Below are positions 1 through 64,000 of a stretch of 64,000 nt of DNA, piece after piece. The notes beneath the pieces were generated by a model. It was not told the origin of the DNA. It made no database searches and saw nothing but the letters and a program-made list of their open reading frames with translations. Position numbers and translations under genes: made by a program. The stretch is taken from contig NZ_VSRN01000001.1 in NCBI RefSeq assembly GCF_008369915.1, positions 3,468,501-3,532,500 of the forward strand, in the 5' to 3' direction. Positions within the stretch are counted from its first letter, which is position 1. The number at the start of each line of letters is the position of its first letter. Source of the DNA: Dyadobacter sp. UC 10 (GTDB lineage: Bacteria > Bacteroidota > Bacteroidia > Cytophagales > Spirosomataceae).

Positions 1-1
1 G

Positions 2-688
2 CTTGCAGTATTGCCGTTGCATGGGGAAGGAAATGCAGGAGGAGTAGGGGCCGGGGTGAAAATGATTTTATTTGATGTTCCTGAAAATAGAAAAGGGATC
101 TGGGGCTTTGATCTGTTGGAAACGAATATGCATATGACCCACAATATGAATGCAATGGAAGTGCCGGGTCGCATTTTGGGCCTTTCTGTTGCAGGAAAAG
201 AAGGCGTGCAGGTTTTTCTGAATGGTGCCGATGGCTGGGCTGCTTCGGGTAACTGGATGGTGGCCGACAAGGGAGTGGGTGAGATCAGAACAGGAAGCCT
301 GGGAGGGAATCAACTTTTCACTGCAACTATTGAACCTATGCACGGGAGTGAGCTGGTCGTTTATTCGAAAGACAACCGTGCGGTTCTAACAAACAACATC
401 AAGGAAGGACACGCGTTGGCATGTGCGGATTTTTTCGGGCAGGGCAGGGACCAGGTGGTAATGGGCTGGAGAAATCCGAATGCGTCGGGAGAGACGGGCG
501 TAAGGATTTTTGTAGGGTCCGATCCCGCGGGCAGGAAGTGGCAGGAATTTGTCCTGGATGACAAGATTAAGATAGCCTGCGAAGATCTGACGATCGCCGA
601 CCTGGACGGCGACAGTGATCTGGATGTGATCGCCTCAGGAAGGGCGACGCACAATGTAGTAGTGTACTGGAATCAGCTCAAAAAATAG
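2..688 (+). CDS. FG-GAP/VCBS-repeat protein, C-terminal part
   Basis: The frame is open from the left window edge, so the N-terminus is missing and the true start cannot be seen. The visible 228 residues look like beta-propeller blades of the FG-GAP/VCBS type: the last blade carries a calcium-loop-like stretch, IADLDGDSDLDVIASG, near the C-terminus, and an earlier blade has the related ADFFGQGRDQVVMGW. Such proteins are usually exported and bind ligands or act as extracellular scaffolds; the exact role here is unknown. A strong hairpin follows the stop codon directly. Confidence 0.75.
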   Translation, partial: LAVLPLHGEGNAGGVGAGVKMILFDVPENRKGIWGFDLLETNMHMTHNMNAMEVPGRILGLSVAGKEGVQVFLNGADGWAASGNWMVADKGVGEIRTGSLGGNQLFTATIEPMHGSELVVYSKDNRAVLTNNIKEGHALACADFFGQGRDQVVMGWRNPNASGETGVRIFVGSDPAGRKWQEFVLDDKIKIACEDLTIADLDGDSDLDVIASGRATHNVVVYWNQLKK

Positions 689-720
689 TAAAGGCTGGAA
701 AATTTTCTTTCCAGCCTTTA
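689..720 (+). terminator. Hairpin terminator, possibly bidirectional
   Basis: A perfect 13-bp stem (689-701 with 708-720) has a 6-nt loop and lies one base after the FG-GAP stop. The arm ends in TTTA on both strands, so it may also stop the leftward panD-yugP operon that converges from the right. Confidence 0.7.
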
Positions 721-738
721 CAAGGTTGTCTGCCTAGG

Positions 739-773
739 AAGTCGAAATTGTCCGTCTGAGCGAAGTCGAAGAC
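739..773. repeat. Degenerate GAGCGAAGTCGAA intergenic repeat
   Basis: The stretch holds GTCTGAGCGAAGTCGAAGAC, which is related to the arms of the long hairpin at 5134-5187 (there AGCGGAGTCGAA). Elements of this kind are scattered between genes in many Bacteroidota genomes. This copy is imperfect and lies between convergent genes. Confidence 0.45.
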
Positions 774-1453
774 TAGTCTCTGCGGCCCATTAACAGGCTT
801 ACATAATAAAGTAATGTAGCTAATGAACCGATTGCAGCAACTAAGTATGTTCTTGCAGCCCATTTCAAAGCATCGCTCGACATTACATATTCTTTTTCGT
901 TAACAATCCTGTTTTTCTGGATCCACGCCAACGCTCTGTTACTTGCATCGTATTCAACCGGCAATGTGATAAAGCTGAAAAGCGTAGTCGCTGCGAAAAG
1001 CGCGACACCGATCGTCAACGGCAAAACAGTTGTATTGATCAGAACGATACCCAACAGAATGATCCACTGCATATAGCGTGACGCAATGCTCAGGAATGGT
1101 ACCATTTGAGAGCGAAATTGCAACCACTTGTAGGCTGTCGCGTGTTGCACAGCGTGCCCGCATTCGTGAGACGCAACCGCAGCAGCGGCTACACTTCTGC
1201 CGTAAAATACGTCCGGGCTCAGGTTAACTGTTTTATCCTGAGGATTGTAATGGTCAGTCAGCTGGCCTTCGACCGAAAGTACCCGCACATCATAAATGCC
1301 GCTTTCACGCAACATCGTCTCGGCGATCTCCTTTCCACTCATACCATTGCTCAAGCCGACCTGAGAATATTCTTCAAACTTGCTCTTGAGACGCCACTGA
1401 ACGTACAAGCTCACAAGCATTACTATACCACCGATTATGTATGCTCCCATCAT
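773..1453 (-). CDS. YugP-family membrane zinc metallopeptidase
   Basis: 226 residues. An N-terminal membrane helix (about residues 4-20) is followed by a cytoplasmic domain with the zinc motif HECGHAVQHA (His96-Glu97-x2-x-His100) and more membrane helices in the second half. A downstream glutamate in LPVEYDASNRAL is a good third zinc ligand. These features and the length match the neutral zinc metallopeptidase family typified by Bacillus YugP; substrates are unknown. It is the last gene of a leftward group starting at panD and begins 9 bp after the rfaE2 stop codon. Confidence 0.9.
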   Translation of the reverse strand: MMGAYIIGGIVMLVSLYVQWRLKSKFEEYSQVGLSNGMSGKEIAETMLRESGIYDVRVLSVEGQLTDHYNPQDKTVNLSPDVFYGRSVAAAAVASHECGHAVQHATAYKWLQFRSQMVPFLSIASRYMQWIILLGIVLINTTVLPLTIGVALFAATTLFSFITLPVEYDASNRALAWIQKNRIVNEKEYVMSSDALKWAARTYLVAAIGSLATLLYYVSLLMGRRD

Positions 1454-1462
1454 AGCTTTTTC

Positions 1463-1951
1463 CTATTTATATCCTTGTTTTATTTTTTCAATCAGCGCGG
1501 TAGTCGAGTAACCCTGTACAAGTGCTATCGTTTTTACCTCACCTCCTTTACCTAAAACAAAATCCGCGCCAGCAATAGTTTCAACGGTATAATCGTCGCC
1601 TTTGACCAAAATGTCAGGTTTTACTGCCTCTATCAACTGACTAGGCGTCGGTTCGTCGAACAAAATGACAGCATCGACAAAGGAGAGGGCTGCCATCAGA
1701 CGCGCGCGTGCATATTCATTAACAACGGGTCGCAACGGTCCTTTCAGTCTGCTCACAGATGCATCGGTATTCAATCCTAAAACCAGTCGGTCGCCCAGGG
1801 CGTGGGCTTTTTCCAGGTAATCAATATGGCCCAGGTGAACGATATCGAAGCAACCGTTTGTGAATACTACTTTCTGGCCGCCACGCTGCCAGGCTTCAAT
1901 AGTAGGGATTGCTTCTTCTAGTCTGAGTATCTTGCTCTCGGTCAGATTCAT
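1463..1951 (-). CDS. rfaE2: D-glycero-beta-D-manno-heptose 1-phosphate adenylyltransferase (RfaE2/HldE C-domain)
   Basis: 162 residues of the cytidylyltransferase-like fold. TNGCFDIVHLGH near residue 31 carries the HxGH nucleotide-binding motif, and the C-terminal half has the YSTTALIEKI segment typical of the ISTT(K/R) region of nucleotidyltransferases. The family makes ADP-heptose for the LPS inner core. In E. coli this domain is fused to the HldE kinase; here it stands alone, as is usual in Bacteroidota, and no kinase partner is visible in the window. It lies between a flippase-like membrane protein and the YugP protease, in one probable operon. Confidence 0.93.
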   Translation of the reverse strand: MNLTESKILRLEEAIPTIEAWQRGGQKVVFTNGCFDIVHLGHIDYLEKAHALGDRLVLGLNTDASVSRLKGPLRPVVNEYARARLMAALSFVDAVILFDEPTPSQLIEAVKPDILVKGDDYTVETIAGADFVLGKGGEVKTIALVQGYSTTALIEKIKQGYK

Positions 1952-2039
1952 TGGTTGGAAGTAAATTGTTCATTGGAAAATAATATGTAATCATACTAAT
2001 TTTCCATCAGGTAAGACTATTCCTGCGCCTTGTTTAACG

Positions 2040-3068
2040 CTAGGCAGAAATCTTTTCGGGTTCATCTACCGATTTATTGTTTTTAACCAAAACAAACAAA
2101 AAGGCCAGTGCGCCTACTGCCAGCATAAATACCATCTGCGCCCCGTGTATAAAGGTGGCCAATGTGATACCATCACTTTGAGTCAATCCGTACAATACCA
2201 GCACATTGCCAACTAAAAGGTGATAAGCTCCGATTCCGCCCTGGGTAGGAGCCGTCATACCTATCGCACCTACTACCAGTATAGTTAGTCCGGCAAGCGG
2301 TCCAAGGTCGGAGGTTTCGGGAATGCAGAAAAACAATACGTAGGAAACCAGGTAATAAAGTACCCAGATCATTAAACTGCTCAGGATAAATAGTCCGGGG
2401 CTGCGCAGTTTGCGAATGCTTAGCAGACCGTCGAGCATTCCTTTCGCAAAATCTGTGATTTTGGCAACCAATGCATTTTGCTGTAAGCGGGTGCGGAAGG
2501 CCAGGTTTTTGTATAAATAAAAACCAATCGATGCTACTACTATCAAGCCGCCAATCAAAATGAAAAGCAATAATCCGCCACCCGATCCACCTGATTCACC
2601 ACCTACTTTACTTTGAAAAAAATCTGTGAAGAAAGTGCTCAGCCGGTCAAATTCGAGAACGAAATTTAAGCCGATCATCAATACAAGTACGATGACATCA
2701 AATATACGTTCAGCCACTACCGTTCCGAAACTCAGATTGACCGGGATTTTTTCAAGCCGGTATAAGGTGCCGCAACGGGTCACCTCGCCCATCCGGGGAA
2801 CAATATAATTGGCAAAATATCCGGTCAATACCGCTACTGAACTGTTGATAATACTTGGTTTATGTCCCAGCGGCTCCATAAGCATTGCCCAGCGCCAGGC
2901 ACGGGTAACGTGTGCGCACATTAAAAAGAAGCAGGAAACCGCAATCCACCGCCAGTCGGATTTGGCAAAGCGGTCGAGCATTTCACCCAGATTAATATCT
3001 TTAAATACAAACCAAAGCAAGCCACCTGCCAAAATCAGCGAAATGGCGTAACGTAAAATGTTTTTCAT
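2040..3068 (-). CDS. Flippase-like integral membrane protein (lysylphosphatidylglycerol synthase TM-domain/UPF0104 family)
   Basis: 342 residues with about eight hydrophobic helices. The conserved family region includes RAWRWAMLM near residue 57, the PRMGEVTRCGTLYR segment near residue 111 and the late APTQGGIGAYHLLV motif near residue 274, all typical of the flippase-like (AglD/MprF N-terminal) membrane family. Members are thought to move lipids or lipid-linked sugars; the substrate is unknown here. It lies 38 bp downstream of panD and upstream of rfaE2, so a cell-envelope role is plausible but only inferred. Confidence 0.85.
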   Translation of the reverse strand: MKNILRYAISLILAGGLLWFVFKDINLGEMLDRFAKSDWRWIAVSCFFLMCAHVTRAWRWAMLMEPLGHKPSIINSSVAVLTGYFANYIVPRMGEVTRCGTLYRLEKIPVNLSFGTVVAERIFDVIVLVLMIGLNFVLEFDRLSTFFTDFFQSKVGGESGGSGGGLLLFILIGGLIVVASIGFYLYKNLAFRTRLQQNALVAKITDFAKGMLDGLLSIRKLRSPGLFILSSLMIWVLYYLVSYVLFFCIPETSDLGPLAGLTILVVGAIGMTAPTQGGIGAYHLLVGNVLVLYGLTQSDGITLATFIHGAQMVFMLAVGALAFLFVLVKNNKSVDEPEKISA

Positions 3069-3106
3069 AGCTAAGTGAATAGGGTGCAGGGTTCTATTGA
3101 AGAACG

Positions 3107-3457
3107 CTACCCGACCAGGTGATTGTTATGGTCGGGGAAAACAACCATGGGTTTGAAGGATTTGGCTTCCTCCTGGGTCATTGTTCCGTAAGCAATAATA
3201 ATGATAATGTCGCCAATCTGCACGCGCCGTGCCGCCGCCCCATTAAGGCAGATCATTCCGGAACCTCTTTCGCCTTTGATCACATAAGTCACAAAGCGCT
3301 CGCCATTGTTATTGTTAACGATATGGACCTGCTCATTTTCAACAAGTCCGGCCGCATCGATCAGGTCTTCGTCAATCGTGATGCTGCCTACATAATTCAG
3401 TTCCGCCTGAGTCACCTTGACACGGTGAATCTTCGATTTCATTACTGTTATTTGCAT
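3107..3457 (-). CDS. panD: Aspartate 1-decarboxylase
   Basis: 116 residues, the usual length. PanD converts L-aspartate to beta-alanine for pantothenate and coenzyme A. The start [15 protein letters not shown] is the family N-terminus, and YVGSITID contains the Gly-Ser self-cleavage site that creates the pyruvoyl cofactor. [15 protein letters not shown] is the conserved core near residue 64. It is the first gene of a leftward operon and its promoter at 3502-3533 is one of the best in the window. panC lies about 2 kb away on the same strand, beyond an unrelated gene. Confidence 0.97.
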
Positions 3458-3501
3458 TACCCGGTAAAATAAGTCGAGATAAAATGGAACGTATTACTGC
3501 C

Positions 3502-3533
3502 CAAAGTTACAGGAATAACACGCAGCTATCAAA
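3502..3533 (-). promoter_or_regulatory. Bacteroidota-type promoter of the panD operon
   Basis: On the minus strand TTTG (3533-3530) is followed after exactly 20 nt by TAACTTTG (3509-3502), which matches the -33 TTTG / -7 TAnnTTTG consensus. The predicted start of transcription is about 3496, roughly 40 nt before panD. Confidence 0.7.
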
Positions 3534-3652
3534 ACATACGGCCCTGCTTTACGGTTCCAACCGGCTCTTGCAGCCTTTTTTCAGGGGCTTGAAGTAATAT
3601 TCAGAAGCGTAAGGCTTTACTTATATTATCCACTTATTTTTCTAAAATTCCG

Positions 3653-5128
3653 ATGAGTAGAGAAAATAAACCAAAAGATGTGAAACGCCGCGACTTTTTG
3701 CAAAAGACCACGGCAGCAGCAATTGGTAGCTTTTTTATTGTCCCGCGACATGTTTTAGGTAAAGGCTACCGCGCGCCAAGCGACAAATTGAACATAGCAG
3801 GGATAGGTGTAGGAGGGAAGGGTTTTTCAGATACTAATAATGCCTGGAATAAGGGGGCTGAGAACCTTGTCGCGCTTTGCGATGTGGACTGGGGACAGGC
3901 TAAAAAGAATTTTGAACTGCATCCGACAGCCAAGAAGTACAAGGATTTCCGAAAGATGTTCGATGAAATGGAAAAGGATATTGATGCTGTAACCGTTTCA
4001 ACGACCGACCATATGCATGCTATTATTGCGATGGCGGCCATGCAAAGAGGGAAGCACGTATACGTTCAGAAACCGCTCACGCATGACATTTATGAGGCCC
4101 GTATGCTCACTGAGGCGGCCCGGAAATACAAAGTAGTAACTCAGATGGGAAATCAGGGTGCTTCTAACCCTGCACAGAACCAGATGAAAGAATGGTTCAA
4201 TAAAGGAATAATTGGTAATGTACACGAAGCGCACGTTTGGACAAACCGTCCCGTGTGGCCACAGGGTATTCCTGTCCCTACTGGCAAATTCGACGTTCCC
4301 GCAGATATTGACTGGGAATTATGGGTTGGTTGTGCGGACTGGGTCGACTACAATCCGGCCTGGCATCCGTTCAAATGGCGCGGCTGGTGGAATTTTGGTA
4401 CCGGCGCATTGGGAGATATGGGTTGTCACCTGATCGACCCCGCTTTCCGTACGCTTGGATTGGGTTATCCTACGGAGCTGGAATGCAGCGTAGGCCAGGT
4501 TTTCATTAAAGACTGGACGCCTGAATATATTCCGGAAGGCTGCCCGCCATCGTCAAGGGTGCAGCTGAAATTCCCGGCCAACAAGGTGAACAAATCAGAA
4601 GTTACATTAACCTGGCACGATGGTGGCTTGCGCCCTTTCCACCCGGATCTGATCCCCGCCAACGATCCGCTGGGCGAGCCTGATAGCAGCAATGGTGTGA
4701 TGTTGATTGGTGAAAAAGGCGTTATGACCTGTGGTACTTATGGTATTGATCCAAAAGTATATTTGAAAGACGGCACAAAGCTGGAATATAAGAAAGGTGA
4801 TTTTGGAAATAAATACACGCCTATGCCGGAGTTTGGTCACCACGTTTCCTGGTCCGACGCCTGCAAGGCTGGTTTCAACAGCAAAGAACACAAAGCGCTG
4901 ACCTCTTCCTTCGATTACGCAGGTCCTTTGACCGAAACCGTAATAATGGGCAACCTTGGAATACGCAGCTACAACCTGCGCAAGCAAAGAGCCGACGGAA
5001 AAGGTTTCGACTATCCAGGCCGCAAAAAATTGCTATGGGATGGTAACAATATGAAAATCACCAACTTCGACGATGCAAACCAATTCGTAAAACGCCAATA
5101 CCGCGGCGATTGGAAATTGGGTAGTTAA
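3653..5128 (+). CDS. Gfo/Idh/MocA-family oxidoreductase with Tat signal
   Basis: 491 residues. The N-terminus carries a twin-arginine signal (KRRDFLQKTTAAAIGSFFIVP), so export of a folded, cofactor-loaded protein is likely. A Rossmann domain begins near residue 47 with IAGIGVGGKG, and VQKPLTHDIYEARML near residue 138 contains the family (E/Q)KP motif. The C-terminal half has the GFO_IDH_MocA beta-sheet domain, including GALGDMGCHLIDPAF. Such exported oxidoreductases act on sugars or sugar derivatives with NAD(P); the substrate is unknown. It is a single gene between the panD and panC promoter regions. Confidence 0.9.
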   Translation: MSRENKPKDVKRRDFLQKTTAAAIGSFFIVPRHVLGKGYRAPSDKLNIAGIGVGGKGFSDTNNAWNKGAENLVALCDVDWGQAKKNFELHPTAKKYKDFRKMFDEMEKDIDAVTVSTTDHMHAIIAMAAMQRGKHVYVQKPLTHDIYEARMLTEAARKYKVVTQMGNQGASNPAQNQMKEWFNKGIIGNVHEAHVWTNRPVWPQGIPVPTGKFDVPADIDWELWVGCADWVDYNPAWHPFKWRGWWNFGTGALGDMGCHLIDPAFRTLGLGYPTELECSVGQVFIKDWTPEYIPEGCPPSSRVQLKFPANKVNKSEVTLTWHDGGLRPFHPDLIPANDPLGEPDSSNGVMLIGEKGVMTCGTYGIDPKVYLKDGTKLEYKKGDFGNKYTPMPEFGHHVSWSDACKAGFNSKEHKALTSSFDYAGPLTETVIMGNLGIRSYNLRKQRADGKGFDYPGRKKLLWDGNNMKITNFDDANQFVKRQYRGDWKLGS

Positions 5129-5133
5129 GTGTT

Positions 5134-5187
5134 TGTCGCACTAAGCGGAGTCGAAATGTATGCACTTCGACTCCGCTTAGTGCGACA
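5134..5187. repeat. Perfect 22-bp inverted repeat (intergenic hairpin)
   Basis: Arms 5134-5155 and 5166-5187 are perfect reverse complements around a 10-nt loop. The right arm ends exactly one base before the panC stop codon. The core AGCGGAGTCGAA is related to the element at 739-773. It sits between two convergent genes and probably ends transcription from both sides, but the sequence also looks like a member of a dispersed repeat family. Confidence 0.75.
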
Positions 5188-6030
5188 TTAAAAAACAATA
5201 TTATCAATCAACCTCACCGGCCCGAGAAACGCGGCAACGCAGATCGCGTTTGTGCCAGTGGCGCCAGGTGTGGTAATAGGTTGTAGTGTATTAAGATCTG
5301 CGATTTCGAAATAATCCAGTTTAAAAGCCTCGATCGAGTCAAATGCGGCAGTTGCCTGTCTAATTACTTCTTCAACCGACTCCCCTTTTAAAAGCTTCCT
5401 TTTCGCGGATTCGAGGATCTGAAATAGGTGCGGAGCGATTTCCCTTTCTTCAACATTTAACCGGCGGTTTCGTGACGACATTGCCAAACCATCTTCTTCG
5501 CGAATTGTAGGTGCAATGATCAGTTCGAGTCCAAAACTTAGGTCAGATACCAGTTTTTTAACGATTGCGACCTGCTGTAAGTCTTTTTGGCCAAAGTAAG
5601 CCCGGTGCGGTTTGACGATATTAAAAAGTTTCGAAACCACAATTCCGACTCCATTGAAATGGCCCGGACGGGAAGCGCCTTCCATCACGGTTTCGAGGGC
5701 GCCAAAATTGAATTTCAGGACAGGTTGCTTTGGATACATTTCTTCTACCGAGGGCGCAAAAACGATATCACAGCCGGCTGCTTCAAGCATTGCGCAATCG
5801 GCTTCCAGTGTGCGCGGGTATTTCTGTAAATCTTCGGGATTGTTGAACTGCGTTGGATTAACAAAAATGCTGCAAACAGCTATGTCATTTTCACGTTTGC
5901 ATAACTGAATCAGTGAGATATGACCGTCGTGAAGTGCGCCCATCGTTGGTACGAGGCCGATACTGCGTTGTTGAAAAGTTTGTTGTTCGAGGAAATTCCG
6001 GAGGCTGGCAACTGAAGTAAATACTTCCAT
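5188..6030 (-). CDS. panC: Pantoate--beta-alanine ligase
   Basis: 280 residues from the chosen start. PanC joins pantoate and beta-alanine (made by PanD) with ATP to give pantothenate. GLVPTMGALHDGHISLI near residue 24 carries the HIGH-like motif; FVNPTQFN, KDLQQ, and the MSSRNRRL loop (KMSKS equivalent) are all present. The open frame runs 63 codons further upstream, but family members start at the equivalent of MEVFTSVASLRNFL, and the extra codons overlap the divergent promoter region; I therefore take the ATG at 6030-6028. Confidence 0.96.
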   Translation of the reverse strand: MEVFTSVASLRNFLEQQTFQQRSIGLVPTMGALHDGHISLIQLCKRENDIAVCSIFVNPTQFNNPEDLQKYPRTLEADCAMLEAAGCDIVFAPSVEEMYPKQPVLKFNFGALETVMEGASRPGHFNGVGIVVSKLFNIVKPHRAYFGQKDLQQVAIVKKLVSDLSFGLELIIAPTIREEDGLAMSSRNRRLNVEEREIAPHLFQILESAKRKLLKGESVEEVIRQATAAFDSIEAFKLDYFEIADLNTLQPITTPGATGTNAICVAAFLGPVRLIDNIVF

Positions 6031-6171
6031 GAGAAACTGAAATCTGAGGGGGAGTAGCCTGAAATGCGAAAGTGCTTTATATCTCCGAAAAGTACTGCGA
6101 GTAGGAAAATCAATTATTTGGAATGAGTTATCCCAAACTGAGCGCAATATGACAATTAGTTTGGAATATCT

Positions 6172-6203
6172 TTTGAAAATGCGATTTTTTTTGTATAATT
6201 TTG
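6172..6203 (+). promoter_or_regulatory. Bacteroidota-type promoter of the GT5-like gene
   Basis: TTTG at 6172-6175, a 20-nt spacer and TAATTTTG at 6196-6203 match the TTTG / TAnnTTTG consensus. The ATG of the next gene is 33 bp beyond the -7 element. The same intergenic region must also hold the leftward panC promoter. Confidence 0.7.
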
Positions 6204-6236
6204 CAAAACTTTTTTTCACAAACTGCTTAAAGATCT

Positions 6237-7043
6237 ATGGAGAAACTACGAATTTTATATGTAGCCAGTGAAATCAATCCCTTCCTCCAAACCACTGACG
6301 TTGCCGATTACGTAAGAAAGCTCCCTCAGGCAATGCAGGAAAGAGGTGCAGAAATCAGGATTCTAGTTCCGCGTTTTGGTCTTATTAATGAACGCAAAAA
6401 CAGGCTTCATGAAGTAGTTCGACTGTCAGGAATAAACATTACCGTAGGAGATGAAGAAAAGCCACTGATCATCAAGGTCGCATCTATACCCAACGCCAAA
6501 TTGCAGGTATATTTTATTGACAATGACGATTATTTTCACCGCAAATCTGTGTTTTTCGATAAGGAGAACAACTTTTTCGATGATAATGACGAGCGGGCGA
6601 TTTTCTTTTGCAAAGGTGTTCTTGAAACGGTTAAAAAATTGGGCTGGGCGCCGGATGTGGTGCACTGTAATGATTGGATGACCGCCCTGATCCCCCTGTA
6701 CCTGAAAACCACTTACCGCAACGATCCGATGTTCAAGGATACAAAAAGTGTGTTTACGGTACATAACAATGCTTTTGATTATAAGTTTGACGCTGATTTG
6801 CAGAGCAAGGCGAAAGCAATGGATGTAAGTGACGAGGCCCTGGCCCATTTGCATTCCGCAGATTTCGAAGGGTTCGTCAAAATAGGTTGCGCCTACGCAG
6901 ATGCAGTTCTGAAAGCAGATGAACATTGTAGCGAAAGTCTCAACCAGATATTCAACGATGCACCTAAACGTGTGGAATTGAACGAACAGGACGAGAACTT
7001 CTCCGAATCTTATTATAACCTGTATACAGATTTAATGAGCTAA
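6237..7043 (+). CDS. Glycogen/starch synthase-like protein, N-terminal (GT5) domain only
   Basis: 268 residues, about half a normal glycogen synthase. RILYVASEINPFLQTTDVADYV is the first strand and loop of the GT5 fold; VVHCNDWMTALIPLYLK near residue 139 and FTVHNNAF near residue 173 match the starch-synthase catalytic domain. The second Rossmann domain of the GT-B fold, which binds most of the nucleotide sugar, is missing, and the KTGGL nucleotide-binding loop is replaced by QTTDVAD. Solo copies next to panC are common in Bacteroidota. Enzyme activity is doubtful; a binding or regulatory role is inference. Confidence 0.8.
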   Translation: MEKLRILYVASEINPFLQTTDVADYVRKLPQAMQERGAEIRILVPRFGLINERKNRLHEVVRLSGINITVGDEEKPLIIKVASIPNAKLQVYFIDNDDYFHRKSVFFDKENNFFDDNDERAIFFCKGVLETVKKLGWAPDVVHCNDWMTALIPLYLKTTYRNDPMFKDTKSVFTVHNNAFDYKFDADLQSKAKAMDVSDEALAHLHSADFEGFVKIGCAYADAVLKADEHCSESLNQIFNDAPKRVELNEQDENFSESYYNLYTDLMS

Positions 7044-7067
7044 TCACTCAAATTATAGCAAGTCGGG

Positions 7068-7096
7068 CCGGTAACTGATCAGTTACCGGTTTTTTT
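7068..7096 (+). terminator. Rho-independent terminator
   Basis: A perfect 22-nt palindrome (7068-7089) is followed by seven T residues. It ends the transcript of the GT5-like gene before glmS. Confidence 0.9.
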
Positions 7097-7268
7097 GTGC
7101 TGTTTAAATCTCTGTTGAGCACAAAAATATTTTCATTAATGTGTTCGAGCACTCTGATGAAATTGGATAATTTTTAGTATTTAATTAGAAATTAGCTTGT
7201 TATGAAACGGTGATTGCTCTTAATTTGGTTTTTTGTTAAACATACACTCAAACCAAATTCGTGAAAAT

Positions 7269-9107
7269 ATGTGCGGAATAGTGGCTTATGTTGGAGGCAG
7301 GGAGGCTTATCCTCTGATCCTGAAAGGTCTTAAAAGACTTGAATACCGAGGGTACGATAGTTCAGGGATTGCATTGCTGGAAAAGGAGAAATTGAACATT
7401 TACAAGAAAAAAGGAAAGGTTTCTGATTTGGAGGCTGAGCTGGGCGGAAAACATTTAGCTGCTACAATCGGGATCGGACACACCAGGTGGGCAACCCACG
7501 GAGAACCCAACGACATCAATGCGCATCCACATTTTTCAAATGACCGCAAGCTGGCGATCATCCATAACGGAATCATAGAGAACTACGCCTCGATCAAGCA
7601 AAACCTCATTCAAAAAGGGCATAAGTTTCAAAGTGAAACGGACACGGAGGTATTGATTCACTTCATCGAAGATATTCAGTCCGAAACGGGAGGCTCGCTG
7701 GAGTCGGCCGTAAAGCTGGCTTTGAAGGAAGTGGTAGGTGCGTACGCGATCGTGGTAATGTCAGTCGATCATCCCGGACAACTGATTGCGGCGCGTAAAG
7801 GAAGTCCGCTGGTGATCGGGATCGGTGAAGACGAATTTTTCTTCGCCTCCGACGCAACGCCAATTATTGAGTATACAAAAGACGTTGTTTACCTCGACGA
7901 TTACGAAGTAGCGGTTGTGAAGGACGATAAGCTGAGCATTCAGAATCTCGATAATACAGAGACCATTCCATACATACAAAAATTGGAAATGGAGCTCGAA
8001 ACGATTGAAAAGGGAGGTTACGATCATTTTATGATCAAAGAGATCTTCGAACAGCCGCGCTCGATCGGTGACAGCATGCGCGGTAGGTTACGAGCTGACG
8101 ATGCCCATCTGCAACTCGGCGGACTCAGCAGTTATATGGATAAGCTAGCCGAAGCCGAGCGGATCGTGATTGTGGCATGTGGTACTTCGTGGCATGCCGG
8201 CCTCGTCGCCGAATATCTTTTCGAGGAACTGGCGAGAATAAATGTCGAAGTAGAATATGCATCTGAATTCCGGTATAGGAATCCGGTCATCAAGGAAAAC
8301 GATGTTGTGATCGCTATTTCTCAATCGGGTGAAACGGCAGATACGCTTGCTGCAATTGAGCTTGCAAAGTCCAAAGGAGCTACGATTTTTGGCGTTTGCA
8401 ATGTAGTAGGATCGTCCATTGCCCGTGCGACGCATGCAGGTGCATATACGCACGCAGGGCCGGAAATAGGCGTGGCAAGTACGAAAGCATTCACTGCTCA
8501 GGTAACGGTTTTGACATTGATAGCGATTGCCACTGCAAAAAGGAAGGGTACGATTTCAGAAGAAGCTTACCGGCAACTGCTTATCGAGCTGGAAAATATT
8601 CCGGCCAAAGTAGAGAAGATGTTTGAGAGTTCAGACAAGATCAAAGAGATTGCATTTATCTTCACCTATGCACGCAACTTTATTTATCTGGGGCGCGGAT
8701 TGAATTTTCCGGTAGCTTTGGAAGGCGCATTGAAACTGAAAGAAATCTCATATATCCATGCCGAAGGTTACCCCGCCGCGGAAATGAAACATGGACCAAT
8801 AGCGCTTATCGACGAAGATATGCCGGTTGTTTTTTTAGCGACAAAAGATAGTTCCTACGAGAAAATCGTCTCCAATATTCAGGAAGTGAAAGCTCGAAAA
8901 GGTAGGGTAATTGCTATTGTGACGGAAGGTGATACGCTGATCCCCGGCATGGTGGACTTTGTGATTGAGGTTCCGACAACCCACGAAATCCTGACACCGC
9001 TCGTTTCCGTGATTCCATTGCAGCTGTTATCTTACTACATCGCGGTGATGCGCGGCCGGAATGTGGATCAACCACGCAACCTGGCCAAATCCGTAACAGT
9101 TGAGTAA
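7269..9107 (+). CDS. glmS: Glutamine--fructose-6-phosphate aminotransferase (isomerizing)
   Basis: 612 residues. GlmS uses glutamine and fructose 6-phosphate to make glucosamine 6-phosphate for peptidoglycan and LPS. The start must be the ATG giving MCGIVAYVGG, because Cys2 becomes the N-terminal nucleophile after Met removal; the frame is open 36 bp further upstream but that would destroy the active site. The GATase_2 domain covers about residues 2-220 (YRGYDSSG, HTRWATHG), followed by two SIS domains (CGTSWHAG, SQSGETADTL, LEGALKLKEISY) and the conserved C-terminus NLAKSVTVE. No glmS ribozyme is evident upstream. Confidence 0.98.
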   Translation: MCGIVAYVGGREAYPLILKGLKRLEYRGYDSSGIALLEKEKLNIYKKKGKVSDLEAELGGKHLAATIGIGHTRWATHGEPNDINAHPHFSNDRKLAIIHNGIIENYASIKQNLIQKGHKFQSETDTEVLIHFIEDIQSETGGSLESAVKLALKEVVGAYAIVVMSVDHPGQLIAARKGSPLVIGIGEDEFFFASDATPIIEYTKDVVYLDDYEVAVVKDDKLSIQNLDNTETIPYIQKLEMELETIEKGGYDHFMIKEIFEQPRSIGDSMRGRLRADDAHLQLGGLSSYMDKLAEAERIVIVACGTSWHAGLVAEYLFEELARINVEVEYASEFRYRNPVIKENDVVIAISQSGETADTLAAIELAKSKGATIFGVCNVVGSSIARATHAGAYTHAGPEIGVASTKAFTAQVTVLTLIAIATAKRKGTISEEAYRQLLIELENIPAKVEKMFESSDKIKEIAFIFTYARNFIYLGRGLNFPVALEGALKLKEISYIHAEGYPAAEMKHGPIALIDEDMPVVFLATKDSSYEKIVSNIQEVKARKGRVIAIVTEGDTLIPGMVDFVIEVPTTHEILTPLVSVIPLQLLSYYIAVMRGRNVDQPRNLAKSVTVE

Positions 9108-9126
9108 CATTTGTCTGCCATAATCG

Positions 9127-9155
9127 AATGCGAGACCAGCTCCTGGTTTCGCATT
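9127..9155 (+). terminator. Hairpin after glmS
   Basis: Thirteen-base arms (9127-9139 and 9143-9155) pair with a single G-U type mismatch. No good T run follows, so termination is probable but not certain. Confidence 0.5.
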
Positions 9156-9204
9156 TGTGCTGAAGGGGAATGCTTTTACGGAAATAATATAAATCGGTTT
9201 TCGT

Positions 9205-9212
9205 TAGTTTTG
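9205..9212 (+). promoter_or_regulatory. -7 element of the gldD promoter
   Basis: TAGTTTTG matches TAnnTTTG; the -33 box is weaker (TTTT near 9174-9177). Transcription would begin near 9218, which argues against the in-frame ATG at 9219 and favours the ATG at 9240 for gldD. Confidence 0.55.
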
Positions 9213-9239
9213 CGCGCAATGCAATTCGCCCCCGTATTT

Positions 9240-9839
9240 ATGTCAAAAAGATTTTTATTCCTGATCGCATTATGTTCCAATGTGCTTTTATTGTCTTGCG
9301 GCGACAAGGAGCAACGAGCGGAAACTTACGCGCCGCGTCCAAAAGGCTTTAACCGGATCGAGCTGCCGGACCACAATTACCAGCAGCTTACAGAGCAGCA
9401 TCCCTATATTTTCGAAGTTTCCCGGTTTGCCAAAGTGGAGCCGGATACATTTTCAACGGCGGAAAAGCATTGGATCTTCATCAATTATCCCGCATTAGAA
9501 GCCAACATCCAGCTGACTTACAAGGCTATAAACAATGATCCTTCCCGCCTGAAATCATTTATTGATGACAGCTACAAGCTCGCCGGCAAACATCAGATCC
9601 GGGCTTCCTCTATTCAGGAACAGCGGGTTTTAAGTAAAAGCGGCCGTACTGCTATTATGTTTAAGATTGAAGGCGACGTGCCTAGTCCGTATCAGTTTTA
9701 CACAACCGATAGCACGCAGCACTTTCTGCGGGGCGCTATTTACTTCCCTTCTGCATCAAAAAACGACTCACTGGCACCGGTAATTGATTATCTACAAAAG
9801 GATATGGTTCATTTACTGAACACGCTGCGGTGGAGATAA
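9240..9839 (+). CDS. gldD: Gliding motility lipoprotein GldD
   Basis: 199 residues from the chosen ATG. The N-terminus MSKRFLFLIALC...LLLSC is a lipoprotein signal with lipidated Cys20. The sequence PKGFNRIELPDHNYQQL shortly after the signal and the HWIFINYPALEANIQLTY segment are typical of GldD, a protein needed for gliding motility and linked to the type IX secretion machinery in Bacteroidota. The open frame extends upstream, but the promoter position and the lipobox spacing support this start. No other gld genes are in the window. Confidence 0.88.
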   Translation: MSKRFLFLIALCSNVLLLSCGDKEQRAETYAPRPKGFNRIELPDHNYQQLTEQHPYIFEVSRFAKVEPDTFSTAEKHWIFINYPALEANIQLTYKAINNDPSRLKSFIDDSYKLAGKHQIRASSIQEQRVLSKSGRTAIMFKIEGDVPSPYQFYTTDSTQHFLRGAIYFPSASKNDSLAPVIDYLQKDMVHLLNTLRWR

Positions 9840-9912
9840 AAATGAACTTGGTATTGCAGTGAAAAATCGAAGGGTGTATCTTTGAAGTTCTCACCTCAAC
9901 ACGATCAGCACT

Positions 9913-10629
9913 ATGCGCAAAAAGCAACCAAAGAACCAACTCCCATTAGACTTCTCTGTTCGTGGAAACCGGATCGTCCTGCATCTCGGACAAGTAGAAA
10001 GTCAACGGTTGGGAGATCAGCTTTTTGATGGGTTGGTCAATGGTGACTGGATGATTGAGCCGGCGGGCGAAGTAGCCGATATTTCTTACGCACAGGACAT
10101 TGTCCACCAGATCGGTCATAAACTGCCTTACCCGGAAGGAATCAAAATAGCCCAGTTGCACATGGTAGATCCGGCGTTCAAAGGTTTTTCAGCGATTTAC
10201 AGGCAAAAAGGCTGGGTATTCGTAAATGCAAAATCGGATATTAACGAACGTAACTACCATATTCACCTGCTCACAGTCTCGCTGGGCTTGCATACATTGT
10301 ATTCCAATATAGCATCACTGGCTGCCCGCTCGGAGCAGTTGATTTTTGAAGCACTTTTACCTTATAAGGAGGTTGAAAGTTTTTTCAGAAATGATATATT
10401 CAAAATTCCCGATTCACTTGCTTCCGATATCGCAGGGTTCTTTAAAGTGCCTTTTCCAATGGTATTAAAAAGAGCATTGGCACTTAAAATCATCACGGAT
10501 GAGCAATACCGGAACTTCATGACAGCCAATCCCTCAGCGTCTGTCAAACCAAGAGCGCTTTTTGTTTCCAAAGATGGTAGTATCGACGATCTGGAAGCGC
10601 AGCTTTTTTCCGGAAGTCTGGGAGAATAA
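9913..10629 (+). CDS. Degenerate ImmA/IrrE-like protein
   Basis: 238 residues, no signal peptide. The layout resembles the ImmA/IrrE metallopeptidase family: a central helix TVSLGLHTLY aligns with the zinc motif AHELGHYLL, a later EQLIFEALLPYKEV resembles the E-x2-AN-FA-LLMP helix, and the C-terminal IAGFFKVPFPMVLKRALAL resembles the HTH-like IADxFGVSxxALxxRLxxL segment. His, Glu and His of the motif are replaced by Val, Ser and Leu, so zinc peptidase activity is unlikely. Its partner and role are unknown. It follows gldD by 73 bp on the same strand. The family assignment is by eye only. Confidence 0.6.
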   Translation: MRKKQPKNQLPLDFSVRGNRIVLHLGQVESQRLGDQLFDGLVNGDWMIEPAGEVADISYAQDIVHQIGHKLPYPEGIKIAQLHMVDPAFKGFSAIYRQKGWVFVNAKSDINERNYHIHLLTVSLGLHTLYSNIASLAARSEQLIFEALLPYKEVESFFRNDIFKIPDSLASDIAGFFKVPFPMVLKRALALKIITDEQYRNFMTANPSASVKPRALFVSKDGSIDDLEAQLFSGSLGE

Positions 10630-10632
10630 TCC

Positions 10633-11445
10633 TTAATTTCTTTTAACAGACATATTACTCAGGTCAGGCAGTGGGCTTACGGAAGTCCAGCCGCCGTCTA
10701 CTACCAGACTTTGGCCGGTAATATGCCCTGAATGCGGAGATAATAGAAACAATGCCGCATTTGCGATATCTTCACAAATTGCCGGTCTGCCCATCGGTGT
10801 GATCGCCGACCAGGTTTTGGGGTAGGTAGGGTCTTCCGCCAAAGTTCTTTCCGTTAATGTTGCGCCCGGCGCTACTGTATTAATCGTAATCCCATAGGGC
10901 GAAAGCTCGATTACAAGATTTTTGGCCAGCATTTCCAGTCCGGCTTTCGTCATTGCATAGGCACCTAAAAATTTGTGTGCCTGGTGACCTACAACCGAGG
11001 ACATGAGGAGTACGCGCCCTCCCGATTTTTGCTGGCGCATTTGTTTGGCAGCAGCCTGAGTAAGCATAAATGATCCCATTAAGTTCACTTCGAGAACCTG
11101 ACGGAGTTTGTCAGCGGGATATTCAAAAAAGTCGCCAAATAGCGTAATACCTGCATTTGCAACACAAATAGTGAGTTGACCAAAACATTTGACAGCTTCG
11201 TCGACCATGCCGTCGATCATCTCCTGCTTTGACGCATCTCCCGCAAATGCAACACAATCGCCGCCTTTGTTCCGGATTTTTTTAGCGGCTTCCGCGGCGA
11301 GCGACTGGTCGGCATCGTTGAGAATGACTCCAGCGCCCTGAATTGCAAGCTGTCTCGCAATTTCAAATCCTATTCCCTGCCCTGCGCCGGTTACAATAGC
11401 TACCTGGTTGTCAAATGGTAAGTTATTCATATCAGTCAAATTCAT
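10633..11445 (-). CDS. SDR-family oxidoreductase
   Basis: 270 residues. VTGAGQGIGFEIA near residue 18 is the TGxxxGIG cofactor loop, and the catalytic residues appear as NAG, Ser (LLMSSV) and YAMTKAG with the YxxxK pair. The C-terminal GHITGQSLVVDGGWT is the usual substrate-loop end. It lies 12 bp downstream of the pentonate dehydratase gene, so it is probably the dehydrogenase of the same sugar-acid pathway; the substrate is not readable. A second in-frame ATG five codons later (11430) is an equally good start. Confidence 0.88.
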   Translation of the reverse strand: MNLTDMNNLPFDNQVAIVTGAGQGIGFEIARQLAIQGAGVILNDADQSLAAEAAKKIRNKGGDCVAFAGDASKQEMIDGMVDEAVKCFGQLTICVANAGITLFGDFFEYPADKLRQVLEVNLMGSFMLTQAAAKQMRQQKSGGRVLLMSSVVGHQAHKFLGAYAMTKAGLEMLAKNLVIELSPYGITINTVAPGATLTERTLAEDPTYPKTWSAITPMGRPAICEDIANAALFLLSPHSGHITGQSLVVDGGWTSVSPLPDLSNMSVKRN

Positions 11446-11457
11446 TGGAATAGGGCA

Positions 11458-13185
11458 TTAATGTGAATCCCTTGTCACTTTATCGCCCGAACCGCCTTTC
11501 AGGAAGTCGAGGTCGGCACCTTCGTGCGCTTGGAGAACGTGGTTAATGTGCAGATTTACATATCCCCGCTTGTAGCCCAAATCCAGCGGTTTCCAGACAC
11601 ATTTTCTCGTTTCCAGCTCCTCCTGGGATACTTCCAGGTTTAGCCTCCTGTTTGCAACATCCAATTCGATAAAATCACCATCGCGGACCAATGCAAGGGT
11701 ACCACACACGGCAGCTTCCGGCGAAACGTGCAAAACAACTGTTCCAAATCCCGTTCCGCTCATCCGGCCGTCGGAGATGCGTACCATATCAATCACGCCT
11801 TTCGCCAGCAGCTTTTTCGGCAAAGACATATTGCCCACTTCCGGCATACCCGGGTAGCCTTTCGGGCCTACATTTTTCAGAACAAGGATACTATTTTCAT
11901 CTACGTCAAGATCAGGGTCGTCGAGACGCGCTTTGTAGTCGTCAATATCTTCGAACACAACTGCCTTGCCTCTGTGCTGCATAAGCTCCGGGTTCAGCGA
12001 GGCAGAAGGTTTAATGACCGCTCCATTTTCGCAAAGATTACCCCTGAGAACCGCCAGTCCGGTCAGGTCTTTGATCGGCTCGGCCAATGTTCCTATTACT
12101 TCGGGGTCAAAGCATTCTGCATTGGCGCAGTTTTCGCCCATGGTTTTTCCGTTGGCAGTGATGACGCCGTCGTGTAGCCTGCCGATCAGTTCTTTAATGA
12201 CAACCGGTAAACCGCCAGCGTAATAAAAATCTTCCATAAAATAGCCGCCGGAAGGCTGCAAATTGAGCAGCAGCGGCACCCGGGCGCATATATCGTTGAA
12301 ATCATCCAGCGTAAGGTCCACGCCAATTCTTCCTGCGATCGCTAACAAATGGATCACAAAGTTGGTAGAACCGCCGATCGCGGCATTGATCATAATTGCA
12401 TTTTCAAATGCTTCTTTGGTCAAAATCTGCGATAACCTTAAGTCTTCGTGCACCATTTGTACAATCCGCCTGCCGGACAAATGGGCCAGTACTTTCCGGC
12501 GCGAATCTGCTGCCGGTATGGCCGCATTTTCAGGCAGGGTTAAGCCTAGCGATTCGACCATGCAAGCCATTGTGGAGGCCGTACCCATTACGGCGCAGTG
12601 TCCGTCGCTGCGGCACATGCAGGCTTCAGAGGTCGTGAATTCTTCCTGCGTCATCTCGCCTTTGCGATAAAGCTCGCTGAAACGCCAGACGTCGCTGGTA
12701 CCGACGGTTTTTCCGCGATACCGACCTGTAAGCATTGGCCCGCCGGAAACAACAATCGTAGGGATATTCACGCTCGCTGCGCCCATCACCAGCGAAGGGG
12801 TAGTTTTGTCACAGCCGCAAAGCAATACAACGCCGTCGATCGGATTCGCGCGGATCGATTCCTCTACGTCCATACTAGCCAGATTGCGGTAAAGCATTGC
12901 GGTAGGCTTCATCAATGTCTCGCCGAGCGACATCACAGGAAATTCGAGCGGAAAGCCGCCTGCTTCCCAAACTCCCCTTTTGACTGATTCGGCCAGCTCG
13001 CGAAAGTGGCCGTTGCATGGTGTCAATTCTGAAAATGTATTGCAAATACCGATAACCGGCCGTCCCTCGAATTCATCGGCAGGGTAGCCCTGGTTTTTCA
13101 TCCAGGCCCTGTATATAAACCCGTCCTTTCCTGACTTTCCAAACCAGCCGCGGCTGCGTAACTTATTTTCTTCCATTGTCGCCAT
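11458..13185 (-). CDS. IlvD/Edd-family dehydratase, sugar-acid (L-arabonate/pentonate) type
   Basis: 575 residues. Members remove water from a sugar acid or dihydroxy acid using an iron-sulfur cluster and Mg2+. The N-terminal SRGWFG and the cysteines in TPCNGHF, CGCDKTTPS and CMCRSDGHC match the [2Fe-2S] pentonate dehydratases better than IlvD proper. The ending KRGYVNLHINHVLQAHEGAD is typical of that branch. With the SDR directly downstream it suggests an oxidative, non-phosphorylating pathway for L-arabinose, L-fucose or a similar sugar. The exact sugar cannot be told. ATG at 13185 or 13176 are both possible starts. Confidence 0.88.
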   Translation of the reverse strand: MATMEENKLRSRGWFGKSGKDGFIYRAWMKNQGYPADEFEGRPVIGICNTFSELTPCNGHFRELAESVKRGVWEAGGFPLEFPVMSLGETLMKPTAMLYRNLASMDVEESIRANPIDGVVLLCGCDKTTPSLVMGAASVNIPTIVVSGGPMLTGRYRGKTVGTSDVWRFSELYRKGEMTQEEFTTSEACMCRSDGHCAVMGTASTMACMVESLGLTLPENAAIPAADSRRKVLAHLSGRRIVQMVHEDLRLSQILTKEAFENAIMINAAIGGSTNFVIHLLAIAGRIGVDLTLDDFNDICARVPLLLNLQPSGGYFMEDFYYAGGLPVVIKELIGRLHDGVITANGKTMGENCANAECFDPEVIGTLAEPIKDLTGLAVLRGNLCENGAVIKPSASLNPELMQHRGKAVVFEDIDDYKARLDDPDLDVDENSILVLKNVGPKGYPGMPEVGNMSLPKKLLAKGVIDMVRISDGRMSGTGFGTVVLHVSPEAAVCGTLALVRDGDFIELDVANRRLNLEVSQEELETRKCVWKPLDLGYKRGYVNLHINHVLQAHEGADLDFLKGGSGDKVTRDSH

Positions 13186-13289
13186 AGTTTACAGATAATA
13201 AGTAAAGCCTTGCCTCAGTAAAATATAATTCCGTCAACCCTTTAAAATAAAAATTGTATATTCGTTTTACATGTGCTACTGGTTAACCG

Positions 13290-14540
13290 ATGATTTCCGG
13301 AAGAAGTTATAAATTCTTGTTTTTCTTGCTTTTACCATTGTTTGCATCACCCACACTTGCGCAAATCCAATCCGATGGTTTTATAGAAAAATTGCTGAAA
13401 AAGCATCCCGAACGCTTCTCCGAAATCCTCAAAAATCCAGAAAAATACCAGGTTCAGATTCTGTACACCCGCATTGACAGGAACAAAAAGAACGAGCCGC
13501 ATTTTACGACGTATGCTTACCGGCTCAATAAGGATCAGTATTTCTATCCTGCCAGTACCGTCAAGCTTCCCGCTGTGGCATTGGCTTTTGAAAAACTGAA
13601 TAAGCTCGGCATAGATAAATATACTCCCATGCTTACAGGGGCAAGCCGGCCAGAGCAAACTGTCGTCACCAAAGATTCTACCTCCGAGAACGGCCTGCCA
13701 TCCGTCGCGCATTACGCCAAGAAAATTCTCCTGGCGAGTGATAACGACGCTTTTAACAGGCTATATGAATTTATAGGGCAGCAGGAACTGAATGATAGTC
13801 TGCACAAAAAGGGTTATGTCGACACGCGGATCATTCACAGGCTCGAATCCAACATCGGCGCAGAAAATAACAGGTACACTAATCCGGTAAGGTTTGAGAA
13901 AGATGGAAAGGCTGTATACGAGCAGCCGGCACAATATAATGCTGAGGAATTCAAAGCGCCTGCCTCACTTTTAGTAGGAAAAGGATTTATGAAAGACGGG
14001 CAGCTTGTAAATGAGCCTTTTGATTTCACAGCAAAAAATAGCTTTCCGCTGGAAGAGCAACACCGGATGCTGAAATCGCTTTTTTTTCCGGAGCAGGTCC
14101 CCGCAAGTCAGCGTTTCAACCTGACGGAAGATGATTACCAATTTCTCTACAGATATATGTCGCAGTTTCCGGTTGAAACCGACTATCCCGCACATTACAC
14201 CGACGATTACTATGACGGATATGTGAAATTCCTGCTTTTCGGAGCCACAAAAACGCGTTTGCCGCGACATATCAGGCTGTTCAACAAGAGTGGCGACGCT
14301 TACGGTTTTCTGCTCGATAATGCTTATATCGTAGATTTTGAAAAAGGCATCGAATTTATGCTGACAGCTATGATCTACTGTAATGAAGATGAGATCTTCA
14401 ATGACGATAAATATGAATACGACACGGTGGGCTTACCTTTCATGGCAAACCTGGGCAAGACGATTTTTGAATATGAATTGGGTAGAAAACGCTCCGTGAG
14501 GCCGGATCTTGATCGTTTTGAAGTAGAATATGACAAATAG
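13290..14540 (+). CDS. Class A beta-lactamase-like serine hydrolase, exported
   Basis: 416 residues with a signal peptide (hydrophobic core FLFFLLLPLF, cleavage probably after LAQ). Three penicillin-interacting motifs are visible in order: STVK in YPASTVKLPAV, SDN in LLASDNDAF, and KSG in LFNKSGDAYGF. It is longer than true class A beta-lactamases (about 290 residues) and lacks a clear ExxLN omega-loop motif, so a peptidoglycan or other ester/amide hydrolase is as likely as antibiotic resistance. It stands alone between the dehydratase (divergent) and the MerC-like gene (convergent). Confidence 0.8.
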   Translation: MISGRSYKFLFFLLLPLFASPTLAQIQSDGFIEKLLKKHPERFSEILKNPEKYQVQILYTRIDRNKKNEPHFTTYAYRLNKDQYFYPASTVKLPAVALAFEKLNKLGIDKYTPMLTGASRPEQTVVTKDSTSENGLPSVAHYAKKILLASDNDAFNRLYEFIGQQELNDSLHKKGYVDTRIIHRLESNIGAENNRYTNPVRFEKDGKAVYEQPAQYNAEEFKAPASLLVGKGFMKDGQLVNEPFDFTAKNSFPLEEQHRMLKSLFFPEQVPASQRFNLTEDDYQFLYRYMSQFPVETDYPAHYTDDYYDGYVKFLLFGATKTRLPRHIRLFNKSGDAYGFLLDNAYIVDFEKGIEFMLTAMIYCNEDEIFNDDKYEYDTVGLPFMANLGKTIFEYELGRKRSVRPDLDRFEVEYDK

Positions 14541-14544
14541 GGGT

Positions 14545-14937
14545 TTACGAAACCCGCATTTTAAACCTCGGCGCAATCTGGCAGATATATAGATTGATCA
14601 GATGGCCTACAATGAGCAGCGCAGAGCCGGCGTAGCTGAGCCAGGTAAAAATCGCGTGCTTTCCTTCGAAAATCAGAGAAAACGAAAATAAGGCAAGAGC
14701 AACCCAAAGCATTACGCGGATAGGTACAGACTTATGGTGACGCGTGGCGTAATAAACAGCAACACCATTTATCAGAATAAAAAAGAAATCAAGAAACCGA
14801 AGCCCCGAATGTGAATGATGCGAAGCAACGCCAGAACCAAATGCCAGCGCAGGAACAAGGAGACAATGGACTATGCAAAGCACAGAACCCAGAATTCCTA
14901 TGTAATCGGCTTTATTATGTGAGTGGACTGACTTCAT
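14545..14937 (-). CDS. MerC-like small membrane protein
   Basis: 130 residues from ATG 14937. Four hydrophobic helices and the motif CIVHCLLVPAL (Cys-x3-Cys-like pair in helix 1) fit the MerC domain family, known from mercuric ion transport. In Bacteroidota such proteins are often found near Fur/Zur-type regulators and may carry other soft or divalent metals. The frame is open 17 codons upstream, but that stretch overlaps the promoter and operator, so the later ATG is preferred. The promoter and two palindromic sites at 14945-14998 tie it to the TonB receptor gene at 15533-17863. Confidence 0.8.
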   Translation of the reverse strand: MKSVHSHNKADYIGILGSVLCIVHCLLVPALAFGSGVASHHSHSGLRFLDFFFILINGVAVYYATRHHKSVPIRVMLWVALALFSFSLIFEGKHAIFTWLSYAGSALLIVGHLINLYICQIAPRFKMRVS

Positions 14938-14944
14938 ATTTAAA

Positions 14945-14998
14945 TACAATAGTGTTGCAAAAATAGAACATATAAGTTCGACTTGCAACCGCGTTGCA
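14945..14998 (-). promoter_or_regulatory. Promoter and paired palindromic operators of the MerC-like gene
   Basis: A perfect inverted repeat TGCAAC-CGC-GTTGCA lies at 14984-14998 and an imperfect one, TACAAT-AGT-GTTGCA, at 14945-14959. On the minus strand a -7 box TATTTTTG (14965-14958) and a -33-like GTTG (14989-14986) are separated by 20 nt. One operator covers the -33 box and the other the start region, an arrangement expected for repression. Confidence 0.65.
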
Positions 14999-15062
14999 GA
15001 AATTTTTTATTTTCATGGCCTCCGTCAGATGCGCCAACTTAGAAATTGTAAGTGATAGAACT

Positions 15063-15070
15063 TAACTTTG
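15063..15070 (+). promoter_or_regulatory. -7 element of the Fur/Zur-like gene
   Basis: TAACTTTG matches TAnnTTTG exactly; no good -33 box is seen at the right distance. The ATG lies 55 bp beyond. No TGCAAC-N3-GTTGCA palindrome is present here, so there is no sign of autoregulation by this motif. Confidence 0.45.
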
Positions 15071-15125
15071 GTGTGAAAGGTTTTATTATCAACAGACTTT
15101 GTGAAGTAACAAACTATTGGAAACA

Positions 15126-15536
15126 ATGGATCAATTAAGGGAAACACTGAAAGGGCATCATCTTCGTACAACCACTTGCCGTGAGGATGTACTTTCGACA
15201 TTCATCACCAAAAAGAACGCACTTTCGCACGGAGATTTAGAAGGTGCATTGGGTGAGAATTACGACCGTGTCACCATTTACAGGACCTTAAAAACTTTTC
15301 TTGAAAAAGGTATTATTCACAAAGTACTCGACGATGAGGGATTGCGGTATGCATTATGTTCGCATAATTGTTCGGAGGAGCAGCACCACCATGATCATAT
15401 TCACTTCAAGTGCAATGAATGCGGCGAGACAAACTGTCTTGAAAATCTGAGGATTCCGCTGGTTCAATTACCTCAGGGTTATCAACCCGAAAATTTCAAT
15501 CTGCTGATCCAGGGTACCTGCCCGAAATGTAATTAG
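15126..15536 (+). CDS. Fur-family metal-dependent repressor, probably Zur-like
   Basis: 136 residues. The N-terminal winged helix includes DRVTIYRTLKTFLEKGIIHKV, the DNA-recognition region of the Fur family. The C-terminal half has the metal cluster HHHDHIHFKC and two CxxC motifs (CNEC and the final CPKC) for structural zinc. The gene sits between two leftward transcription units, a MerC-like protein and a ZnuD-like TonB receptor, that share one palindromic operator; this supports a zinc (Zur) or other metal regulator controlling both. Its stop codon overlaps the stop codon of the convergent receptor gene. Confidence 0.88.
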   Translation: MDQLRETLKGHHLRTTTCREDVLSTFITKKNALSHGDLEGALGENYDRVTIYRTLKTFLEKGIIHKVLDDEGLRYALCSHNCSEEQHHHDHIHFKCNECGETNCLENLRIPLVQLPQGYQPENFNLLIQGTCPKCN

Positions 15537-17863
15537 CCCCCAAACTTCCATTTAAGGCGTAAGGAAGCATTTCTCCCCATATCGTCGGCATAATACCGGA
15601 ATCGATTGAGGTAATCGCGATATGCAGTATTGAAGACATTCTGAATACTCAGCCCTATTTCAAGCTCCTGTTTTTCTGAAAAACGCAGGGAAGTGCCCGC
15701 CTGCAGGTTCCATAGTGCGTATCCTTTTGGCGGAGCGAGGAAATCGCTGTTGGCCGGAACCCGTTTTTGGCGTGCAACTAGCAAATTGCCAACTGAAACG
15801 AAAGTATTGTGCCATTTTTCATCAGTCCCCGGAAGCTCGTATTTTAGCTCATTATCCAGTCGGTTCGGAGGGATCATAACCAGGTAGCTGTCATTTCGCC
15901 GGTCATAAACGCGCAGGTAGCTCAGCTTGCTTGCAATTGTTGTATGCTTTGCAAACTGCCAGGTTGCAGAAAGGTCAATGCCAGTGAATGACGCGTCTGT
16001 TTGGGTATACTTGAAATAAGGGAACGCACCGCGAATAGTAAGAATAGGGTCAGGTTGGGGTTTTAAGTAAATGTAATCGGCAATGTAATTGTAGTAGGCG
16101 CCAATCTCCGCTGACCATTTTGCGTCTTCATATTTCAGACTTGCAGTGGTATTGATCGCTTTTTCTGATTGCAGCGTTGCATCGCCTTTTTCGTAGGCTG
16201 CTGCGCCATGGTGCACGCCGTCGCTGAACAGCTCGCTCACATTGGGTGCCCGCCAGGCTGTGCCCGCATTGACCCGGGCAGAAATCCGCTCGGAAAAATT
16301 TCTCGTCGCACCGACTGTACCCGAAAAGTTAGCAAATTGAAAATCATCTGCGATTTTCTCCCGGTTTACAATTCTGTAGGTTTTCAATGTCCGGTAATCA
16401 TAACGAATCCCCGCTTCCAGTTCCCATTGTTTTGTTACAAATCTTTCCATCCAGAAAAGACCCACATTGAACTGGTTGAAATTAGGAATCAGCGGACGCC
16501 CGTCCATTAAATTATATTGATACAAAGTGCTGACTCCTACCTGTCCGGCCAGCTTTCCCGCAATTGGTTTGTGGTCCCAGCCCACATCATTTGTTAACGT
16601 TGATAATTTGAAAGTCAGTTCCGGGCGATTGAGCGCGGCTATCGAATCGTTTCTTGGGCGGTGCAGGTCATACTCGTTCCTGTCGTTTAGCTGCCTCGCA
16701 AAAGTCCATTGGATACCGCTGCCGTTTTTAAAATGATAATGCGTTTCAGCTTTGATGAGCTCGTGGGTAACATTTTGGTTTGGGCGGGCTATATTGTAGT
16801 TGAACCCGGACTTCACAAGCGGCTCTCCATTTTTGATCACATTTAACAAATCTGTCACGCTGCCAATGTGAGAGCCTGAGAAAATACCGATCTGCGTCGC
16901 AAAACGGCTGTAAAAAACATCTATCCCAAAACCCTTATTTCGGTATCCTGCGCCCAAAGAAAAGTTCTTTTCACTGATCCCGGTATTGTCCAGAAAATAG
17001 CGGGGTGTACGGATATTTCCTCCGCGTTTGATGGTTCCCTGCGCCCGCCAGGCAAAGCCTTTGAGATTTTTTATCCCGCCCTGCAATGTAGCAGAGCCCA
17101 CACCTTGCCGCCCATTCGAAAAACCCACCGCATTTATTTCGCCACTTAGCTGCTTATTATAAGGCAACTCCTCCGGTTCGACCAGAATAACGCCGCCGAT
17201 CGCATCGGATCCATAGCGAACACCCGCGGCGCCTTTTACGACAGATAACCGGGTCGCGATAAATGGGTCTATCTCCGGCGCGTGCTCCGAGCCCCACTGT
17301 TGTCCTTCCTGGCGTACGCCATTGTTCATAATCAATATCCGGTTGCTATGCATACCGTGAATAACGGGCTTCGCGATTGAAGAGCCGGTTTGCAGTGTGG
17401 TAACACCCGTTACTCCTTTCAGGCTTTCCCCTAAATTTTGTCCCCGCGTTTTTTCAAGATCGGCACCGGAAATTGTTGTTAATGGCTGGGAAGAAGGCGC
17501 TTCCGATCGGTGAGCGGTAATTTCTACATCCTGTAAATGCACTTCCTGCTCTTCCAGGTTGAAATTTTCCTCGTGCCCGGCTGTGAGGTCCAGCTTGTGC
17601 TGAAATGCGGCATAACCCACAATTCTGCATTCAAGCGTGTAGGAGCCCGGACAAAGGTCCTGCAACTCGTATCGCCCCGATTCATTTGTAAAAACGCCTT
17701 TATTTTGCCCCACGATCTGAACCGTAGCGCCTACCACCGGCTGGCCAGTATGCTTATCTCTCACAACACCCTTCACAAAACAAGCGCAGTTTTGATTCTG
17801 GGCATAGGAGAAATGAGTATTCAGTAAAAATAGTATTAAGAAAAAATGGCGCTTGTGGAGCAT
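15533..17863 (-). CDS. TonB-dependent outer-membrane receptor, ZnuD-like
   Basis: 776 residues. A signal peptide ending near YAQ is followed by a carboxypeptidase-regulatory-like domain (about 27-110; GVVRDKHTGQPVVGATVQI), a TonB plug (about 130-240, with the IHGMHSNRILIMNNGVRQEG stretch) and a 22-strand-type barrel that ends in an aromatic-rich strand. The barrel contains HHGAAAYEKGDATL, close to the HGxxxFExG region of the zinc receptor ZnuD. With the neighbouring Fur/Zur-like regulator and a palindrome inside its promoter, zinc import is the best guess; haem or another metal remains possible. Confidence 0.85.
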   Translation of the reverse strand: MLHKRHFFLILFLLNTHFSYAQNQNCACFVKGVVRDKHTGQPVVGATVQIVGQNKGVFTNESGRYELQDLCPGSYTLECRIVGYAAFQHKLDLTAGHEENFNLEEQEVHLQDVEITAHRSEAPSSQPLTTISGADLEKTRGQNLGESLKGVTGVTTLQTGSSIAKPVIHGMHSNRILIMNNGVRQEGQQWGSEHAPEIDPFIATRLSVVKGAAGVRYGSDAIGGVILVEPEELPYNKQLSGEINAVGFSNGRQGVGSATLQGGIKNLKGFAWRAQGTIKRGGNIRTPRYFLDNTGISEKNFSLGAGYRNKGFGIDVFYSRFATQIGIFSGSHIGSVTDLLNVIKNGEPLVKSGFNYNIARPNQNVTHELIKAETHYHFKNGSGIQWTFARQLNDRNEYDLHRPRNDSIAALNRPELTFKLSTLTNDVGWDHKPIAGKLAGQVGVSTLYQYNLMDGRPLIPNFNQFNVGLFWMERFVTKQWELEAGIRYDYRTLKTYRIVNREKIADDFQFANFSGTVGATRNFSERISARVNAGTAWRAPNVSELFSDGVHHGAAAYEKGDATLQSEKAINTTASLKYEDAKWSAEIGAYYNYIADYIYLKPQPDPILTIRGAFPYFKYTQTDASFTGIDLSATWQFAKHTTIASKLSYLRVYDRRNDSYLVMIPPNRLDNELKYELPGTDEKWHNTFVSVGNLLVARQKRVPANSDFLAPPKGYALWNLQAGTSLRFSEKQELEIGLSIQNVFNTAYRDYLNRFRYYADDMGRNASLRLKWKFGG

Positions 17864-17900
17864 CAGGGGGCTGACAGAGATCTGCTTTCGTTGTAAGATG

Positions 17901-17932
17901 CAAAAATAGCATTAGTGCAACTTTGTTGCAAA
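17901..17932 (-). promoter_or_regulatory. Promoter with internal palindromic operator of the TonB receptor
   Basis: On the minus strand TTTG (17932-17929), a 20-nt spacer and TATTTTTG (17908-17901) form a full-consensus promoter. The perfect palindrome TGCAAC-TTT-GTTGCA (17916-17930) fills the spacer next to the -33 box. The -7 box and the palindrome half-sites are identical to those before the MerC-like gene. Confidence 0.72.
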
Positions 17933-18012
17933 TGAATTGCGCAAGTATTTTGGCTTTCTTATCTTCATTTCAAAGGCAGAATGTAAATTTGTGCCTCCAA
18001 TCGTTTTCGAAG

Positions 18013-18771
18013 TTGTCGTACCTGCTGATTTCCAAAATCCTTTTAATGCCGCCGCTGATCGCAGGCGTCACGCTCGCTGTCAGGAAATGGGGAGAAGGAC
18101 TGGGCGGCTGGATCGGTGGGTTTCCGTGGGTTGCGGGACCAATATCATTTTACATTGCACTTGAACACGGTCCGGCTTTTGCAGCTTCTACGATTACTTC
18201 CGCGCTGCTTGGTTCGGTAGGGACTATTTTGTTTGCCCTCGTTTATTCAATTTTATCCGCAAGATTATCCTGGCTGCCTACTGTGCTGATCAGCTATTCA
18301 GTATATTTTGTAGTTGCAGTATTATCACTCGGGCGGGAAATTTCTCTTCCCGCAGCTACGGTACTGAACTTGATTGTACTGACCTTAGTGTTGTATTTTT
18401 TTCCTAAACCAAAAGAAAAAACCGATTTCCGGAAGCAACCTTCCTACGACATTCCACTCAGAATGATCGTAGCAACTTTCTTCGTAGTCATATTAACACA
18501 GGCTGCTGATTATCTCGGACCGACATGGAGTGGTATCCTCACGCCATTTCCAATCATGACTTCAACATTAGCTGTTTTTACCCATTCACAACAAGGTTCC
18601 AATGCAGCGACCAGGATATTGTATGGTTTAATGCTGGCTGGCTATGGTTTTGTAGCTTTCCTTGTAGGGGTGGCCTGGCTGGTGCCGCAGATGCCGATTG
18701 CTTCGGCCTACGGAATTTTAATGGTGGGGACGATGGTGATCAATGGGATAACGATCAGGCTGATCCGCTGA
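18013..18771 (+). CDS. Multi-pass membrane protein of unknown function
   Basis: About 252 residues with seven or eight hydrophobic helices. No family name is certain. The opening KILLMPPLIAGVTLAVRKWG and GFPWVAGPISFYIALEHG resemble a group of uncharacterised bacterial membrane proteins. The start is unclear: a TTG at 18013 gives the N-terminus closest to relatives I can recall, ATG codons lie at 17932 and 18046. An upstream start at 17932 would put the gene directly beside the palindromic operator at 17916-17930, so control by the Fur/Zur-like protein is possible but not shown. Confidence 0.65.
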   Translation: MSYLLISKILLMPPLIAGVTLAVRKWGEGLGGWIGGFPWVAGPISFYIALEHGPAFAASTITSALLGSVGTILFALVYSILSARLSWLPTVLISYSVYFVVAVLSLGREISLPAATVLNLIVLTLVLYFFPKPKEKTDFRKQPSYDIPLRMIVATFFVVILTQAADYLGPTWSGILTPFPIMTSTLAVFTHSQQGSNAATRILYGLMLAGYGFVAFLVGVAWLVPQMPIASAYGILMVGTMVINGITIRLIR

Positions 18772-18791
18772 AAGACCAGCCTGACTATCTG

Positions 18792-19853
18792 TTAAACTCT
18801 TTCCAGTTTTACAGGATAAGTTTTCTTGGCATTCCATTGACAAACGTAAATGTTCTGGTCGCCGTCAATGCAAACATCGTGGCAATGCATGAAAATGGGT
18901 TTTTCCTGTACCATTAACTGCAATTCACCATTTTTATATTCTGGCTTTGTCCCGCCTGGATTGGATATCACTTTGTTGTTTTTATCAAGTATTGTCACAA
19001 AACCTGAGTTAGGTGTTTGATTCAGATACTTCAAACGGGACCAGCACACGCCGGCAAACAGATTTTCACCCTGAAAGACAGGCCGGCAAACGAATGCACC
19101 GGGCAGGAACAAGGTACTCAGGTATTTACCGTCGAGTGTAAATCTTTTGAAGGCATTATGGGCCCGGGAAGTTACCAATAGGGTAGGATTGGCTTTGTCG
19201 CGATAATCTACTGCCACACCGTGAGCTGTTGAAAACTGTGCATCGCCGTCACCTGAACCTCCGAACTTATCAATAAATTCTCCCTTCTGGTTGTACCTTA
19301 ATATGAAATTGGAACCGTATCCATCAGCGATATAGAGCGTACCATCGGGACCTACTGCTGTTTCTGTTGGTTTGAATGGATCCTTTTCCTTGTATGCGCC
19401 TACTTTCGAAGGGTGTTCTATCGTCAGCAGTACCTTACCTTTCAGATCTGTTTTAATAACTTTGCCGGTATTAGGATCCGTAATGAAAAGAAATTCTTCT
19501 CCATTCGCGTTCCAGAGCGTCAGGCCGTGGCCGCCGGGATATTCGTGTCCCCAGCTTTCAAGCAATTTGCCCGACCGATCGTAAATGAGGATATTGTTTT
19601 TAATTTCATCCGTCACCATGATCAATCTTCCCTTGCTGTCCTGCACCATTTCGTGGCAGTTGTTGACCGGAAATTTTGAAGCATCCAGGTTCCCCCAGCT
19701 CTGATGTACTTTGTACTTGTGCGTGCCGTGGCCAATGGTTTCCCCATCCGCTTTCGGTTTGGCATTGAGAATGTAAAATGGCTTAAAAGTAAGGGTCGCG
19801 GCGGCGGCGGCAGTTATTTTAGCAAACTGGCGGCGTGATTGTATTTCGGACAT
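18792..19853 (-). CDS. Exported NHL-type beta-propeller protein, peptidylglycine-lyase-like
   Basis: 353 residues. A Tat-type signal, SRRQFAKITAAAAATL, is at the N-terminus. The rest shows repeated propeller blades such as GPDGTLYIADGYGSNFILRYN and DSKGRLIMVTDEIKNNILIYD, with the conserved STAHGVAVD and FMHCHDVCIDGDQNIYVCQW segments. These resemble the peptidyl-alpha-hydroxyglycine alpha-amidating lyase fold, but bacterial copies are mostly uncharacterised. The stop codon lies 20 bp from the convergent membrane-protein gene. It may form a unit with nothing: 70 bp separate it from pfkB upstream. Confidence 0.78.
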   Translation of the reverse strand: MSEIQSRRQFAKITAAAAATLTFKPFYILNAKPKADGETIGHGTHKYKVHQSWGNLDASKFPVNNCHEMVQDSKGRLIMVTDEIKNNILIYDRSGKLLESWGHEYPGGHGLTLWNANGEEFLFITDPNTGKVIKTDLKGKVLLTIEHPSKVGAYKEKDPFKPTETAVGPDGTLYIADGYGSNFILRYNQKGEFIDKFGGSGDGDAQFSTAHGVAVDYRDKANPTLLVTSRAHNAFKRFTLDGKYLSTLFLPGAFVCRPVFQGENLFAGVCWSRLKYLNQTPNSGFVTILDKNNKVISNPGGTKPEYKNGELQLMVQEKPIFMHCHDVCIDGDQNIYVCQWNAKKTYPVKLERV

Positions 19854-19923
19854 GAGAAATCTTTTAGTTGAAAAAGGCAGTTCCGATATTTTCTTACTAT
19901 GATTTTAAGTTAATCGCAATTCG

Positions 19924-20883
19924 TTAACTCGCAGAATATCTTTTTCCGTAACGGTTTAGCCAGTCCATGAGGTGATTGACGTCCTGCATTTTGAATAATT
20001 CGCTCCCGGCATTCATGGTAGCAGCGGTTCCGCAGGCAACTCCCATTCTCACAGCTTCACGATGCGATTTTCCTTGTGACAAGGTCCAGACAATACCAGC
20101 CAGCATGCTATCTCCGGCTCCGACTGTACTTCGCGGCTGGACTGGCGGCGCTGGAATATGTTCTACCTGATCTTCCGTCACCAGCATCGCACCCATAGCG
20201 CCCATCGACACAACTACAATTTCACACTGACCGCGGATGATCAATGCGCGTGCAGCATCGTCTACTTCATCCATTTCCAATTTGTCGACACCCACAAGTT
20301 CGCTGAGTTCGGTGATATTAGGCTTAAGCAGGTAAACCCCTGCCTCAGTGGCGTAGCGCAACGCGTCGCCGGAAGTGTCGGCAATGAATCTCGCGCCTTG
20401 CTTGTGGGCGATTTTTGCTATTTGTCCGTAAAAATCGTCGGGTACTCCGGGAGGCAGGCTGCCGCTTGCGATGATATAGGAGGGTTTCGGGTCAAATTCT
20501 TCCATCATTTCGAGAATAGAGCGAACCTCTGTCGGCATCATCTCTGTCCCGGGCATCCCGAAACGGTACTGAAAACCCGTGCTGGTTTCCAACACGTGAA
20601 AGTTTTCACGCGTCCATTGTTTGGTTTCTATAACCATTGTTTCCACTCCCTCATTCTTCACCAGCTTATGCAGACGCTGGCCGGTTGGCCCGCCAATTGT
20701 AAAAATAGCGATCGGATTTCCTCCTAAGCGATGCACTGCCTTGGCGACATTGATTCCGCCCCCTCCGGCTTCAAAATTCGGTGTATCGCAGCGTAGCTTG
20801 TTGTCGGGCACAATGCGGGGCACATTTGAGCTCTTGTCGAGTGCTGGATTGATTGTAAGTGTTACAATTGGTCCGGTTGCCAT
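19924..20883 (-). CDS. pfkB: PfkB-family hexose kinase, 6-phosphofructokinase II type
   Basis: 319 residues. TLTINPALDKS at the N-terminus, EAGGGGINVAKAVHRLGG near residue 38 and the ATP/anion-hole motif STVGAGDSMLAG near residue 248 (catalytic Asp in GAGDS) define the ribokinase/PfkB fold. Overall wording is very close to E. coli PfkB, for example GKLRC-like NKLRCDTPNFE and SGSLPPGV. It would phosphorylate fructose 6-phosphate; 1-phosphofructokinase or tagatose-6-phosphate kinase activity cannot be excluded. It stands between two unrelated leftward genes with about 70-105 bp gaps. Confidence 0.88.
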   Translation of the reverse strand: MATGPIVTLTINPALDKSSNVPRIVPDNKLRCDTPNFEAGGGGINVAKAVHRLGGNPIAIFTIGGPTGQRLHKLVKNEGVETMVIETKQWTRENFHVLETSTGFQYRFGMPGTEMMPTEVRSILEMMEEFDPKPSYIIASGSLPPGVPDDFYGQIAKIAHKQGARFIADTSGDALRYATEAGVYLLKPNITELSELVGVDKLEMDEVDDAARALIIRGQCEIVVVSMGAMGAMLVTEDQVEHIPAPPVQPRSTVGAGDSMLAGIVWTLSQGKSHREAVRMGVACGTAATMNAGSELFKMQDVNHLMDWLNRYGKRYSAS

Positions 20884-20988
20884 AGGAGTACAGTTATCTG
20901 GTGGTATTGCGAATTTATGCGAATAAAAACAAAAAACTGATTAGCGCCGCTCCGTTCTTGAATTGTTCACATTGTGCAGGCATTTACT

Positions 20989-21762
20989 TCAGTACTGTCC
21001 ATCGCTCACTTCCCAGCCACCGTCTACTGTGAAATTTTGCCCCGTAGTAAATCTGGCGTAGTCCGACATAAAATATACAGCAGCTCCATCCAGGTCTCCC
21101 GGTAAGCCGTAGCGTCCTCCGTCGAGAGCCTGTTTGGTGGTCACGAATCGGGCTGAGTCGGTTTGCTGTCCGTCAATACCTTCAATAATGCCCGGCGTAA
21201 GTACGTTGACGCGGATATTTTTCGTAGCGTAAGATGCGGCGATGGATTTCGAGAATCCTATTACTGCTGATTTTGCAGTGGCGTAAGCATGATTTGAGAA
21301 GTGCCGGGCAGGTGAAAAACCCAGTACCGAACTCATATTCAAGATACTGCCGCCTTTATTCATCCCTATAAAAGTGCGGATAGCCGCCTGATTGGATAAC
21401 ATCAGGGAAGTTAGGTTCCAGTCGAGCGTTTTGTTCCAGCCATCGAGCGACAGCTCGTGCAGCGGACCATCTCCAAATTTCTCTCCACCGCCGCCGGCTA
21501 CATGGTAAAGTCCGTCAAAACTTCCGAATTCGCGAATGCAAAGCTGGATCGCCTCCATCGCTGTATTGGCATGTGTGGCGTCTCCCTGCTTCGCCCGGGC
21601 TGTTCCGCCAAGTTGTAGCTCTGCAATAAGGCAGTTTTCTGGATTGCGGCCCACTACGACTACATTCGCTCCATTTCTCACAAATGCTTTGGCAGCAGAA
21701 AAACCGAGTCCCGTCGTACCTCCTATGATTACTATCGATTTATTTCCCAGCCAGGTCTCCAT
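20989..21762 (-). CDS. SDR-family oxidoreductase
   Basis: 257 residues. The cofactor loop is IIGGTTGLGFSAA near residue 12 and the catalytic pair is YATAKSAV near residue 154 with Ser in LNMSSVLGF. GQNFTVDGGWEV closes the protein. The NAD(P)-dependent substrate is unknown. It lies upstream of pfkB on the same strand but 105 bp away, and downstream of the clpX terminator, so it is probably a separate transcription unit. Confidence 0.87.
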   Translation of the reverse strand: METWLGNKSIVIIGGTTGLGFSAAKAFVRNGANVVVVGRNPENCLIAELQLGGTARAKQGDATHANTAMEAIQLCIREFGSFDGLYHVAGGGGEKFGDGPLHELSLDGWNKTLDWNLTSLMLSNQAAIRTFIGMNKGGSILNMSSVLGFSPARHFSNHAYATAKSAVIGFSKSIAASYATKNIRVNVLTPGIIEGIDGQQTDSARFVTTKQALDGGRYGLPGDLDGAAVYFMSDYARFTTGQNFTVDGGWEVSDGQY

Positions 21763-21800
21763 GCTATTATTATTTTTTATTGCAAAATAGGACTATTGCC

Positions 21801-21843
21801 ATAAAAAATAAAACGCCCGGCATCGTTTGCGATGCCGGGCGTT
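21801..21843 (-). terminator. Rho-independent terminator of clpX
   Basis: Perfect 14-bp GC-rich arms (21812-21825 and 21830-21843) with a 4-nt loop are followed on the minus strand by TTTATTTTTTAT. It lies 18 bp beyond the clpX stop. Confidence 0.92.
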
Positions 21844-21861
21844 CAAATGTGTATGCTATTC

Positions 21862-23106
21862 TTATGCTACTGAGCGTAATATAGCCATGGAAGACTTTTC
21901 AAATTTATCTTTCGCATAATCCAGAGAGAGCGTAAATTCCCTGACATCTTTCTGGGATGGCAGATCAAACATGGCGTCTGTCATAATGGATTCGCAAATG
22001 GCGCGAAGGCCGCGCGCGCCGAGTTTGTAGGTCATCGCCTGGTCTACGATGAAGTCAAGCACCGCTTCCTCGAAATGCAGGGTAATGCCTTCCATCGCGA
22101 ACAATTTGCTGTATTGTTTTACCAAAGCATTTTTAGGCTCTGTCAATATCCGGCGCAACGTTTCGCGATCCAGTGGATTCAGATGGGTAAGTACTGGCAA
22201 GCGGCCGATCAGCTCGGGGATCAGCCCGAAAGATTTAAGGTCCATCGCAGTCACGTAGCGCATCAGGTTACCTTTATCAAAAATCTCGATGATCCTGTTG
22301 TCTCCTGAGAAGCCGATCGGGCGCGTATTAATGCGCTTTCCGATATGTCTTTCAATTCCGTCAAATGCACCCCCGCAGATGAAGAGGATGTTTTCAGTAT
22401 TCAGCGTGATCATTTTCTGGTCTGGATGCTTACGTCCGCCTTGGGGCGGTACATTCACGATCGAGCCTTCCAAGAGTTTCAAAAGCGCCTGCTGCACACC
22501 TTCACCGCTCACATCACGGGTAATGGACGGATTATCCGACTTCCGTGCGATTTTATCAATTTCGTCAATATAAACGATACCACGCTCGGCAGCTTCCACA
22601 TTGTAGTCAGCAGCTTGCAATAACCTGGTCAGGATAGTCTCCACATCTTCACCTACGTAACCTGCCTCCGTCACTACAGTTGCATCGGCCACACAGAATG
22701 GTACCTGCAATATTCTGGCAATGGATTTGGCAAGGTAAGTTTTACCTGTACCCGTCTCACCAACCATGATGATGTTCGATTTTTCGATCACAACATCATC
22801 CTCGGTGGTAGTCTGGTTGAGCCTTTTGTAGTGATTATAAACAGCAACCGCCAGCGAGCGTTTCGCTTCATCCTGACCGATTACGTATTGTTCAAGAAAG
22901 TGTTTGATTTCAGTAGGCGGGATCGGTTTCAGCTTGGGAAGCTTACCCTTCTTCTCTTTTTTATCCTCCTTCGCCCCTAATTCTTCGGTAATCACCTGAT
23001 GGCCCTGCGCTATACAGTGATTACATATATGTGCATCTATTCCGGAAAGCAATAAATCGACTTCGTTTTTCTTACGTCCGCAAAACGAACAACTTACTTG
23101 TGCCAT
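21862..23106 (-). CDS. clpX: ATP-dependent Clp protease ATP-binding subunit ClpX
   Basis: 414 residues. ClpX unfolds tagged proteins and feeds them to ClpP. The N-terminal zinc finger (CSFCGRKK near residue 6 and CNHC near residue 28) binds substrates and adaptors. The AAA+ core has Walker [14 protein letters not shown] near residue 117, Walker [14 protein letters not shown], the pore loop AGYVGED and the RKH-like GGRKHPDQ loop. The IGF loop for ClpP docking is represented by RPIGFSGD. It follows clpP with its own terminator between the two genes, so it is probably transcribed separately. Confidence 0.97.
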
Positions 23107-23300
23107 TGAGTTATTTTATACAGTGTTGAAAAAACCGGCTCTGTTCCCGGAATGTTGAAATCGGTATTAAAACCGCAAAGACCAAATTAACAACAGCCTT
23201 ATATTTATCGTTTCCGATTCTGGCATTTTGTTAACATTGGTTCAGTACTACAAATTTCCGGTTTTTTGATCGGCTTACCAAATTGAAATCAACCGCACAA

Positions 23301-23338
23301 TAAAAAGCACCCGGACAGGCGAGCTATCCGGGTGCTTT
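23301..23338 (-). terminator. Rho-independent terminator of clpP
   Basis: Twelve-base arms (23305-23316 and 23327-23338) with an 11-nt loop are followed on the minus strand by TTTTTA. It lies 14 bp beyond the clpP stop. Confidence 0.85.
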
Positions 23339-23352
23339 GCAACTTTGCTTAA

Positions 23353-24027
23353 TTATTTATCTCTGGTCAAAACTTCGTCAATCAGACCGTACTCTTTCGC
23401 TTCATCGGCTTTCAACCATTTGTCACGATCCGAATCCAAAGCTATCTGCTCGGGTGTCTGCCCGGTATGTTTTGCAAGGATTTCATACAATTCGTGGCGC
23501 AGCTTTACAATTTCGCGCGTCGTGATCTCGATATCAACCGAAGTCCCTTGTGCGCCACCCGAAGGCTGATGGATCATTACTCGTGCATGCGGTAATGCAG
23601 CCCTTTTCCCGGCAGCTCCACCTGCCAGCAATACAGCGCCCATCGAGGCTGCGAGGCTGGTACATACCGTCGCTACATCAGGTCTTACATATTGCATGGT
23701 GTCGTAAATTCCCAATCCAGCGTATACAGATCCGCCGGGACTGTTGATATACATCAGAATATCCTTTTTAGGGTCAGCAGATTCGAGGAACAATAGCTGC
23801 GCCACAATGATGTTCGCAATATTGTCGTCCACTCCCGTTCCCATGAATATAATGCGGTCAGCCATCAAACGGGAGAAAACATCCACTTCGCGGAAGTTCA
23901 TCGGGCGCTCTTCGATCACTGAGCGTGTCATATTTTCAACTGTGTGGTTCATGTAACCGTCCACCGTAAGGCCGTTCATTCCAAGGTGGTGGACAGCATA
24001 TTTTCTAAATTCATTTCCTTGATTCAT
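23353..24027 (-). CDS. clpP: ATP-dependent Clp protease proteolytic subunit
   Basis: 224 residues. The catalytic triad is visible as Ser in [12 protein letters not shown], His in [12 protein letters not shown] and Asp in LDSDRDKWL. It forms the barrel-shaped peptidase that works with ClpX, encoded just downstream. The N-terminal extension before [15 protein letters not shown] is longer than in E. coli and could be a propeptide. The order tig - clpP - clpX is conserved in many bacteria; here an opposite-strand HTH gene is wedged between tig and clpP. Confidence 0.97.
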
Positions 24028-24275
24028 CGATCAACTAAATTTTAATTGGATTTATATTTAAAGGGCTAAATGCTTAACAGAACAAAAAGCAATATATGTT
24101 AGTTTCTGTATAAATACCTGCCTGCCGACTAATTCGGTTGTTGCAAATTTGACTATTTCGTTGAATAATCCTTGTCAATTGTTGCGATAATTTGTCGGAA
24201 TTTGCGAGGAGCAGATATTAATAACGTTAGCTACATTGCATTGTAACGATTTTGAAAAAGATAAATACAGCGACT

Positions 24276-24656
24276 ATGAGCGCAGCATCTAACTTATCCG
24301 AAAAGATCCGCCTGATCAGATTGCAAAAAGGCCTTTCTCAGGAAAATATGGCTGATATGCTCGGCCTATCCACCACAGCTTACGGCGACCTGGAAAGAGG
24401 AAGAACTGAATTATCCGTTTCAAGGCTCGAAAATATTGCCAAGTTACTCGATGTGCCTTTGCAGGAAATGCTGGGCTTCGATTCGGTATCCATGTCCGAA
24501 ACAGACTGGCTGCGTCAGGAAAATACGCGTCTGCTGGCAGAGAACCGGAGGATCCAGAACGAGCTGGATCAGTGGAAGCTGAAATTCAGGCAGTGGTTTG
24601 GCGAAGGAATTGTTCGGGAGCTGGGACAACAACGCGAGCGGATCGGCTTTAAATAA
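24276..24656 (+). CDS. XRE-family transcriptional regulator with C-terminal coiled coil
   Basis: 126 residues from ATG 24276; a TTG 24 bp upstream is in frame but less likely. The HTH_3 domain covers about residues 7-62 (IRLIRLQKGLSQENMADMLG, TAYGDLERGRTEL). A short coiled coil, LRQENTRLLAENRRIQNELDQ, follows and may drive dimer formation. It lies between and opposite to tig and clpP, with a terminator hairpin shared at its 3' end. Its targets are unknown; control of the neighbouring protein-quality genes is only a guess from position. Confidence 0.85.
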   Translation: MSAASNLSEKIRLIRLQKGLSQENMADMLGLSTTAYGDLERGRTELSVSRLENIAKLLDVPLQEMLGFDSVSMSETDWLRQENTRLLAENRRIQNELDQWKLKFRQWFGEGIVRELGQQRERIGFK

Positions 24657-24710
24657 AAACACTGGCCCGCACATGGCGCCCCGAATTTCGGACGTCCTGT
24701 GCGGGCCAGT
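24651..24710 (-). terminator. Terminator of tig
   Basis: Perfect 13-bp arms (24661-24673 and 24698-24710) enclose a 24-nt loop; on the minus strand the run GTTTTTATTT follows. On the plus strand no T run follows, so the hairpin serves mainly tig, although the HTH gene ends right beside it. Confidence 0.82.
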
Positions 24711-24735
24711 AAAAAATATTCAATGCAAACTAAAA

Positions 24736-26085
24736 TCAGGCAGCTACTTCTTCGCCTTTCGCCAGTTTCTCGAATTCACTTACTTCGATCGTTTGCTCGT
24801 CGGTACTAACCTGGTTGCGGATGATATCCAAAACTTTGTTATCAAATACCTGATTGAAAATGCTGGTATAGTTATCGCGTTCTTTGTCAGCCAAATAGCC
24901 TTGTGCTACGCGATCAATTGTTTCTTTCATATTATCGTCGTCACCGTAGATGCCAAACTGACCTTTTACCATATTGCGGGTAAATTCAAGGATCTCAGGA
25001 TATTCAACTTTAACGCTTTCTTTGTCGGCTACCCTATTTTTGATCAGGCTCAGCTTCAATGATTTTTTGAAATCCTCAAACTGCTCTTCGATCTGCTCGC
25101 GGGTGAATTTTCCTTCGTTAGAACGTTCCAGCCATTCTTTCAGAAATTCTTCAGGAACATCAATTGCGATATTATCAAGCAATGCAAATTCGATATCGCG
25201 ACGAAGCAACGCTTCAGTTTCGCGCTCGTAGTTACCTTTGATGATCTCGAGAACTTTTTCTTTGAACTGCTCTTCGCCTTCGGCTTGTCCCGGTCCTAAT
25301 ACTTTATCAAAAAACTCCTGGTTCAATTCAGCCGGTGCCTGGCGGGTGATATCTTCAACAGTCAGAACAAAATCGCCCGAAAGCGTTCCGATATCTTCCT
25401 TTTTCTTGCCGGTAACGTGTGCAATCGCCGATTCGTCAGTGAACGTATCCTGAATATCGAAAGTGATCACGTCGTCTTTTTTCACTCCGACAAATTTCGC
25501 AACTGCTTCCTCCTTCACTTGTTTCGTAGGAATCGCAGTGCGGGTAGTGAATTCGCTTGACTCTTGTTTCAGTTCACCAAAAATCATATCGCCGGCTTCA
25601 CTTACGTCCGGATGAATGCTGTCGGCAAAGCGCTCGCGCAGACTGTCCAAAGTTTTTACCAGTTCATTATCATCGACATTGATCGTATATCTTTTTACTG
25701 CTGGCAGTTCTGAAAGATTTACTTCAAAATCGGATGCAACGCCCAGATCATAGCTGAATTCAAATTCGCTGGCAGTATCCCAGTTCACCGCAGCCGCTTT
25801 ATCGCGATCAGGTACAGGGTCACCTACAACCTGCAGTTTATTTTCTCTGATATAGTTGCTAACTGCAGTGCTCAGCAGGTTGTTAACTTCGTCAACCAGA
25901 ATGCTTTTTCCATACATACGCTGGATCACGTGGGAAGGGACCTTTCCGGGGCGGAACCCTTTCAGGTTTACCTTTTTCGAATAGTCCTTTATTGTCTTAT
26001 CAACCTTAGGCTGGTAATCTTCTTTGGTTAACGTTACTTTCAATGAAGCCAACGTTGGTGAGCTTTTTTCTAACAGAACTTCCAT
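24736..26085 (-). CDS. tig: Trigger factor
   Basis: 449 residues. Ribosome-bound chaperone with prolyl isomerase activity. The N-terminal ribosome-binding domain contains GFRPGKVPSHVIQRMYG near residue 43, the equivalent of the GFRxGKxP signature. The middle FKBP-like domain is less conserved, and the C-terminal arm region is long and charged. The gene is followed by its own terminator. It lies next to clpP/clpX in an arrangement common in bacteria. Confidence 0.94.
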   Translation of the reverse strand: MEVLLEKSSPTLASLKVTLTKEDYQPKVDKTIKDYSKKVNLKGFRPGKVPSHVIQRMYGKSILVDEVNNLLSTAVSNYIRENKLQVVGDPVPDRDKAAAVNWDTASEFEFSYDLGVASDFEVNLSELPAVKRYTINVDDNELVKTLDSLRERFADSIHPDVSEAGDMIFGELKQESSEFTTRTAIPTKQVKEEAVAKFVGVKKDDVITFDIQDTFTDESAIAHVTGKKKEDIGTLSGDFVLTVEDITRQAPAELNQEFFDKVLGPGQAEGEEQFKEKVLEIIKGNYERETEALLRRDIEFALLDNIAIDVPEEFLKEWLERSNEGKFTREQIEEQFEDFKKSLKLSLIKNRVADKESVKVEYPEILEFTRNMVKGQFGIYGDDDNMKETIDRVAQGYLADKERDNYTSIFNQVFDNKVLDIIRNQVSTDEQTIEVSEFEKLAKGEEVAA

Positions 26086-26130
26086 ATTTCGCTTATGCTA
26101 ATGGTAACACCTTGGGTATAAAACAGAATT

Positions 26131-26172
26131 GAAAAATAAAAATGCCCTCAAAACGAAGTCCTGAGGGCATTT
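26131..26172 (-). terminator. Terminator of tRNA-Leu(UAG)
   Basis: Eleven-base arms (26140-26150 and 26162-26172) are followed on the minus strand by TTTATTTTTC. It lies downstream of the tRNA on its strand and upstream of tig. Confidence 0.8.
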
Positions 26173-26248
26173 GACGGGTCTTACTACGGAGCAGCACATT
26201 TTTCTAAATGGGATAGGAATCTGATGCCCCGTCATTCCCTTGTAATCG

Positions 26249-26330
26249 TACGGGCGGAGGGAATCGAACCCCCACGCCTTGCGGCACTAGATCCTAAGTC
26301 TAGCACGTCTACCAGTTCCGCCACGCCCGC
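26249..26330 (-). tRNA. tRNA-Leu(UAG)
   Basis: An 82-nt cloverleaf. The acceptor GCGGGCG pairs with CGCCCGT, the discriminator is A, and the anticodon loop CTTAGGA carries UAG between CTAGA/TCTAG arms. A long variable arm as in leucine tRNAs and the T-loop GGTTCGATTCC are present. CCA is not encoded. Confidence 0.95.
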
Positions 26331-26462
26331 TCACTCTTCCAGCTTCAATAAGGGTTAGTATTGCTGCCCTTTCTCGAATTGGGAGTGCAAAGGTATTTCT
26401 ATTTTTTAGATAGATGCAAGCTTTTTTGAAAATTTTATCTTTTGGTAACAGGATATTGAAAA

Positions 26463-28805
26463 ATGTCGCCGGAATTTGTTATTTTGGTGAAGGATACCAA
26501 TAACAAAACAGCAGTGGAGCAACTCGTTGAGGCCCTCAATATAGATCTTGAACAGGAGCGGAAGGATATTCTTAAAAAATATCGGAGGTTATTACGTACA
26601 GCCAAGCCATTCTTAAAGGACAATGATGCCAAATTGATCAAAAAGGCATTCTACACCTCTGTCGAGGCGCACAAGGATATGCGCCGGCGATCGGGGGAAC
26701 CTTACATTTACCACCCGCTTGCGGTAGCACAAATTGTCGTTGAGGAGATCGGTTTAGGTACAACCGGCATTGTGGCGGCGTTGCTGCATGATGTGGTGGA
26801 GGATACCGATATGCGGATCGAAGATATTGAGCGGCTTTTTGGTAAAAAAGTCGCGAAGATCATCGACGGGCTTACCAAAATCTCCGGCAGGTTCGAATAC
26901 GGATCTTCCCAGCAGGCGGAAAATTTCCGTAAAATGCTGCTTACGTTGTCGGATGATGTGCGGGTAATTCTGGTCAAATTAGCTGACAGGCTGCATAATA
27001 TGCGGACGCTCGACAGTATGCCGCGCGACAAGCAGCTCAAAATAGCTTCTGAAACGATATTTATCTACGCGCCACTCGCGCACAGGCTCGGGCTTTACAG
27101 CATTAAATCCGAGCTGGAAGAACTGTACCTCAAATACACTGAGCCGCAGGAGTACCGGGCAATCGCCAGGAAACTGAGAGAAACGAAAGGCATCCGTGAT
27201 CGCTTTATCGCCAAATTCATGGAGCCGATCGCGCAGGACCTGGAATCCGCCGGTTTGAATTTCATCCTCAAAGGCCGCCCCAAATCGATTTATTCGATCT
27301 GGAATAAAATGCGCAAGCAGAGTAAGCCTTTTGAAGAAATTTATGACCTGTTTGCCATTCGCATCGTACTCGAATCTTCGGCTGAAAATGACCGAGAGAA
27401 GGCGATTTGCTGGCAGGCATATTCTATTGTAACTGACCATTATAAACCCAACCCTGATCGGTTAAAAGATTTTTTGAGTACGCCGCGTGCAAATGGTTAC
27501 CAGTCACTACACTCGACGGTCATGAGCAAAAGCGGACAGTGGGTGGAGGTGCAGATCCGTACGACACGCATGGACGAGATTGCCGAAAAGGGATATGCGG
27601 CACACTGGAAATATAAGGGCAACGATACCAAAGTCCGCGGCAATATCGAACAATGGATCACGCAGGTGCGCGAGACGCTCGAAAATGGTTTTGGCGACAA
27701 AACAGCCGCTATTGAGTTCCTGGACGAATTCAGGAGCAACTTGTTTAATGAAGAAGTTTTTGTTTTTACACCAAAAGGAGAACTGAAAGTATTGCAAAGT
27801 GGCGCTACCGCGCTCGACTTTGCATTCGATATTCACTCGGAAGTGGGCGCGCATTGTATGGCGGCGAAAGTGGGCGGGATATTGGTGCCGATCAGCTACG
27901 TGCTCAATAATGGCGACCAGATTGAAATCATTACTTCCGGCAAGCAAAAACCCAATGAAGATTGGCTGCGTATCGTAGTTACGTCGAAAGCGAGGGCACG
28001 GATCAAGGATTTTCTCAAAGAAGATAACCGTCGCTACGAAACCGACGGGCGCCAGATGGTCGAGAAGAAACTCAAAATCCTGGGTATCGATCTGACCGCT
28101 GAGGTAGTGAATCAGCTGCGCGCCTTTTTTGAATGTAAAACTTCAACCGATTTCTTCTACCGGATCGGAAAAGGTTATATTCAGCTCGATGAATTGAAGA
28201 GATTCAAGAGAGATAAGGAAACCAAAGAGCGCAAGATCGCTGATGCCGTCAGTAATAATACACCTCCCGGGAATGGTACCAACGATGGTAAAACGTTTAC
28301 CAAATTCCTGAAACAAATACACGGCGACCGCGCCGACAGCGATACGCTGCTTATTGGCGACGATATGGACAAGATCGACTACAAGCTGGCTGCCTGCTGT
28401 AACCCGATCGCAGGAGACGACGTTTTTGGCTTTGTAACGATCAACGAGGGGATCAAAATTCATAGAACGACCTGTCCGAATGCCGCCGAGCTCATGTCTA
28501 AGCACGGTAACAGGATTATTAAGGCGAAATGGGAATTGAACAAGGATGAGGCGTTTCTGGCCGGACTGTATTTGTCAGGCACCGACCGCGTGGGATTGGT
28601 AAATGACGTGACAAGGATTATCTCTAACGAGCTGCATATCAACATGCGAGGGCTCACGATCGATACTAAAGACGGTGTTTTCAATGGAGATATCAAGCTC
28701 TATGTACAGGATACCCGACATTTGGATATTCTCATAAATAAACTCGAACAGGTGGAGGGAGTTTATAATGTTCAGCGCTTCGACACCAACCTCAGTCACA
28801 CTTAA
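26463..28805 (+). CDS. Bifunctional (p)ppGpp synthetase/hydrolase (Rel/SpoT)
   Basis: 780 residues. Controls the stringent response by making and breaking (p)ppGpp. The HD hydrolase domain shows YIYHPLAVA and HDVVEDTD (metal ligands), so hydrolysis is probably active. The synthetase domain has GRPKSIYSIWNKM near residue 272 and YDLFAIRIVLES. TGS (VFVFTPKGELKVLQSGATALDFA), a zinc-finger-like domain (AACCNPIAGDDVFG) and a C-terminal ACT domain follow. It is the only long Rel/SpoT homologue here, which fits the single bifunctional enzyme usual in Bacteroidota. An N-terminal stretch of about 25 residues before ERKDILKKY is slightly longer than typical. Confidence 0.95.
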   Translation: MSPEFVILVKDTNNKTAVEQLVEALNIDLEQERKDILKKYRRLLRTAKPFLKDNDAKLIKKAFYTSVEAHKDMRRRSGEPYIYHPLAVAQIVVEEIGLGTTGIVAALLHDVVEDTDMRIEDIERLFGKKVAKIIDGLTKISGRFEYGSSQQAENFRKMLLTLSDDVRVILVKLADRLHNMRTLDSMPRDKQLKIASETIFIYAPLAHRLGLYSIKSELEELYLKYTEPQEYRAIARKLRETKGIRDRFIAKFMEPIAQDLESAGLNFILKGRPKSIYSIWNKMRKQSKPFEEIYDLFAIRIVLESSAENDREKAICWQAYSIVTDHYKPNPDRLKDFLSTPRANGYQSLHSTVMSKSGQWVEVQIRTTRMDEIAEKGYAAHWKYKGNDTKVRGNIEQWITQVRETLENGFGDKTAAIEFLDEFRSNLFNEEVFVFTPKGELKVLQSGATALDFAFDIHSEVGAHCMAAKVGGILVPISYVLNNGDQIEIITSGKQKPNEDWLRIVVTSKARARIKDFLKEDNRRYETDGRQMVEKKLKILGIDLTAEVVNQLRAFFECKTSTDFFYRIGKGYIQLDELKRFKRDKETKERKIADAVSNNTPPGNGTNDGKTFTKFLKQIHGDRADSDTLLIGDDMDKIDYKLAACCNPIAGDDVFGFVTINEGIKIHRTTCPNAAELMSKHGNRIIKAKWELNKDEAFLAGLYLSGTDRVGLVNDVTRIISNELHINMRGLTIDTKDGVFNGDIKLYVQDTRHLDILINKLEQVEGVYNVQRFDTNLSHT

Positions 28806-28927
28806 TTGGGTGAACCATTATCAATATGCAGTGTTATTAAATCTGGTTGGTCGTGCTATTGTTAAATTGCCTTACTAACTATGATTTACTGTAAAAAAGC
28901 GTATTTTCGCGCAAGAATATCACAGAT

Positions 28928-29431
28928 ATGCCACAAGCCAGCAAACCAAATTTCGAAGCCGCCAAGAAGATTCTGACGGCTTACCTGGAAAATAAAGGAC
29001 TTCGTAAAACACCTGAGCGTTTTGCGATATTGGAAGAGATCTACACCAGGGAAGATCATTTTGACGTCGATGAGCTTTATATCAGCATGAAGAACAAGCG
29101 CTATCGTGTCAGCCGCGCTACTGTTTATAATACCCTGGATGTTTTGGTAGATTGTGACCTTGTAACCAAGCATCAGTTTGGTAAAAACCTGGCGCAGTTT
29201 GAAAAATCATACGGTAATAAACAGCACGATCACCTGATCTGCACCGATTGCCATAAAGTGATGGAATTCTGTGACCCAAGGATCCAGTCCATTCAGAATA
29301 TGGTGGGAGAAATGCTCAATTTCAGTGTAATGCACCACTCCCTGATTTTTTACGGCAATTGTACAAAAGAGAATTGCCAGAACCGAAATGAAATGCCACG
29401 GCAAACTTCGGCAGCCTACGAAGACAGATAA
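28928..29431 (+). CDS. Fur-family transcriptional regulator (Fur/PerR type)
   Basis: 167 residues. The winged-helix part contains LRKTPERFAILEEIY and YRVSRATVYNTLDVL, the DNA-recognition helix. The dimer domain has CTDCHKVMEFC and CTKENC for a structural zinc, and HDHLICTDC as the metal-sensing start. This is a different branch from the Zur-like gene at 15126. Iron or peroxide sensing is likely, but the branch cannot be told by eye. It follows rel/spoT by 122 bp and precedes purA with a hairpin in between. Confidence 0.9.
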   Translation: MPQASKPNFEAAKKILTAYLENKGLRKTPERFAILEEIYTREDHFDVDELYISMKNKRYRVSRATVYNTLDVLVDCDLVTKHQFGKNLAQFEKSYGNKQHDHLICTDCHKVMEFCDPRIQSIQNMVGEMLNFSVMHHSLIFYGNCTKENCQNRNEMPRQTSAAYEDR

Positions 29432-29444
29432 TCACATTGCTATT

Positions 29445-29468
29445 GGGCAGCAGGTTGTCCTGCTGCCC
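29445..29468 (+). terminator. Hairpin between the Fur-family gene and purA
   Basis: Perfect 10-bp GC-rich arms (29445-29454 and 29459-29468) around TTGT, 13 bp after the stop codon. No T run follows, so strength is uncertain. Confidence 0.5.
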
Positions 29469-29504
29469 GCCTGTACAATATTAGTTTCAGTAATCAAAAA
29501 TTGA

Positions 29505-30800
29505 ATGAAAGTTGACGTACTACTTGGGCTCCAGTGGGGAGACGAGGGAAAAGGTAAAATTGTGGACGTTTTGGCGCCACGATATCAGGTTGTAGCCCGG
29601 TTTCAGGGCGGCCCAAATGCCGGACACACCTTGGAATTTGACGGTATCAAACATGTTTTGCACCAAATTCCATCCGGGATTTTCCGTAGCGATATACAGA
29701 ATATCATCGGAAACGGCGTCGTGCTGGATCCAATCGTTTTCAGAAGAGAAATTGAGAATCTAGGTAAATACAATCTGGACCTGATCAGCAATCTGTATGT
29801 TTCCAAAAAAGCATCCATCATTGTGCCCACACACTCCCTGCTCGACGCTGCTTACGAAAAGTCGAAAGGCGATTCAAAGATAGGCTCAACTTTAAGAGGG
29901 ATTGGCCCGGCTTACCAGGATAAAACTGCAAGACTTGGTCTACGGGTAGGAGATGTACTTTCCCCAAATTTTGCCCAGAAATACAAAAAACTGGTTGATG
30001 CCCACAAAGTCATTCTCGATTTTTATCAATTCGATTACGCCGAAGCACTGCCAAAAGCAGAAGAGAATTTCTTTGCAGCCATTGAATTCATGAAGCAGTT
30101 TACATTGGTCAACAGCGAGTACCTGGTGAACGATGCATTGACACAAAACAAAACAGTTCTGGCAGAAGGTGCACAGGGTTCATTGCTGGATATTGATTTT
30201 GGTTCGTATCCTTTCGTAACCAGTTCTACTACCATGACAGCCGGTGCCTGCACAGGTCTTGGTATTGCTCCAAAGCAAATAGGAGAGGTTTTTGGTATTT
30301 TCAAAGCATATTGTACACGTGTCGGAAGCGGCCCGTTTCCTACTGAGTTATCTGACGAAGTGGGCGAAAAAATGCGTCAGGAAGGTCGGGAGTTCGGTGC
30401 TACTACTGGTCGCCCGCGCCGCTGCGGCTGGCTAGATCTGCCTGCATTGAAATATGCGATCATGATCAACGGAGTTACGCAGCTGATCATGATGAAAGTG
30501 GATGTGCTGACGATCTTTGATTCGATCAAAGTTTGTACGCAATACAAGCTGGCCGACGGGAAGTTGACCGAACAACTTCCTTACGACCTCTGCGACGAGT
30601 CGGTTGAGCCTGTTTATAAAGAATTTAAGGGCTGGCAGCAGTCGCTGGATGGTATTCACGATTTCGACGCCATTCCGGAAGAGCTCCTGGCTTATGTGAA
30701 GTTTTTGGAAGAGGAATTAAAACTGCCGATCACTTTCATTTCTACTGGTCCCGATCGTGAAGCGTTGATCAGTCGCGAACCATCAGCATTGTCGGTTTAA
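29505..30800 (+). CDS. purA: Adenylosuccinate synthetase
   Basis: 431 residues. PurA joins IMP and aspartate with GTP in AMP synthesis. GLQWGDEGKGKIVD at residue 8 is the P-loop-like signature with the catalytic Asp, GGPNAGHTL follows near residue 35, and GIGPAYQDKTARLGLR and TTGRPRRCGWLDL are the IMP-binding and arginine-containing segments. Length is normal. A hairpin and then the repeat-rich region from 30855 follow it. Confidence 0.97.
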   Translation: MKVDVLLGLQWGDEGKGKIVDVLAPRYQVVARFQGGPNAGHTLEFDGIKHVLHQIPSGIFRSDIQNIIGNGVVLDPIVFRREIENLGKYNLDLISNLYVSKKASIIVPTHSLLDAAYEKSKGDSKIGSTLRGIGPAYQDKTARLGLRVGDVLSPNFAQKYKKLVDAHKVILDFYQFDYAEALPKAEENFFAAIEFMKQFTLVNSEYLVNDALTQNKTVLAEGAQGSLLDIDFGSYPFVTSSTTMTAGACTGLGIAPKQIGEVFGIFKAYCTRVGSGPFPTELSDEVGEKMRQEGREFGATTGRPRRCGWLDLPALKYAIMINGVTQLIMMKVDVLTIFDSIKVCTQYKLADGKLTEQLPYDLCDESVEPVYKEFKGWQQSLDGIHDFDAIPEELLAYVKFLEEELKLPITFISTGPDREALISREPSALSV

Positions 30801-30817
30801 AATAGTATATTACGAAG

Positions 30818-30849
30818 ACGCCGTCACTGACTCAGTTCAGTGGCGGCGT
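30818..30849 (+). terminator. Hairpin after purA
   Basis: Arms 30818-30830 and 30837-30849 pair over 13 bases with one G-U type mismatch. The run after it is only TT, so this is a probable rather than certain terminator. Confidence 0.5.
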
Positions 30850-30854
30850 TTGCC

Positions 30855-30923
30855 GTTGTTGGTGTTGTCACCAACAACCTGGCACGACGCTTTGTCGCAC
30901 GTTGCCGGTGACAACACCGGCAA
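30855..30923. repeat. REP-like doublet of GGTG-N4-CACC palindromes
   Basis: Two perfect hairpins lie 23 bp apart: GTTGTTGGTG/CACCAACAAC around TTGT (30855-30878) and TTGCCGGTG/CACCGGCAA around ACAA (30902-30923). The loops are complementary, so the second is an inverted version of the first. Related copies lie at 32011-32026 (CCGGTGACAACACCGG) and, decayed, at 31068-31083. Confidence 0.7.
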
Positions 30924-31037
30924 AGGCTTACGCCAGCAAGTTCAATACATCTTACCGGCTCAGCGATTTGATAAATCCTTCTTCGTTAGAAATAAGAGCA
31001 TCGGCGAGTTGCTTTTTAGTCCGCTGCAAAGCAAGGG
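30924..31037 (-). pseudogene. Decayed duplicate of the SNF2 helicase 3' end
   Basis: This stretch is a near-identical copy of the last 38 or so codons of the helicase gene at 32034-34976 (compare with 32030-32143, offset 1,106 bp). Read on the minus strand it gives LALQRTKKQLADALISNEEG, then FIKSLSR followed by a stop: one base change turns the glutamate codon GAA into TAA, and another gives Ala for Asp. No upstream helicase sequence is attached, so it cannot be a working gene. Confidence 0.85.
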
Positions 31038-31091
31038 TCTTCCGGCAGGACGCCAACTTGAGCGATTCCTGTGACAATACCGGCATGGTAA

Positions 31092-31226
31092 AAACTTTTG
31101 TTACTTGAAACATCACGCGGCGCAATTGAATTTGCTTTTGAGGCGGGAGTGGAATATGCGGTCAGAGTGGGTTTTAGAGGGAGTCGTAGAGTCAAGATTG
31201 TGAAGGTAAAGTTAGTGTTGGAGTAA
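31092..31226 (+). pseudogene. Gene-end remnant, copy A
   Basis: After an in-frame stop at 31089 the frame reads SRGAIEFAFEAGVEYAVRVG and continues to a lysine- and valine-rich end and a TAA at 31224-31226. It has no start codon of its own. A related stretch at 31885-31943 encodes RGSVEFTVEAGVEYAVRVN in the same orientation. The family is not recognised; the pattern looks like one beta-sheet-rich C-terminus. It may also be non-coding. Confidence 0.4.
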
Positions 31227-31233
31227 GATTACC

Positions 31234-31695
31234 TTACTTGGTCCAATGAGAAGTGTCGCTCTCAACGCTTTTTACCAGTTCTTCAAAATCAATAGTTTCG
31301 TTTTCAAGTATTTGAATCAGGGTCTTAGGACCTTTTAGTTTATTAATTAGGAAAAGTTTTTTCTGAATATTAATGCCTGGCCTTCGATGGCCAAAGAATC
31401 GGTCAAATGCACCTATTTTTATTAGGGCGGCCAGCACTATGTCCCGCTCTACATAGTCGTACTGGGTAAACTTGAGCTCTTGAACGAGGCTATCAAGGTA
31501 AAAAGGGTTTTTTGAGTTAGCCATGAAGTTCACAACTTGTCTTCTACCATTAGGCACTTGTAATTTTCTTAGTGTTAGAAGTAGAGCTACGACAAGCGGC
31601 GGCTTAGCATACGTTAGTAATCGCTGTATAACCCCTAGCCGTTGTCTGGGGCTTTTAGTTGACAGCTCCTTAATTATTTTCTCGTTGTCTTTCAC
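31234..31695 (-). CDS. Orphan protein of unknown function
   Basis: 153 residues, mostly predicted helix, charged at both ends, no signal peptide or membrane segment. Short leucine-rich helices such as RLGVIQRLLTYAKPPLVVAL and DYVERDIVLAALIKIGAFDR recall HEAT-like alpha repeats, but no family is recognised. It is bracketed by the two related remnants at 31092-31226 and 31885-31973 and, outside these, by the duplicated helicase end. Base composition looks more AT-rich than the neighbouring helicase gene. It may have arrived with the duplication; an immunity or antitoxin role would be pure guesswork. Confidence 0.6.
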   Translation of the reverse strand: MKDNEKIIKELSTKSPRQRLGVIQRLLTYAKPPLVVALLLTLRKLQVPNGRRQVVNFMANSKNPFYLDSLVQELKFTQYDYVERDIVLAALIKIGAFDRFFGHRRPGINIQKKLFLINKLKGPKTLIQILENETIDFEELVKSVESDTSHWTK

Positions 31696-32033
31696 CTTAA
31701 ATCGCTAAGTAATACAATATTGGAAGTCTTTTGCCGATAATTAGCAAAGAAACTGCTATGCGGCAACAGGCGCTTATCATTAGGTCTTTAGATAGCAATG
31801 CAACTTGCTAAGCGATAAATCGAGCCGGTGGCGAAATGGACTACGCAGTTTTGGAATTCAATATATAATTTACGTCACCTACAAGATTACGCGGCTCAGT
31901 TGAATTTACTGTTGAGGCAGGAGTGGAATATGCAGTCCGAGTGAATATGGGCAAGAGGAACAACTCAGCATGATGCATAGCGCTTGTTGAGAACACCAGC
32001 ATTGGCGCAACCGGTGACAACACCGGCAAAGGC
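31696..32033. other. Gene-free stretch with remnant copy B and a palindrome
   Basis: No convincing gene is seen. 31885-31943 repeats the copy A remnant of 31111-31169 (most of 59 positions identical, offset 774) and its frame stops at 31971-31973. 32011-32026 is the palindrome CCGGTGACAACACCGG, lying just beyond the helicase stop codon. Confidence 0.55.
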
Positions 32034-34976
32034 TTACGCCAGCAAGTTCAATACATCTTCCCGGCTCAGCGATTTGATAAATCCTTCTTCGTTAGAAATA
32101 AGATCATCGGCGAGTTGCTTTTTAGTCCGCTGCAAAGCAAGGATCTTCTCTTCCACCGAATTTTTCGTAATAAACTTATAGGTAAATACCGTGCGATCCT
32201 GGCCGATCCGGTGTGCGCGATCCACGGCCTGGGCTTCGATAGCAGGATTCCACCAGGGATCGAGAATGAATACATAGTCGGCTGCGGTCAGGTTGAGGCC
32301 CAATCCACCTGCTTTTAAGGAGATCAAAAATATCTTAATGTCTTCCCGACCCTGGAAAGTCTCTACCTGCTCCTGTCGGTCTTTGGTTGATCCGTCGAGA
32401 TAGGCGTACTTGGTTTGATTCTCGTCTAGGTAGTGTCTGAATAGATCCAGATGCTTGATATACTGGCTGAAAATCAATATTTTATGATCTTCACTCATGA
32501 CAGTCTGCATCTTGTGCAGTATATCTTCAAACTTCCCTGAGCCAAACTGATATTCCGGATCGACCATTACAGGGTGATTTGCGAGCTGGCGCAGCTTGGT
32601 CAGACCTTGCAGCACTACGAGTTGAGATCTTGAAATGCCTTCTTTGTCAATACTTTGCAGGATCAGATTGCGATAATATGCCTTCGCTTCTTCATAAGCT
32701 TTCTCCTGTTCGTCCGACATATCGCAATACTGAACGCTTTCCACTTTCTCCGGCAGATCAGTCGCAACCTGCGATTTTAATCTTCTCAAAATGAATGGTT
32801 TGATCAGATTATAAAGCCGTTTTGTCTTTTCCTCGTCACCCTTTTTTTCGATAGGTATTTGAAATTCGTCCCTGAAAAAGGTCTGATTACCTAGTAAGCC
32901 GGGGTTCACAAATGTCATTTGCGACCAAAGATCCAGGGTATTATTCTCCACCGGCGTACCTGTCAATACCAGCCTGTGCGTGGAATTGAGCTTCCGGACT
33001 GCCTTTGTGATTATTGAGGCAGGATTTTTAATAGCCTGCGATTCATCAAGGATAACATAATTAAACCGGTAATTTTCAATGATATCAATATCCAGCCGCA
33101 CAATTCCGTAGGATGTCAGGATCAGATCGTACTGATCAAATTGAGAAGTATCTTTCTCGCGGTTTGTGCCCGTGTAAAGCAGCACTTTCAGGTCGGGCGT
33201 AAAACGTTTTGCTTCCAGCTGCCAGTTGTAGAGCAGCGAGGTCGGCATGATGAGCATCGACGGACTGCCGGTGCCATTTTCCTTCTCAGATTGCAGCAAT
33301 GCCAGCGTCTGTACCGTTTTTCCCAAACCCATATCATCTGCCAGACAACCCCCAAGACGATATTGTTTGAGAAATTGCAGCCAGTCGTAACCCGTTTTCT
33401 GATAGGGGCGCAGCGTGCCTTTGAAATTCACCGGAGGAACTACCGGCTCGATCTGCTGAAAATTGCGCAGGTTTTCCAGTTTCCGGCTGATCACCGCAGT
33501 CGCCAGGTTTTCTTCCTGCAACTCCTGGACCAGCGCGAGGTGGTGCATCCTGAGGCGGAATGCATCGTCGTGCCCCGAATGTTCGGTAAATGAAAAGAAT
33601 TCGGAATATTTGGTAAACCACCACTCGGGAATGACCGCCACTTCACCGTTTGGAAGCAGGAATTCCTTTTTACGATTTAAAATGTAGTTCCTGAGCTCGA
33701 TAAAAGGAATTTCAAATTCCCCGAACCTGACTTTTGCATTGATATCAAACCAATCCCGCCCTTCCTGAATGGAAATATCCAGCGAAGAATAACCCAGAAA
33801 ATAGCGTTTGCTGTCGCTGGTGTTCTGACGAACGATGATTCCGTTTTCGGCCAGCATGTTAGCATTGCTTTGCAGCCAGCCGAAAGCTTGAGATTTTGGC
33901 ATCTGCAGTTTCCCGCTCCGCATATTCAAGCCCCATTCTTTCAGCATTCGTACATTTTCACCTTCCACATCTATGCTGCGCCTTACCTTATTGAAAAAGT
34001 AGTCATTCCCCCTTTTTTCCATATGAACACTGGAAGGGTGCGCAAAGCTGTCATAGTGAAAGGAAAAACCTGCATATTGAAACGACAGGTCAAAGGCGAC
34101 ATCATTATCTTCTTCTTCCAGCACTTCCACATCTTCCGAATCCTGAAAAAGCACAGCCGCTTTTTTAGGTGTAGAAGAAAATTCCGAGATCGTCAGAATG
34201 GTCTTTGGCGAAGACGATACGTTCCGGATTTCGAAACCCCTTGCTACCACATTGTAAGAAGCGATCAGCGGGGCCACAAAGCGACCGTAGTATTGCTCCT
34301 CCACCTGACCGGGTATCGCAATGAATTTTTTATTCAAAAACGGCTTAATCTTCTTACCGTCGACATTACCCTCAAAACTATACAAATGTCCGTCGACGAT
34401 CAGCCATGCCGGATCTTCGCAGATCAGGAATGCGTTTTTATACTGAAATTCAAGCTTTTGATATTTATACCTGATGGTAGGGAAATAGTGGGTATTATCC
34501 TCATTTCTAACGAAATGGAAGCGAATAGAGGCTTTCTCAGGCTCGACTTCGACGCGTTTCCATAGCGGGTTACCATCGCTTCCCATGATGAAAATATCCT
34601 TTCCGGAGAGCTTTTCAAGTATCCTTGCCTTGCAGTTCTCGAGGTAACCTGCAATCGCTTCCTGTATTAATTTGTCACCTTTCTGAGGGTCATATACTTT
34701 AAGGAAAAAGTCAACAGCGCTTAATTTTTTGGTATTGAATTTCCGCAAAACCAGGTCCTGCTGAATATCGTCGATCAGCTTCACAAGTTCAATATCCCGG
34801 CTATCAAGCCCGCTCCTGAATTCTTTTACATTTTTTGAAGAGATATTCTGGATCTGAAACGTAAATTCTCCCTGGACATTCAGCTGAACGGCGAATGATT
34901 CAAAAATATACCCCAAATACTCATGGTTCAGAATTGAATATACAATCTTGAATGGCTCAGAGGGAGATACTTTCAT
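32034..34976 (-). CDS. SNF2-family (DEAD/DEAH-like) helicase
   Basis: 980 residues. The C-terminal half is a Swi2/Snf2 ATPase: Walker A LADDMGLGKTVQTLALL near residue 549, DESQAIKN as the DExx box, LTGTPVENNTLDLW, and the C-lobe motifs LISLKAGGLGLNLTAADYVF and DPWWNPAIEAQAVDRAHRIG. The N-terminal half is less conserved and may hold a SWIM-less SNF2_assoc domain. Such bacterial proteins move along DNA or remodel RNA polymerase complexes (as RapA does). Its last codons were copied to 30924-31037. Confidence 0.9.
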   Translation of the reverse strand: MKVSPSEPFKIVYSILNHEYLGYIFESFAVQLNVQGEFTFQIQNISSKNVKEFRSGLDSRDIELVKLIDDIQQDLVLRKFNTKKLSAVDFFLKVYDPQKGDKLIQEAIAGYLENCKARILEKLSGKDIFIMGSDGNPLWKRVEVEPEKASIRFHFVRNEDNTHYFPTIRYKYQKLEFQYKNAFLICEDPAWLIVDGHLYSFEGNVDGKKIKPFLNKKFIAIPGQVEEQYYGRFVAPLIASYNVVARGFEIRNVSSSPKTILTISEFSSTPKKAAVLFQDSEDVEVLEEEDNDVAFDLSFQYAGFSFHYDSFAHPSSVHMEKRGNDYFFNKVRRSIDVEGENVRMLKEWGLNMRSGKLQMPKSQAFGWLQSNANMLAENGIIVRQNTSDSKRYFLGYSSLDISIQEGRDWFDINAKVRFGEFEIPFIELRNYILNRKKEFLLPNGEVAVIPEWWFTKYSEFFSFTEHSGHDDAFRLRMHHLALVQELQEENLATAVISRKLENLRNFQQIEPVVPPVNFKGTLRPYQKTGYDWLQFLKQYRLGGCLADDMGLGKTVQTLALLQSEKENGTGSPSMLIMPTSLLYNWQLEAKRFTPDLKVLLYTGTNREKDTSQFDQYDLILTSYGIVRLDIDIIENYRFNYVILDESQAIKNPASIITKAVRKLNSTHRLVLTGTPVENNTLDLWSQMTFVNPGLLGNQTFFRDEFQIPIEKKGDEEKTKRLYNLIKPFILRRLKSQVATDLPEKVESVQYCDMSDEQEKAYEEAKAYYRNLILQSIDKEGISRSQLVVLQGLTKLRQLANHPVMVDPEYQFGSGKFEDILHKMQTVMSEDHKILIFSQYIKHLDLFRHYLDENQTKYAYLDGSTKDRQEQVETFQGREDIKIFLISLKAGGLGLNLTAADYVFILDPWWNPAIEAQAVDRAHRIGQDRTVFTYKFITKNSVEEKILALQRTKKQLADDLISNEEGFIKSLSREDVLNLLA

Positions 34977-35307
34977 TATCTGATTTGCTGCTAATAGTAA
35001 GTGTTGACGAAAAGCTGATCAAGGTTTGGAATAACCTCTTTGGGATATTGATAAACTTCAAATATAGATTAATTCGTCCCTAAATAAAAGACTTACCGGC
35101 AAGCGCGGCGGATATTTTTGTAGAAAAAGTTGGCTGTCTTTTAGAATAAAATCGCGCTGCCGGCCGCCTGCTCCACAGGCCGCATCGATCCGCATATCAA
35201 GCCGTTCCGACCACATTTTTCAGGCTTTTACACCAAATATGAATTGTGGCTTTTTGATGCGTTTAATATGCTGAGTTTTAAGATAGTATTTAAAATGCAA
35301 AACGATC
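34977..35307. other. Gene-free stretch with the SNF2 promoter
   Basis: On the minus strand TATATTTG at 35066-35059 matches the TAnnTTTG -7 element, about 85 bp before the helicase start; no clear -33 TTTG is present. Nothing else is supported between 35067 and 35307. Confidence 0.45.
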
Positions 35308-35451
35308 ATGGCAAGCGGCGGGCACATTTCCGGAAAACAATTTTTCAAAACCATTCGGACGGAATTCCGCAAGTTCGTTGACCGTGGTTTTGACTGGATC
35401 GCGCTCGTTGTCATCACTATGATCATTTTGCTGACCCTGGTACTATTTTAA
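35308..35451 (+). CDS. Small single-pass membrane protein
   Basis: A possible 47-residue protein, too short for most gene callers. MASGGHISGKQFFKTIRTEF starts it, a basic stretch (RKFVDRGFD) follows, and the C-terminus is one hydrophobic helix, WIALVVITMIILLTLVLF. A positively charged side before the helix predicts an N-inside orientation. It ends 21 bp before the next gene. No ribosome-binding site is obvious, and the opposite strand is also open here, so it is only a candidate. Confidence 0.4.
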   Translation: MASGGHISGKQFFKTIRTEFRKFVDRGFDWIALVVITMIILLTLVLF

Positions 35452-35472
35452 CCGACACTCACGAACCTGATT

Positions 35473-35904
35473 ATGAAATCTTTTCTGAATTATCTGACAT
35501 TCAGTTTATTACTTGTCGTTTGTTATTGCGTAAAGAAATATACCGTTCTGGCACAACCCCGCACAAAAACCGAGGTCAGTGGCAGGTTGCGGCATTTTGT
35601 CGGGCGCTTCTCCACGGAAGATAAGCCCGCCGCTATCTCCCCGTTGCAAATGAGCCTGCATTTCAGCGACAATTTTATCAAAGGTTCCTACCGTCATAGC
35701 AACTCGCAAAAAGAAGTCGAGCTCGTGGGCGCTTTGAACGGGGAAAATGAGCTGATCATAATTGAAACCTCAAACGGCAAAACCACAGGCGCATTCAAAG
35801 GAACATTCGAAAATGGAGACAACAGCCTCCTGCGGCTGACCGGCATCTGGAGCAGCGTTCAGAGTGACCACCTGCGCCCATTTTCTTTGCAGGAAGTCAG
35901 GTAG
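35473..35904 (+). CDS. Exported hypothetical protein
   Basis: 143 residues. A signal peptide (FLNYLTFSLLLVVCYCV) with cleavage probably near VLA-Q leads into a domain of about 115 residues with alternating hydrophobic strands, for example MSLHFSDNFIKGSYRHS and TTGAFKGTFENGDNSLLRLTG, resembling a small beta barrel or calycin-like sheet. No family is recognised. It precedes the large sensor protein by 91 bp on the same strand. Confidence 0.65.
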   Translation: MKSFLNYLTFSLLLVVCYCVKKYTVLAQPRTKTEVSGRLRHFVGRFSTEDKPAAISPLQMSLHFSDNFIKGSYRHSNSQKEVELVGALNGENELIIIETSNGKTTGAFKGTFENGDNSLLRLTGIWSSVQSDHLRPFSLQEVR

Positions 35905-35995
35905 CATGCTTGCGAAAATACCTCCTGTCCAATGCGTATGCTTTTCAGGGTAAGCGCTTTAAGGATGAAGATACAGCCACTCAACAATTCCATTT

Positions 35996-38900
35996 ATGAG
36001 GCATTTCAGGGTTTTCCTTCTGGTTTTGATAACCTGCATGAACACCATTGCCCAAATGCCGATCCTGACGCTGGAACACCTGACTACCAAAGAAGGGCTG
36101 CCTTCCAATGATATCTGGTGCATCACCAAGGACAAGCAGGGTTTTTTATGGATCGGCACCGGCCGAAATATCTGCCGGTACGACGGTTACCAATTTCTCC
36201 GGCTCGATAGTCTTTCGCTGGGCCTCTGCTCCGGAATCTCAACTGACTCAAAAGGAGATATTTATACATCGGTTGATACCAGGGGGATCGTGAAGATCGA
36301 TATCAAAACCCTCGACGTAAAGACCGTCGCCCGTAATGATTATGACGATGCAGATCAGGGAAATGACCTGCACGAACAGGCAATGGTCGATTCTTTTGAC
36401 CAGGTTTGGATTTGCGACTACACTTCCGTGAAACGCTATGATCCGGCCACGAAGAAAATTCATCGCTACACCTTCACTTCTGTACCGGGTGGAAACGTAT
36501 ACCAATATGCGAGCTTCTTTGAGGGGTCAGACAAAACCCTGTGGATCGTGTCAGAATTAGGCCTTTTCAAATATGACCGCAGGGTCGACAAGCTCATCTG
36601 TGTGTTGGGAGAGCGCGCTGATTTGCCTCAAAACCGCGTTCTCGTGAGGCTGAGCCGGGCTTCTGAAGACGCAGCCGGCAACCTTTGGATCGGTGGTTAC
36701 GAATATGGACTGGTCCGTTTTTCACCGGCTGATCAGTCATTTGAGATCATTAAAAAGGGTTTTGAGCAAAATAGCGTGATCTGTGCGCGTGAATCGCGGG
36801 ATGAAAATGGACGCAGGTTACTATTCATTGGAACAAACGATGGCATCAGCGTATTTTATCCTGATACTAAAAAACTCTATCATCTTCCTGAATTTTATAG
36901 TAACGGTATCAAAATCAAGGATATATACCATGATAAGGGAAATGGAATACTTTGGATCGGGACCAGCGCCGGCATTTACAAATACCGTTACCGCAATATC
37001 GGAATACGCACTGTTGTGATCCCGGCGAATATCGTCAGACTTCCTGTCCAGATCACGAATATCCAGTCGGGACCGGCGGGGAAATGGCTGCTTGGACTTT
37101 CACATTCCGGCGCACTTGAATGGACAGTATCTACGAATCAATTCCGGCACATTGCACTGCCTGTCGAAGCTAATGTGCAGCAGATCAGGTGGATAAATAG
37201 CCGCCCGTTTGCATTTACCGACAAAGGGATTTTTGCAGGCGATTTGGCCAAAGGAAAATTTGAGCGTTGGCAGCCTGCATTGACATTATTCAAAAACCAG
37301 GATTTCCGCGACGGGCTGGTTGACGGGAAAGGAAGGATTTGGATTGCCAGTCTGAATGAGGGATTGAAAGTAATAGACCCGACGAGCAATCGTGAGATCA
37401 GCCTCTGGGATAAAAAAGACGGTGCAGAGCTGACCCGTGAAAGCTATATTAAGTCCATCGTGGAAGGTAAAGATGGCAAAATATGGATCGCCAGCTGTTC
37501 CAGAGGGCTTTTCTTTTTTGACGAGAAAAGCAGAAAATTTACCAACATCGAAAAGCTGCCCGAAAATAGTGGACAAAAAATTGGGGGAGATTGTATAAAT
37601 GGATTACAGGTCGCCGCCGACGGTTCTATTCTGATCGCCAGCTGGGGCGGGGTTTCTAAACTATCTGCGGGTGGCCGGATATTGAATACGTTTGAGTTTA
37701 ACTCGGCTGCGCTGAAAGATACCTATTGCGCTAATATCGCCGAAACACCGGACGGTAATCTCTGGTTCAGTACCAACGAGGGTATCCACATTGCCAATCT
37801 AAAAACCGGCAGGATCAGGTACCTCACCACGATTGAAGGGCTTCGGAGCAATGCGCCTGTAGGTTTTTTTTATAGTCCTGAAAATGAGCTGCTGCTTGGT
37901 CATATCAATTCTTTTAATATACTGAATATCAGGCAGCTTAACAGGCATTCGACGAAGCCTCAGATTGTGCTGAGCACGGTAGAAGTGAAAGGGAAAACTT
38001 GGAAGCAGGATTTGGCCCGGGAGATCGTGCTGCATCCGGATGAAAATGCGGTTACTTTTAATTTTTCAACACTCAATTTCGAGCCGGCTTCCCAAAATCA
38101 CTACACTTACCAGCTGGAAGGTTTTGACTCTGGCTGGATTGAGCTGGGCAACCAGAATACCATTTCATTCACCAATCTCCCTGCGCGGACTTACACCCTC
38201 CGCGTCAAGAGCAGCAATAGCTCAGGGGTAACAAGCGAAAAACCGCTGGTTGTCCTGTTGACCGTCAAGCCTTATTTTACAAATACCTGGTTTTTCAGGA
38301 CACTCATTGGTCTGGCTATCGCAGCGCTGATCGTGGGTATGATGCGCTGGCGCGTGAATACGCTGGCGGAGCGCAATAAGCTCGACCTGCAAATCGCGGA
38401 ATGGAGATTAAAAGCGCTTCAATCGCAAATGAACCCACATTTCTTGTTCAATTCTCTCAATTCGGTACAGAATTATCTGCTGACCAATCGCGGCGTGGAA
38501 GGCGCGAAGTACCTGTCGAAGTTCTCCAAGCTGGTCAGGCGGATCATGGAAAATTCGAACCACCAGTATTTGTCTTTCGAAAAAATCATTGACACGCTCA
38601 AAATGTATGTGGAGATCGAATCTTTCCGGTTCAACCACGAGTTTACCTACACGTTTGATATCGAAGAAAACGAAATGCTGCTCGACACCCAGCTGCCGCC
38701 CATGCTCCTGCAACCTTATGTTGAAAATGCAATATGGCACGGTCTGATGCCGAAAGAAGGGGAGAAAAAATTGAGCATTACGGCCGGGCTGCGGGATAAG
38801 CATATTGTTTGCACGATCGAGGACAATGGAGTAGGGAGGGAGTTTGCGCCGAGGTCGGAAGGACATATTTCCCGCGGACAGGAAATGACAAGAGGCATTT

Positions 38901-39019
38901 TTGATTCGCTGCGCAGAAAGGATAGCGATGCCAGTCTCGAACTGGTGGATCTTTTCGACGAGAATAACAAGCCCGCCGGAACGCGGGTAATCATGATAAT
39001 TCCAATTACTAACGTTTGA
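35996..39019 (+). CDS. Ligand-sensing LytS-type histidine kinase with reg_prop propeller
   Basis: 1,007 residues. A signal-like N-terminus is followed by two-component regulator propeller blades (for example DKQGFLWIGTGRNICRYDG and DGKIWIASCSRGLFFFD), a Y_Y_Y domain (about 660-760, YTYQLEGFDSGWIELG), one membrane helix near residue 770 (FRTLIGLAIAALIVGMM) and a His_kinase domain with QMNPHFLFNSLNSVQNYL, where the His is the phosphorylation site, and an ATPase region with DNGVGRE. It senses a periplasmic ligand and passes phosphate to the LytTR regulator encoded 3 bp downstream. Confidence 0.92.
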   Translation: MRHFRVFLLVLITCMNTIAQMPILTLEHLTTKEGLPSNDIWCITKDKQGFLWIGTGRNICRYDGYQFLRLDSLSLGLCSGISTDSKGDIYTSVDTRGIVKIDIKTLDVKTVARNDYDDADQGNDLHEQAMVDSFDQVWICDYTSVKRYDPATKKIHRYTFTSVPGGNVYQYASFFEGSDKTLWIVSELGLFKYDRRVDKLICVLGERADLPQNRVLVRLSRASEDAAGNLWIGGYEYGLVRFSPADQSFEIIKKGFEQNSVICARESRDENGRRLLFIGTNDGISVFYPDTKKLYHLPEFYSNGIKIKDIYHDKGNGILWIGTSAGIYKYRYRNIGIRTVVIPANIVRLPVQITNIQSGPAGKWLLGLSHSGALEWTVSTNQFRHIALPVEANVQQIRWINSRPFAFTDKGIFAGDLAKGKFERWQPALTLFKNQDFRDGLVDGKGRIWIASLNEGLKVIDPTSNREISLWDKKDGAELTRESYIKSIVEGKDGKIWIASCSRGLFFFDEKSRKFTNIEKLPENSGQKIGGDCINGLQVAADGSILIASWGGVSKLSAGGRILNTFEFNSAALKDTYCANIAETPDGNLWFSTNEGIHIANLKTGRIRYLTTIEGLRSNAPVGFFYSPENELLLGHINSFNILNIRQLNRHSTKPQIVLSTVEVKGKTWKQDLAREIVLHPDENAVTFNFSTLNFEPASQNHYTYQLEGFDSGWIELGNQNTISFTNLPARTYTLRVKSSNSSGVTSEKPLVVLLTVKPYFTNTWFFRTLIGLAIAALIVGMMRWRVNTLAERNKLDLQIAEWRLKALQSQMNPHFLFNSLNSVQNYLLTNRGVEGAKYLSKFSKLVRRIMENSNHQYLSFEKIIDTLKMYVEIESFRFNHEFTYTFDIEENEMLLDTQLPPMLLQPYVENAIWHGLMPKEGEKKLSITAGLRDKHIVCTIEDNGVGREFAPRSEGHISRGQEMTRGIFDSLRRKDSDASLELVDLFDENNKPAGTRVIMIIPITNV

Positions 39020-39022
39020 AAA

Positions 39023-39829
39023 ATGGATCAACCGCTACGCGCTTTAATTATTGATGACGAAACAAATGCCCGCGAGGCGCTCGCAAATCTGCTGCAGCTC
39101 ATTTGCCCGGAAGTGGAGATCTGCGGGCAGGCCAGGAATGCCGACCAGGGGATCGGGCTGATCCGTGAAAAGAAGCCTGATCTGATATTCCTGGATATTC
39201 AAATGCCTGGGAAATCTGGTTTTGACCTGCTGGCGACCTTCGATAAGATCGATTTCGGGGTGATTTTTACAACAGCGTACCAGGAATACGCGATCCGCGC
39301 CTTTCGGTTCAGCGCCATTGATTATTTATTGAAACCCATTGACCCCGATGAATTGCAGGTAGCGGTTGCGAAATTTATGTCTAAAATGACGAAGGTAAAT
39401 CCCCAGCAGATCCAGATTCTGCAGGAACATTTAGACCCTACTAAAAGTCCAAGGCTCATAGAGCGAAAACGCAATGAAAATCAGCGTATCGCGCTTCCCA
39501 CTGCGGAGGGTATCCATTTTATCCAAATGACCGATATTATCCAGTGCGAGTCGCTGGGTTCCTATACCAAATTTCACCTGATCAAAGGTCCTTCTATTGT
39601 GGTATCCCGGTTATTAAAAGAATACGAAGAAATCCTGGACAACTACTATTTCTTCCGCGTTCATCAATCCAATATCATTAATCTGGAACATATTAAGCGG
39701 TACGTTAAAGGTGACGGCGGGCAGGTTTGGATGAGTAATAATACCGAAATTGAAGTTTCGCGCCGACGAAAAGAAGAGTTTTTGTCTTTGTTATCAGATT
39801 TTTACGTCAATTCAGGAAAGCTGAAATAA
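39023..39829 (+). CDS. LytTR-family response regulator
   Basis: 268 residues. The receiver domain (about 5-120) has Asp-Asp near the start (IIDDETNA), the phosphorylated Asp in LIFLDIQMPGKSGF and Lys in LLKPIDPDE. A LytTR DNA-binding domain (about 150-265) contains IIQCESLGSYTKFHL and FFRVHQSNIINLEHI. Its start follows the kinase stop by 3 bp, so the two are a cognate pair in one operon. Target genes are not visible. Confidence 0.93.
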   Translation: MDQPLRALIIDDETNAREALANLLQLICPEVEICGQARNADQGIGLIREKKPDLIFLDIQMPGKSGFDLLATFDKIDFGVIFTTAYQEYAIRAFRFSAIDYLLKPIDPDELQVAVAKFMSKMTKVNPQQIQILQEHLDPTKSPRLIERKRNENQRIALPTAEGIHFIQMTDIIQCESLGSYTKFHLIKGPSIVVSRLLKEYEEILDNYYFFRVHQSNIINLEHIKRYVKGDGGQVWMSNNTEIEVSRRRKEEFLSLLSDFYVNSGKLK

Positions 39830-39922
39830 GCGGGAATGGTACAGGGGTTTGCGTGACTGCGCCGGTTTTGAGATTATTTCCGCCACGTTTAAACCAAAAC
39901 CTGCCTGACCTATATTGCTGAA

Positions 39923-39951
39923 TTTGCCGCCTCCGGGTTGTATTACTTTTG
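39923..39951 (+). promoter_or_regulatory. Promoter of the lipoprotein gene
   Basis: TTTG at 39923-39926, a 17-nt spacer and TACTTTTG at 39944-39951. Transcription would begin near 39957, giving a leader of about 75 nt before the ATG at 40033. Confidence 0.55.
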
Positions 39952-40032
39952 AAATGTCAAAAAGGAAATAAGGGCTTAAAAGCCTGTTCCGATTCGAAAT
40001 TCATATTCAAAACACAACAACTCTTACGCATT

Positions 40033-40512
40033 ATGAAAACTTTACAAATCGCATTCCTTATTGTCTTTATTAGCATGATTGGTCTGACATCGTGCAGCAA
40101 AAAATCGGACGAAGTAAATCCTGAACCTGCACCGTCTGGAGCAGGTTTCCGGGTGAAAGTAGATGGAAAGGAATATGCGCCTGATTTTTCTTATGCCCTC
40201 GCCAATTTTCCTGGTAACGATAAATATTACGCGATCTATGGGCTTGATAGCAAAACCAGTGATATCGTCGCGATCGCACTTCCTAATACAGTAAACGAAG
40301 GCACTTTTCCGATCAACGAAGTAAATTTCGCAGTGCTTACCATGAATAAGGAAGACTTTTCAACGATTAATGGCGGGGAAGGCACGATCACGATCTCTAA
40401 AAAGACGGCTACCAATATCGTAGGAACATTCAGTTTCACCGCTGTCGACGCCACCGGGACTAAAAAACGCACACTGACCGACGGAAGCTTTAATGTGAAC
40501 GTCAAGTTATAA
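40033..40512 (+). CDS. Lipoprotein of unknown function
   Basis: 159 residues. MKTLQIAFLIVFISMIGLTSC is a lipoprotein signal with lipidated Cys21, followed by a Ser/Lys/Pro-rich linker. The domain that follows is beta-rich, with GAGFRVKVDGKEYAPD near its start and GEGTITISKKTATNIVGTFS near the end; it resembles small secreted immunoglobulin-like or calycin-like proteins common in Bacteroidota, but no family is certain. The open frame extends upstream over the promoter, so the ATG at 40033 is chosen. Confidence 0.78.
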   Translation: MKTLQIAFLIVFISMIGLTSCSKKSDEVNPEPAPSGAGFRVKVDGKEYAPDFSYALANFPGNDKYYAIYGLDSKTSDIVAIALPNTVNEGTFPINEVNFAVLTMNKEDFSTINGGEGTITISKKTATNIVGTFSFTAVDATGTKKRTLTDGSFNVNVKL

Positions 40513-40538
40513 TCCCAGTTCCTGAATCTATACACACT

Positions 40539-40564
40539 GGGCTGCTCTCGGGCAGCCTTTTTTA
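40539..40564 (+). terminator. Rho-independent terminator of the lipoprotein gene
   Basis: GGCTGC (40540-40545) pairs with GCAGCC (40552-40557), followed by seven T residues. It runs into the last codon of the convergent NarL-like gene. Confidence 0.82.
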
Positions 40565-41227
40565 TTTCTTCAGTGCCAGGCTGACCAGCTCTGCGGTATT
40601 CTTCACATTCGTTTTCTTCATGATACTTGCCCGCTGGTTAGCAACGGTATTGGAGCTGATTTCGAACTTTTCGGCAATATCCTTGCTGCTCATTCCTTCG
40701 ATCAGGCATTTGAGGATCTGTTGCTCGCGGGGCGTCAGGATATTCCAAACGAATTTTCCTTCCAGCTCTGCGGCTTCCGGCTCTGGTTGCGGCGTAACCA
40801 ATACTTGTTTAAGCAACTTGCGAATGATAATGGACGAGGCATAAGGTGGAAAATACAGCTCGCCCTTTGCAATAGCACGGATCGCACGCAGCATTTCGTC
40901 TCGGCCCGTATCTTTTTGAAGATAACCCGAGGCGCCACTTAACGCGGAAGTGAGAATATAGTCTGGATTGGTATGCATACTGAAAACCAGTATTTTAACA
41001 TGCGGAAAGGCGGGGACTATCTGTTTGATCACATCCAATCCCGACAGGCGCGGCATGGTCAGGTCGAGCAGGATCAGGTCCGGATTCACTTTTTCGACCA
41101 TATCCCACACTTCATCCCCATCGGAAGCTTCGCCCGCGATACGCAGGTCCTCTTCGTCTTCCAGCAAAGTGATAATCCCTTGTCTTACAACAGAATGGTC
41201 GTCAACAACCAATATCCTGATCGGCAT
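40562..41227 (-). CDS. NarL/FixJ-family response regulator
   Basis: 221 residues. The receiver has VVDDHSVVRQG at the start, phosphorylated Asp in LILLDLTMPRLSGL and Lys in LQKDTGRDE. The C-terminal LuxR-type HTH contains LTPREQQILKCLIEGMSSKD and SSNTVANQRASIMKK. It lies 17 bp after the NarX-like kinase gene and is the last gene of the leftward nirB-nirD-kinase-regulator group, so control of the nitrate island is the natural inference. Confidence 0.9.
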   Translation of the reverse strand: MPIRILVVDDHSVVRQGIITLLEDEEDLRIAGEASDGDEVWDMVEKVNPDLILLDLTMPRLSGLDVIKQIVPAFPHVKILVFSMHTNPDYILTSALSGASGYLQKDTGRDEMLRAIRAIAKGELYFPPYASSIIIRKLLKQVLVTPQPEPEAAELEGKFVWNILTPREQQILKCLIEGMSSKDIAEKFEISSNTVANQRASIMKKTNVKNTAELVSLALKK

Positions 41228-41244
41228 TTTTTTTAAGTATCAGT

Positions 41245-42675
41245 TCATAAATCAACTTCCAGGACCAGTTTAGTGCCCCCGTCAATTCTGGAAATGATCT
41301 CTATTTTTCCATTGAGGAGCTGGCTTCTGGTGCGGATGTTCTCCATCCCGTTCCCTGTCGCAAATGAATGCTTTTCGGTTTTGACTTTATCCAGCGAAAA
41401 CCCTTTTCCATTGTCCGCGATCTCCAAAATAACACGATTCCCGGTGTGTTCCAATTTAATCTTGATCCCGCTGGCCTGCGCGTGCTTCAAGGCATTATTC
41501 AATGCTTCCTGTGCAATGCGGTACAGACTCGTTTCCATAACGCGGCTCATCGGGATCCGCTCGTTAGTATTTCCTTCAAAATCAACCTTTGCCCCGGAAA
41601 CTTCGGTAGTCTGGTCGCAGAGTAATTTCAAAGCAGAGGTAAGGCCAAAATCATTCAGTACCGAAGGCATTAAATTGAAGGAAATCTGGCGGGTGGTTTG
41701 GATAATATCCTGGATCAAAGAAACCAGCTGTTCAAATCGCCTCTGATTTTTTTCGTCGTGAAATTGAACCGACTTCAATTTCTCCGCATGCAGTTTGAGC
41801 CCGGTGAGCATTTGGCCGATGCCATCGTGCAGTTCCAGTGCAAATCTTTTCCGCTCCTCCTCCTGGCCTTCGATCAGCGAAGCGGCCCGGATCCGGTCCT
41901 CAGCCAGTTGAAGCTCGTATTTTTCTTCCTCCACCCGCAACAATTCATTCTGTGCATCAAGCAGTTGCAGGTTTGCTTCTTTTAATTTTTGGTTAGATAG
42001 CTGCAATGCGACTTCCGACTCGGTCAACATCCGCACAACTCTCCTGGTCGTGTTGACCACCGGCCGGAAAATCAGCAAACCCTCCGCCAGCAAAACCAGA
42101 ATGGTCATAATATCGAGTATCCACTCTATTCTTTCCAGGTTTTCGAGCCGTTGAAAGCTTTCCTGGTCAAACTGGAAAACGATCCTGTCCATCTTGCCCA
42201 GATACAACGGCTCATTTCTAAGAACCACCTGTAATGCAATTTGCATTTGCGGGGAGGCACTACTATCCTGATCAATCGCCAGAAACTGGCTGTACATTTC
42301 ACTGAATACAGGTTCCAGTTCCCGGAACATCGTATCCAGTGCCGCGCTTTTCCAGGTTACAATGCCATTTTCAATAGGTAACCTCCGGCTAGCCAGCTGC
42401 TCGTGACTGGTTTTCCATTGATTTAAAAGGGACGAAAACTGAACACGATCCTGCGGCGCAGTTTTATTCGCTTTAAGTAAAGCAAGCTTGGTAAGCCGCT
42501 GGCTGAGCATTCGCTGCCTGCCGGCGACATTCACGACGCGACTATCGTGGTTCAGGCTGCTGATCGTTCTCCGAATTAAGAATAACCCACTGATAGTCAG
42601 CAATGCGACTACGCAGAGTGCTACTACATAAAACCTGGTCAGACTTCCTGCTACCCGTTTGTCGAGTCTCTCCAT
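41245..42675 (-). CDS. NarX-like nitrate-sensing histidine kinase
   Basis: 476 residues. Two membrane helices (about 15-32 and 187-206) bracket a periplasmic PilJ/NarX-type domain whose first helix reads VVNVAGRQRMLSQRLTKLAL; an arginine in this stretch is the nitrate ligand in NarX-family sensors. After a coiled coil come HisKA_3 (ALELHDGIGQMLTGLKLHAE, His phosphorylated) and an ATPase domain with IADNGKGFSLDKV. The gene lies between nirD and a NarL-like regulator, which supports nitrate or nitrite sensing in this operon. Confidence 0.87.
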   Translation of the reverse strand: MERLDKRVAGSLTRFYVVALCVVALLTISGLFLIRRTISSLNHDSRVVNVAGRQRMLSQRLTKLALLKANKTAPQDRVQFSSLLNQWKTSHEQLASRRLPIENGIVTWKSAALDTMFRELEPVFSEMYSQFLAIDQDSSASPQMQIALQVVLRNEPLYLGKMDRIVFQFDQESFQRLENLERIEWILDIMTILVLLAEGLLIFRPVVNTTRRVVRMLTESEVALQLSNQKLKEANLQLLDAQNELLRVEEEKYELQLAEDRIRAASLIEGQEEERKRFALELHDGIGQMLTGLKLHAEKLKSVQFHDEKNQRRFEQLVSLIQDIIQTTRQISFNLMPSVLNDFGLTSALKLLCDQTTEVSGAKVDFEGNTNERIPMSRVMETSLYRIAQEALNNALKHAQASGIKIKLEHTGNRVILEIADNGKGFSLDKVKTEKHSFATGNGMENIRTRSQLLNGKIEIISRIDGGTKLVLEVDL

Positions 42676-42679
42676 TTGC

Positions 42680-43033
42680 TCATAATCCGATGTACACCAG
42701 GTTTTCCCTGACCATCACCGGGAAAGTTTTGATTTGATAGGCATCGTCATTGAAACACTGCCCGGTCTGTAATGAAAACGTCTTTTTGTGAAAAGGACAA
42801 GCCACTTTCGGCTCGCCGTCGTGGCTCCCGATCATCCCGCGCGAAACTGCCATTTGCTGTCTGTGCGGACATTCATTATCGGTCGCATACCATTCACCCC
42901 GCCGGGCAAAGTTAAATATAGCGATTTGTTTGCCGTCGATAAACGCGCAGCCGCCGCCATCTTCGGGAATATCGCTTACATGGCAGGCGATATGCCATGT
43001 TACTTGCGTATCAATGTTAGTTTGGGTTTCCAT
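42680..43033 (-). CDS. nirD: Nitrite reductase (NADH) small subunit
   Basis: 117 residues. A Rieske-like ferredoxin fold: TDNECPHRQQMAVSRG and KVACPFHKKTFSLQTGQC both keep Cys-x-His and Cys-x2-His, so a [2Fe-2S] cluster is probably bound, unlike the cluster-free E. coli NirD. It assists the large subunit encoded upstream (to the right). The heptamer-repeat region at 43067-43200 separates it from nirB. Confidence 0.9.
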   Translation of the reverse strand: METQTNIDTQVTWHIACHVSDIPEDGGGCAFIDGKQIAIFNFARRGEWYATDNECPHRQQMAVSRGMIGSHDGEPKVACPFHKKTFSLQTGQCFNDDAYQIKTFPVMVRENLVYIGL

Positions 43034-43066
43034 GGGATGAATGGTTTTTTGATTGACAGAAATATT

Positions 43067-43200
43067 GATTGGCTATTGGCTATTAGCTTTTAGCCGTTAG
43101 CTTTTAGTTCTTGCGGATTTATCGTTCAGATAGTGGTCATTCGCTATAGCCAACAGCTAATAGCTAATAGCCAATAGCTAGTAGCCAATAGCTAACAGCC
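43067..43200. repeat. Heptamer tandem repeats in inverted arms between nirB and nirD
   Basis: The left arm (about 43067-43112) consists of 7-bp units of the type TTGGCTA/TTAGCTT; the right arm (about 43144-43200) has eight consecutive 7-bp units of the type AGCCAAT/AGCTAAT. The arms are reverse complements of each other in register, so a long hairpin of repeat units can form. It separates nirB from nirD within one operon. Confidence 0.75.
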
Positions 43201-43202
43201 AC

Positions 43203-45719
43203 CTACACCCACTCCTTTGCTCTTTTCTGCTCCCTCATTTCTTCAAATTGAATCGAAGGATCTTTTACAGGGGTATTGACAAAATGAGAGAAGCGCTTTC
43301 TTAGCTCAGGGTTATCTACTACCTCTTTCCACTCGCATTGGTAGACATCGATCAGCTGCTGCAAGTCTCTTTCCAGCTCTGCTGCAATGCCCAGTACGTC
43401 GTCTACTACCACTGCTTTCAGGTACGAGATGCCGCCTTCCATTTTATTCAGCCAGGTTGCAGTGCGTGCCAGCGGGTCGGCGGTTTTGATATAAAACATC
43501 AGGAAACGGTCGATCAGGCGGAGGCAGGTTTCTTTGTCCACATCCGTCGCCAGTAATTGTGCGTGCTGCGGTTTGGAACCGCCGTTTCCGCATACATATA
43601 GGTTCCAGCCTTTTTCAGTGGCGATAATCCCGAAATCCTTGCTCTGCGCCTCGGCACATTCGCGAATGCAACCCGAAACCGCAGATTTCAGCTTATGCGG
43701 CGAGCGCAATCCTTTGTACCGGTTTTCCACTTCAATCGCAAAACTCACCGAATCCTGTACCCCAAACCGGCACCAGGTGGAGCCGACGCAGCTTTTGACA
43801 GTCCGCAAAGATTTCCCATAAGCGTGCCCGCTTTCAAAGCCGGCATGGATCAGCTCTTCCCAGATCTGCGGCAGATCGCCCAGGTGTGCGCCGAACAAAT
43901 CAATGCGCTGGCCGCCGGTAATTTTGGTATATAAGCCGTAACGCTGCGCCACCTGCCCGATCACGATCAGTTTTTCCGGGGTTACCTCGCCGCCGGGGAT
44001 TCTTGGAACAACCGAATAAGTGCCGCCTTTCTGAATATTGGCCAGGTAGCGGTCGTTCGAATCCTGAATAGGCGCTCGGTCTTTTTGCAGAATGCTTTCA
44101 TTCCACAAACTCGCCAGCAGCGAAGCGACAAGCGGTTTGCAGGTTTCGCAGCCGTCGCCTTTTCCGAAGGTATCGAGTACGTTTCCGTAGGTTTTCAAAC
44201 CATTCATTTTGACCAGATCCAGCAACTCCTGCCGCGAATAATCAAAATGCTCGCAGACCACATTCCTTATATAGACCCCATTTTGTTTCAATGTGCCGGC
44301 GATAATATCTTTCACCATCGGAATGCAACCGCCGCAACCCGTGCCGGCTTTACATGATTTCTTGATCGAATCAATGGTATGGTTGCCGTTTTCGCTCACT
44401 TCGTGGCAAAGCATTCCTTTCGTTATTGCCTCGCAGGAGCAGATCAGCGCATCGTCGGGAAAGCTCATTACGCCCGCACCGGTTTCTTCTCCGCCCCTCG
44501 ATCCTAATATCAAATCTTCCGAATCCGGTGGCAGGATTGTCTTGCTTTTGCACGTTTGGAGCAGCATATTATATTGCTCCGCGTCGCCTACCAGGATTCC
44601 GCCCAGCAGCGTTTTTCCGTCAGGACTTACGTTAATGCGTTTGTAAATCCCCTTGGCTTTATTTTCGTAACGCACTGTGGTGCAGGCAGGCTCTTCTATG
44701 AAAGGGTCACCGAAACTGGCTACATCGGTACCGATCAGTTTGAGCTTGGTTGACATATCGAAAGGCAAAAATTCCTTCGCGCCGTCGGTCAGCCTGGTGG
44801 CGACTACATCGGCCATTTCGTAGCCAGGCGCGATGAGTCCGTAAATCATATGGTGCGCGAGGGCGCATTCTCCAATAGCAAAAATGTTCGGATCGGAGGT
44901 TTGCAGCTGATTATCGACGATAATGCCGCCTCTCGGGTGCGTTTCCAGGCCCGCAATTTTGGCAAGCTCGTCACGCGGACGTATTCCCGCAGAAATCACG
45001 AGCATATCGACTTCCAGAAACGATTGGTCCGCAAACTGCATTCCCTCAATACAATCCCCGCCTGTAATTTCCTGCGTGTTTTTGGAAAGATGAATATGCA
45101 GTCCCAGGCTTTCCAACTGGCTTTGCAGCATTCTGGAACCCGCTTCGTCGATCTGCCTTGGCATTAACCGCGTAGCAAATTCCACTACGTGTGCTTCTTC
45201 CAGGCCAAGGTCAAGCAATGCTTTTGCAGCTTCCAACCCCAATAATCCCCCTCCGATCACCGCACCTTTTTTGGCTTTGCGTGCGTACGATTGAATCAGT
45301 TCAAGGTCTTCAATGGTTCGGTACACGAAAACACCATCCTTTTCAACTCCGGGGATCGTAGGAACAAACGCGCCCGAGCCGGTGGCCATGATCAGGTAGT
45401 CATATTGTACTACGATCCCATGGTGGGAGCGAACCAGCTTCTGTTCCCTGTCAATATCGACGACAGGATCGGATAGATAGATCGCTATGCCATTTTCGGC
45501 ATACCAATCTTCGCCCGCCAGTGTGAGGTCTTCTGCGGATTTGCCGGCAAAGTATTCACTTAAATGCACGCGGTCGTAGGCCACGCGGGGTTCTTCGCCA
45601 AATACAGTAATACTGATTTCCTGACCCGCCTGCCGTTTCGCCAGCAGTTTTTCACAAAACTTGAAACCGACCATTCCATTGCCGATCACTACGATTCTGG
45701 TGCCTGATTTTTGATTCAT
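43203..45719 (-). CDS. nirB: NADH-dependent assimilatory nitrite reductase, large subunit
   Basis: 838 residues. Reduces nitrite to ammonium with six electrons. An FAD/NADH domain (about 8-310; VIGNGMVGFKF) is followed by a BFD-type [2Fe-2S] domain (Cys427, Cys429, Cys462, Cys465), a second BFD-like segment (GDGCETCKP near residue 521), a nitrite/sulfite reductase ferredoxin-like domain (about 560-625) and the siroheme/[4Fe-4S] domain with Cys644, Cys650, Cys684 and Cys688 (CVGSTWC and CIREC). All four cluster cysteines are present. nirD and regulator genes follow on the same strand. Confidence 0.96.
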   Translation of the reverse strand: MNQKSGTRIVVIGNGMVGFKFCEKLLAKRQAGQEISITVFGEEPRVAYDRVHLSEYFAGKSAEDLTLAGEDWYAENGIAIYLSDPVVDIDREQKLVRSHHGIVVQYDYLIMATGSGAFVPTIPGVEKDGVFVYRTIEDLELIQSYARKAKKGAVIGGGLLGLEAAKALLDLGLEEAHVVEFATRLMPRQIDEAGSRMLQSQLESLGLHIHLSKNTQEITGGDCIEGMQFADQSFLEVDMLVISAGIRPRDELAKIAGLETHPRGGIIVDNQLQTSDPNIFAIGECALAHHMIYGLIAPGYEMADVVATRLTDGAKEFLPFDMSTKLKLIGTDVASFGDPFIEEPACTTVRYENKAKGIYKRINVSPDGKTLLGGILVGDAEQYNMLLQTCKSKTILPPDSEDLILGSRGGEETGAGVMSFPDDALICSCEAITKGMLCHEVSENGNHTIDSIKKSCKAGTGCGGCIPMVKDIIAGTLKQNGVYIRNVVCEHFDYSRQELLDLVKMNGLKTYGNVLDTFGKGDGCETCKPLVASLLASLWNESILQKDRAPIQDSNDRYLANIQKGGTYSVVPRIPGGEVTPEKLIVIGQVAQRYGLYTKITGGQRIDLFGAHLGDLPQIWEELIHAGFESGHAYGKSLRTVKSCVGSTWCRFGVQDSVSFAIEVENRYKGLRSPHKLKSAVSGCIRECAEAQSKDFGIIATEKGWNLYVCGNGGSKPQHAQLLATDVDKETCLRLIDRFLMFYIKTADPLARTATWLNKMEGGISYLKAVVVDDVLGIAAELERDLQQLIDVYQCEWKEVVDNPELRKRFSHFVNTPVKDPSIQFEEMREQKRAKEWV

Positions 45720-45808
45720 AGTATATAATAACTATTAATTTGTAAATCAAATATTATTTAATTGCATTATTTTAATTATACTATGTTGCGTCTTCTATTT
45801 GCGACTCT

Positions 45809-45921
45809 CAAAACTAAATGGCAAATAGTCAATTTCCTAATTTTATATTCGCAAATATGGTTGATTGTGAATATAAATTTTGGTTAAACAGTTGTTTTGT
45901 AAAATATAGCTTCTAATTTTG
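45809..45921. promoter_or_regulatory. Divergent promoter region of the nitrate island
   Basis: The AT-rich 275-bp gap between nirB and cobA has a minus-strand -7 box TAGTTTTG (45816-45809) for nirB and a plus-strand -7 box TAATTTTG (45914-45921) for cobA. Neither has a well-placed TTTG -33 box (nearest for cobA is 45896-45899, spacer 14), which fits promoters that need an activator such as the NarL-like regulator. Confidence 0.5.
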
Positions 45922-45994
45922 AAGCAGTAAATAGAATGGTTATAAAACACTATTCATAGTACATTTTCAATATTCACTCCTGAATTGTAAAAAA

Positions 45995-46753
45995 ATGGAA
46001 GCTAAACTAACACTGGTTGGTGCAGGCCCTGGAGACGGCGAGCTGATTACCCTGAAAGGGATCAGGGCACTGGAAAAAGCGGACGTCGTATTGTACGATG
46101 AACTTGCCTGTAACGCGCTGCTGGAATTTGCTCCCGCGCATGCCATGAAAATCTACGTCGGGAAAAAGGCGGGTAAGCCTTCATTTTCTCAGGAGGAGAT
46201 TAATGGGCTGATTGTGCGGCTGGCCAGGAAGAAAGGCCACGTAGTACGATTGAAAGGCGGCGATCCATTCGTATTTGGCCGTGGCCATGAGGAAATGGAA
46301 TATGCGAGAGATTTTGGCTTAAAGGTTGAGCTTGTCCCGGGCGTTTCAAGTTGTATCTCGGTGCCTGCTTCCATGGAAATTCCCGTTACCCGCCGGGGGG
46401 TGAGTGAAAGTTTCTGGGTGATCACGGGAACAACCCGCGACGGCGCGCTTTCGGATGATCTGCAACTTGCGGTACAGTCAAAAGCAACCGTGGTGGTATT
46501 GATGGGAATGAGCAAGCTGAATGAGATATGCGCACTTTACAAACGTTTCGGACGCGGGCATTTGCCGATGGCCGTTGTTCAGAACGGCACGCGGCCGGAT
46601 GAAAAAAGTGTGGTGGGGCAGGTTTGGGAAATGCCGCAGCTTGTGAGGGAACACCAGATCGGTACCCCGGCGATTATGATCATGGGCGAAGTTGTGGCCC
46701 TGCATCCTGCTTACGCATTGGAATATTTGCATAGTAACGGGATCGCTTGCTAA
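45995..46753 (+). CDS. cobA: Uroporphyrinogen-III C-methyltransferase
   Basis: 252 residues. SUMT transfers two methyl groups to uroporphyrinogen III, giving precorrin-2 for siroheme. LVGAGPGDGELITLKGIRAL near residue 6, VRLKGGDPFVFGRG near residue 84 and VPGVSSCISVPA are the family signatures. It lacks the CysG-type oxidase/chelatase part. As first gene of the rightward nitrate operon it would supply siroheme to NirB. Confidence 0.95.
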   Translation: MEAKLTLVGAGPGDGELITLKGIRALEKADVVLYDELACNALLEFAPAHAMKIYVGKKAGKPSFSQEEINGLIVRLARKKGHVVRLKGGDPFVFGRGHEEMEYARDFGLKVELVPGVSSCISVPASMEIPVTRRGVSESFWVITGTTRDGALSDDLQLAVQSKATVVVLMGMSKLNEICALYKRFGRGHLPMAVVQNGTRPDEKSVVGQVWEMPQLVREHQIGTPAIMIMGEVVALHPAYALEYLHSNGIAC

Positions 46754-46777
46754 TCATCCCCCAACCAGTTTTGCACT

Positions 46778-48130
46778 ATGAAAACAGCTATATGCATGGT
46801 AATAGCGGGTTTGTCAGCATTGCTGGTAACCCCGGGAGCGTTGGCTCAGTTCAGTCTGTCGGGCCAGCTCCGTACCCGCACCGAACTATTGCACGGGCAG
46901 GGTTCGCCTTTGTCGAAAAGTGAAAAGCCTGCATTCTTCACCTCCCAGCGTACCAGGCTGAATGCAGGTTACAAAGGTTATAGAATGCAATTTTTTACAG
47001 CTTTGCAGGATGTGCGGGTCTGGGGGCAGGATGCTTCTACCAATAACAGGGTCACTAATCAGGCCCAGAATGGGCTGATGCTGCACGAGGCCTGGGGAGA
47101 GATCAGTCTGCTGGATACGAACAAAACCAAATCCGGCAAAGTAGTTGCGATTAAAATCGGTAGACAGGAATTGCTTTATGACGAGAGCCGGCTGCTGGGG
47201 AATCTGGACTGGCTCCAGCAGGCGAGGCGCCACGACGGTGTTTTGGTTAAATTTGAGAACAATGGTTTTCTTGCTCATCTAGGTGCTGCGTATAACCAAA
47301 ACCGTGAGGTTAGGAGCGGTGTTTTGTACGACGGAGTTCCGGTGGGTTACGCGGCTGGGACAAACGGCATTGGTACAATGTATAAGTCCATGCAGTTTGC
47401 ATATTTAGGCAAGAAATATAAAAAAGGTAATGCTTCTTTTCTGTTGTTTAAAGATGATTTTCAAAAGTATAAGTTAGATTCAGCGGGGGCGAGAAACCTG
47501 CGTCCCGGCACATGGAATCGCATTACGGCCGGACCTTACCTGCAGACTTCATTGGGCAAATTTTGGAACCTGACTGCCAGCGCCTATTATCAGACCGGAA
47601 AAGACAAAGACGGAAAATCGTTGAGCGCGTGGATGTATTCGGTGCGCGGCTTGTACAATATGACCCGCAATTTTGCAGTAGGCCCTGGCTTTGATTACAC
47701 TTCCGGCTCGTCGGCAGGATCTGCCAAAAATCACACCTTTGATCCATTGTATGGAACGCCTCATAAGTTTTGGGGACAAATGGATTACTTCTATGCGGCT
47801 AATGGTTTTGGTCGCGGCGGCCTGGCAGATTTTTACATCAATACCATTATCAAACCTACCCAGAAACTGACGATACAGGCTGATCTGCACCAGTTTTCCA
47901 GTGCTGCTGTCGTCAGAAATGCGCGTGACGAAAAGCTCTCATCTAATTTTGGGAGCGAGCTTGACCTGATCGCCACTTATAACCTTACCAATATGGTCAG
48001 CTTCCAGGGCGGATATTGCACTTTCCTTCCTACGGGTAGTCTGGCGGTGGTTAAAAATGTAAAAGATCCGCAGAAAATGGCTAACTGGGCTTACCTGATG
48101 ATCCAACTCAAACCCGATTTTTTGAAGTAA
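46778..48130 (+). CDS. Alginate-export-type outer-membrane porin
   Basis: 450 residues. A signal peptide ends near ALA-Q; the mature part has alternating hydrophobic strands and aromatic girdles typical of a monomeric beta barrel of the alginate_exp family (FSLSGQLRTRTELLHG, IKIGRQELLYDESRLLG, RRHDGVLVKF). The location between cobA and the nitrate transporter suggests passage of nitrate or nitrite across the outer membrane rather than alginate export. The function is inferred from context alone. Confidence 0.8.
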   Translation: MKTAICMVIAGLSALLVTPGALAQFSLSGQLRTRTELLHGQGSPLSKSEKPAFFTSQRTRLNAGYKGYRMQFFTALQDVRVWGQDASTNNRVTNQAQNGLMLHEAWGEISLLDTNKTKSGKVVAIKIGRQELLYDESRLLGNLDWLQQARRHDGVLVKFENNGFLAHLGAAYNQNREVRSGVLYDGVPVGYAAGTNGIGTMYKSMQFAYLGKKYKKGNASFLLFKDDFQKYKLDSAGARNLRPGTWNRITAGPYLQTSLGKFWNLTASAYYQTGKDKDGKSLSAWMYSVRGLYNMTRNFAVGPGFDYTSGSSAGSAKNHTFDPLYGTPHKFWGQMDYFYAANGFGRGGLADFYINTIIKPTQKLTIQADLHQFSSAAVVRNARDEKLSSNFGSELDLIATYNLTNMVSFQGGYCTFLPTGSLAVVKNVKDPQKMANWAYLMIQLKPDFLK

Positions 48131-48169
48131 GCCCCGACTTAAAATCATCATTTCAAAACGCTTATTACA

Positions 48170-49486
48170 ATGGAAACAACTCAGAAACCTCTTGAGAAAT
48201 TAAATATTTTTAGTTTCAAAGGTGTACAAATGCGGACCTTTCATCTTACCTGGATTGCGTTCTTTCTATGCTTTTTCGGTTGGTTTGGACTGGCTCCGCT
48301 GATGACAGTTATTAAGAAAGACCTTGGACTGAGCAAGGAACAGATTGGTAATATTATCATCGCATCTGTGGCTGCAACGGTGGTGGCCAGGATCCTGATC
48401 GGCAAACTTTGCGATTCGTGGGGGCCGAGGAAAACATACGCGGCGCTCATGGGCGTTTGTTCTATTCCCGTCATGTCCGTCGGGCTGGTGCATTCCTACG
48501 AAGCATTCCTGCTTTTCCGCCTCGCAATCGGGGTGATCGGCGCTTCGTTTGTAATCACGCAGTACCATACTTCGGTGATGTTCGACAAAAAAATTGTGGG
48601 TACGGCCAACGCAGTAGCTGGTGGATGGGGAAACCTGGGCGGCGGGATCACCAATATGGTCATGCCGCTTGTTTTCGGGTTTTTCGTTAGCATGGGTTAT
48701 CTGCCTGAGTCGGCCTGGCGTGTGGCGATGATCATTCCCGGGGTTCTGCTTTTCGTTTTCGCATTCGTTTATTATCGTTTTACAAAAGATACCCCGGCCG
48801 GCAATTTTGAAGACCTGGAAATTTCCAGTGAAAAGTCAGTGAAAACGAAAGGAGCATTGGCAAAAGCAGCCAAAGATCCGCGTACCTGGGCATTGTTTCT
48901 GGCTTACGGAGCTTGTTTTGGGATAGAGATTACATTTGATAACGTGGCGGCGCTTTACTTTTTTGAAAACTATGAAACTTCGCTGGCTACCGCGGGGATA
49001 CTGGCAGGTGCTTTCGGTTTCATGAACATTTTCGCCAGGGCAATCGGTGGGATTGTGGCTGATAAGGTGGGCAATAAGTATGGTATGATCGGAAAAGGTA
49101 GGTTGCTCGCCGCATTATTATGTTTGGAAGGCATTGGAATAGCACTTTTTGCGCAAAGCAGCAGCCTGGCAGTGGCGGTTATTACGATGCTGGGTTTCGC
49201 GATGTTCCTCAAAATGGCGAATGGGGTCACATACGCAATCGTCCCTTTTATTAACAGAAAAGCGATCGGCTCGGTGAGCGGGATTGTGGGAGCAGGCGGA
49301 AATGTAGGCGCAGTGCTGGCTGGGTTTCTGTTTAAATCAAGCTCTATTTCCTATTCGGAAGCATTTATGTATATCGGTGGCGCTATTGCCTGTATTGCGG
49401 CGGTTGTCGCATTAATCAATTTTGAGAAGGAACAGGCCGTCATGGCAGAGACCCTTTCGCCGTCGGCTGAGGCCGTGGGGAGTTGA
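48170..49486 (+). CDS. NarK/NasA-type nitrate/nitrite MFS transporter
   Basis: 438 residues with 12 membrane helices. The nitrate-porter signature GGWGNLGGGITNMVMPL near residue 145 and the second GIVGAGGNVGAVLAG near residue 366 are both present. The N-terminal MRTFHLTWIAFFLCFFGWFG opens helix 1. It imports nitrate across the inner membrane and lies directly before the nitrate reductase gene. Confidence 0.93.
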   Translation: METTQKPLEKLNIFSFKGVQMRTFHLTWIAFFLCFFGWFGLAPLMTVIKKDLGLSKEQIGNIIIASVAATVVARILIGKLCDSWGPRKTYAALMGVCSIPVMSVGLVHSYEAFLLFRLAIGVIGASFVITQYHTSVMFDKKIVGTANAVAGGWGNLGGGITNMVMPLVFGFFVSMGYLPESAWRVAMIIPGVLLFVFAFVYYRFTKDTPAGNFEDLEISSEKSVKTKGALAKAAKDPRTWALFLAYGACFGIEITFDNVAALYFFENYETSLATAGILAGAFGFMNIFARAIGGIVADKVGNKYGMIGKGRLLAALLCLEGIGIALFAQSSSLAVAVITMLGFAMFLKMANGVTYAIVPFINRKAIGSVSGIVGAGGNVGAVLAGFLFKSSSISYSEAFMYIGGAIACIAAVVALINFEKEQAVMAETLSPSAEAVGS

Positions 49487-49581
49487 GCGTTAGCAGTGTC
49501 GCACCTCCGTCGGCTGAAGCCAACGGTTATTGAAAGGGCGAGATGTTTCACTGCCGCTGATTGCACCAGTGCCCCATTTAC

Positions 49582-49613
49582 TCATTCACTCATTCAATCA
49601 TTCACTCATTGAA
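49582..49613 (+). repeat. Octamer tandem repeat at the nitrate reductase start
   Basis: Four consecutive 8-bp units lie end to end: TCATTCAC, TCATTCAA, TCATTCAC, TCATTGAA. The only convincing start codon of the downstream gene, TTG 49609-49611, is inside the fourth unit. An 8-bp change in length shifts the reading frame of whatever is read through it. Confidence 0.65.
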
Positions 49614-52600
49614 AACACCTCAAACATCCTACAAATCGACCTGCTGTTACTGTGGCGTAGGCTGCGGGGTGGTGGTGACGAAAGAAAGCAATGGTCAGCT
49701 GAGCCTCGAAGGAGATAAAGAGCATCCTTCCAATAAGGGAATGCTTTGTTCCAAAGGGATGAACCTGCATTATACCGTAATGGACCAGTCGGACAGATTG
49801 TTGTATCCACAAATGCGTATGAACCGGTCTATGCCGATGCAGCGGGTAACCTGGGACGACGCACTGGAAAGGACTGCTGCGGTTTTCAAGACATTCATTA
49901 AGAAATTCGGGCCTGATTCGGTTGCCTTCTATGTTTCAGGGCAATGCCTGACGGAAGAATATTACCTGGTCAACAAGCTGATTAAAGGCTTTATCGGCTC
50001 CAATAACATAGATACCAACTCGCGGCTCTGCATGAGCTCGGCGGTAATGGGTTATAAGCTGGCACTGGGTGAGGACAGCGTGCCTGTGTGCTATGATGAT
50101 ATCGAGGCGGCCGATGTTATGTATGTGACGGGCGCCAATCCTGCCTGGTGCCATCCTATTATCTGGCGGCGGATCGAGGCGCATAAAGCGGCTAATCCGG
50201 ATGTGAAAATTATTTGCGTTGATCCGCGCCGTACCGATACAGCGCGTTCTTCCGACCTGCATTTGCAAATCATTCCCGGCACTGATATCGTGCTGAATCA
50301 CGCAATAGGAAGGTTATTGATTGAAAAAGGGTATGTGAATAATGAGTTTATCCTCGATCATACCGACGGTTTCCAAGCCTATTGTGAAAAGGTCATGCAG
50401 CGCACGATCGCAGAGGCTGCGGAACTATGCGGTGTTGAAAAGGCGGATATTGAGCTGGCGGCCGATTGGATCGGGCAGTCGCGCGGATTTTTGTCTTTTT
50501 GGACAATGGGATTGAACCAGTCGGTGATTGGTGTGAATAAAAATTTGTCCCTCATTAACCTGCATTTGATAACCGGCAGGATCGGTACCCCGGGAAACGG
50601 GCCTTTTTCGCTTACCGGCCAGCCGAATGCGATGGGCGGTCGTGAAACGGGCGGATTAGCGAATATTTTACCCGGCCACCGGGAGGTAGCCAACGCAACG
50701 CACCGACAGGAGCTGGAAGCATTCTGGGGTACTCCGGCTGAGATTGGCAGCAAGCCCGGACTTACAGCTACGGAGATGTTTGAGGCGCTCGCAGATGATA
50801 AACTGAAAGCGATCTGGATCATTAATACCAACCCGCTGGTGAGTATGCCGGATATGAATGCCGTGGAAAGTGCATTGAAGAAAGCGAGATTTGTGGTGGT
50901 GCAGGATGTTTCCAATCGGGCGGATACTGTGCATTTTGCAGATGTTGTATTGCCTGCGGCGGCCTGGCTGGAAAAGGAAGGTACGATGACCAACGCGGAG
51001 CGGCGTATTACACATTTACCCAAAGTAGTGAACTCTCCGGGAGAAGCTTTGCCCGACGCCGAAATTATCTGGCGGTTTGCTGCCAAAATGGGTTTTGGCA
51101 ATTCATTCAGTTATAGTGCCGTTTCCGAGGTTTATGATGAATATGTGAAAATCACCGCCGGCACTAAAATCGATGTTACCGGAGTGAGCCATGCGGTTTT
51201 ACAAAAAAACAGAAGTGTACAGTGGCCATTCCCTGCACAAAATAGCGCATTTGAAGAAAGGAAAAATAACGCCCGGCTTTTTACGGATCACCAGTTTTAT
51301 ACTCCCAACAAAAGAGCGCAGATCCACGCGGTCGACGATGAAAATACGTCGGAGCCGGCGGACGAAGATTTTCCGTTGATTTTGACGACCGGCAGGATCA
51401 GGGACCAGTGGCATACGATGACGAAAACCGGTCGCGTCGCAAAGTTGAACAAGCACATTCCCCAACCATTTTTACAAATACATCCCTACGACGCGGGAAA
51501 GCGCAATATCAGTGAAGGTAACCTGGTTATTGTGCGGGGCAGGAGAGGGGAAGTGCGGGTAAAAGCGCAGGTTACCGAAGACGTGCGGCCGGGTTTGTGT
51601 TTCCTTCCCATGCATTGGGGGAAAATATTGGGAAGCAATGGAGTGAGAGCCAATAACATCACCAGTTCTCTGGTCGATCCCAGGTCTAAGGAGCCGGATT
51701 TCAAATTTTCCGCGGTTGAGGTTTGTTTGTACCAAAAACCGGTTGAAAAGATCATTATAATAGGAGCTGGCTCGGCTGGTCTGGGTTTTATCAATGCGTA
51801 TCGGGCATTGAATCAGGCGGATGAAATTCATGTGTTTTCCAAAGAGGTCAATCCATTTTATAACCGGGTAATGCTGCCCGACTATATCAGCGGTGCGCAG
51901 CGTTGGGATCAGCTGGTCAGATTGCGTGAAGATCAATTTGAGGAGCATAATATTATCGTACACAAAGGACTAGGCATTTCCAATATTGACCGAAAAAACA
52001 AGATCGTAATCGATACCGACGGGCAGGAGCACACTTATGATCGGCTTATCCTGGGTACAGGTAGCCGTGCATTTATGCCAAAAGGAGTGCCACGTTTAAG
52101 AGGTATTTTCAATATGCGCTCGCGCCCGGATGCAGATGCATTGCTGCCCTTTTTAAAACAAAAAGACCCACACGCCGTGATTGTCGGCGGTGGTATATTA
52201 GGGTTGGAATTAGCGGCTTCTTTTCTGGAAATGAATGCGCGGGTGACGGTAATCCAGCGCAGCGGCCGGTTTATGGAAAGGCAGCTGGATACGCTTGCCA
52301 GTGAATTGCTGTATCAGGAGTTGCTCGACAGAGGTGTTGAAGTGTTCTTTAACGATGAAGTAGCCACGTTTTCGGGTACCGGTCAAGTAGAAGGTATCCG
52401 GCTGAAATCAGGCAGAAAACTGGATTGTCAGGTAGTTGTGATGACAATGGGTACGGTCCCGAATATTGAATTGGCCCAGGAAGCCGGGCTGGAATGCAAG
52501 CGCGGGGTGGTCGTGAATGATTATATGCAGACCTCCGACCCATCTGTTTATGCAGCGGGAGAAATTGCCGAATGGAACGGCAAAATGTGGGGCATAACGC

Positions 52601-53142
52601 TCGGCGCGGAGGAGCAGGCAGCTGTGATTGCCAATTATCTGGCGGGCGACATTTCCCAACCTTATAAAGGAAGTATCTCCATCAATATCCTGAAAATGGA
52701 AGGATTGCATCTGTGCAGCATCGGACTCACCGAAGTGCCGCCAAATGATCCTGCCTATGAGCAGATCGTTTTCACAGATCAGTCGAAAAGATATTATAAA
52801 AAATGCATCGTTCACCGCGACAGGCTCGTAGGGGCGATTATGATCGGGGACAAAAATGAGTTTGCTGAATTCCGCGACCTGATCGCCAGCGGTTCTGAAC
52901 TTTCGGAGAAACGGTTGCAGCTATTGCGCGCCAGCAAGCAGGCCGATCCGCTTTCGGGGAAGTTGGTTTGCTCCTGTAACAATGTAGGGGAAGGAAACCT
53001 GGAAAAGGAGATCAGGGAGGGTTGTACCGATTTCCAGCAGCTTTGTACAAAAACAGGAGCGGGTACAGGTTGCGGATCATGCCAGCCGGAAGTGAAGTCA
53101 ATCTTAAAAAAAATAGTGGAGGAAAGTCTGGTTGCAATCTAA
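49609..53142 (+). CDS. Assimilatory nitrate reductase fused to FAD/[2Fe-2S] NAD(P)H-input module
   Basis: 1,177 residues from TTG 49609; a TTG at 49561 is the only other start before an in-frame stop (49558-49560), and no ATG is available. Residues 1-60 hold a [4Fe-4S] motif with Cys12, Cys15, Cys19 and Cys47 (Cys-x2-Cys-x3-Cys-x27-Cys). The Mo-bisMGD domains follow (about 55-700; ITGRIGTPGNGPFSLTGQPN, TTGRIRDQWHTMTKTGR). From about residue 714 an FAD domain (IIIIGAGSAGLGFINAY) and near 1,120 a BFD-type [2Fe-2S] domain (CSCNN...GTGCGSC) repeat the front of NirB. One chain could take electrons from NAD(P)H and reduce nitrate to nitrite. Confidence 0.92.
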   Translation: MKTPQTSYKSTCCYCGVGCGVVVTKESNGQLSLEGDKEHPSNKGMLCSKGMNLHYTVMDQSDRLLYPQMRMNRSMPMQRVTWDDALERTAAVFKTFIKKFGPDSVAFYVSGQCLTEEYYLVNKLIKGFIGSNNIDTNSRLCMSSAVMGYKLALGEDSVPVCYDDIEAADVMYVTGANPAWCHPIIWRRIEAHKAANPDVKIICVDPRRTDTARSSDLHLQIIPGTDIVLNHAIGRLLIEKGYVNNEFILDHTDGFQAYCEKVMQRTIAEAAELCGVEKADIELAADWIGQSRGFLSFWTMGLNQSVIGVNKNLSLINLHLITGRIGTPGNGPFSLTGQPNAMGGRETGGLANILPGHREVANATHRQELEAFWGTPAEIGSKPGLTATEMFEALADDKLKAIWIINTNPLVSMPDMNAVESALKKARFVVVQDVSNRADTVHFADVVLPAAAWLEKEGTMTNAERRITHLPKVVNSPGEALPDAEIIWRFAAKMGFGNSFSYSAVSEVYDEYVKITAGTKIDVTGVSHAVLQKNRSVQWPFPAQNSAFEERKNNARLFTDHQFYTPNKRAQIHAVDDENTSEPADEDFPLILTTGRIRDQWHTMTKTGRVAKLNKHIPQPFLQIHPYDAGKRNISEGNLVIVRGRRGEVRVKAQVTEDVRPGLCFLPMHWGKILGSNGVRANNITSSLVDPRSKEPDFKFSAVEVCLYQKPVEKIIIIGAGSAGLGFINAYRALNQADEIHVFSKEVNPFYNRVMLPDYISGAQRWDQLVRLREDQFEEHNIIVHKGLGISNIDRKNKIVIDTDGQEHTYDRLILGTGSRAFMPKGVPRLRGIFNMRSRPDADALLPFLKQKDPHAVIVGGGILGLELAASFLEMNARVTVIQRSGRFMERQLDTLASELLYQELLDRGVEVFFNDEVATFSGTGQVEGIRLKSGRKLDCQVVVMTMGTVPNIELAQEAGLECKRGVVVNDYMQTSDPSVYAAGEIAEWNGKMWGITLGAEEQAAVIANYLAGDISQPYKGSISINILKMEGLHLCSIGLTEVPPNDPAYEQIVFTDQSKRYYKKCIVHRDRLVGAIMIGDKNEFAEFRDLIASGSELSEKRLQLLRASKQADPLSGKLVCSCNNVGEGNLEKEIREGCTDFQQLCTKTGAGTGCGSCQPEVKSILKKIVEESLVAI

Positions 53143-53153
53143 GATTTCTGATT

Positions 53154-54611
53154 ATGAGAGACTATTACACCGTGAAAGTCAACCTCCCCGGAGGCATTGC
53201 TTCACCAGGATTTTTGAAGGAAGTGCTGTTGTCCGCAAGTGAAGCAAATGTACGGAAAGTGCGCTTTGGCTCTCGTCAGCAGATGCTGATGACCGTGCAT
53301 TATGAGGATATGCGGTTTCTGGAAAAACATTTTAAACAAAAAGAGATCCGTTATGAGTTGAATACCGACCGGGAACCGAATATAGTAAGTTCATACTGTG
53401 GGGAGGATGTTTTTAAAACGGGCCAGTGGCTGGTCGCAAATGAATATCATTCAGTGCTCGACAGCATTGACTATCAACCCGCATTAAAGATCAATATCTC
53501 GGATTCGAACCAAAGTTTTACTCCTTTTTTTACTGGCAACCTCAATTTTATTTCTTCTCCCGAGCCGCATTTCTGGTATTTGTATGTGCGACCGAAGCAA
53601 AGTAATGTGGTATTCCGGTGGCGGGAGCTGATTTATACGAATGAAATAGGGAAAGTAGCGAAAGCTGTGGAGGAATGCATGTTGACGGAAAATGTGACAG
53701 AGGAAAAAACTTTGTTTCAGGCGGTCAGCGAAAGGATTCACTACATTTCGCAGCCAGCTGCACAAGAATTGGAACTACCGTCTTTTTCCTTACCCTATTA
53801 CGAAGGCTTTAACAGGTATGAATCGCGGACCTGGCTGGGATTATACCGCAGGGATGAATTGTTTACGGTAGATTTTTTACTGGATGTCTGTGCGCTTTGT
53901 CTAAAAACGAAGATCGGTGAAATTTGTCTTACACCCTGGAAATCCATTATCATTAAAAACATCGAGGATCAGTACCGGAATCAGTGGAGCGGCATTCTGG
54001 GCAAACATAACATTAACGTCCGGCATGCAGCGAATGAGCTGGCCTGGCAAACAGAGGATCATCACGACGAAGGCGCGATCCTGAAAAATGATCTGATACG
54101 ATACTTCGCGAAACACGATACACGCACTTTTGGTCTTTGCTTCGGTATACAAACGCGCCCCAAATCGGAAGTTTTTGGTTCCGTACTGATAAAAAAGCGG
54201 CCCCTTTTACGCATCGGGCAGCTCGCTGTTTTTAGTCAATACGACATTTATTTTACTGAAAATTTCAACCCAAACAGCCGCCGCCTGATCCTTTTCGAGA
54301 AGGGACTTTATAAAATGCAGCTTGCAGTGCAACTGGAAAGGCTCTGCCGCAGGTTCAACAATAATCGTCTGAAAGAGGAGATGCAAATGGTGGCGTCGGA
54401 GATGAATGATCCGGAGTCATCCACCAGGCACATTCACCAATGCCCAGATTGTTTTACTGTTTATGATGAAAATTTTGGGGATCCTGTCCAGGCTATTCCA
54501 TGCGGTGTTCCATTTGCGGACTTACCCGAAAACTATTGCTGTGCAGTATGCGGGACGGGAAAATCAGAAATGGTATTAGCGGAGGAAATGATAGCAACCG
54601 CCGATTTTTAA
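53154..54611 (+). CDS. Nitrite/sulfite-reductase-like protein with C-terminal rubredoxin
   Basis: 485 residues from ATG 53154, 11 bp after the nitrate reductase stop. Residues about 1-420 look like two ferredoxin-like halves of the nitrite/sulfite reductase fold (VNLPGGIASPGFLKEVL with VRKVRFGSRQQMLM, and later TKIGEICLTPWKSIIIKN, matching the LRLTPWQ pattern). The siroheme/[4Fe-4S] cysteines (CxxxxxC and CxxxC) are absent. Residues about 427-475 are a rubredoxin (CPDCFTVYDENFGDP, GVPFADLPENYCCAVCG) with all four iron cysteines. A role as electron carrier or assembly partner for the nitrate or nitrite reductase is inference. Confidence 0.8.
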   Translation: MRDYYTVKVNLPGGIASPGFLKEVLLSASEANVRKVRFGSRQQMLMTVHYEDMRFLEKHFKQKEIRYELNTDREPNIVSSYCGEDVFKTGQWLVANEYHSVLDSIDYQPALKINISDSNQSFTPFFTGNLNFISSPEPHFWYLYVRPKQSNVVFRWRELIYTNEIGKVAKAVEECMLTENVTEEKTLFQAVSERIHYISQPAAQELELPSFSLPYYEGFNRYESRTWLGLYRRDELFTVDFLLDVCALCLKTKIGEICLTPWKSIIIKNIEDQYRNQWSGILGKHNINVRHAANELAWQTEDHHDEGAILKNDLIRYFAKHDTRTFGLCFGIQTRPKSEVFGSVLIKKRPLLRIGQLAVFSQYDIYFTENFNPNSRRLILFEKGLYKMQLAVQLERLCRRFNNNRLKEEMQMVASEMNDPESSTRHIHQCPDCFTVYDENFGDPVQAIPCGVPFADLPENYCCAVCGTGKSEMVLAEEMIATADF

Positions 54612-54680
54612 GAATAAAAAGCTCCCGATTTGAATTACGATTATCAAATCCTTAATTACTTATCCACCACTCCGAAGAAA

Positions 54681-55106
54681 TTACTCCCGAATGTACTTTG
54701 ACTTTAGATTATGAGGCTGACAAATAGTAACAATAAGCTCATTTTCTGTTTGTTCAATATTCCATGTGTCGCAGCTGATGCAGTCCACCAATCCACATTG
54801 ATCGTTAACTGGTACTGTTTCCTTTGGTTGTACTTCAAACAGTACGCCATTCACATAATATGCCTTTGGTGCGCAGCACTGGGGCAGACCATTTGAGTCA
54901 ACAATCAAACCATCGGACCTGAAAGTCATGTAGTGGGGCTCAACATCAATAGGGGCCCAAGTTTTTACCCCATTTACATTTTTTTCGTAAGCAGTGTGTT
55001 TCCACGTTCCCACAATAGTTTGAATTGTCGGGTCTGGTTTTGGGCTATCCTTTTTACAGGCTAATAAAAATAAGGGTATGGTCAGCGCAAATAAAAGCTT
55101 TGTCAT
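54681..55106 (-). CDS. Lipocalin-like lipoprotein of unknown function
   Basis: 141 residues. MTKLLFALTIPLFLLAC is a lipoprotein signal with lipidated Cys17, followed by a proline/serine-rich linker. QTIVGTWKHTAYEKNVNGVKTW is a start typical of the lipocalin-like small lipoproteins abundant in Bacteroidota. Six cysteines later in the chain (CCAPK, CGLVDCISCD, TICQ) may form disulfides. The gene faces the nitrate island and abuts the insertion sequence. Confidence 0.78.
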   Translation of the reverse strand: MTKLLFALTIPLFLLACKKDSPKPDPTIQTIVGTWKHTAYEKNVNGVKTWAPIDVEPHYMTFRSDGLIVDSNGLPQCCAPKAYYVNGVLFEVQPKETVPVNDQCGLVDCISCDTWNIEQTENELIVTICQPHNLKSKYIRE

Positions 55107-55266
55107 GGGGAGAACATTTTATGACGGGACGCATATCGATACTTTTTAGTTGGTAGGATGAAGCCATGTTTTGTAAAAAGAATTGGAGGTATACGGGATC
55201 AAATCAAAAACTTGTGGAGCGGATAGGATTTATCTAGGTTTGTGTTTTTAATCAAACCAGTTTGTT

Positions 55267-55626
55267 TTGGAGAGTTTCCTGCCGCTTATCGAGTTAATCT
55301 TACCGGATTTTATAATTGAGAATTACTTACTGACCCATGTAGAGAAGTCAGAGGAACGTTATCACGTCTATTTGGAAGAGAAAAATTATCCAGAAGCTGA
55401 TCCAATAAAGGCAGACTTGCTCTCCAAAGGTTATTTCCCCACCATTACCCTGCAGGATTTCCCAATTCGGGGCCACAAGGTATTCCTTCATATTAAACGT
55501 CGTAGGTGGCTCAATACCAAGACTGGCAAAGTTGTCCATAGAGACTGGACAGAAGTAGCAGAAGGCACGCGAATGACTATTGAATTCGCGGATTTTTTAA
55601 AAGAAATTGGTGGATACGAGGGCTAA
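55267..55626 (+). CDS. ISAon1-family transposase, N-terminal region ORF
   Basis: 119 residues, TTG start. It resembles the separate N-terminal ORF of ISAon1-type elements (ESFLPLIELILPDFIIENYL; HIKRRRWLNTKTGKVVHRDW), probably a DNA-binding part. Its end overlaps the second ORF by 20 bp in the +1 frame, so the full transposase could be made by frameshifting or by coupled reinitiation. Confidence 0.82.
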   Translation: MESFLPLIELILPDFIIENYLLTHVEKSEERYHVYLEEKNYPEADPIKADLLSKGYFPTITLQDFPIRGHKVFLHIKRRRWLNTKTGKVVHRDWTEVAEGTRMTIEFADFLKEIGGYEG

Positions 55627-56593
55627 TGATATTTGGAGCATTGGTCGTTTCTATGGCGTTGATGGTAGGGCTTTGCTACGGCAGTATCGTGATTTTCAGA
55701 GTGGATTTAAAGATTGGAAGCAAAGAGGTCATGCAAAAAAATGGCTCTTGTATCCCGAAAACCTAGGATCTCATCTATCGATCGACGAAACCAGTCTTTC
55801 GCACGGCGAATTGTATACAATCCTTACCAATAAATCTGCCAAAGGTGGCCGTGGCAGCATTGTAGCAATAGTGGCTGGAACTAAGGCAGAAGCAGTGATT
55901 GAAGTACTTCGCAAAATCCCGGAACCACTGCGGAAGAAAGTGTCAGAAATCACCCTGGACATGGCGGGCAGTATGTCCTTGATTGCCAAGCGATGCTTTC
56001 CACGGGCGGTGCGAGTGACTGACCGTTTCCATGTTCAAAGACTCGCAGTTGATGCCCTCCAAGATATCCGGATCAAACATCGCTGGGAAGTCCTGGATCA
56101 GGAAAGCGATGCTATTGAGCAGGCTAAAATGTCTCAGAATGAATATCATCCAGAGATATTATCTAATGGCGACACCATTAAACAGCTACTGGCTCGAAGC
56201 AGGTACGCGCTATACAAAAAGCCCAATACCTGGACAGACAGCCAAAAAGAACGCGCCCTGCTTCTTTTTGAACGCTTCCCCGATTTGAAAAAAGCGTACG
56301 AGCTAACGATAGGGCTCAGTAACATCTTCACGACTACAACGGAAAAAATATATGGGTTGACCAGATTAGCCAAATGGCATGAAAAGGTCCGGCAATCTGG
56401 CTTCAAGTCATTCAATACCGTAGCCCGCTCGATTGAAAACCACTATAAGACAATCGTTAATTACTTTGATAACCGCAGCACTAACGCATCTGCCGAATCC
56501 TTCAACGCGAAAATCAAAGCGTTCAGAGCACAGTTCAGAGGGGTAAGAAACGTTGAGTTCTTCCTGTATCGCCTTACTCAATTATATGCTTAA
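55607..56593 (+). CDS. ISAon1-family transposase (ISL3-like DDE domain)
   Basis: About 328 residues; no ATG, with TTG 55607 or GTG 55610 as possible starts inside the end of the first ORF. The DDE core is visible: LSIDETSLSHG (first Asp), ITLDMAGSM (second Asp) and NASAESFNAKIKAFR (Glu). VTDRFHVQRLAVDALQDIR is the typical ISL3 spacer region. There is no internal stop, so the element looks active. Confidence 0.88.
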   Translation: MVDTRANDIWSIGRFYGVDGRALLRQYRDFQSGFKDWKQRGHAKKWLLYPENLGSHLSIDETSLSHGELYTILTNKSAKGGRGSIVAIVAGTKAEAVIEVLRKIPEPLRKKVSEITLDMAGSMSLIAKRCFPRAVRVTDRFHVQRLAVDALQDIRIKHRWEVLDQESDAIEQAKMSQNEYHPEILSNGDTIKQLLARSRYALYKKPNTWTDSQKERALLLFERFPDLKKAYELTIGLSNIFTTTTEKIYGLTRLAKWHEKVRQSGFKSFNTVARSIENHYKTIVNYFDNRSTNASAESFNAKIKAFRAQFRGVRNVEFFLYRLTQLYA

Positions 56594-56752
56594 TCCAAGT
56601 TGCTCCACAAGTTTTGGTCTTGAGCCGGTATACGGCTACCAAGCTTCATAATGCCAAAAGTTCTGTCTAGTCACTATAAGCGAAGTCAAACCAAAAATCT
56701 GTTGCCATTATTCAAAAGGGAGTCCGAATAGGGATCTTGGAGAATTAAACGC

Positions 56753-56786
56753 AAAAAAGCCCCTCAACTTATGTTGAAGGGCTTTT
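56753..56786 (-). terminator. Terminator of tRNA-Leu(UAA)
   Basis: Eleven-base arms (56758-56768 and 56773-56783, one G-U type mismatch) are followed on the minus strand by TTTTTTGC. The tRNA starts two bases beyond. Confidence 0.8.
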
Positions 56787-56787
56787 G

Positions 56788-56873
56788 TACCGGGGACGGG
56801 AATCGAACCCGTACGAGCGTTTCGGCTCACAGGATTTTAAGTCCTGCGTGTCTACCAGTTCCACCACCCCGGC
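56788..56873 (-). tRNA. tRNA-Leu(UAA)
   Basis: 86 nt. The acceptor GCCGGGG pairs with CCCCGGT, discriminator A; anticodon loop CTTAAAA gives UAA between CAGGA/TCCTG. A long variable arm (TGAGCC...GCTCG) identifies a leucine tRNA. CCA is not encoded. Confidence 0.95.
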
Positions 56874-56907
56874 AATCAGCCATTGATCGAACTCTGGCAC
56901 TATTATG

Positions 56908-56934
56908 AGAAAAAAAGCACCGTCTCCGGTGCTT
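56908..56934 (-). terminator. Terminator of tRNA-Gly(GCC)
   Basis: AAGCACCG (56915-56922) pairs with CGGTGCTT (56927-56934); on the minus strand TTTTTTTCTC follows. Confidence 0.82.
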
Positions 56935-56943
56935 GTGTCTCTG

Positions 56944-57016
56944 AGCGAAAGACGGGGTTCGAACCCGCGACCTCGACCTTGGCAAGGTCGCGCTCTACCA
57001 GCTGAGCTACTTTCGC
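56944..57016 (-). tRNA. tRNA-Gly(GCC)
   Basis: 73 nt. The acceptor GCGAAAG pairs with CTTTCGC, the discriminator is U as usual for glycine, and the anticodon loop TTGCCAA gives GCC between CGACC/GGTCG arms. It has its own terminator and lies upstream of tRNA-Leu on the same strand. Confidence 0.95.
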
Positions 57017-57372
57017 ATTAGTCGATGCGTTTATCGTGGTGCAAATGTATGTAGCCGCTTTTTTTGACGCAAGTTTTTATGTGAAATATTTAGCAAAAAA
57101 AGCATGTGCCGGGATTAACAAATTGTAAATCAAGGACGGAGGTGCGTGATTTTTTTCGCTATACATATCAACTGAGGTGCAGAAGCGGCCCATTTGAGTA
57201 TATCAGGAAAATATTTTGAATGCAGGCACGATAATTACCGTCCGTCCGATTTCATTTATCCATTTTATATTTTGATTACCTTTATCGTTGCAGAACCGTG
57301 CCGTTAAGCGGCGCGACGTTCCGTTTAGACTGAATGTTCTCTTTTGAATCGAATTTTTAACAAAGCTTTTTC
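57017..57372. other. Gene-free stretch upstream of terC
   Basis: No gene is seen in these 356 bp. A -7-like TATATTTTG lies near 57266-57274. Between it and terC, 57291-57323 can fold into a small hairpin (GCCG-TTAAG-CGGC core flanked by GAAC/GTTC). It does not show the conserved features of the manganese yybP-ykoY riboswitch that often precedes terC. Confidence 0.4.
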
Positions 57373-58449
57373 ATGTTTTCCAACGAAGTATTGTTTTTCG
57401 GAGGCTTTATAGTGATGATTACCATCATGCTTCTTTTAGATCTGGGTGTTTTTTTCAAGACCAAAGACCATATAGTTAAATTCAAGGAGGCCGCCGCCTG
57501 GACCGTTGCGTGGATTGCGTTGGCGATGGTCTTCTATGTGATCATCAGGACCCATGGCGACCTGATTCACGGAATGGTGAATTATGAGCAACTGGAAGGC
57601 ATCGCCAGGAAGTACGCACCGCACCTTAAACTGGTTCCAGGTGATTTTGAAGCAAGTGTCGAGATTTACCGAAAAAATATGTCGCTCGAGTTTATTACGG
57701 GTTACCTGCTGGAATATGCGCTTTCGGTCGATAATATTTTCGTGATTATCCTGATATTCTCTTCTTTCGGGGTAAGGCCTCAATATTATAAAAAAGTGTT
57801 GCTGTGGGGAGTTTTGGGAGCTATTGTGATGCGTTTCATATTCATTTTCGTCGGGTCTGCGTTAATGCAGCGCTTTGAATGGATCATTTACGTCTTCGGT
57901 TTACTACTCGTTTACCAGGGGGGGAAGATATTTTTTGAAGGCGGAGAGGACGAGAAAATCGATCCTGCCAAGCATCCGGTGGTGAAATTCGCGGCCAAGT
58001 ACCTACCCGTTTTCCCGAGGTACGTGAGAGAGCATTTCTTCGTATTGAAAAAAGGAAAATGGCTGATCACCCCTTTGTTCGTGGTTGTTCTGATCATTGA
58101 ATTTACAGACCTGATTTTTGCTGTCGACTCTGTTCCGGCTGTGTTCTCGGTTACCAAAGATCCTTATGTAGTATTCTTCTCCAACATTTTCGCAATCATG
58201 GGGCTTCGCTCCATGTTCTTCTTCCTCAGTAACATCATGGGGCTGTTCAGGTTCCTGAAATATGGCCTGGGTGTTCTGTTGGTATTTATCGGCGGGAAAA
58301 TGCTGGCACATGCCCCGCTGGAAGAAATGGGTTTTCAGACAGTATATTCGCTTTACGTCATCTTAGGAATTCTGGCGGTCAGCATCCTGGCGTCTGTACT
58401 TATTCCTGAGAAAAAAGCGAGTGATAAGGAAGTTTTGTCCAATAGTTGA
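57373..58449 (+). CDS. TerC-family integral membrane protein
   Basis: 358 residues with about eight or nine membrane helices. TerC motifs with conserved acidic residues are present: LLLDLGVFFKTKDH near residue 20, EYALSVDNIFVIILIF near residue 115 and LIFAVDSVPAVF near residue 246. Relatives are linked to tellurium resistance and to metal loading of exported proteins, probably by exporting manganese. The stop codon lies 23 bp before the next ORF. Confidence 0.93.
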   Translation: MFSNEVLFFGGFIVMITIMLLLDLGVFFKTKDHIVKFKEAAAWTVAWIALAMVFYVIIRTHGDLIHGMVNYEQLEGIARKYAPHLKLVPGDFEASVEIYRKNMSLEFITGYLLEYALSVDNIFVIILIFSSFGVRPQYYKKVLLWGVLGAIVMRFIFIFVGSALMQRFEWIIYVFGLLLVYQGGKIFFEGGEDEKIDPAKHPVVKFAAKYLPVFPRYVREHFFVLKKGKWLITPLFVVVLIIEFTDLIFAVDSVPAVFSVTKDPYVVFFSNIFAIMGLRSMFFFLSNIMGLFRFLKYGLGVLLVFIGGKMLAHAPLEEMGFQTVYSLYVILGILAVSILASVLIPEKKASDKEVLSNS

Positions 58450-58472
58450 TCTTCGGAATCGTTTTGGTATTT

Positions 58473-61400
58473 ATGGACCGGATTCTGAAAGCTTACTTAA
58501 AACGACTTACCAACCTTAGTACCCGAAATAAATCACTGTTGCTGACGCATTTGGCAGCCGAGCAGTTTATTGATTTGCATGAAACGGATTTTCTGCTCGG
58601 CAAACCCTCTGTTGAGCTGATCAGTCAGCTGGTACAATTGAAAGCCCGCGTTACCCTTTGTGACGTTGCTGATTCGAGGTATGAGAAAGTAAACCTGGTC
58701 AGTAAAAGGCTTCGGAAAATCAGTCGGACAGAGCAGTTTATACAAGAGGAGAGAGGTTCGCGCGATTTGTTTGTAGGTTATCCTTTTGTAAAAGGGAAAC
58801 TGGCCGACGGCACGCCTATTCATGCGCCGTTCCTGTTTTTCCCGGTCAACCTCAAAATGGACCGGGAGCAATGGTGCCTTTTTCCGAGGGAGGACAGCAA
58901 TATTGTGTTGAATCAGAGCTTTGCTTTGGCCTATGCACATTTCAACGAAACGGCTGTTTCCGACGATATACTTGAAAAGTCGTTTGATGATTTCTCAAAG
59001 GATTTTCTGGAATTCAGAACGCAGCTGTATGAATGGCTGAAAACAACGCCTTTCAAGGTCAATTTCAATCAGGCCCTTTTTGACGAGACGCTTATTTCAT
59101 TTAGCGCTGAAAAATCTTCTGAGCTGGAAGTAAACGAGCGGAATGGCGAGCTGAAATTGTTTCCGGAAGCAGTGCTTGGGATATTTCCGCAGGCCGGATC
59201 CTATCTGGTTCCGGATTACAATATTTTGATTGAAAATCAGCAGATTAATTCTCTGTCAATTCCGCTGATCAGGAACGACGAAAGAGAGCTTGAAGTGCTT
59301 CAGCCGGATTCAAAACCTGTTGCCAGTGTTAAGGAAGAGGACATTTTAACACCTTTCCCGATTGATGAAGCGCAGGAAGAAATTATATTGAATGTCAAAT
59401 CGGGCAAATCGGTTGTTGTGCAGGGGCCCCCTGGAAGTGGTAAGTCTCAGATGATATGCAACCTCACAGCCGATTTTGCCTCCAGGGGTAAGCGGGTATT
59501 GGTTGTCTGCCAGAAAAGGGCAGCATTGGATGTAGTCTACCAGCGGCTTCAAACCATCGGGATGAGTGATTTCGTGGCACTTATCCATGATTTCAAAAAC
59601 GACCGCCCGGAATTGTATCGCCAGGTAGCCTTACAAATCGAAAAAGTAGATGCTTACCGCAAGCAGAATTACAGTTTGGATGCCGTTTTTCTGGAAAGGC
59701 AGTTCACCCAGGAAAGCCGGGCTATTGATAAAACTGTTTTAGAACTAAATGCTTTCCGTAAGGCGCTTTTCGATGAAAATGAAGCGGGAGTGAGTATCAA
59801 AGAACTCTATCTGACAAGCAGCCTGCAATCCCCATATATTCTGCTTAAAGATCTATACAGGCATTTCCGGCTTGATACCTGGGACGATTTCAAAAGAAAA
59901 CTGAAAACCTATTGTGAATATTCCTTTCACATTTCTGATCAGCACGAGTGGTTTCCCAGACGAAGTTTCGCACAATTTGGTATTGCTGAATTGCGAAATA
60001 TGGAAAATATGCTTCGTGACTGGCCGGAAGCTTTTTCTAAACAAAAAGAAAAATTCCAGGCACTTACTGCAGAGAAATTCTCTGCTCAGTTTTTAGAGAA
60101 AAGACCGGAAGCACTGGAAAGGTTCACTGACATTCTGGACCTGCTTTCCGATGATTCATGGCTTTTGTTTCAAAATTATATCTTATCAGCTGCCAATAGT
60201 CACGAAAGACTTGCTTTTATCAGACAAACTGCCGACACATTAGAAGGTTTTCTGCAGGAAGAAGGCATTGAATTTTCACTGAGCGCCGGCGACATAAGCG
60301 CATTTTCAATATCCCTTAAAAAAGCAGTTGAATCGAAGGAATCAGCTGTTTCCGGATTTTTCTGGGAGATTTTTGGGAAGGAAAAAAAGATAATTGAAAA
60401 AGTAGCGCGTGAAAACGGACTTTCCATTTCATTGGATGATCTCAAAAAACTCCAGATACGGTTGAGGAACCGGCAGGAGCTGGAGAGCTGGTTGCGGAAT
60501 GACAGTTTGGGGTTTGAATTTGTTAAGTCAAATTATGAAGACAGTCAGCCCGGGGTTGCTCATTCTCAATTCTTCAAGCAGGCAGAAGCCGCCGCGGACG
60601 CCGCAGTCCGGGCAAATTTGCAGCCCTGGTATCCAATATTGACAAAAATAGCAGCTCAATGCCTGGATTACACCTCATTTGAATCGACGTTGAAAGGTCT
60701 GCGGGCGTGGTTGGAAACCTGGACCCGAATGGAAAAGGGAATGCTCCCTTACCTGTTGCCGGCGCAGATAGATAAACTGATTCAGGAGCCACACGATTAT
60801 GCGGGCGATCTTCTTATTTCGCTGAACCGGGATTTCGATTCGCTGGCAGATATGGACAGAATTTTTTCCGAAATGCCGTTGATCTGGCAGAATACCACTT
60901 CGCTTGTGGTTGAAGAAAGTAGAAAAACCGGATTGAATAGTACTGACGCAATGGTTGACCTATTTGAAAATAGCGTCAAGCTAGCCTGGATTGAACATAT
61001 TGAGACCAGATATCCTGAGCTCCGATCTGTTACATCTCTTAAAATGGGTCAATGGGAAACCGAACTTCAGGCGAGTATCAGATTAAAACAGAAACTTAGC
61101 ATTGATATCAATGCTATCAAATTGCGGGAAGGGACTTATCATGATATTGAAAAAAACCGTCTGGGGAACCCAGTAACGTACCGGGAACTAGGGCATCAGG
61201 TAACCAAAAAGCGGAAGATATGGCCTATCAGAAAACTGATGGACAGTTATTCAGAGGAGGTTTTTTCGCTGGTACCTTGCTGGATGGCCTCTCCCGAAGC
61301 GGTATCTGCTATTTTTCCTATGCTGCAGAATCTTTTTGATCTGGTAATATTTGATGAAGCTTCCCAATGCTATGCCGAATATGGTTTGCCAGCCGCATTT

Positions 61401-62453
61401 CGAGGCAAACAGCTCGTTGTTACGGGTGATAGCAAACAGTTGCCGCCGAGCGATTTGTACAAAGTCAGATATGAGGATAGGACCGGGGAGGAGGATTTTA
61501 CGGCTGCAATAGAAATCGAATCGCTGCTGGATCTGGCGGCGCAGTCGATGGAGCAATTTCAGCTAACGGGGCATTACCGCAGTCAGTCACTTGACCTGAT
61601 CGATTTTTCCAACAAAAATTTTTATAAAGGGACATTAAAACTTTTACCTGAGTTTCGGGACATTAATACGAACCGGCCCGGCATTCAGTATATTAAAACC
61701 GATGGTGTCTGGAAGAATAATATAAATACGGTTGAAGTCGGGAAAGTGACAGAACTGGTGAGGGAACTGGCTTTGACGGGTAAAAGTCTGGGGATTGTGA
61801 CATTCAATTTTTATCAGCAGGCAGCTATACTGGACAGTCTCGAAAAGGAAAATACAAGTATTCCCGATCTTTTTGTCAAGAATATAGAGAACGTCCAGGG
61901 CGACGAACGTGATATTATCATATTCTCGATGGGTTACGCACCCGACGAGCGCGGCAAACTTTTAATGCAATTCGGGAGCCTGAATATGCCCGGGGGAGAG
62001 AACCGGCTGAATGTGGCTATTACCAGGGCACGGGAACGTATTTACTTCGTTACCAGCTTGTGGCCGGCACAGTTACAGACTGAGCAAACTGCCAATGCTG
62101 GGCCTAAGATTCTGAAAGCATATCTCGAATATGCACTGGAAGTATCAGAGGGCCGTTTTGAGCCCTCTCCTGCACCTGTCAGGAATTTTCGGGCAGACTG
62201 GTTACTGAAGGAGCGTATTATCAAATTTAACGCCGACTACAAAAAAGAGCTTCCATTCGGAGACATTACCGTAAAACCGGAAGGGGCCTATAAAGGTCTG
62301 ATCCTGACAGACGATGATCTCTATCACGAGAGCAAGTCGTCAAAAGAACCACACGCTTATCTGCCCCTTCTCCTTCGCATGAAAAACTGGCCTTTCAAGC
62401 GGGTTTACAGCCGCGAGTATTGGTCAGGTACCCTTGAAATGGATATATTATAA
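58473..62453 (+). CDS. Large SF1 helicase with DUF4011-like N-terminus and remnant nuclease tail
   Basis: 1,326 residues from ATG 58473; an earlier start at 58446 is in frame. The N-terminal STRNKSLLLTHL and KLADGTPIHAPFLFFPVNLK segments match DUF4011-type helicases. Walker A is VVQGPPGSGKSQMICNL near residue 318, the DEAD-like box is VIFDEASQCYAEYG near residue 958, and late motifs GDSKQLPPSD and NRLNVAITRARERIYFVTSL follow. In relatives the end is a restriction-type nuclease; here only LILTDDDLYHESKSSKEPHA and WPFKRVYSREYW are left, without the usual acidic pair. Genome defence is possible; no partner gene is adjacent. Confidence 0.83.
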   Translation: MDRILKAYLKRLTNLSTRNKSLLLTHLAAEQFIDLHETDFLLGKPSVELISQLVQLKARVTLCDVADSRYEKVNLVSKRLRKISRTEQFIQEERGSRDLFVGYPFVKGKLADGTPIHAPFLFFPVNLKMDREQWCLFPREDSNIVLNQSFALAYAHFNETAVSDDILEKSFDDFSKDFLEFRTQLYEWLKTTPFKVNFNQALFDETLISFSAEKSSELEVNERNGELKLFPEAVLGIFPQAGSYLVPDYNILIENQQINSLSIPLIRNDERELEVLQPDSKPVASVKEEDILTPFPIDEAQEEIILNVKSGKSVVVQGPPGSGKSQMICNLTADFASRGKRVLVVCQKRAALDVVYQRLQTIGMSDFVALIHDFKNDRPELYRQVALQIEKVDAYRKQNYSLDAVFLERQFTQESRAIDKTVLELNAFRKALFDENEAGVSIKELYLTSSLQSPYILLKDLYRHFRLDTWDDFKRKLKTYCEYSFHISDQHEWFPRRSFAQFGIAELRNMENMLRDWPEAFSKQKEKFQALTAEKFSAQFLEKRPEALERFTDILDLLSDDSWLLFQNYILSAANSHERLAFIRQTADTLEGFLQEEGIEFSLSAGDISAFSISLKKAVESKESAVSGFFWEIFGKEKKIIEKVARENGLSISLDDLKKLQIRLRNRQELESWLRNDSLGFEFVKSNYEDSQPGVAHSQFFKQAEAAADAAVRANLQPWYPILTKIAAQCLDYTSFESTLKGLRAWLETWTRMEKGMLPYLLPAQIDKLIQEPHDYAGDLLISLNRDFDSLADMDRIFSEMPLIWQNTTSLVVEESRKTGLNSTDAMVDLFENSVKLAWIEHIETRYPELRSVTSLKMGQWETELQASIRLKQKLSIDINAIKLREGTYHDIEKNRLGNPVTYRELGHQVTKKRKIWPIRKLMDSYSEEVFSLVPCWMASPEAVSAIFPMLQNLFDLVIFDEASQCYAEYGLPAAFRGKQLVVTGDSKQLPPSDLYKVRYEDRTGEEDFTAAIEIESLLDLAAQSMEQFQLTGHYRSQSLDLIDFSNKNFYKGTLKLLPEFRDINTNRPGIQYIKTDGVWKNNINTVEVGKVTELVRELALTGKSLGIVTFNFYQQAAILDSLEKENTSIPDLFVKNIENVQGDERDIIIFSMGYAPDERGKLLMQFGSLNMPGGENRLNVAITRARERIYFVTSLWPAQLQTEQTANAGPKILKAYLEYALEVSEGRFEPSPAPVRNFRADWLLKERIIKFNADYKKELPFGDITVKPEGAYKGLILTDDDLYHESKSSKEPHAYLPLLLRMKNWPFKRVYSREYWSGTLEMDIL

Positions 62454-63158
62454 CTCTCTGATGCGGATGTTCCGAAAGGAAACTTTGTCGCCGTGATCCT
62501 GCAAAGCGATTTTTCCCTTTGGCGAAGCGCCGAAGCCTTCCCAGGTTTTGAATTTGCTGTTGGCTACCATTTTCTCCCAATCTCCGCCCTGAGTTGGAAA
62601 ATCAACTACTTTCTTGCCATTCAGCCAGCTTTCACCGCGGCCGCCTTTGATTACCACTTTTGCCTTGTTCCACTGTCCCGCAGGTTTCACCGTTTTGAAA
62701 TCGTCAGGTGGCAGCATATCGTAGAGTGAGCCCGATTTGTGATTACCGTTTTTGCCAGCCTTCGCGTCAGGGTGTTTTACATCGTCCAATATCTGAATCT
62801 CCGGGCCGGTTGAGTACGGGCAGCAGTATTTTTTATCTTCAATCACATGGTAAATGATCCCGCTGTTACCAGCCTCGGCTATTTTCCATTCGAGTTCCAG
62901 CTCAAAATCACCGTATTCTTTGTCCGTAACCAGGTCCTTTCCTCCTTTTTCGGTAAGAACAATCGCATTGTCCTGCACTTTCCACTGTGGCAATACTTCG
63001 TCGGACTGCCAGCTGTGCCAGCCGTTCAGTGTTTTTCCATCAAAAAGGGTCACCCATTTCCCTTTTCCCTGTGCTTCGGCGTCATTTGATGAAAAAGCCA
63101 ATGCGATTATCGCTACCAGTGATGCTCTGCTGAAAGCTTTCCAATTCATGTAATTCAT
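62448..63158 (-). CDS. 3-keto-disaccharide hydrolase/DUF1080 family protein, exported
   Basis: 236 residues from ATG 63158 (63149 is also possible). A signal peptide ends near AEAQ. LFDGKTLNGWHSW near the mature start, YGDFELELEWKIAEAGNSGI and PTGPEIQILD-like STGPEIQILDDVKHP are the family hallmarks of the concanavalin-like lectin/glucanase fold. Members act on sugars in the periplasm or outside; the substrate is unknown. Its stop codon overlaps the end of the helicase gene by six bases. Confidence 0.9.
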   Translation of the reverse strand: MNYMNWKAFSRASLVAIIALAFSSNDAEAQGKGKWVTLFDGKTLNGWHSWQSDEVLPQWKVQDNAIVLTEKGGKDLVTDKEYGDFELELEWKIAEAGNSGIIYHVIEDKKYCCPYSTGPEIQILDDVKHPDAKAGKNGNHKSGSLYDMLPPDDFKTVKPAGQWNKAKVVIKGGRGESWLNGKKVVDFPTQGGDWEKMVANSKFKTWEGFGASPKGKIALQDHGDKVSFRNIRIREL

Positions 63159-63242
63159 GTTGTGTTTGTTAAAAATTTGGATCACAATATTAAGTACTTT
63201 TGAGTTTTTAAATACTTATTCTGGCTGAAAGTTCAGCGCCTA

Positions 63243-63250
63243 TAATTTTG
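63243..63250 (+). promoter_or_regulatory. -7 element of the HIT gene
   Basis: TAATTTTG matches TAnnTTTG and lies 30 bp before the ATG. A second match, TACTTTTG, is at 63195-63202. No well-spaced -33 TTTG is seen for either. Confidence 0.5.
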
Positions 63251-63280
63251 TTGCGAGGTACGTGAATTAAACTTTTTAAA

Positions 63281-63670
63281 ATGGCTTCTATATTTTCAAA
63301 AATCGTAAACGGAGAAATTCCTTCCCATAAAATTGCCGAAACGGATGAGTTTCTTGCGTTTCTGGATGCATTTCCAATCGCGATAGGGCATACGCTTGTT
63401 ATTCCCAAAAAGGAAGTGGACTATCTTTTTGACCTCGACGACGATACTTATTCGAGGCTGCTGCTGTTTGCAAAAAGCATTGTTCCGGCACTTGAAAAAA
63501 CGGTTCCGTGCCTGAGAATAGGAGTGAGTGTAATTGGTTTGGAAGTGCCTCATGCTCATGTTCATTTGCTACCACTGAATAGCATGGCTGACGCAGATTT
63601 TAGCGAAAAAATCAAGGTATCGCAGGAAGAGCTGGCAGCACTTGCTACGCGGATCCGGGAGAACTTTTAG
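63281..63670 (+). CDS. HIT-family nucleotide hydrolase/transferase
   Basis: 129 residues, the normal size. ASIFSKIVNGEIPSHKIAET is the classic N-terminus, IGHTLVIPKKEVDYLFDLDD follows, and the catalytic histidine triad reads PHAHVHLLP (His-x-His-x-His). It resembles Hint-type purine nucleoside phosphoramidases. It stands alone between two leftward genes. Confidence 0.95.
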   Translation: MASIFSKIVNGEIPSHKIAETDEFLAFLDAFPIAIGHTLVIPKKEVDYLFDLDDDTYSRLLLFAKSIVPALEKTVPCLRIGVSVIGLEVPHAHVHLLPLNSMADADFSEKIKVSQEELAALATRIRENF

Positions 63671-63676
63671 TGCAGA

Positions 63677-64000
63677 TCAATAGAAAGAGAAGTCCTTTCG
63701 TACCCCCAGCATAAAACCGTGGGTTTTTCTGTAAAGATCGCCGATATCGGTTGCGTAGGATCCTTTTACCGTAAGGCCGCCGAGGACATCAACTTTGGTT
63801 TGCAGGGCAAACAAACCTGAGAATTGTTTCGGGATGCTCAGGTATTTTTCAAGGTAGGTACCGTAGTTGAGCGAATAGGAAAGCTTTGTCTGCCACTCCA
63901 ATCTCCTGAAAAGCGTCCCTTTTAATCCAAGGTGATATAGGAGTACGCGGTTGTTACTGGTAAAATTGTTCGCATATCTCGGCCATTTCCAGTCTGTCTG
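63677..64000 (-). CDS. Outer-membrane beta-barrel protein, C-terminal part
   Basis: The frame is open to the right window edge, so the start is missing. The visible 107 residues show alternating strands (VLLYHLGLKGTLFRRLEWQT, LGGLTVKGSYATDIGDLY) and the barrel ends in aromatic FSFY, as outer-membrane proteins do. The end HGFMLGVRKDF is reminiscent of capsule-assembly Wzi-like barrels, but this is weak. Confidence 0.6.
   Translation of the reverse strand, partial: QTDWKWPRYANNFTSNNRVLLYHLGLKGTLFRRLEWQTKLSYSLNYGTYLEKYLSIPKQFSGLFALQTKVDVLGGLTVKGSYATDIGDLYRKTHGFMLGVRKDFSFY

Follow-up and report, generated by a model that had tools for sequence, protein, structure and literature searches.

Reductases of the NirA/SiRHP type (1zj8, 1aop) are built on a two-half fold based on the PF03460 domain, and CobG, the precorrin-3B synthase, is defined by a PF01077-type domain with [4Fe-4S] cysteines. 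NarJ and NarM work with nitrate reductase, NarM as a non-catalytic protein and NarJ likewise. In Paracoccus, where the nasABGHC genes encode the Rieske protein NasG alongside NasC and a nitrite reductase of the NirB type, the nitrate reductase NasC draws its electrons via NasB; according to excerpts of the work on this organism, NasG is required for the reduction of both nitrate and nitrite, and the electrons pass from NADH to NasB, from there to NasG and finally to NasC, three proteins that may form a complex (PMC5424462, PMC6618116).

In the window, that is, the whole stretch of 64,000 nucleotides from Dyadobacter sp. UC 10 that was analysed, the protein that we call RUB is encoded at 53154..54611 (+), and open reading frame, Pfam and structure comparison together describe its 485 residues as a two-half NiR/SiR-like body with a rubredoxin at the C-terminus. 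RUB would have the two-half fold in common with NirA/SiRHP, but it lacks the PF01077 signal and the cluster ligands, and has in addition the rubredoxin and, in its second half, a CxxC that is invariant; its C-terminal 45 residues are like those of a rubredoxin (PF00301), with two CxxC knuckles, although they lie within a 485-residue protein that is tied to nitrate loci. Like NasG, it has a small redox centre, and its gene accompanies those of NasC and a NirB-type nitrite reductase, but the centre is a rubredoxin and not a Rieske cluster (Pfam finds no Rieske family in RUB), it is joined to a NiR-like body, and a Rieske-type NirD is separately present in the locus; moreover, the Dyadobacter NasC, unlike that of Paracoccus, has its own diaphorase. 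From NarM and NarJ it differs by its redox centre and its predicted NiR fold, and neither PF02613 nor PF09655 is matched by RUB at E ≤ 1. From CobG it is set apart by the definition of that enzyme, as it has no PF01077 domain and no cluster cysteines. RUB can be described as a protein of the NiR/SiR fold superfamily in which the marks of the catalytic site are lacking and to which a rubredoxin is joined.

The NasC reading frame ends at 53142, stop codon counted, and RUB follows after 11 bp, so that the initial annotation, which had described a 485-residue protein with a complete C-terminal rubredoxin 11 bp past a nitrate reductase, agrees with both the open reading frame and Pfam. The start codon is supported by the relatives on genome contigs, which have Met at the same place in 55 of 57 cases and Val (GTG) in the other two; the nearest of these relatives are from Dyadobacter, with 85% identity. 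The first half domain, PF03460 (NIR_SIR_ferr), has its best stretch at residues 3–52 (53160..53309, +), which includes R41, and reaches 33.1 bits against a cut-off of 24, with two stretches at E ≤ 1; the same family is matched by all 28 RUB members tested at that threshold. It is followed by a conserved stretch of the N half, LKINISDSNQSFTPFFTGNLNF (residues 111–132; 53484..53549, +), in which L111, N114, Q120, G128 and N131 are each kept in 90/90 rows, and by the second ferredoxin-like half, whose boundaries, drawn from the model and the alignment, are approximate (residues 208–290; 53775..54023, +). The rubredoxin occupies residues 428–472 (54435..54569, +), with C430, C433, C463 and C466 in its two CxxC knuckles; PF00301 gives it 42.9 bits against a cut-off of 23, and iron binding is predicted. 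The reading of RUB as a mere rubredoxin extended at random was rejected, since body and rubredoxin are conserved to a similar degree, with a mean pairwise identity of 0.50 and 0.57 for the two halves and 0.53 for the rubredoxin.

An AlphaFold2 model of RUB, calculated with 45 relatives as input (pLDDT 76.6, pTM 0.58), was compared with the PDB by Foldseek, and the first match was NirA of M. tuberculosis (E 2.2e-15, TMq 0.56, rmsd 6.3, 15% identity); ranks 1–31 consist throughout of NirA, SiR or plant NiR, and rubredoxins appear from rank 36. The model is weakest in the loops of the body, with pLDDT below 50 at residues 84–90, 121–123, 210–225, 289–301 and 324–327. At the sequence level, hhalign relates the RUB profile to NirA with a probability of 32% and to NirB with 19%, and the profile finds no NiR/SiR among PDB sequences, only one chance match with E 0.35. 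The relation to NiR is therefore weak by sequence outside PF03460, and the NiR-like fold rests on PF03460 and the model, which together suggest, with moderate confidence, that RUB has the two-half NirA/SiR fold. The two NiR/SiR-like ferredoxin halves that had been read from the sequence are upheld by PF03460 and by the NirA/SiR-like model, and the structure prediction that had been proposed as a check comes out on the same side, at that same moderate confidence. An origin of RUB by fission of NirB is not supported, as NirB has a single half and RUB, like NirA, has two; the scores of RUB to NirA, SiR and NirB in hmmsearch and BLAST are too weak to choose among them.

The siroheme/4Fe-4S domain PF01077 gives no match in RUB at E ≤ 1 and is absent from the 13 Pfam families matched by the 28 members, and the cluster motifs C-x5-C and CxxxC are not found in the RUB translation; when the C half is aligned with the catalytic NirA of related operons, nothing corresponds to the C-x5-C loop and a different loop stands in for CxxxC, in an alignment whose hhalign probability is only 5%. 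Without these ligands RUB has no usual siroheme site, and its loss, as judged from sequence, is well supported; siroheme-based nitrite reduction by RUB is ruled out, since PF01077 and the cluster cysteines are absent. On this point translation, Pfam and alignment all agree with the initial annotation, which had, however, overlooked conserved cysteines of the body, the invariant C246-A-L-C249 (53889..53900, +), placed by the model in a helix of the second half and kept in 90/90 rows of the conservation alignment, formed by the window and 89 further loci. The two cysteines align with Ala/Ala of NirA, again with a probability of 5%. Forty columns of the 90-row alignment show the same residue in 89 or all of the rows; the four cysteines of the rubredoxin are kept in 89, the exception being genome G126, and the polar residues R41, N76, N114, Q120, N131, E217 and K263 are each kept in all 90, with K112 in 87. 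R41 aligns with the arginine of a TTR motif in the N half of NirA (alignment probability 26%), and for K112 the alignment with the NirA lysines is ambiguous by one residue. An arginine of this kind takes part in anion binding in SiR. We infer that these polar residues, K112 included, would face the old siroheme cleft.

The surroundings of RUB make up a nitrate locus. Immediately upstream, NasC (49561..53142, +; Pfam) combines in one chain a [4Fe-4S]/Mo nitrate reductase, a NirB-type FAD/NAD diaphorase and a BFD [2Fe-2S] module; its reading frame is 1193 residues long from the listed TTG start at 49561, and the true start may be later. Further upstream are found a NarK-type nitrate/nitrite MFS transporter (48170..49486, +; PF07690), an alginate-export-like outer membrane protein or porin (46778..48130, +; PF13372) and a CobA-like uroporphyrinogen-III methyltransferase, for siroheme (45995..46753, +; PF00590), the genes at the same places in an annotated record being named as NarK family and cobA, respectively. 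On the opposite strand are NirB, the large subunit of the siroheme nitrite reductase (43203..45719, −; Pfam and alignment), and NirD, the Rieske-type small subunit (42680..43033, −; PF13806). The claim that the neighbouring NirB retains all of its siroheme ligands is confirmed, as Cys 644, 650, 684 and 688 are invariant in 9/9 NirB. Adjoining nirD are a histidine kinase with a PilJ-type sensor domain and a LuxR-type response regulator (40562–42675, −); relatives of this pair adjoin several other nitrate loci, and it is likely a nitrate two-component system. On the other side, 0.66 kb 3′ of RUB, lie an ISL3-type transposase (PF01610) and an overlapping upstream reading frame (55267–56593, +), perhaps an insertion element that uses two frames.

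A scan by sequence of genome contigs from all phyla, made with a single query and reaching close relatives, yielded 57 RUB loci from 61 pattern matches, which, going by record titles, belong nearly all to genera of Cytophagales; with the window locus and four plasmid records included, each of the 62 loci has a NasC match immediately upstream, in the same orientation. Among plasmids, 667 records have a NasC-like match and these four have RUB, all of them from Cytophagales. Among 395 Bacteroidota genomes, the RUB profile at E ≤ 1e-5 matches 123, in 29 of them over most of its length (more than 300 bits), and in the other 94 with E values of 1e-7 to 1e-13 that, among the matches listed, involve the rubredoxin end only. 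If a fused NasC is defined as a reading frame of at least 1169 residues (search at E ≤ 1e-100), it is present in 33 of the 395 genomes, 28 of which have RUB, and none of the 14 genomes holding only shorter NasC-like reading frames has it. Some genomes in these counts may be of the same species as named loci. The RUB loci come to 89 in total; 88 of them also hold NasC, and in all 88 RUB lies downstream on the same strand, with a gap between the matches of less than 360 bp in 86. The tie to nitrate loci, which was to be checked across Bacteroidota, thus holds, and RUB as a partner of the nitrate reductase NasC is well supported. The two wider gaps contain a NarM-family gene (L102) and a 269-residue reading frame with no Pfam match (L098); the former (L102:8795-9298, −) encodes a protein of PF09655, nitrate reductase associated, placed between NasC and RUB.

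Some particular loci can be mentioned here. In G126 (L109:44-1553, +) RUB consists of the body without rubredoxin, in a gene that starts near the contig end, and searches of this genome for NasC (E ≤ 1e-100) and for NirB (E ≤ 1e-40) found none; the gene may be a relic in decay, or the assembly may have a gap here. In Spirosoma telluris (L020:6311-9905, +) the matches to NasC fall into three pieces with a broken frame beside an intact RUB, possibly through an error in sequencing. The record under the name Flavobacterium sp. SUN052 (L033) carries a Spirosoma-like RUB locus with 65% identity to the window, either by transfer or through a misnamed record.

The rubredoxin itself seems to be dedicated to this pathway. 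RUB is the sole PF00301 match of the window genome (99.98% complete), and a survey of 56 genomes was made, comprising 29 with RUB, five with fused NasC and no RUB, and 22 relatives from the listed genomes without a match to RUB or fused NasC: 26 of the 29 RUB genomes have exactly one Pfam-detectable rubredoxin each, always inside RUB, and none of the 27 RUB-less genomes has a PF00301 match. The three RUB genomes with no Pfam rubredoxin are G126, G190 and G391, the last two having shortened rubredoxin loops in which the four cysteines are kept. Some other Bacteroidota have rubredoxins apart from RUB, as found in the profile search of the 395 genomes. As the rubredoxin of RUB is the sole one of its genome, its redox partners should be in the nitrate pathway, and, if this is true, a purpose would be given to the single rubredoxin of these genomes. 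Excerpts of papers on Aquirufa place a rubredoxin in the assimilatory nitrate operon (PMC12528234, PMC11861422, PMC10821818), and a strain table among them has it present or absent together with the nitrate genes in 4/4 strains. By its name and its operon this is probably the same gene as RUB, although in those excerpts it is named rubredoxin only, with no mention of the NiR-like body or of a role. Two annotated plasmid records likewise call RUB "rubredoxin", and in the excerpts of the open-licence PMC literature that were searched no description of the NiR-like body was found. These results suggest that, in many environmental Bacteroidota, the assimilatory nitrate reductase includes a conserved third component, which the name "rubredoxin" hides.

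What this component contributes has to be considered in the light of NasC. The cofactor cysteines of NasC (28, 31, 35, 63, 157, 1137, 1139, 1171 and 1174) are kept in 37/37 rows from loci with RUB, and also in the rows from loci without RUB (n = 5), except for L097, where a frame break near the N terminus causes Cys 28–63 to be read as other residues. The chain NADH-FAD-[2Fe-2S]-[4Fe-4S]-Mo thus looks complete, RUB being an addition and not a missing link, and a relay would be unneeded on paper. A signature of dependence on RUB within NasC was rejected; there is no cysteine among the seven discriminating columns. Outside these columns, Cys 129 and Cys 979 of NasC (49561–53142) are present in 35/37 and 34/37 of the rows with RUB, respectively, and in 0/5 without. 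When evolutionary distances are compared over 28 genomes, those of the RUB body correlate with those of the Mo part and the diaphorase of NasC at 0.78 and 0.77, and with those of the diaphorase and the siroheme part of NirB at 0.50 and 0.55; the partial correlations are 0.45, 0.45, −0.34 and 0.00 in the same order. These values are given without a significance test, and linked genes, being inherited together, can have a raised correlation with no contact. The distances of the rubredoxin domain hardly separate NasC (0.65 and 0.60) from NirB (0.54 and 0.55), and the body diverges at roughly double the rate of NasC or NirB, with a mean distance of 0.96 compared with 0.35–0.58. Taken at the level of sequence, the distances of the RUB body point to NasC as its partner.

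RUB is probably a dedicated helper that would either pass electrons to the adjacent nitrate reductase or assemble it, in many environmental Bacteroidota. We place roughly half of our confidence in a more specific reading, in which it would serve NasC as a non-catalytic subunit, docking via its NiR-like body and relaying electrons via its rubredoxin. On NasC, a plausible docking site for the body would be the NirB-type diaphorase/BFD module, a module that in NirB itself has a NiR domain as its natural neighbour; the diaphorase would then reduce the rubredoxin, and this would hand single electrons to the [4Fe-4S]/Mo centre of NasC, and perhaps to NirB also, in a relay akin to that of the Rieske NasG serving NasC in Paracoccus, while the invariant CxxC of the body may form a second functional site, redox or metal. 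Electron carriage is what we infer from the predicted rubredoxin domain. If this is true, RUB would be a redox pseudo-enzyme, in which the NiR fold was kept for docking or electron delivery after siroheme was lost. We count in its favour, among other points, the case of G126, where RUB has no rubredoxin and neither NasC nor NirB was found; against it we count the five genomes with fused NasC and no RUB, the complete chain of NasC, the shortened loops in two RUBs and the fast evolution of the body. This same completeness of the NasC chain favours the main rival, possible but rather doubtful, by which RUB would be a maturation or assembly factor that stands in for NarJ or NarM, with a body that holds the apo-enzyme and a rubredoxin that acts as an iron or redox helper in cofactor insertion. 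The NarJ family PF02613 is found in 0/29 RUB genomes and in 2/5 of those with fused NasC and no RUB, and PF09655 in 1/42 genomes; however, three of these five RUB-less genomes have no PF02613 either, and the single genome with PF09655, G091, has its NarM gene between NasC and RUB, so these are not simple substitutes. Hydrogenase maturation offers a parallel for rubredoxins in assembly; chaperones of the NarJ kind are not known to have a redox centre, which counts against this reading. Excerpts of the literature further indicate that a rubredoxin can be needed for assembly, in the case of photosystem II (PMC3772215), and that in Paracoccus NarJ acts as assembly factor for NasC (PMC6618116). It is improbable that RUB still acts as an enzyme or binds a ligand, the former siroheme cleft then taking up an anion or a cluster-free tetrapyrrole: the seven invariant polar residues, the nearly invariant K112 and the alignment of R41 with the NirA arginine would suit such a role, but the cluster loops are missing or replaced (in a weak alignment), the model is least certain precisely at the loops, and the placing of K112 is ambiguous.

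The companions of NasC bring NirB into the argument. NirB (E ≤ 1e-150) is present in 28 of the 395 Bacteroidota genomes, exactly the 28 with RUB and fused NasC, and in 10/10 further genomes or records from RUB loci, in two as fragments; it occurs in 0/5 of the genomes with fused NasC and no RUB, where the query meets only the diaphorase of NasC. These five operons carry instead a NirA-type reductase, four of which align at 64–91% identity, one of the four being confirmed by a PF01077 and PF03460 scan, and the fifth (L096) was assigned by profile score and motif only. This pattern, and the possible complex of NasC, NasB and NasG in Paracoccus (excerpts of PMC6618116), would accord with RUB as a bridge that brings NasC and NirBD together in a single complex leading from nitrate to ammonium, in which electrons would be shared or nitrite passed on. 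However, a NasC tree was made by a quick method with midpoint root from 42 chosen NasCs (28 from the NasC search, nine from RUB loci and five RUB-less); like the NasC alignment it omits L109, which has no NasC, and L020 and L032, whose NasC frames are broken or not long enough. A single branch of this tree (SH-aLRT 100) sets all five RUB-less NasCs apart, so that the contrast between NirB and NirA is a single event and not repeated evidence. In addition, NirB is on another contig in G190 while RUB stays by NasC, and the RUB body follows NasC more than NirB in its distances. NirB works without RUB in other phyla. We consider the bridge unlikely. Of the role first proposed, a non-catalytic docking or electron partner between the nitrate and nitrite reductases, the loss of the siroheme site and the partnership with NasC have stood as well supported, while the link to NirB is compatible with the data and goes no further, for these same reasons. 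It is also unlikely that RUB is a retired reductase of the NirA type, from which NirB would have taken over nitrite reduction, and which, having lost the siroheme site and gained a rubredoxin, would have been kept as both the hub for docking and the relay for electrons of a NasC-RUB-NirBD complex from nitrate to ammonium, whereas operons on the opposite side of the NasC tree retain a catalytic NirA. It is very hard to credit that RUB is a mere passenger, carried along in the nitrate island without being needed; it is always linked to NasC where NasC is also present, and its body changes faster than NasC and NirB, but it is found in all 28 fused-NasC genomes of the RUB side of the NasC tree, under eight family labels and in genomes found through NasC and not through RUB, and its 40 nearly invariant columns are further against this.

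The RUB-less operons have traits of their own. In L095 Pfam detects a flavodoxin and an FNR-like reductase, and similar reading frames were seen in the others. NirA, flavodoxin and FNR-like reductase share in L093–L097 a short N-terminal motif, PF(S/T)xxQ(R/K)xxLxGF (for example at L094:4070, 5881 and 6501, all +), which is present in 14/15 proteins, three per locus, the FNR of L096 being off by one residue; none was found in the window or in the other loci scanned, and the motif looks like a common docking tag. In one of these operons a globin gene (PF00042; L094:7787-8230, +) lies directly upstream of the fused NasC.
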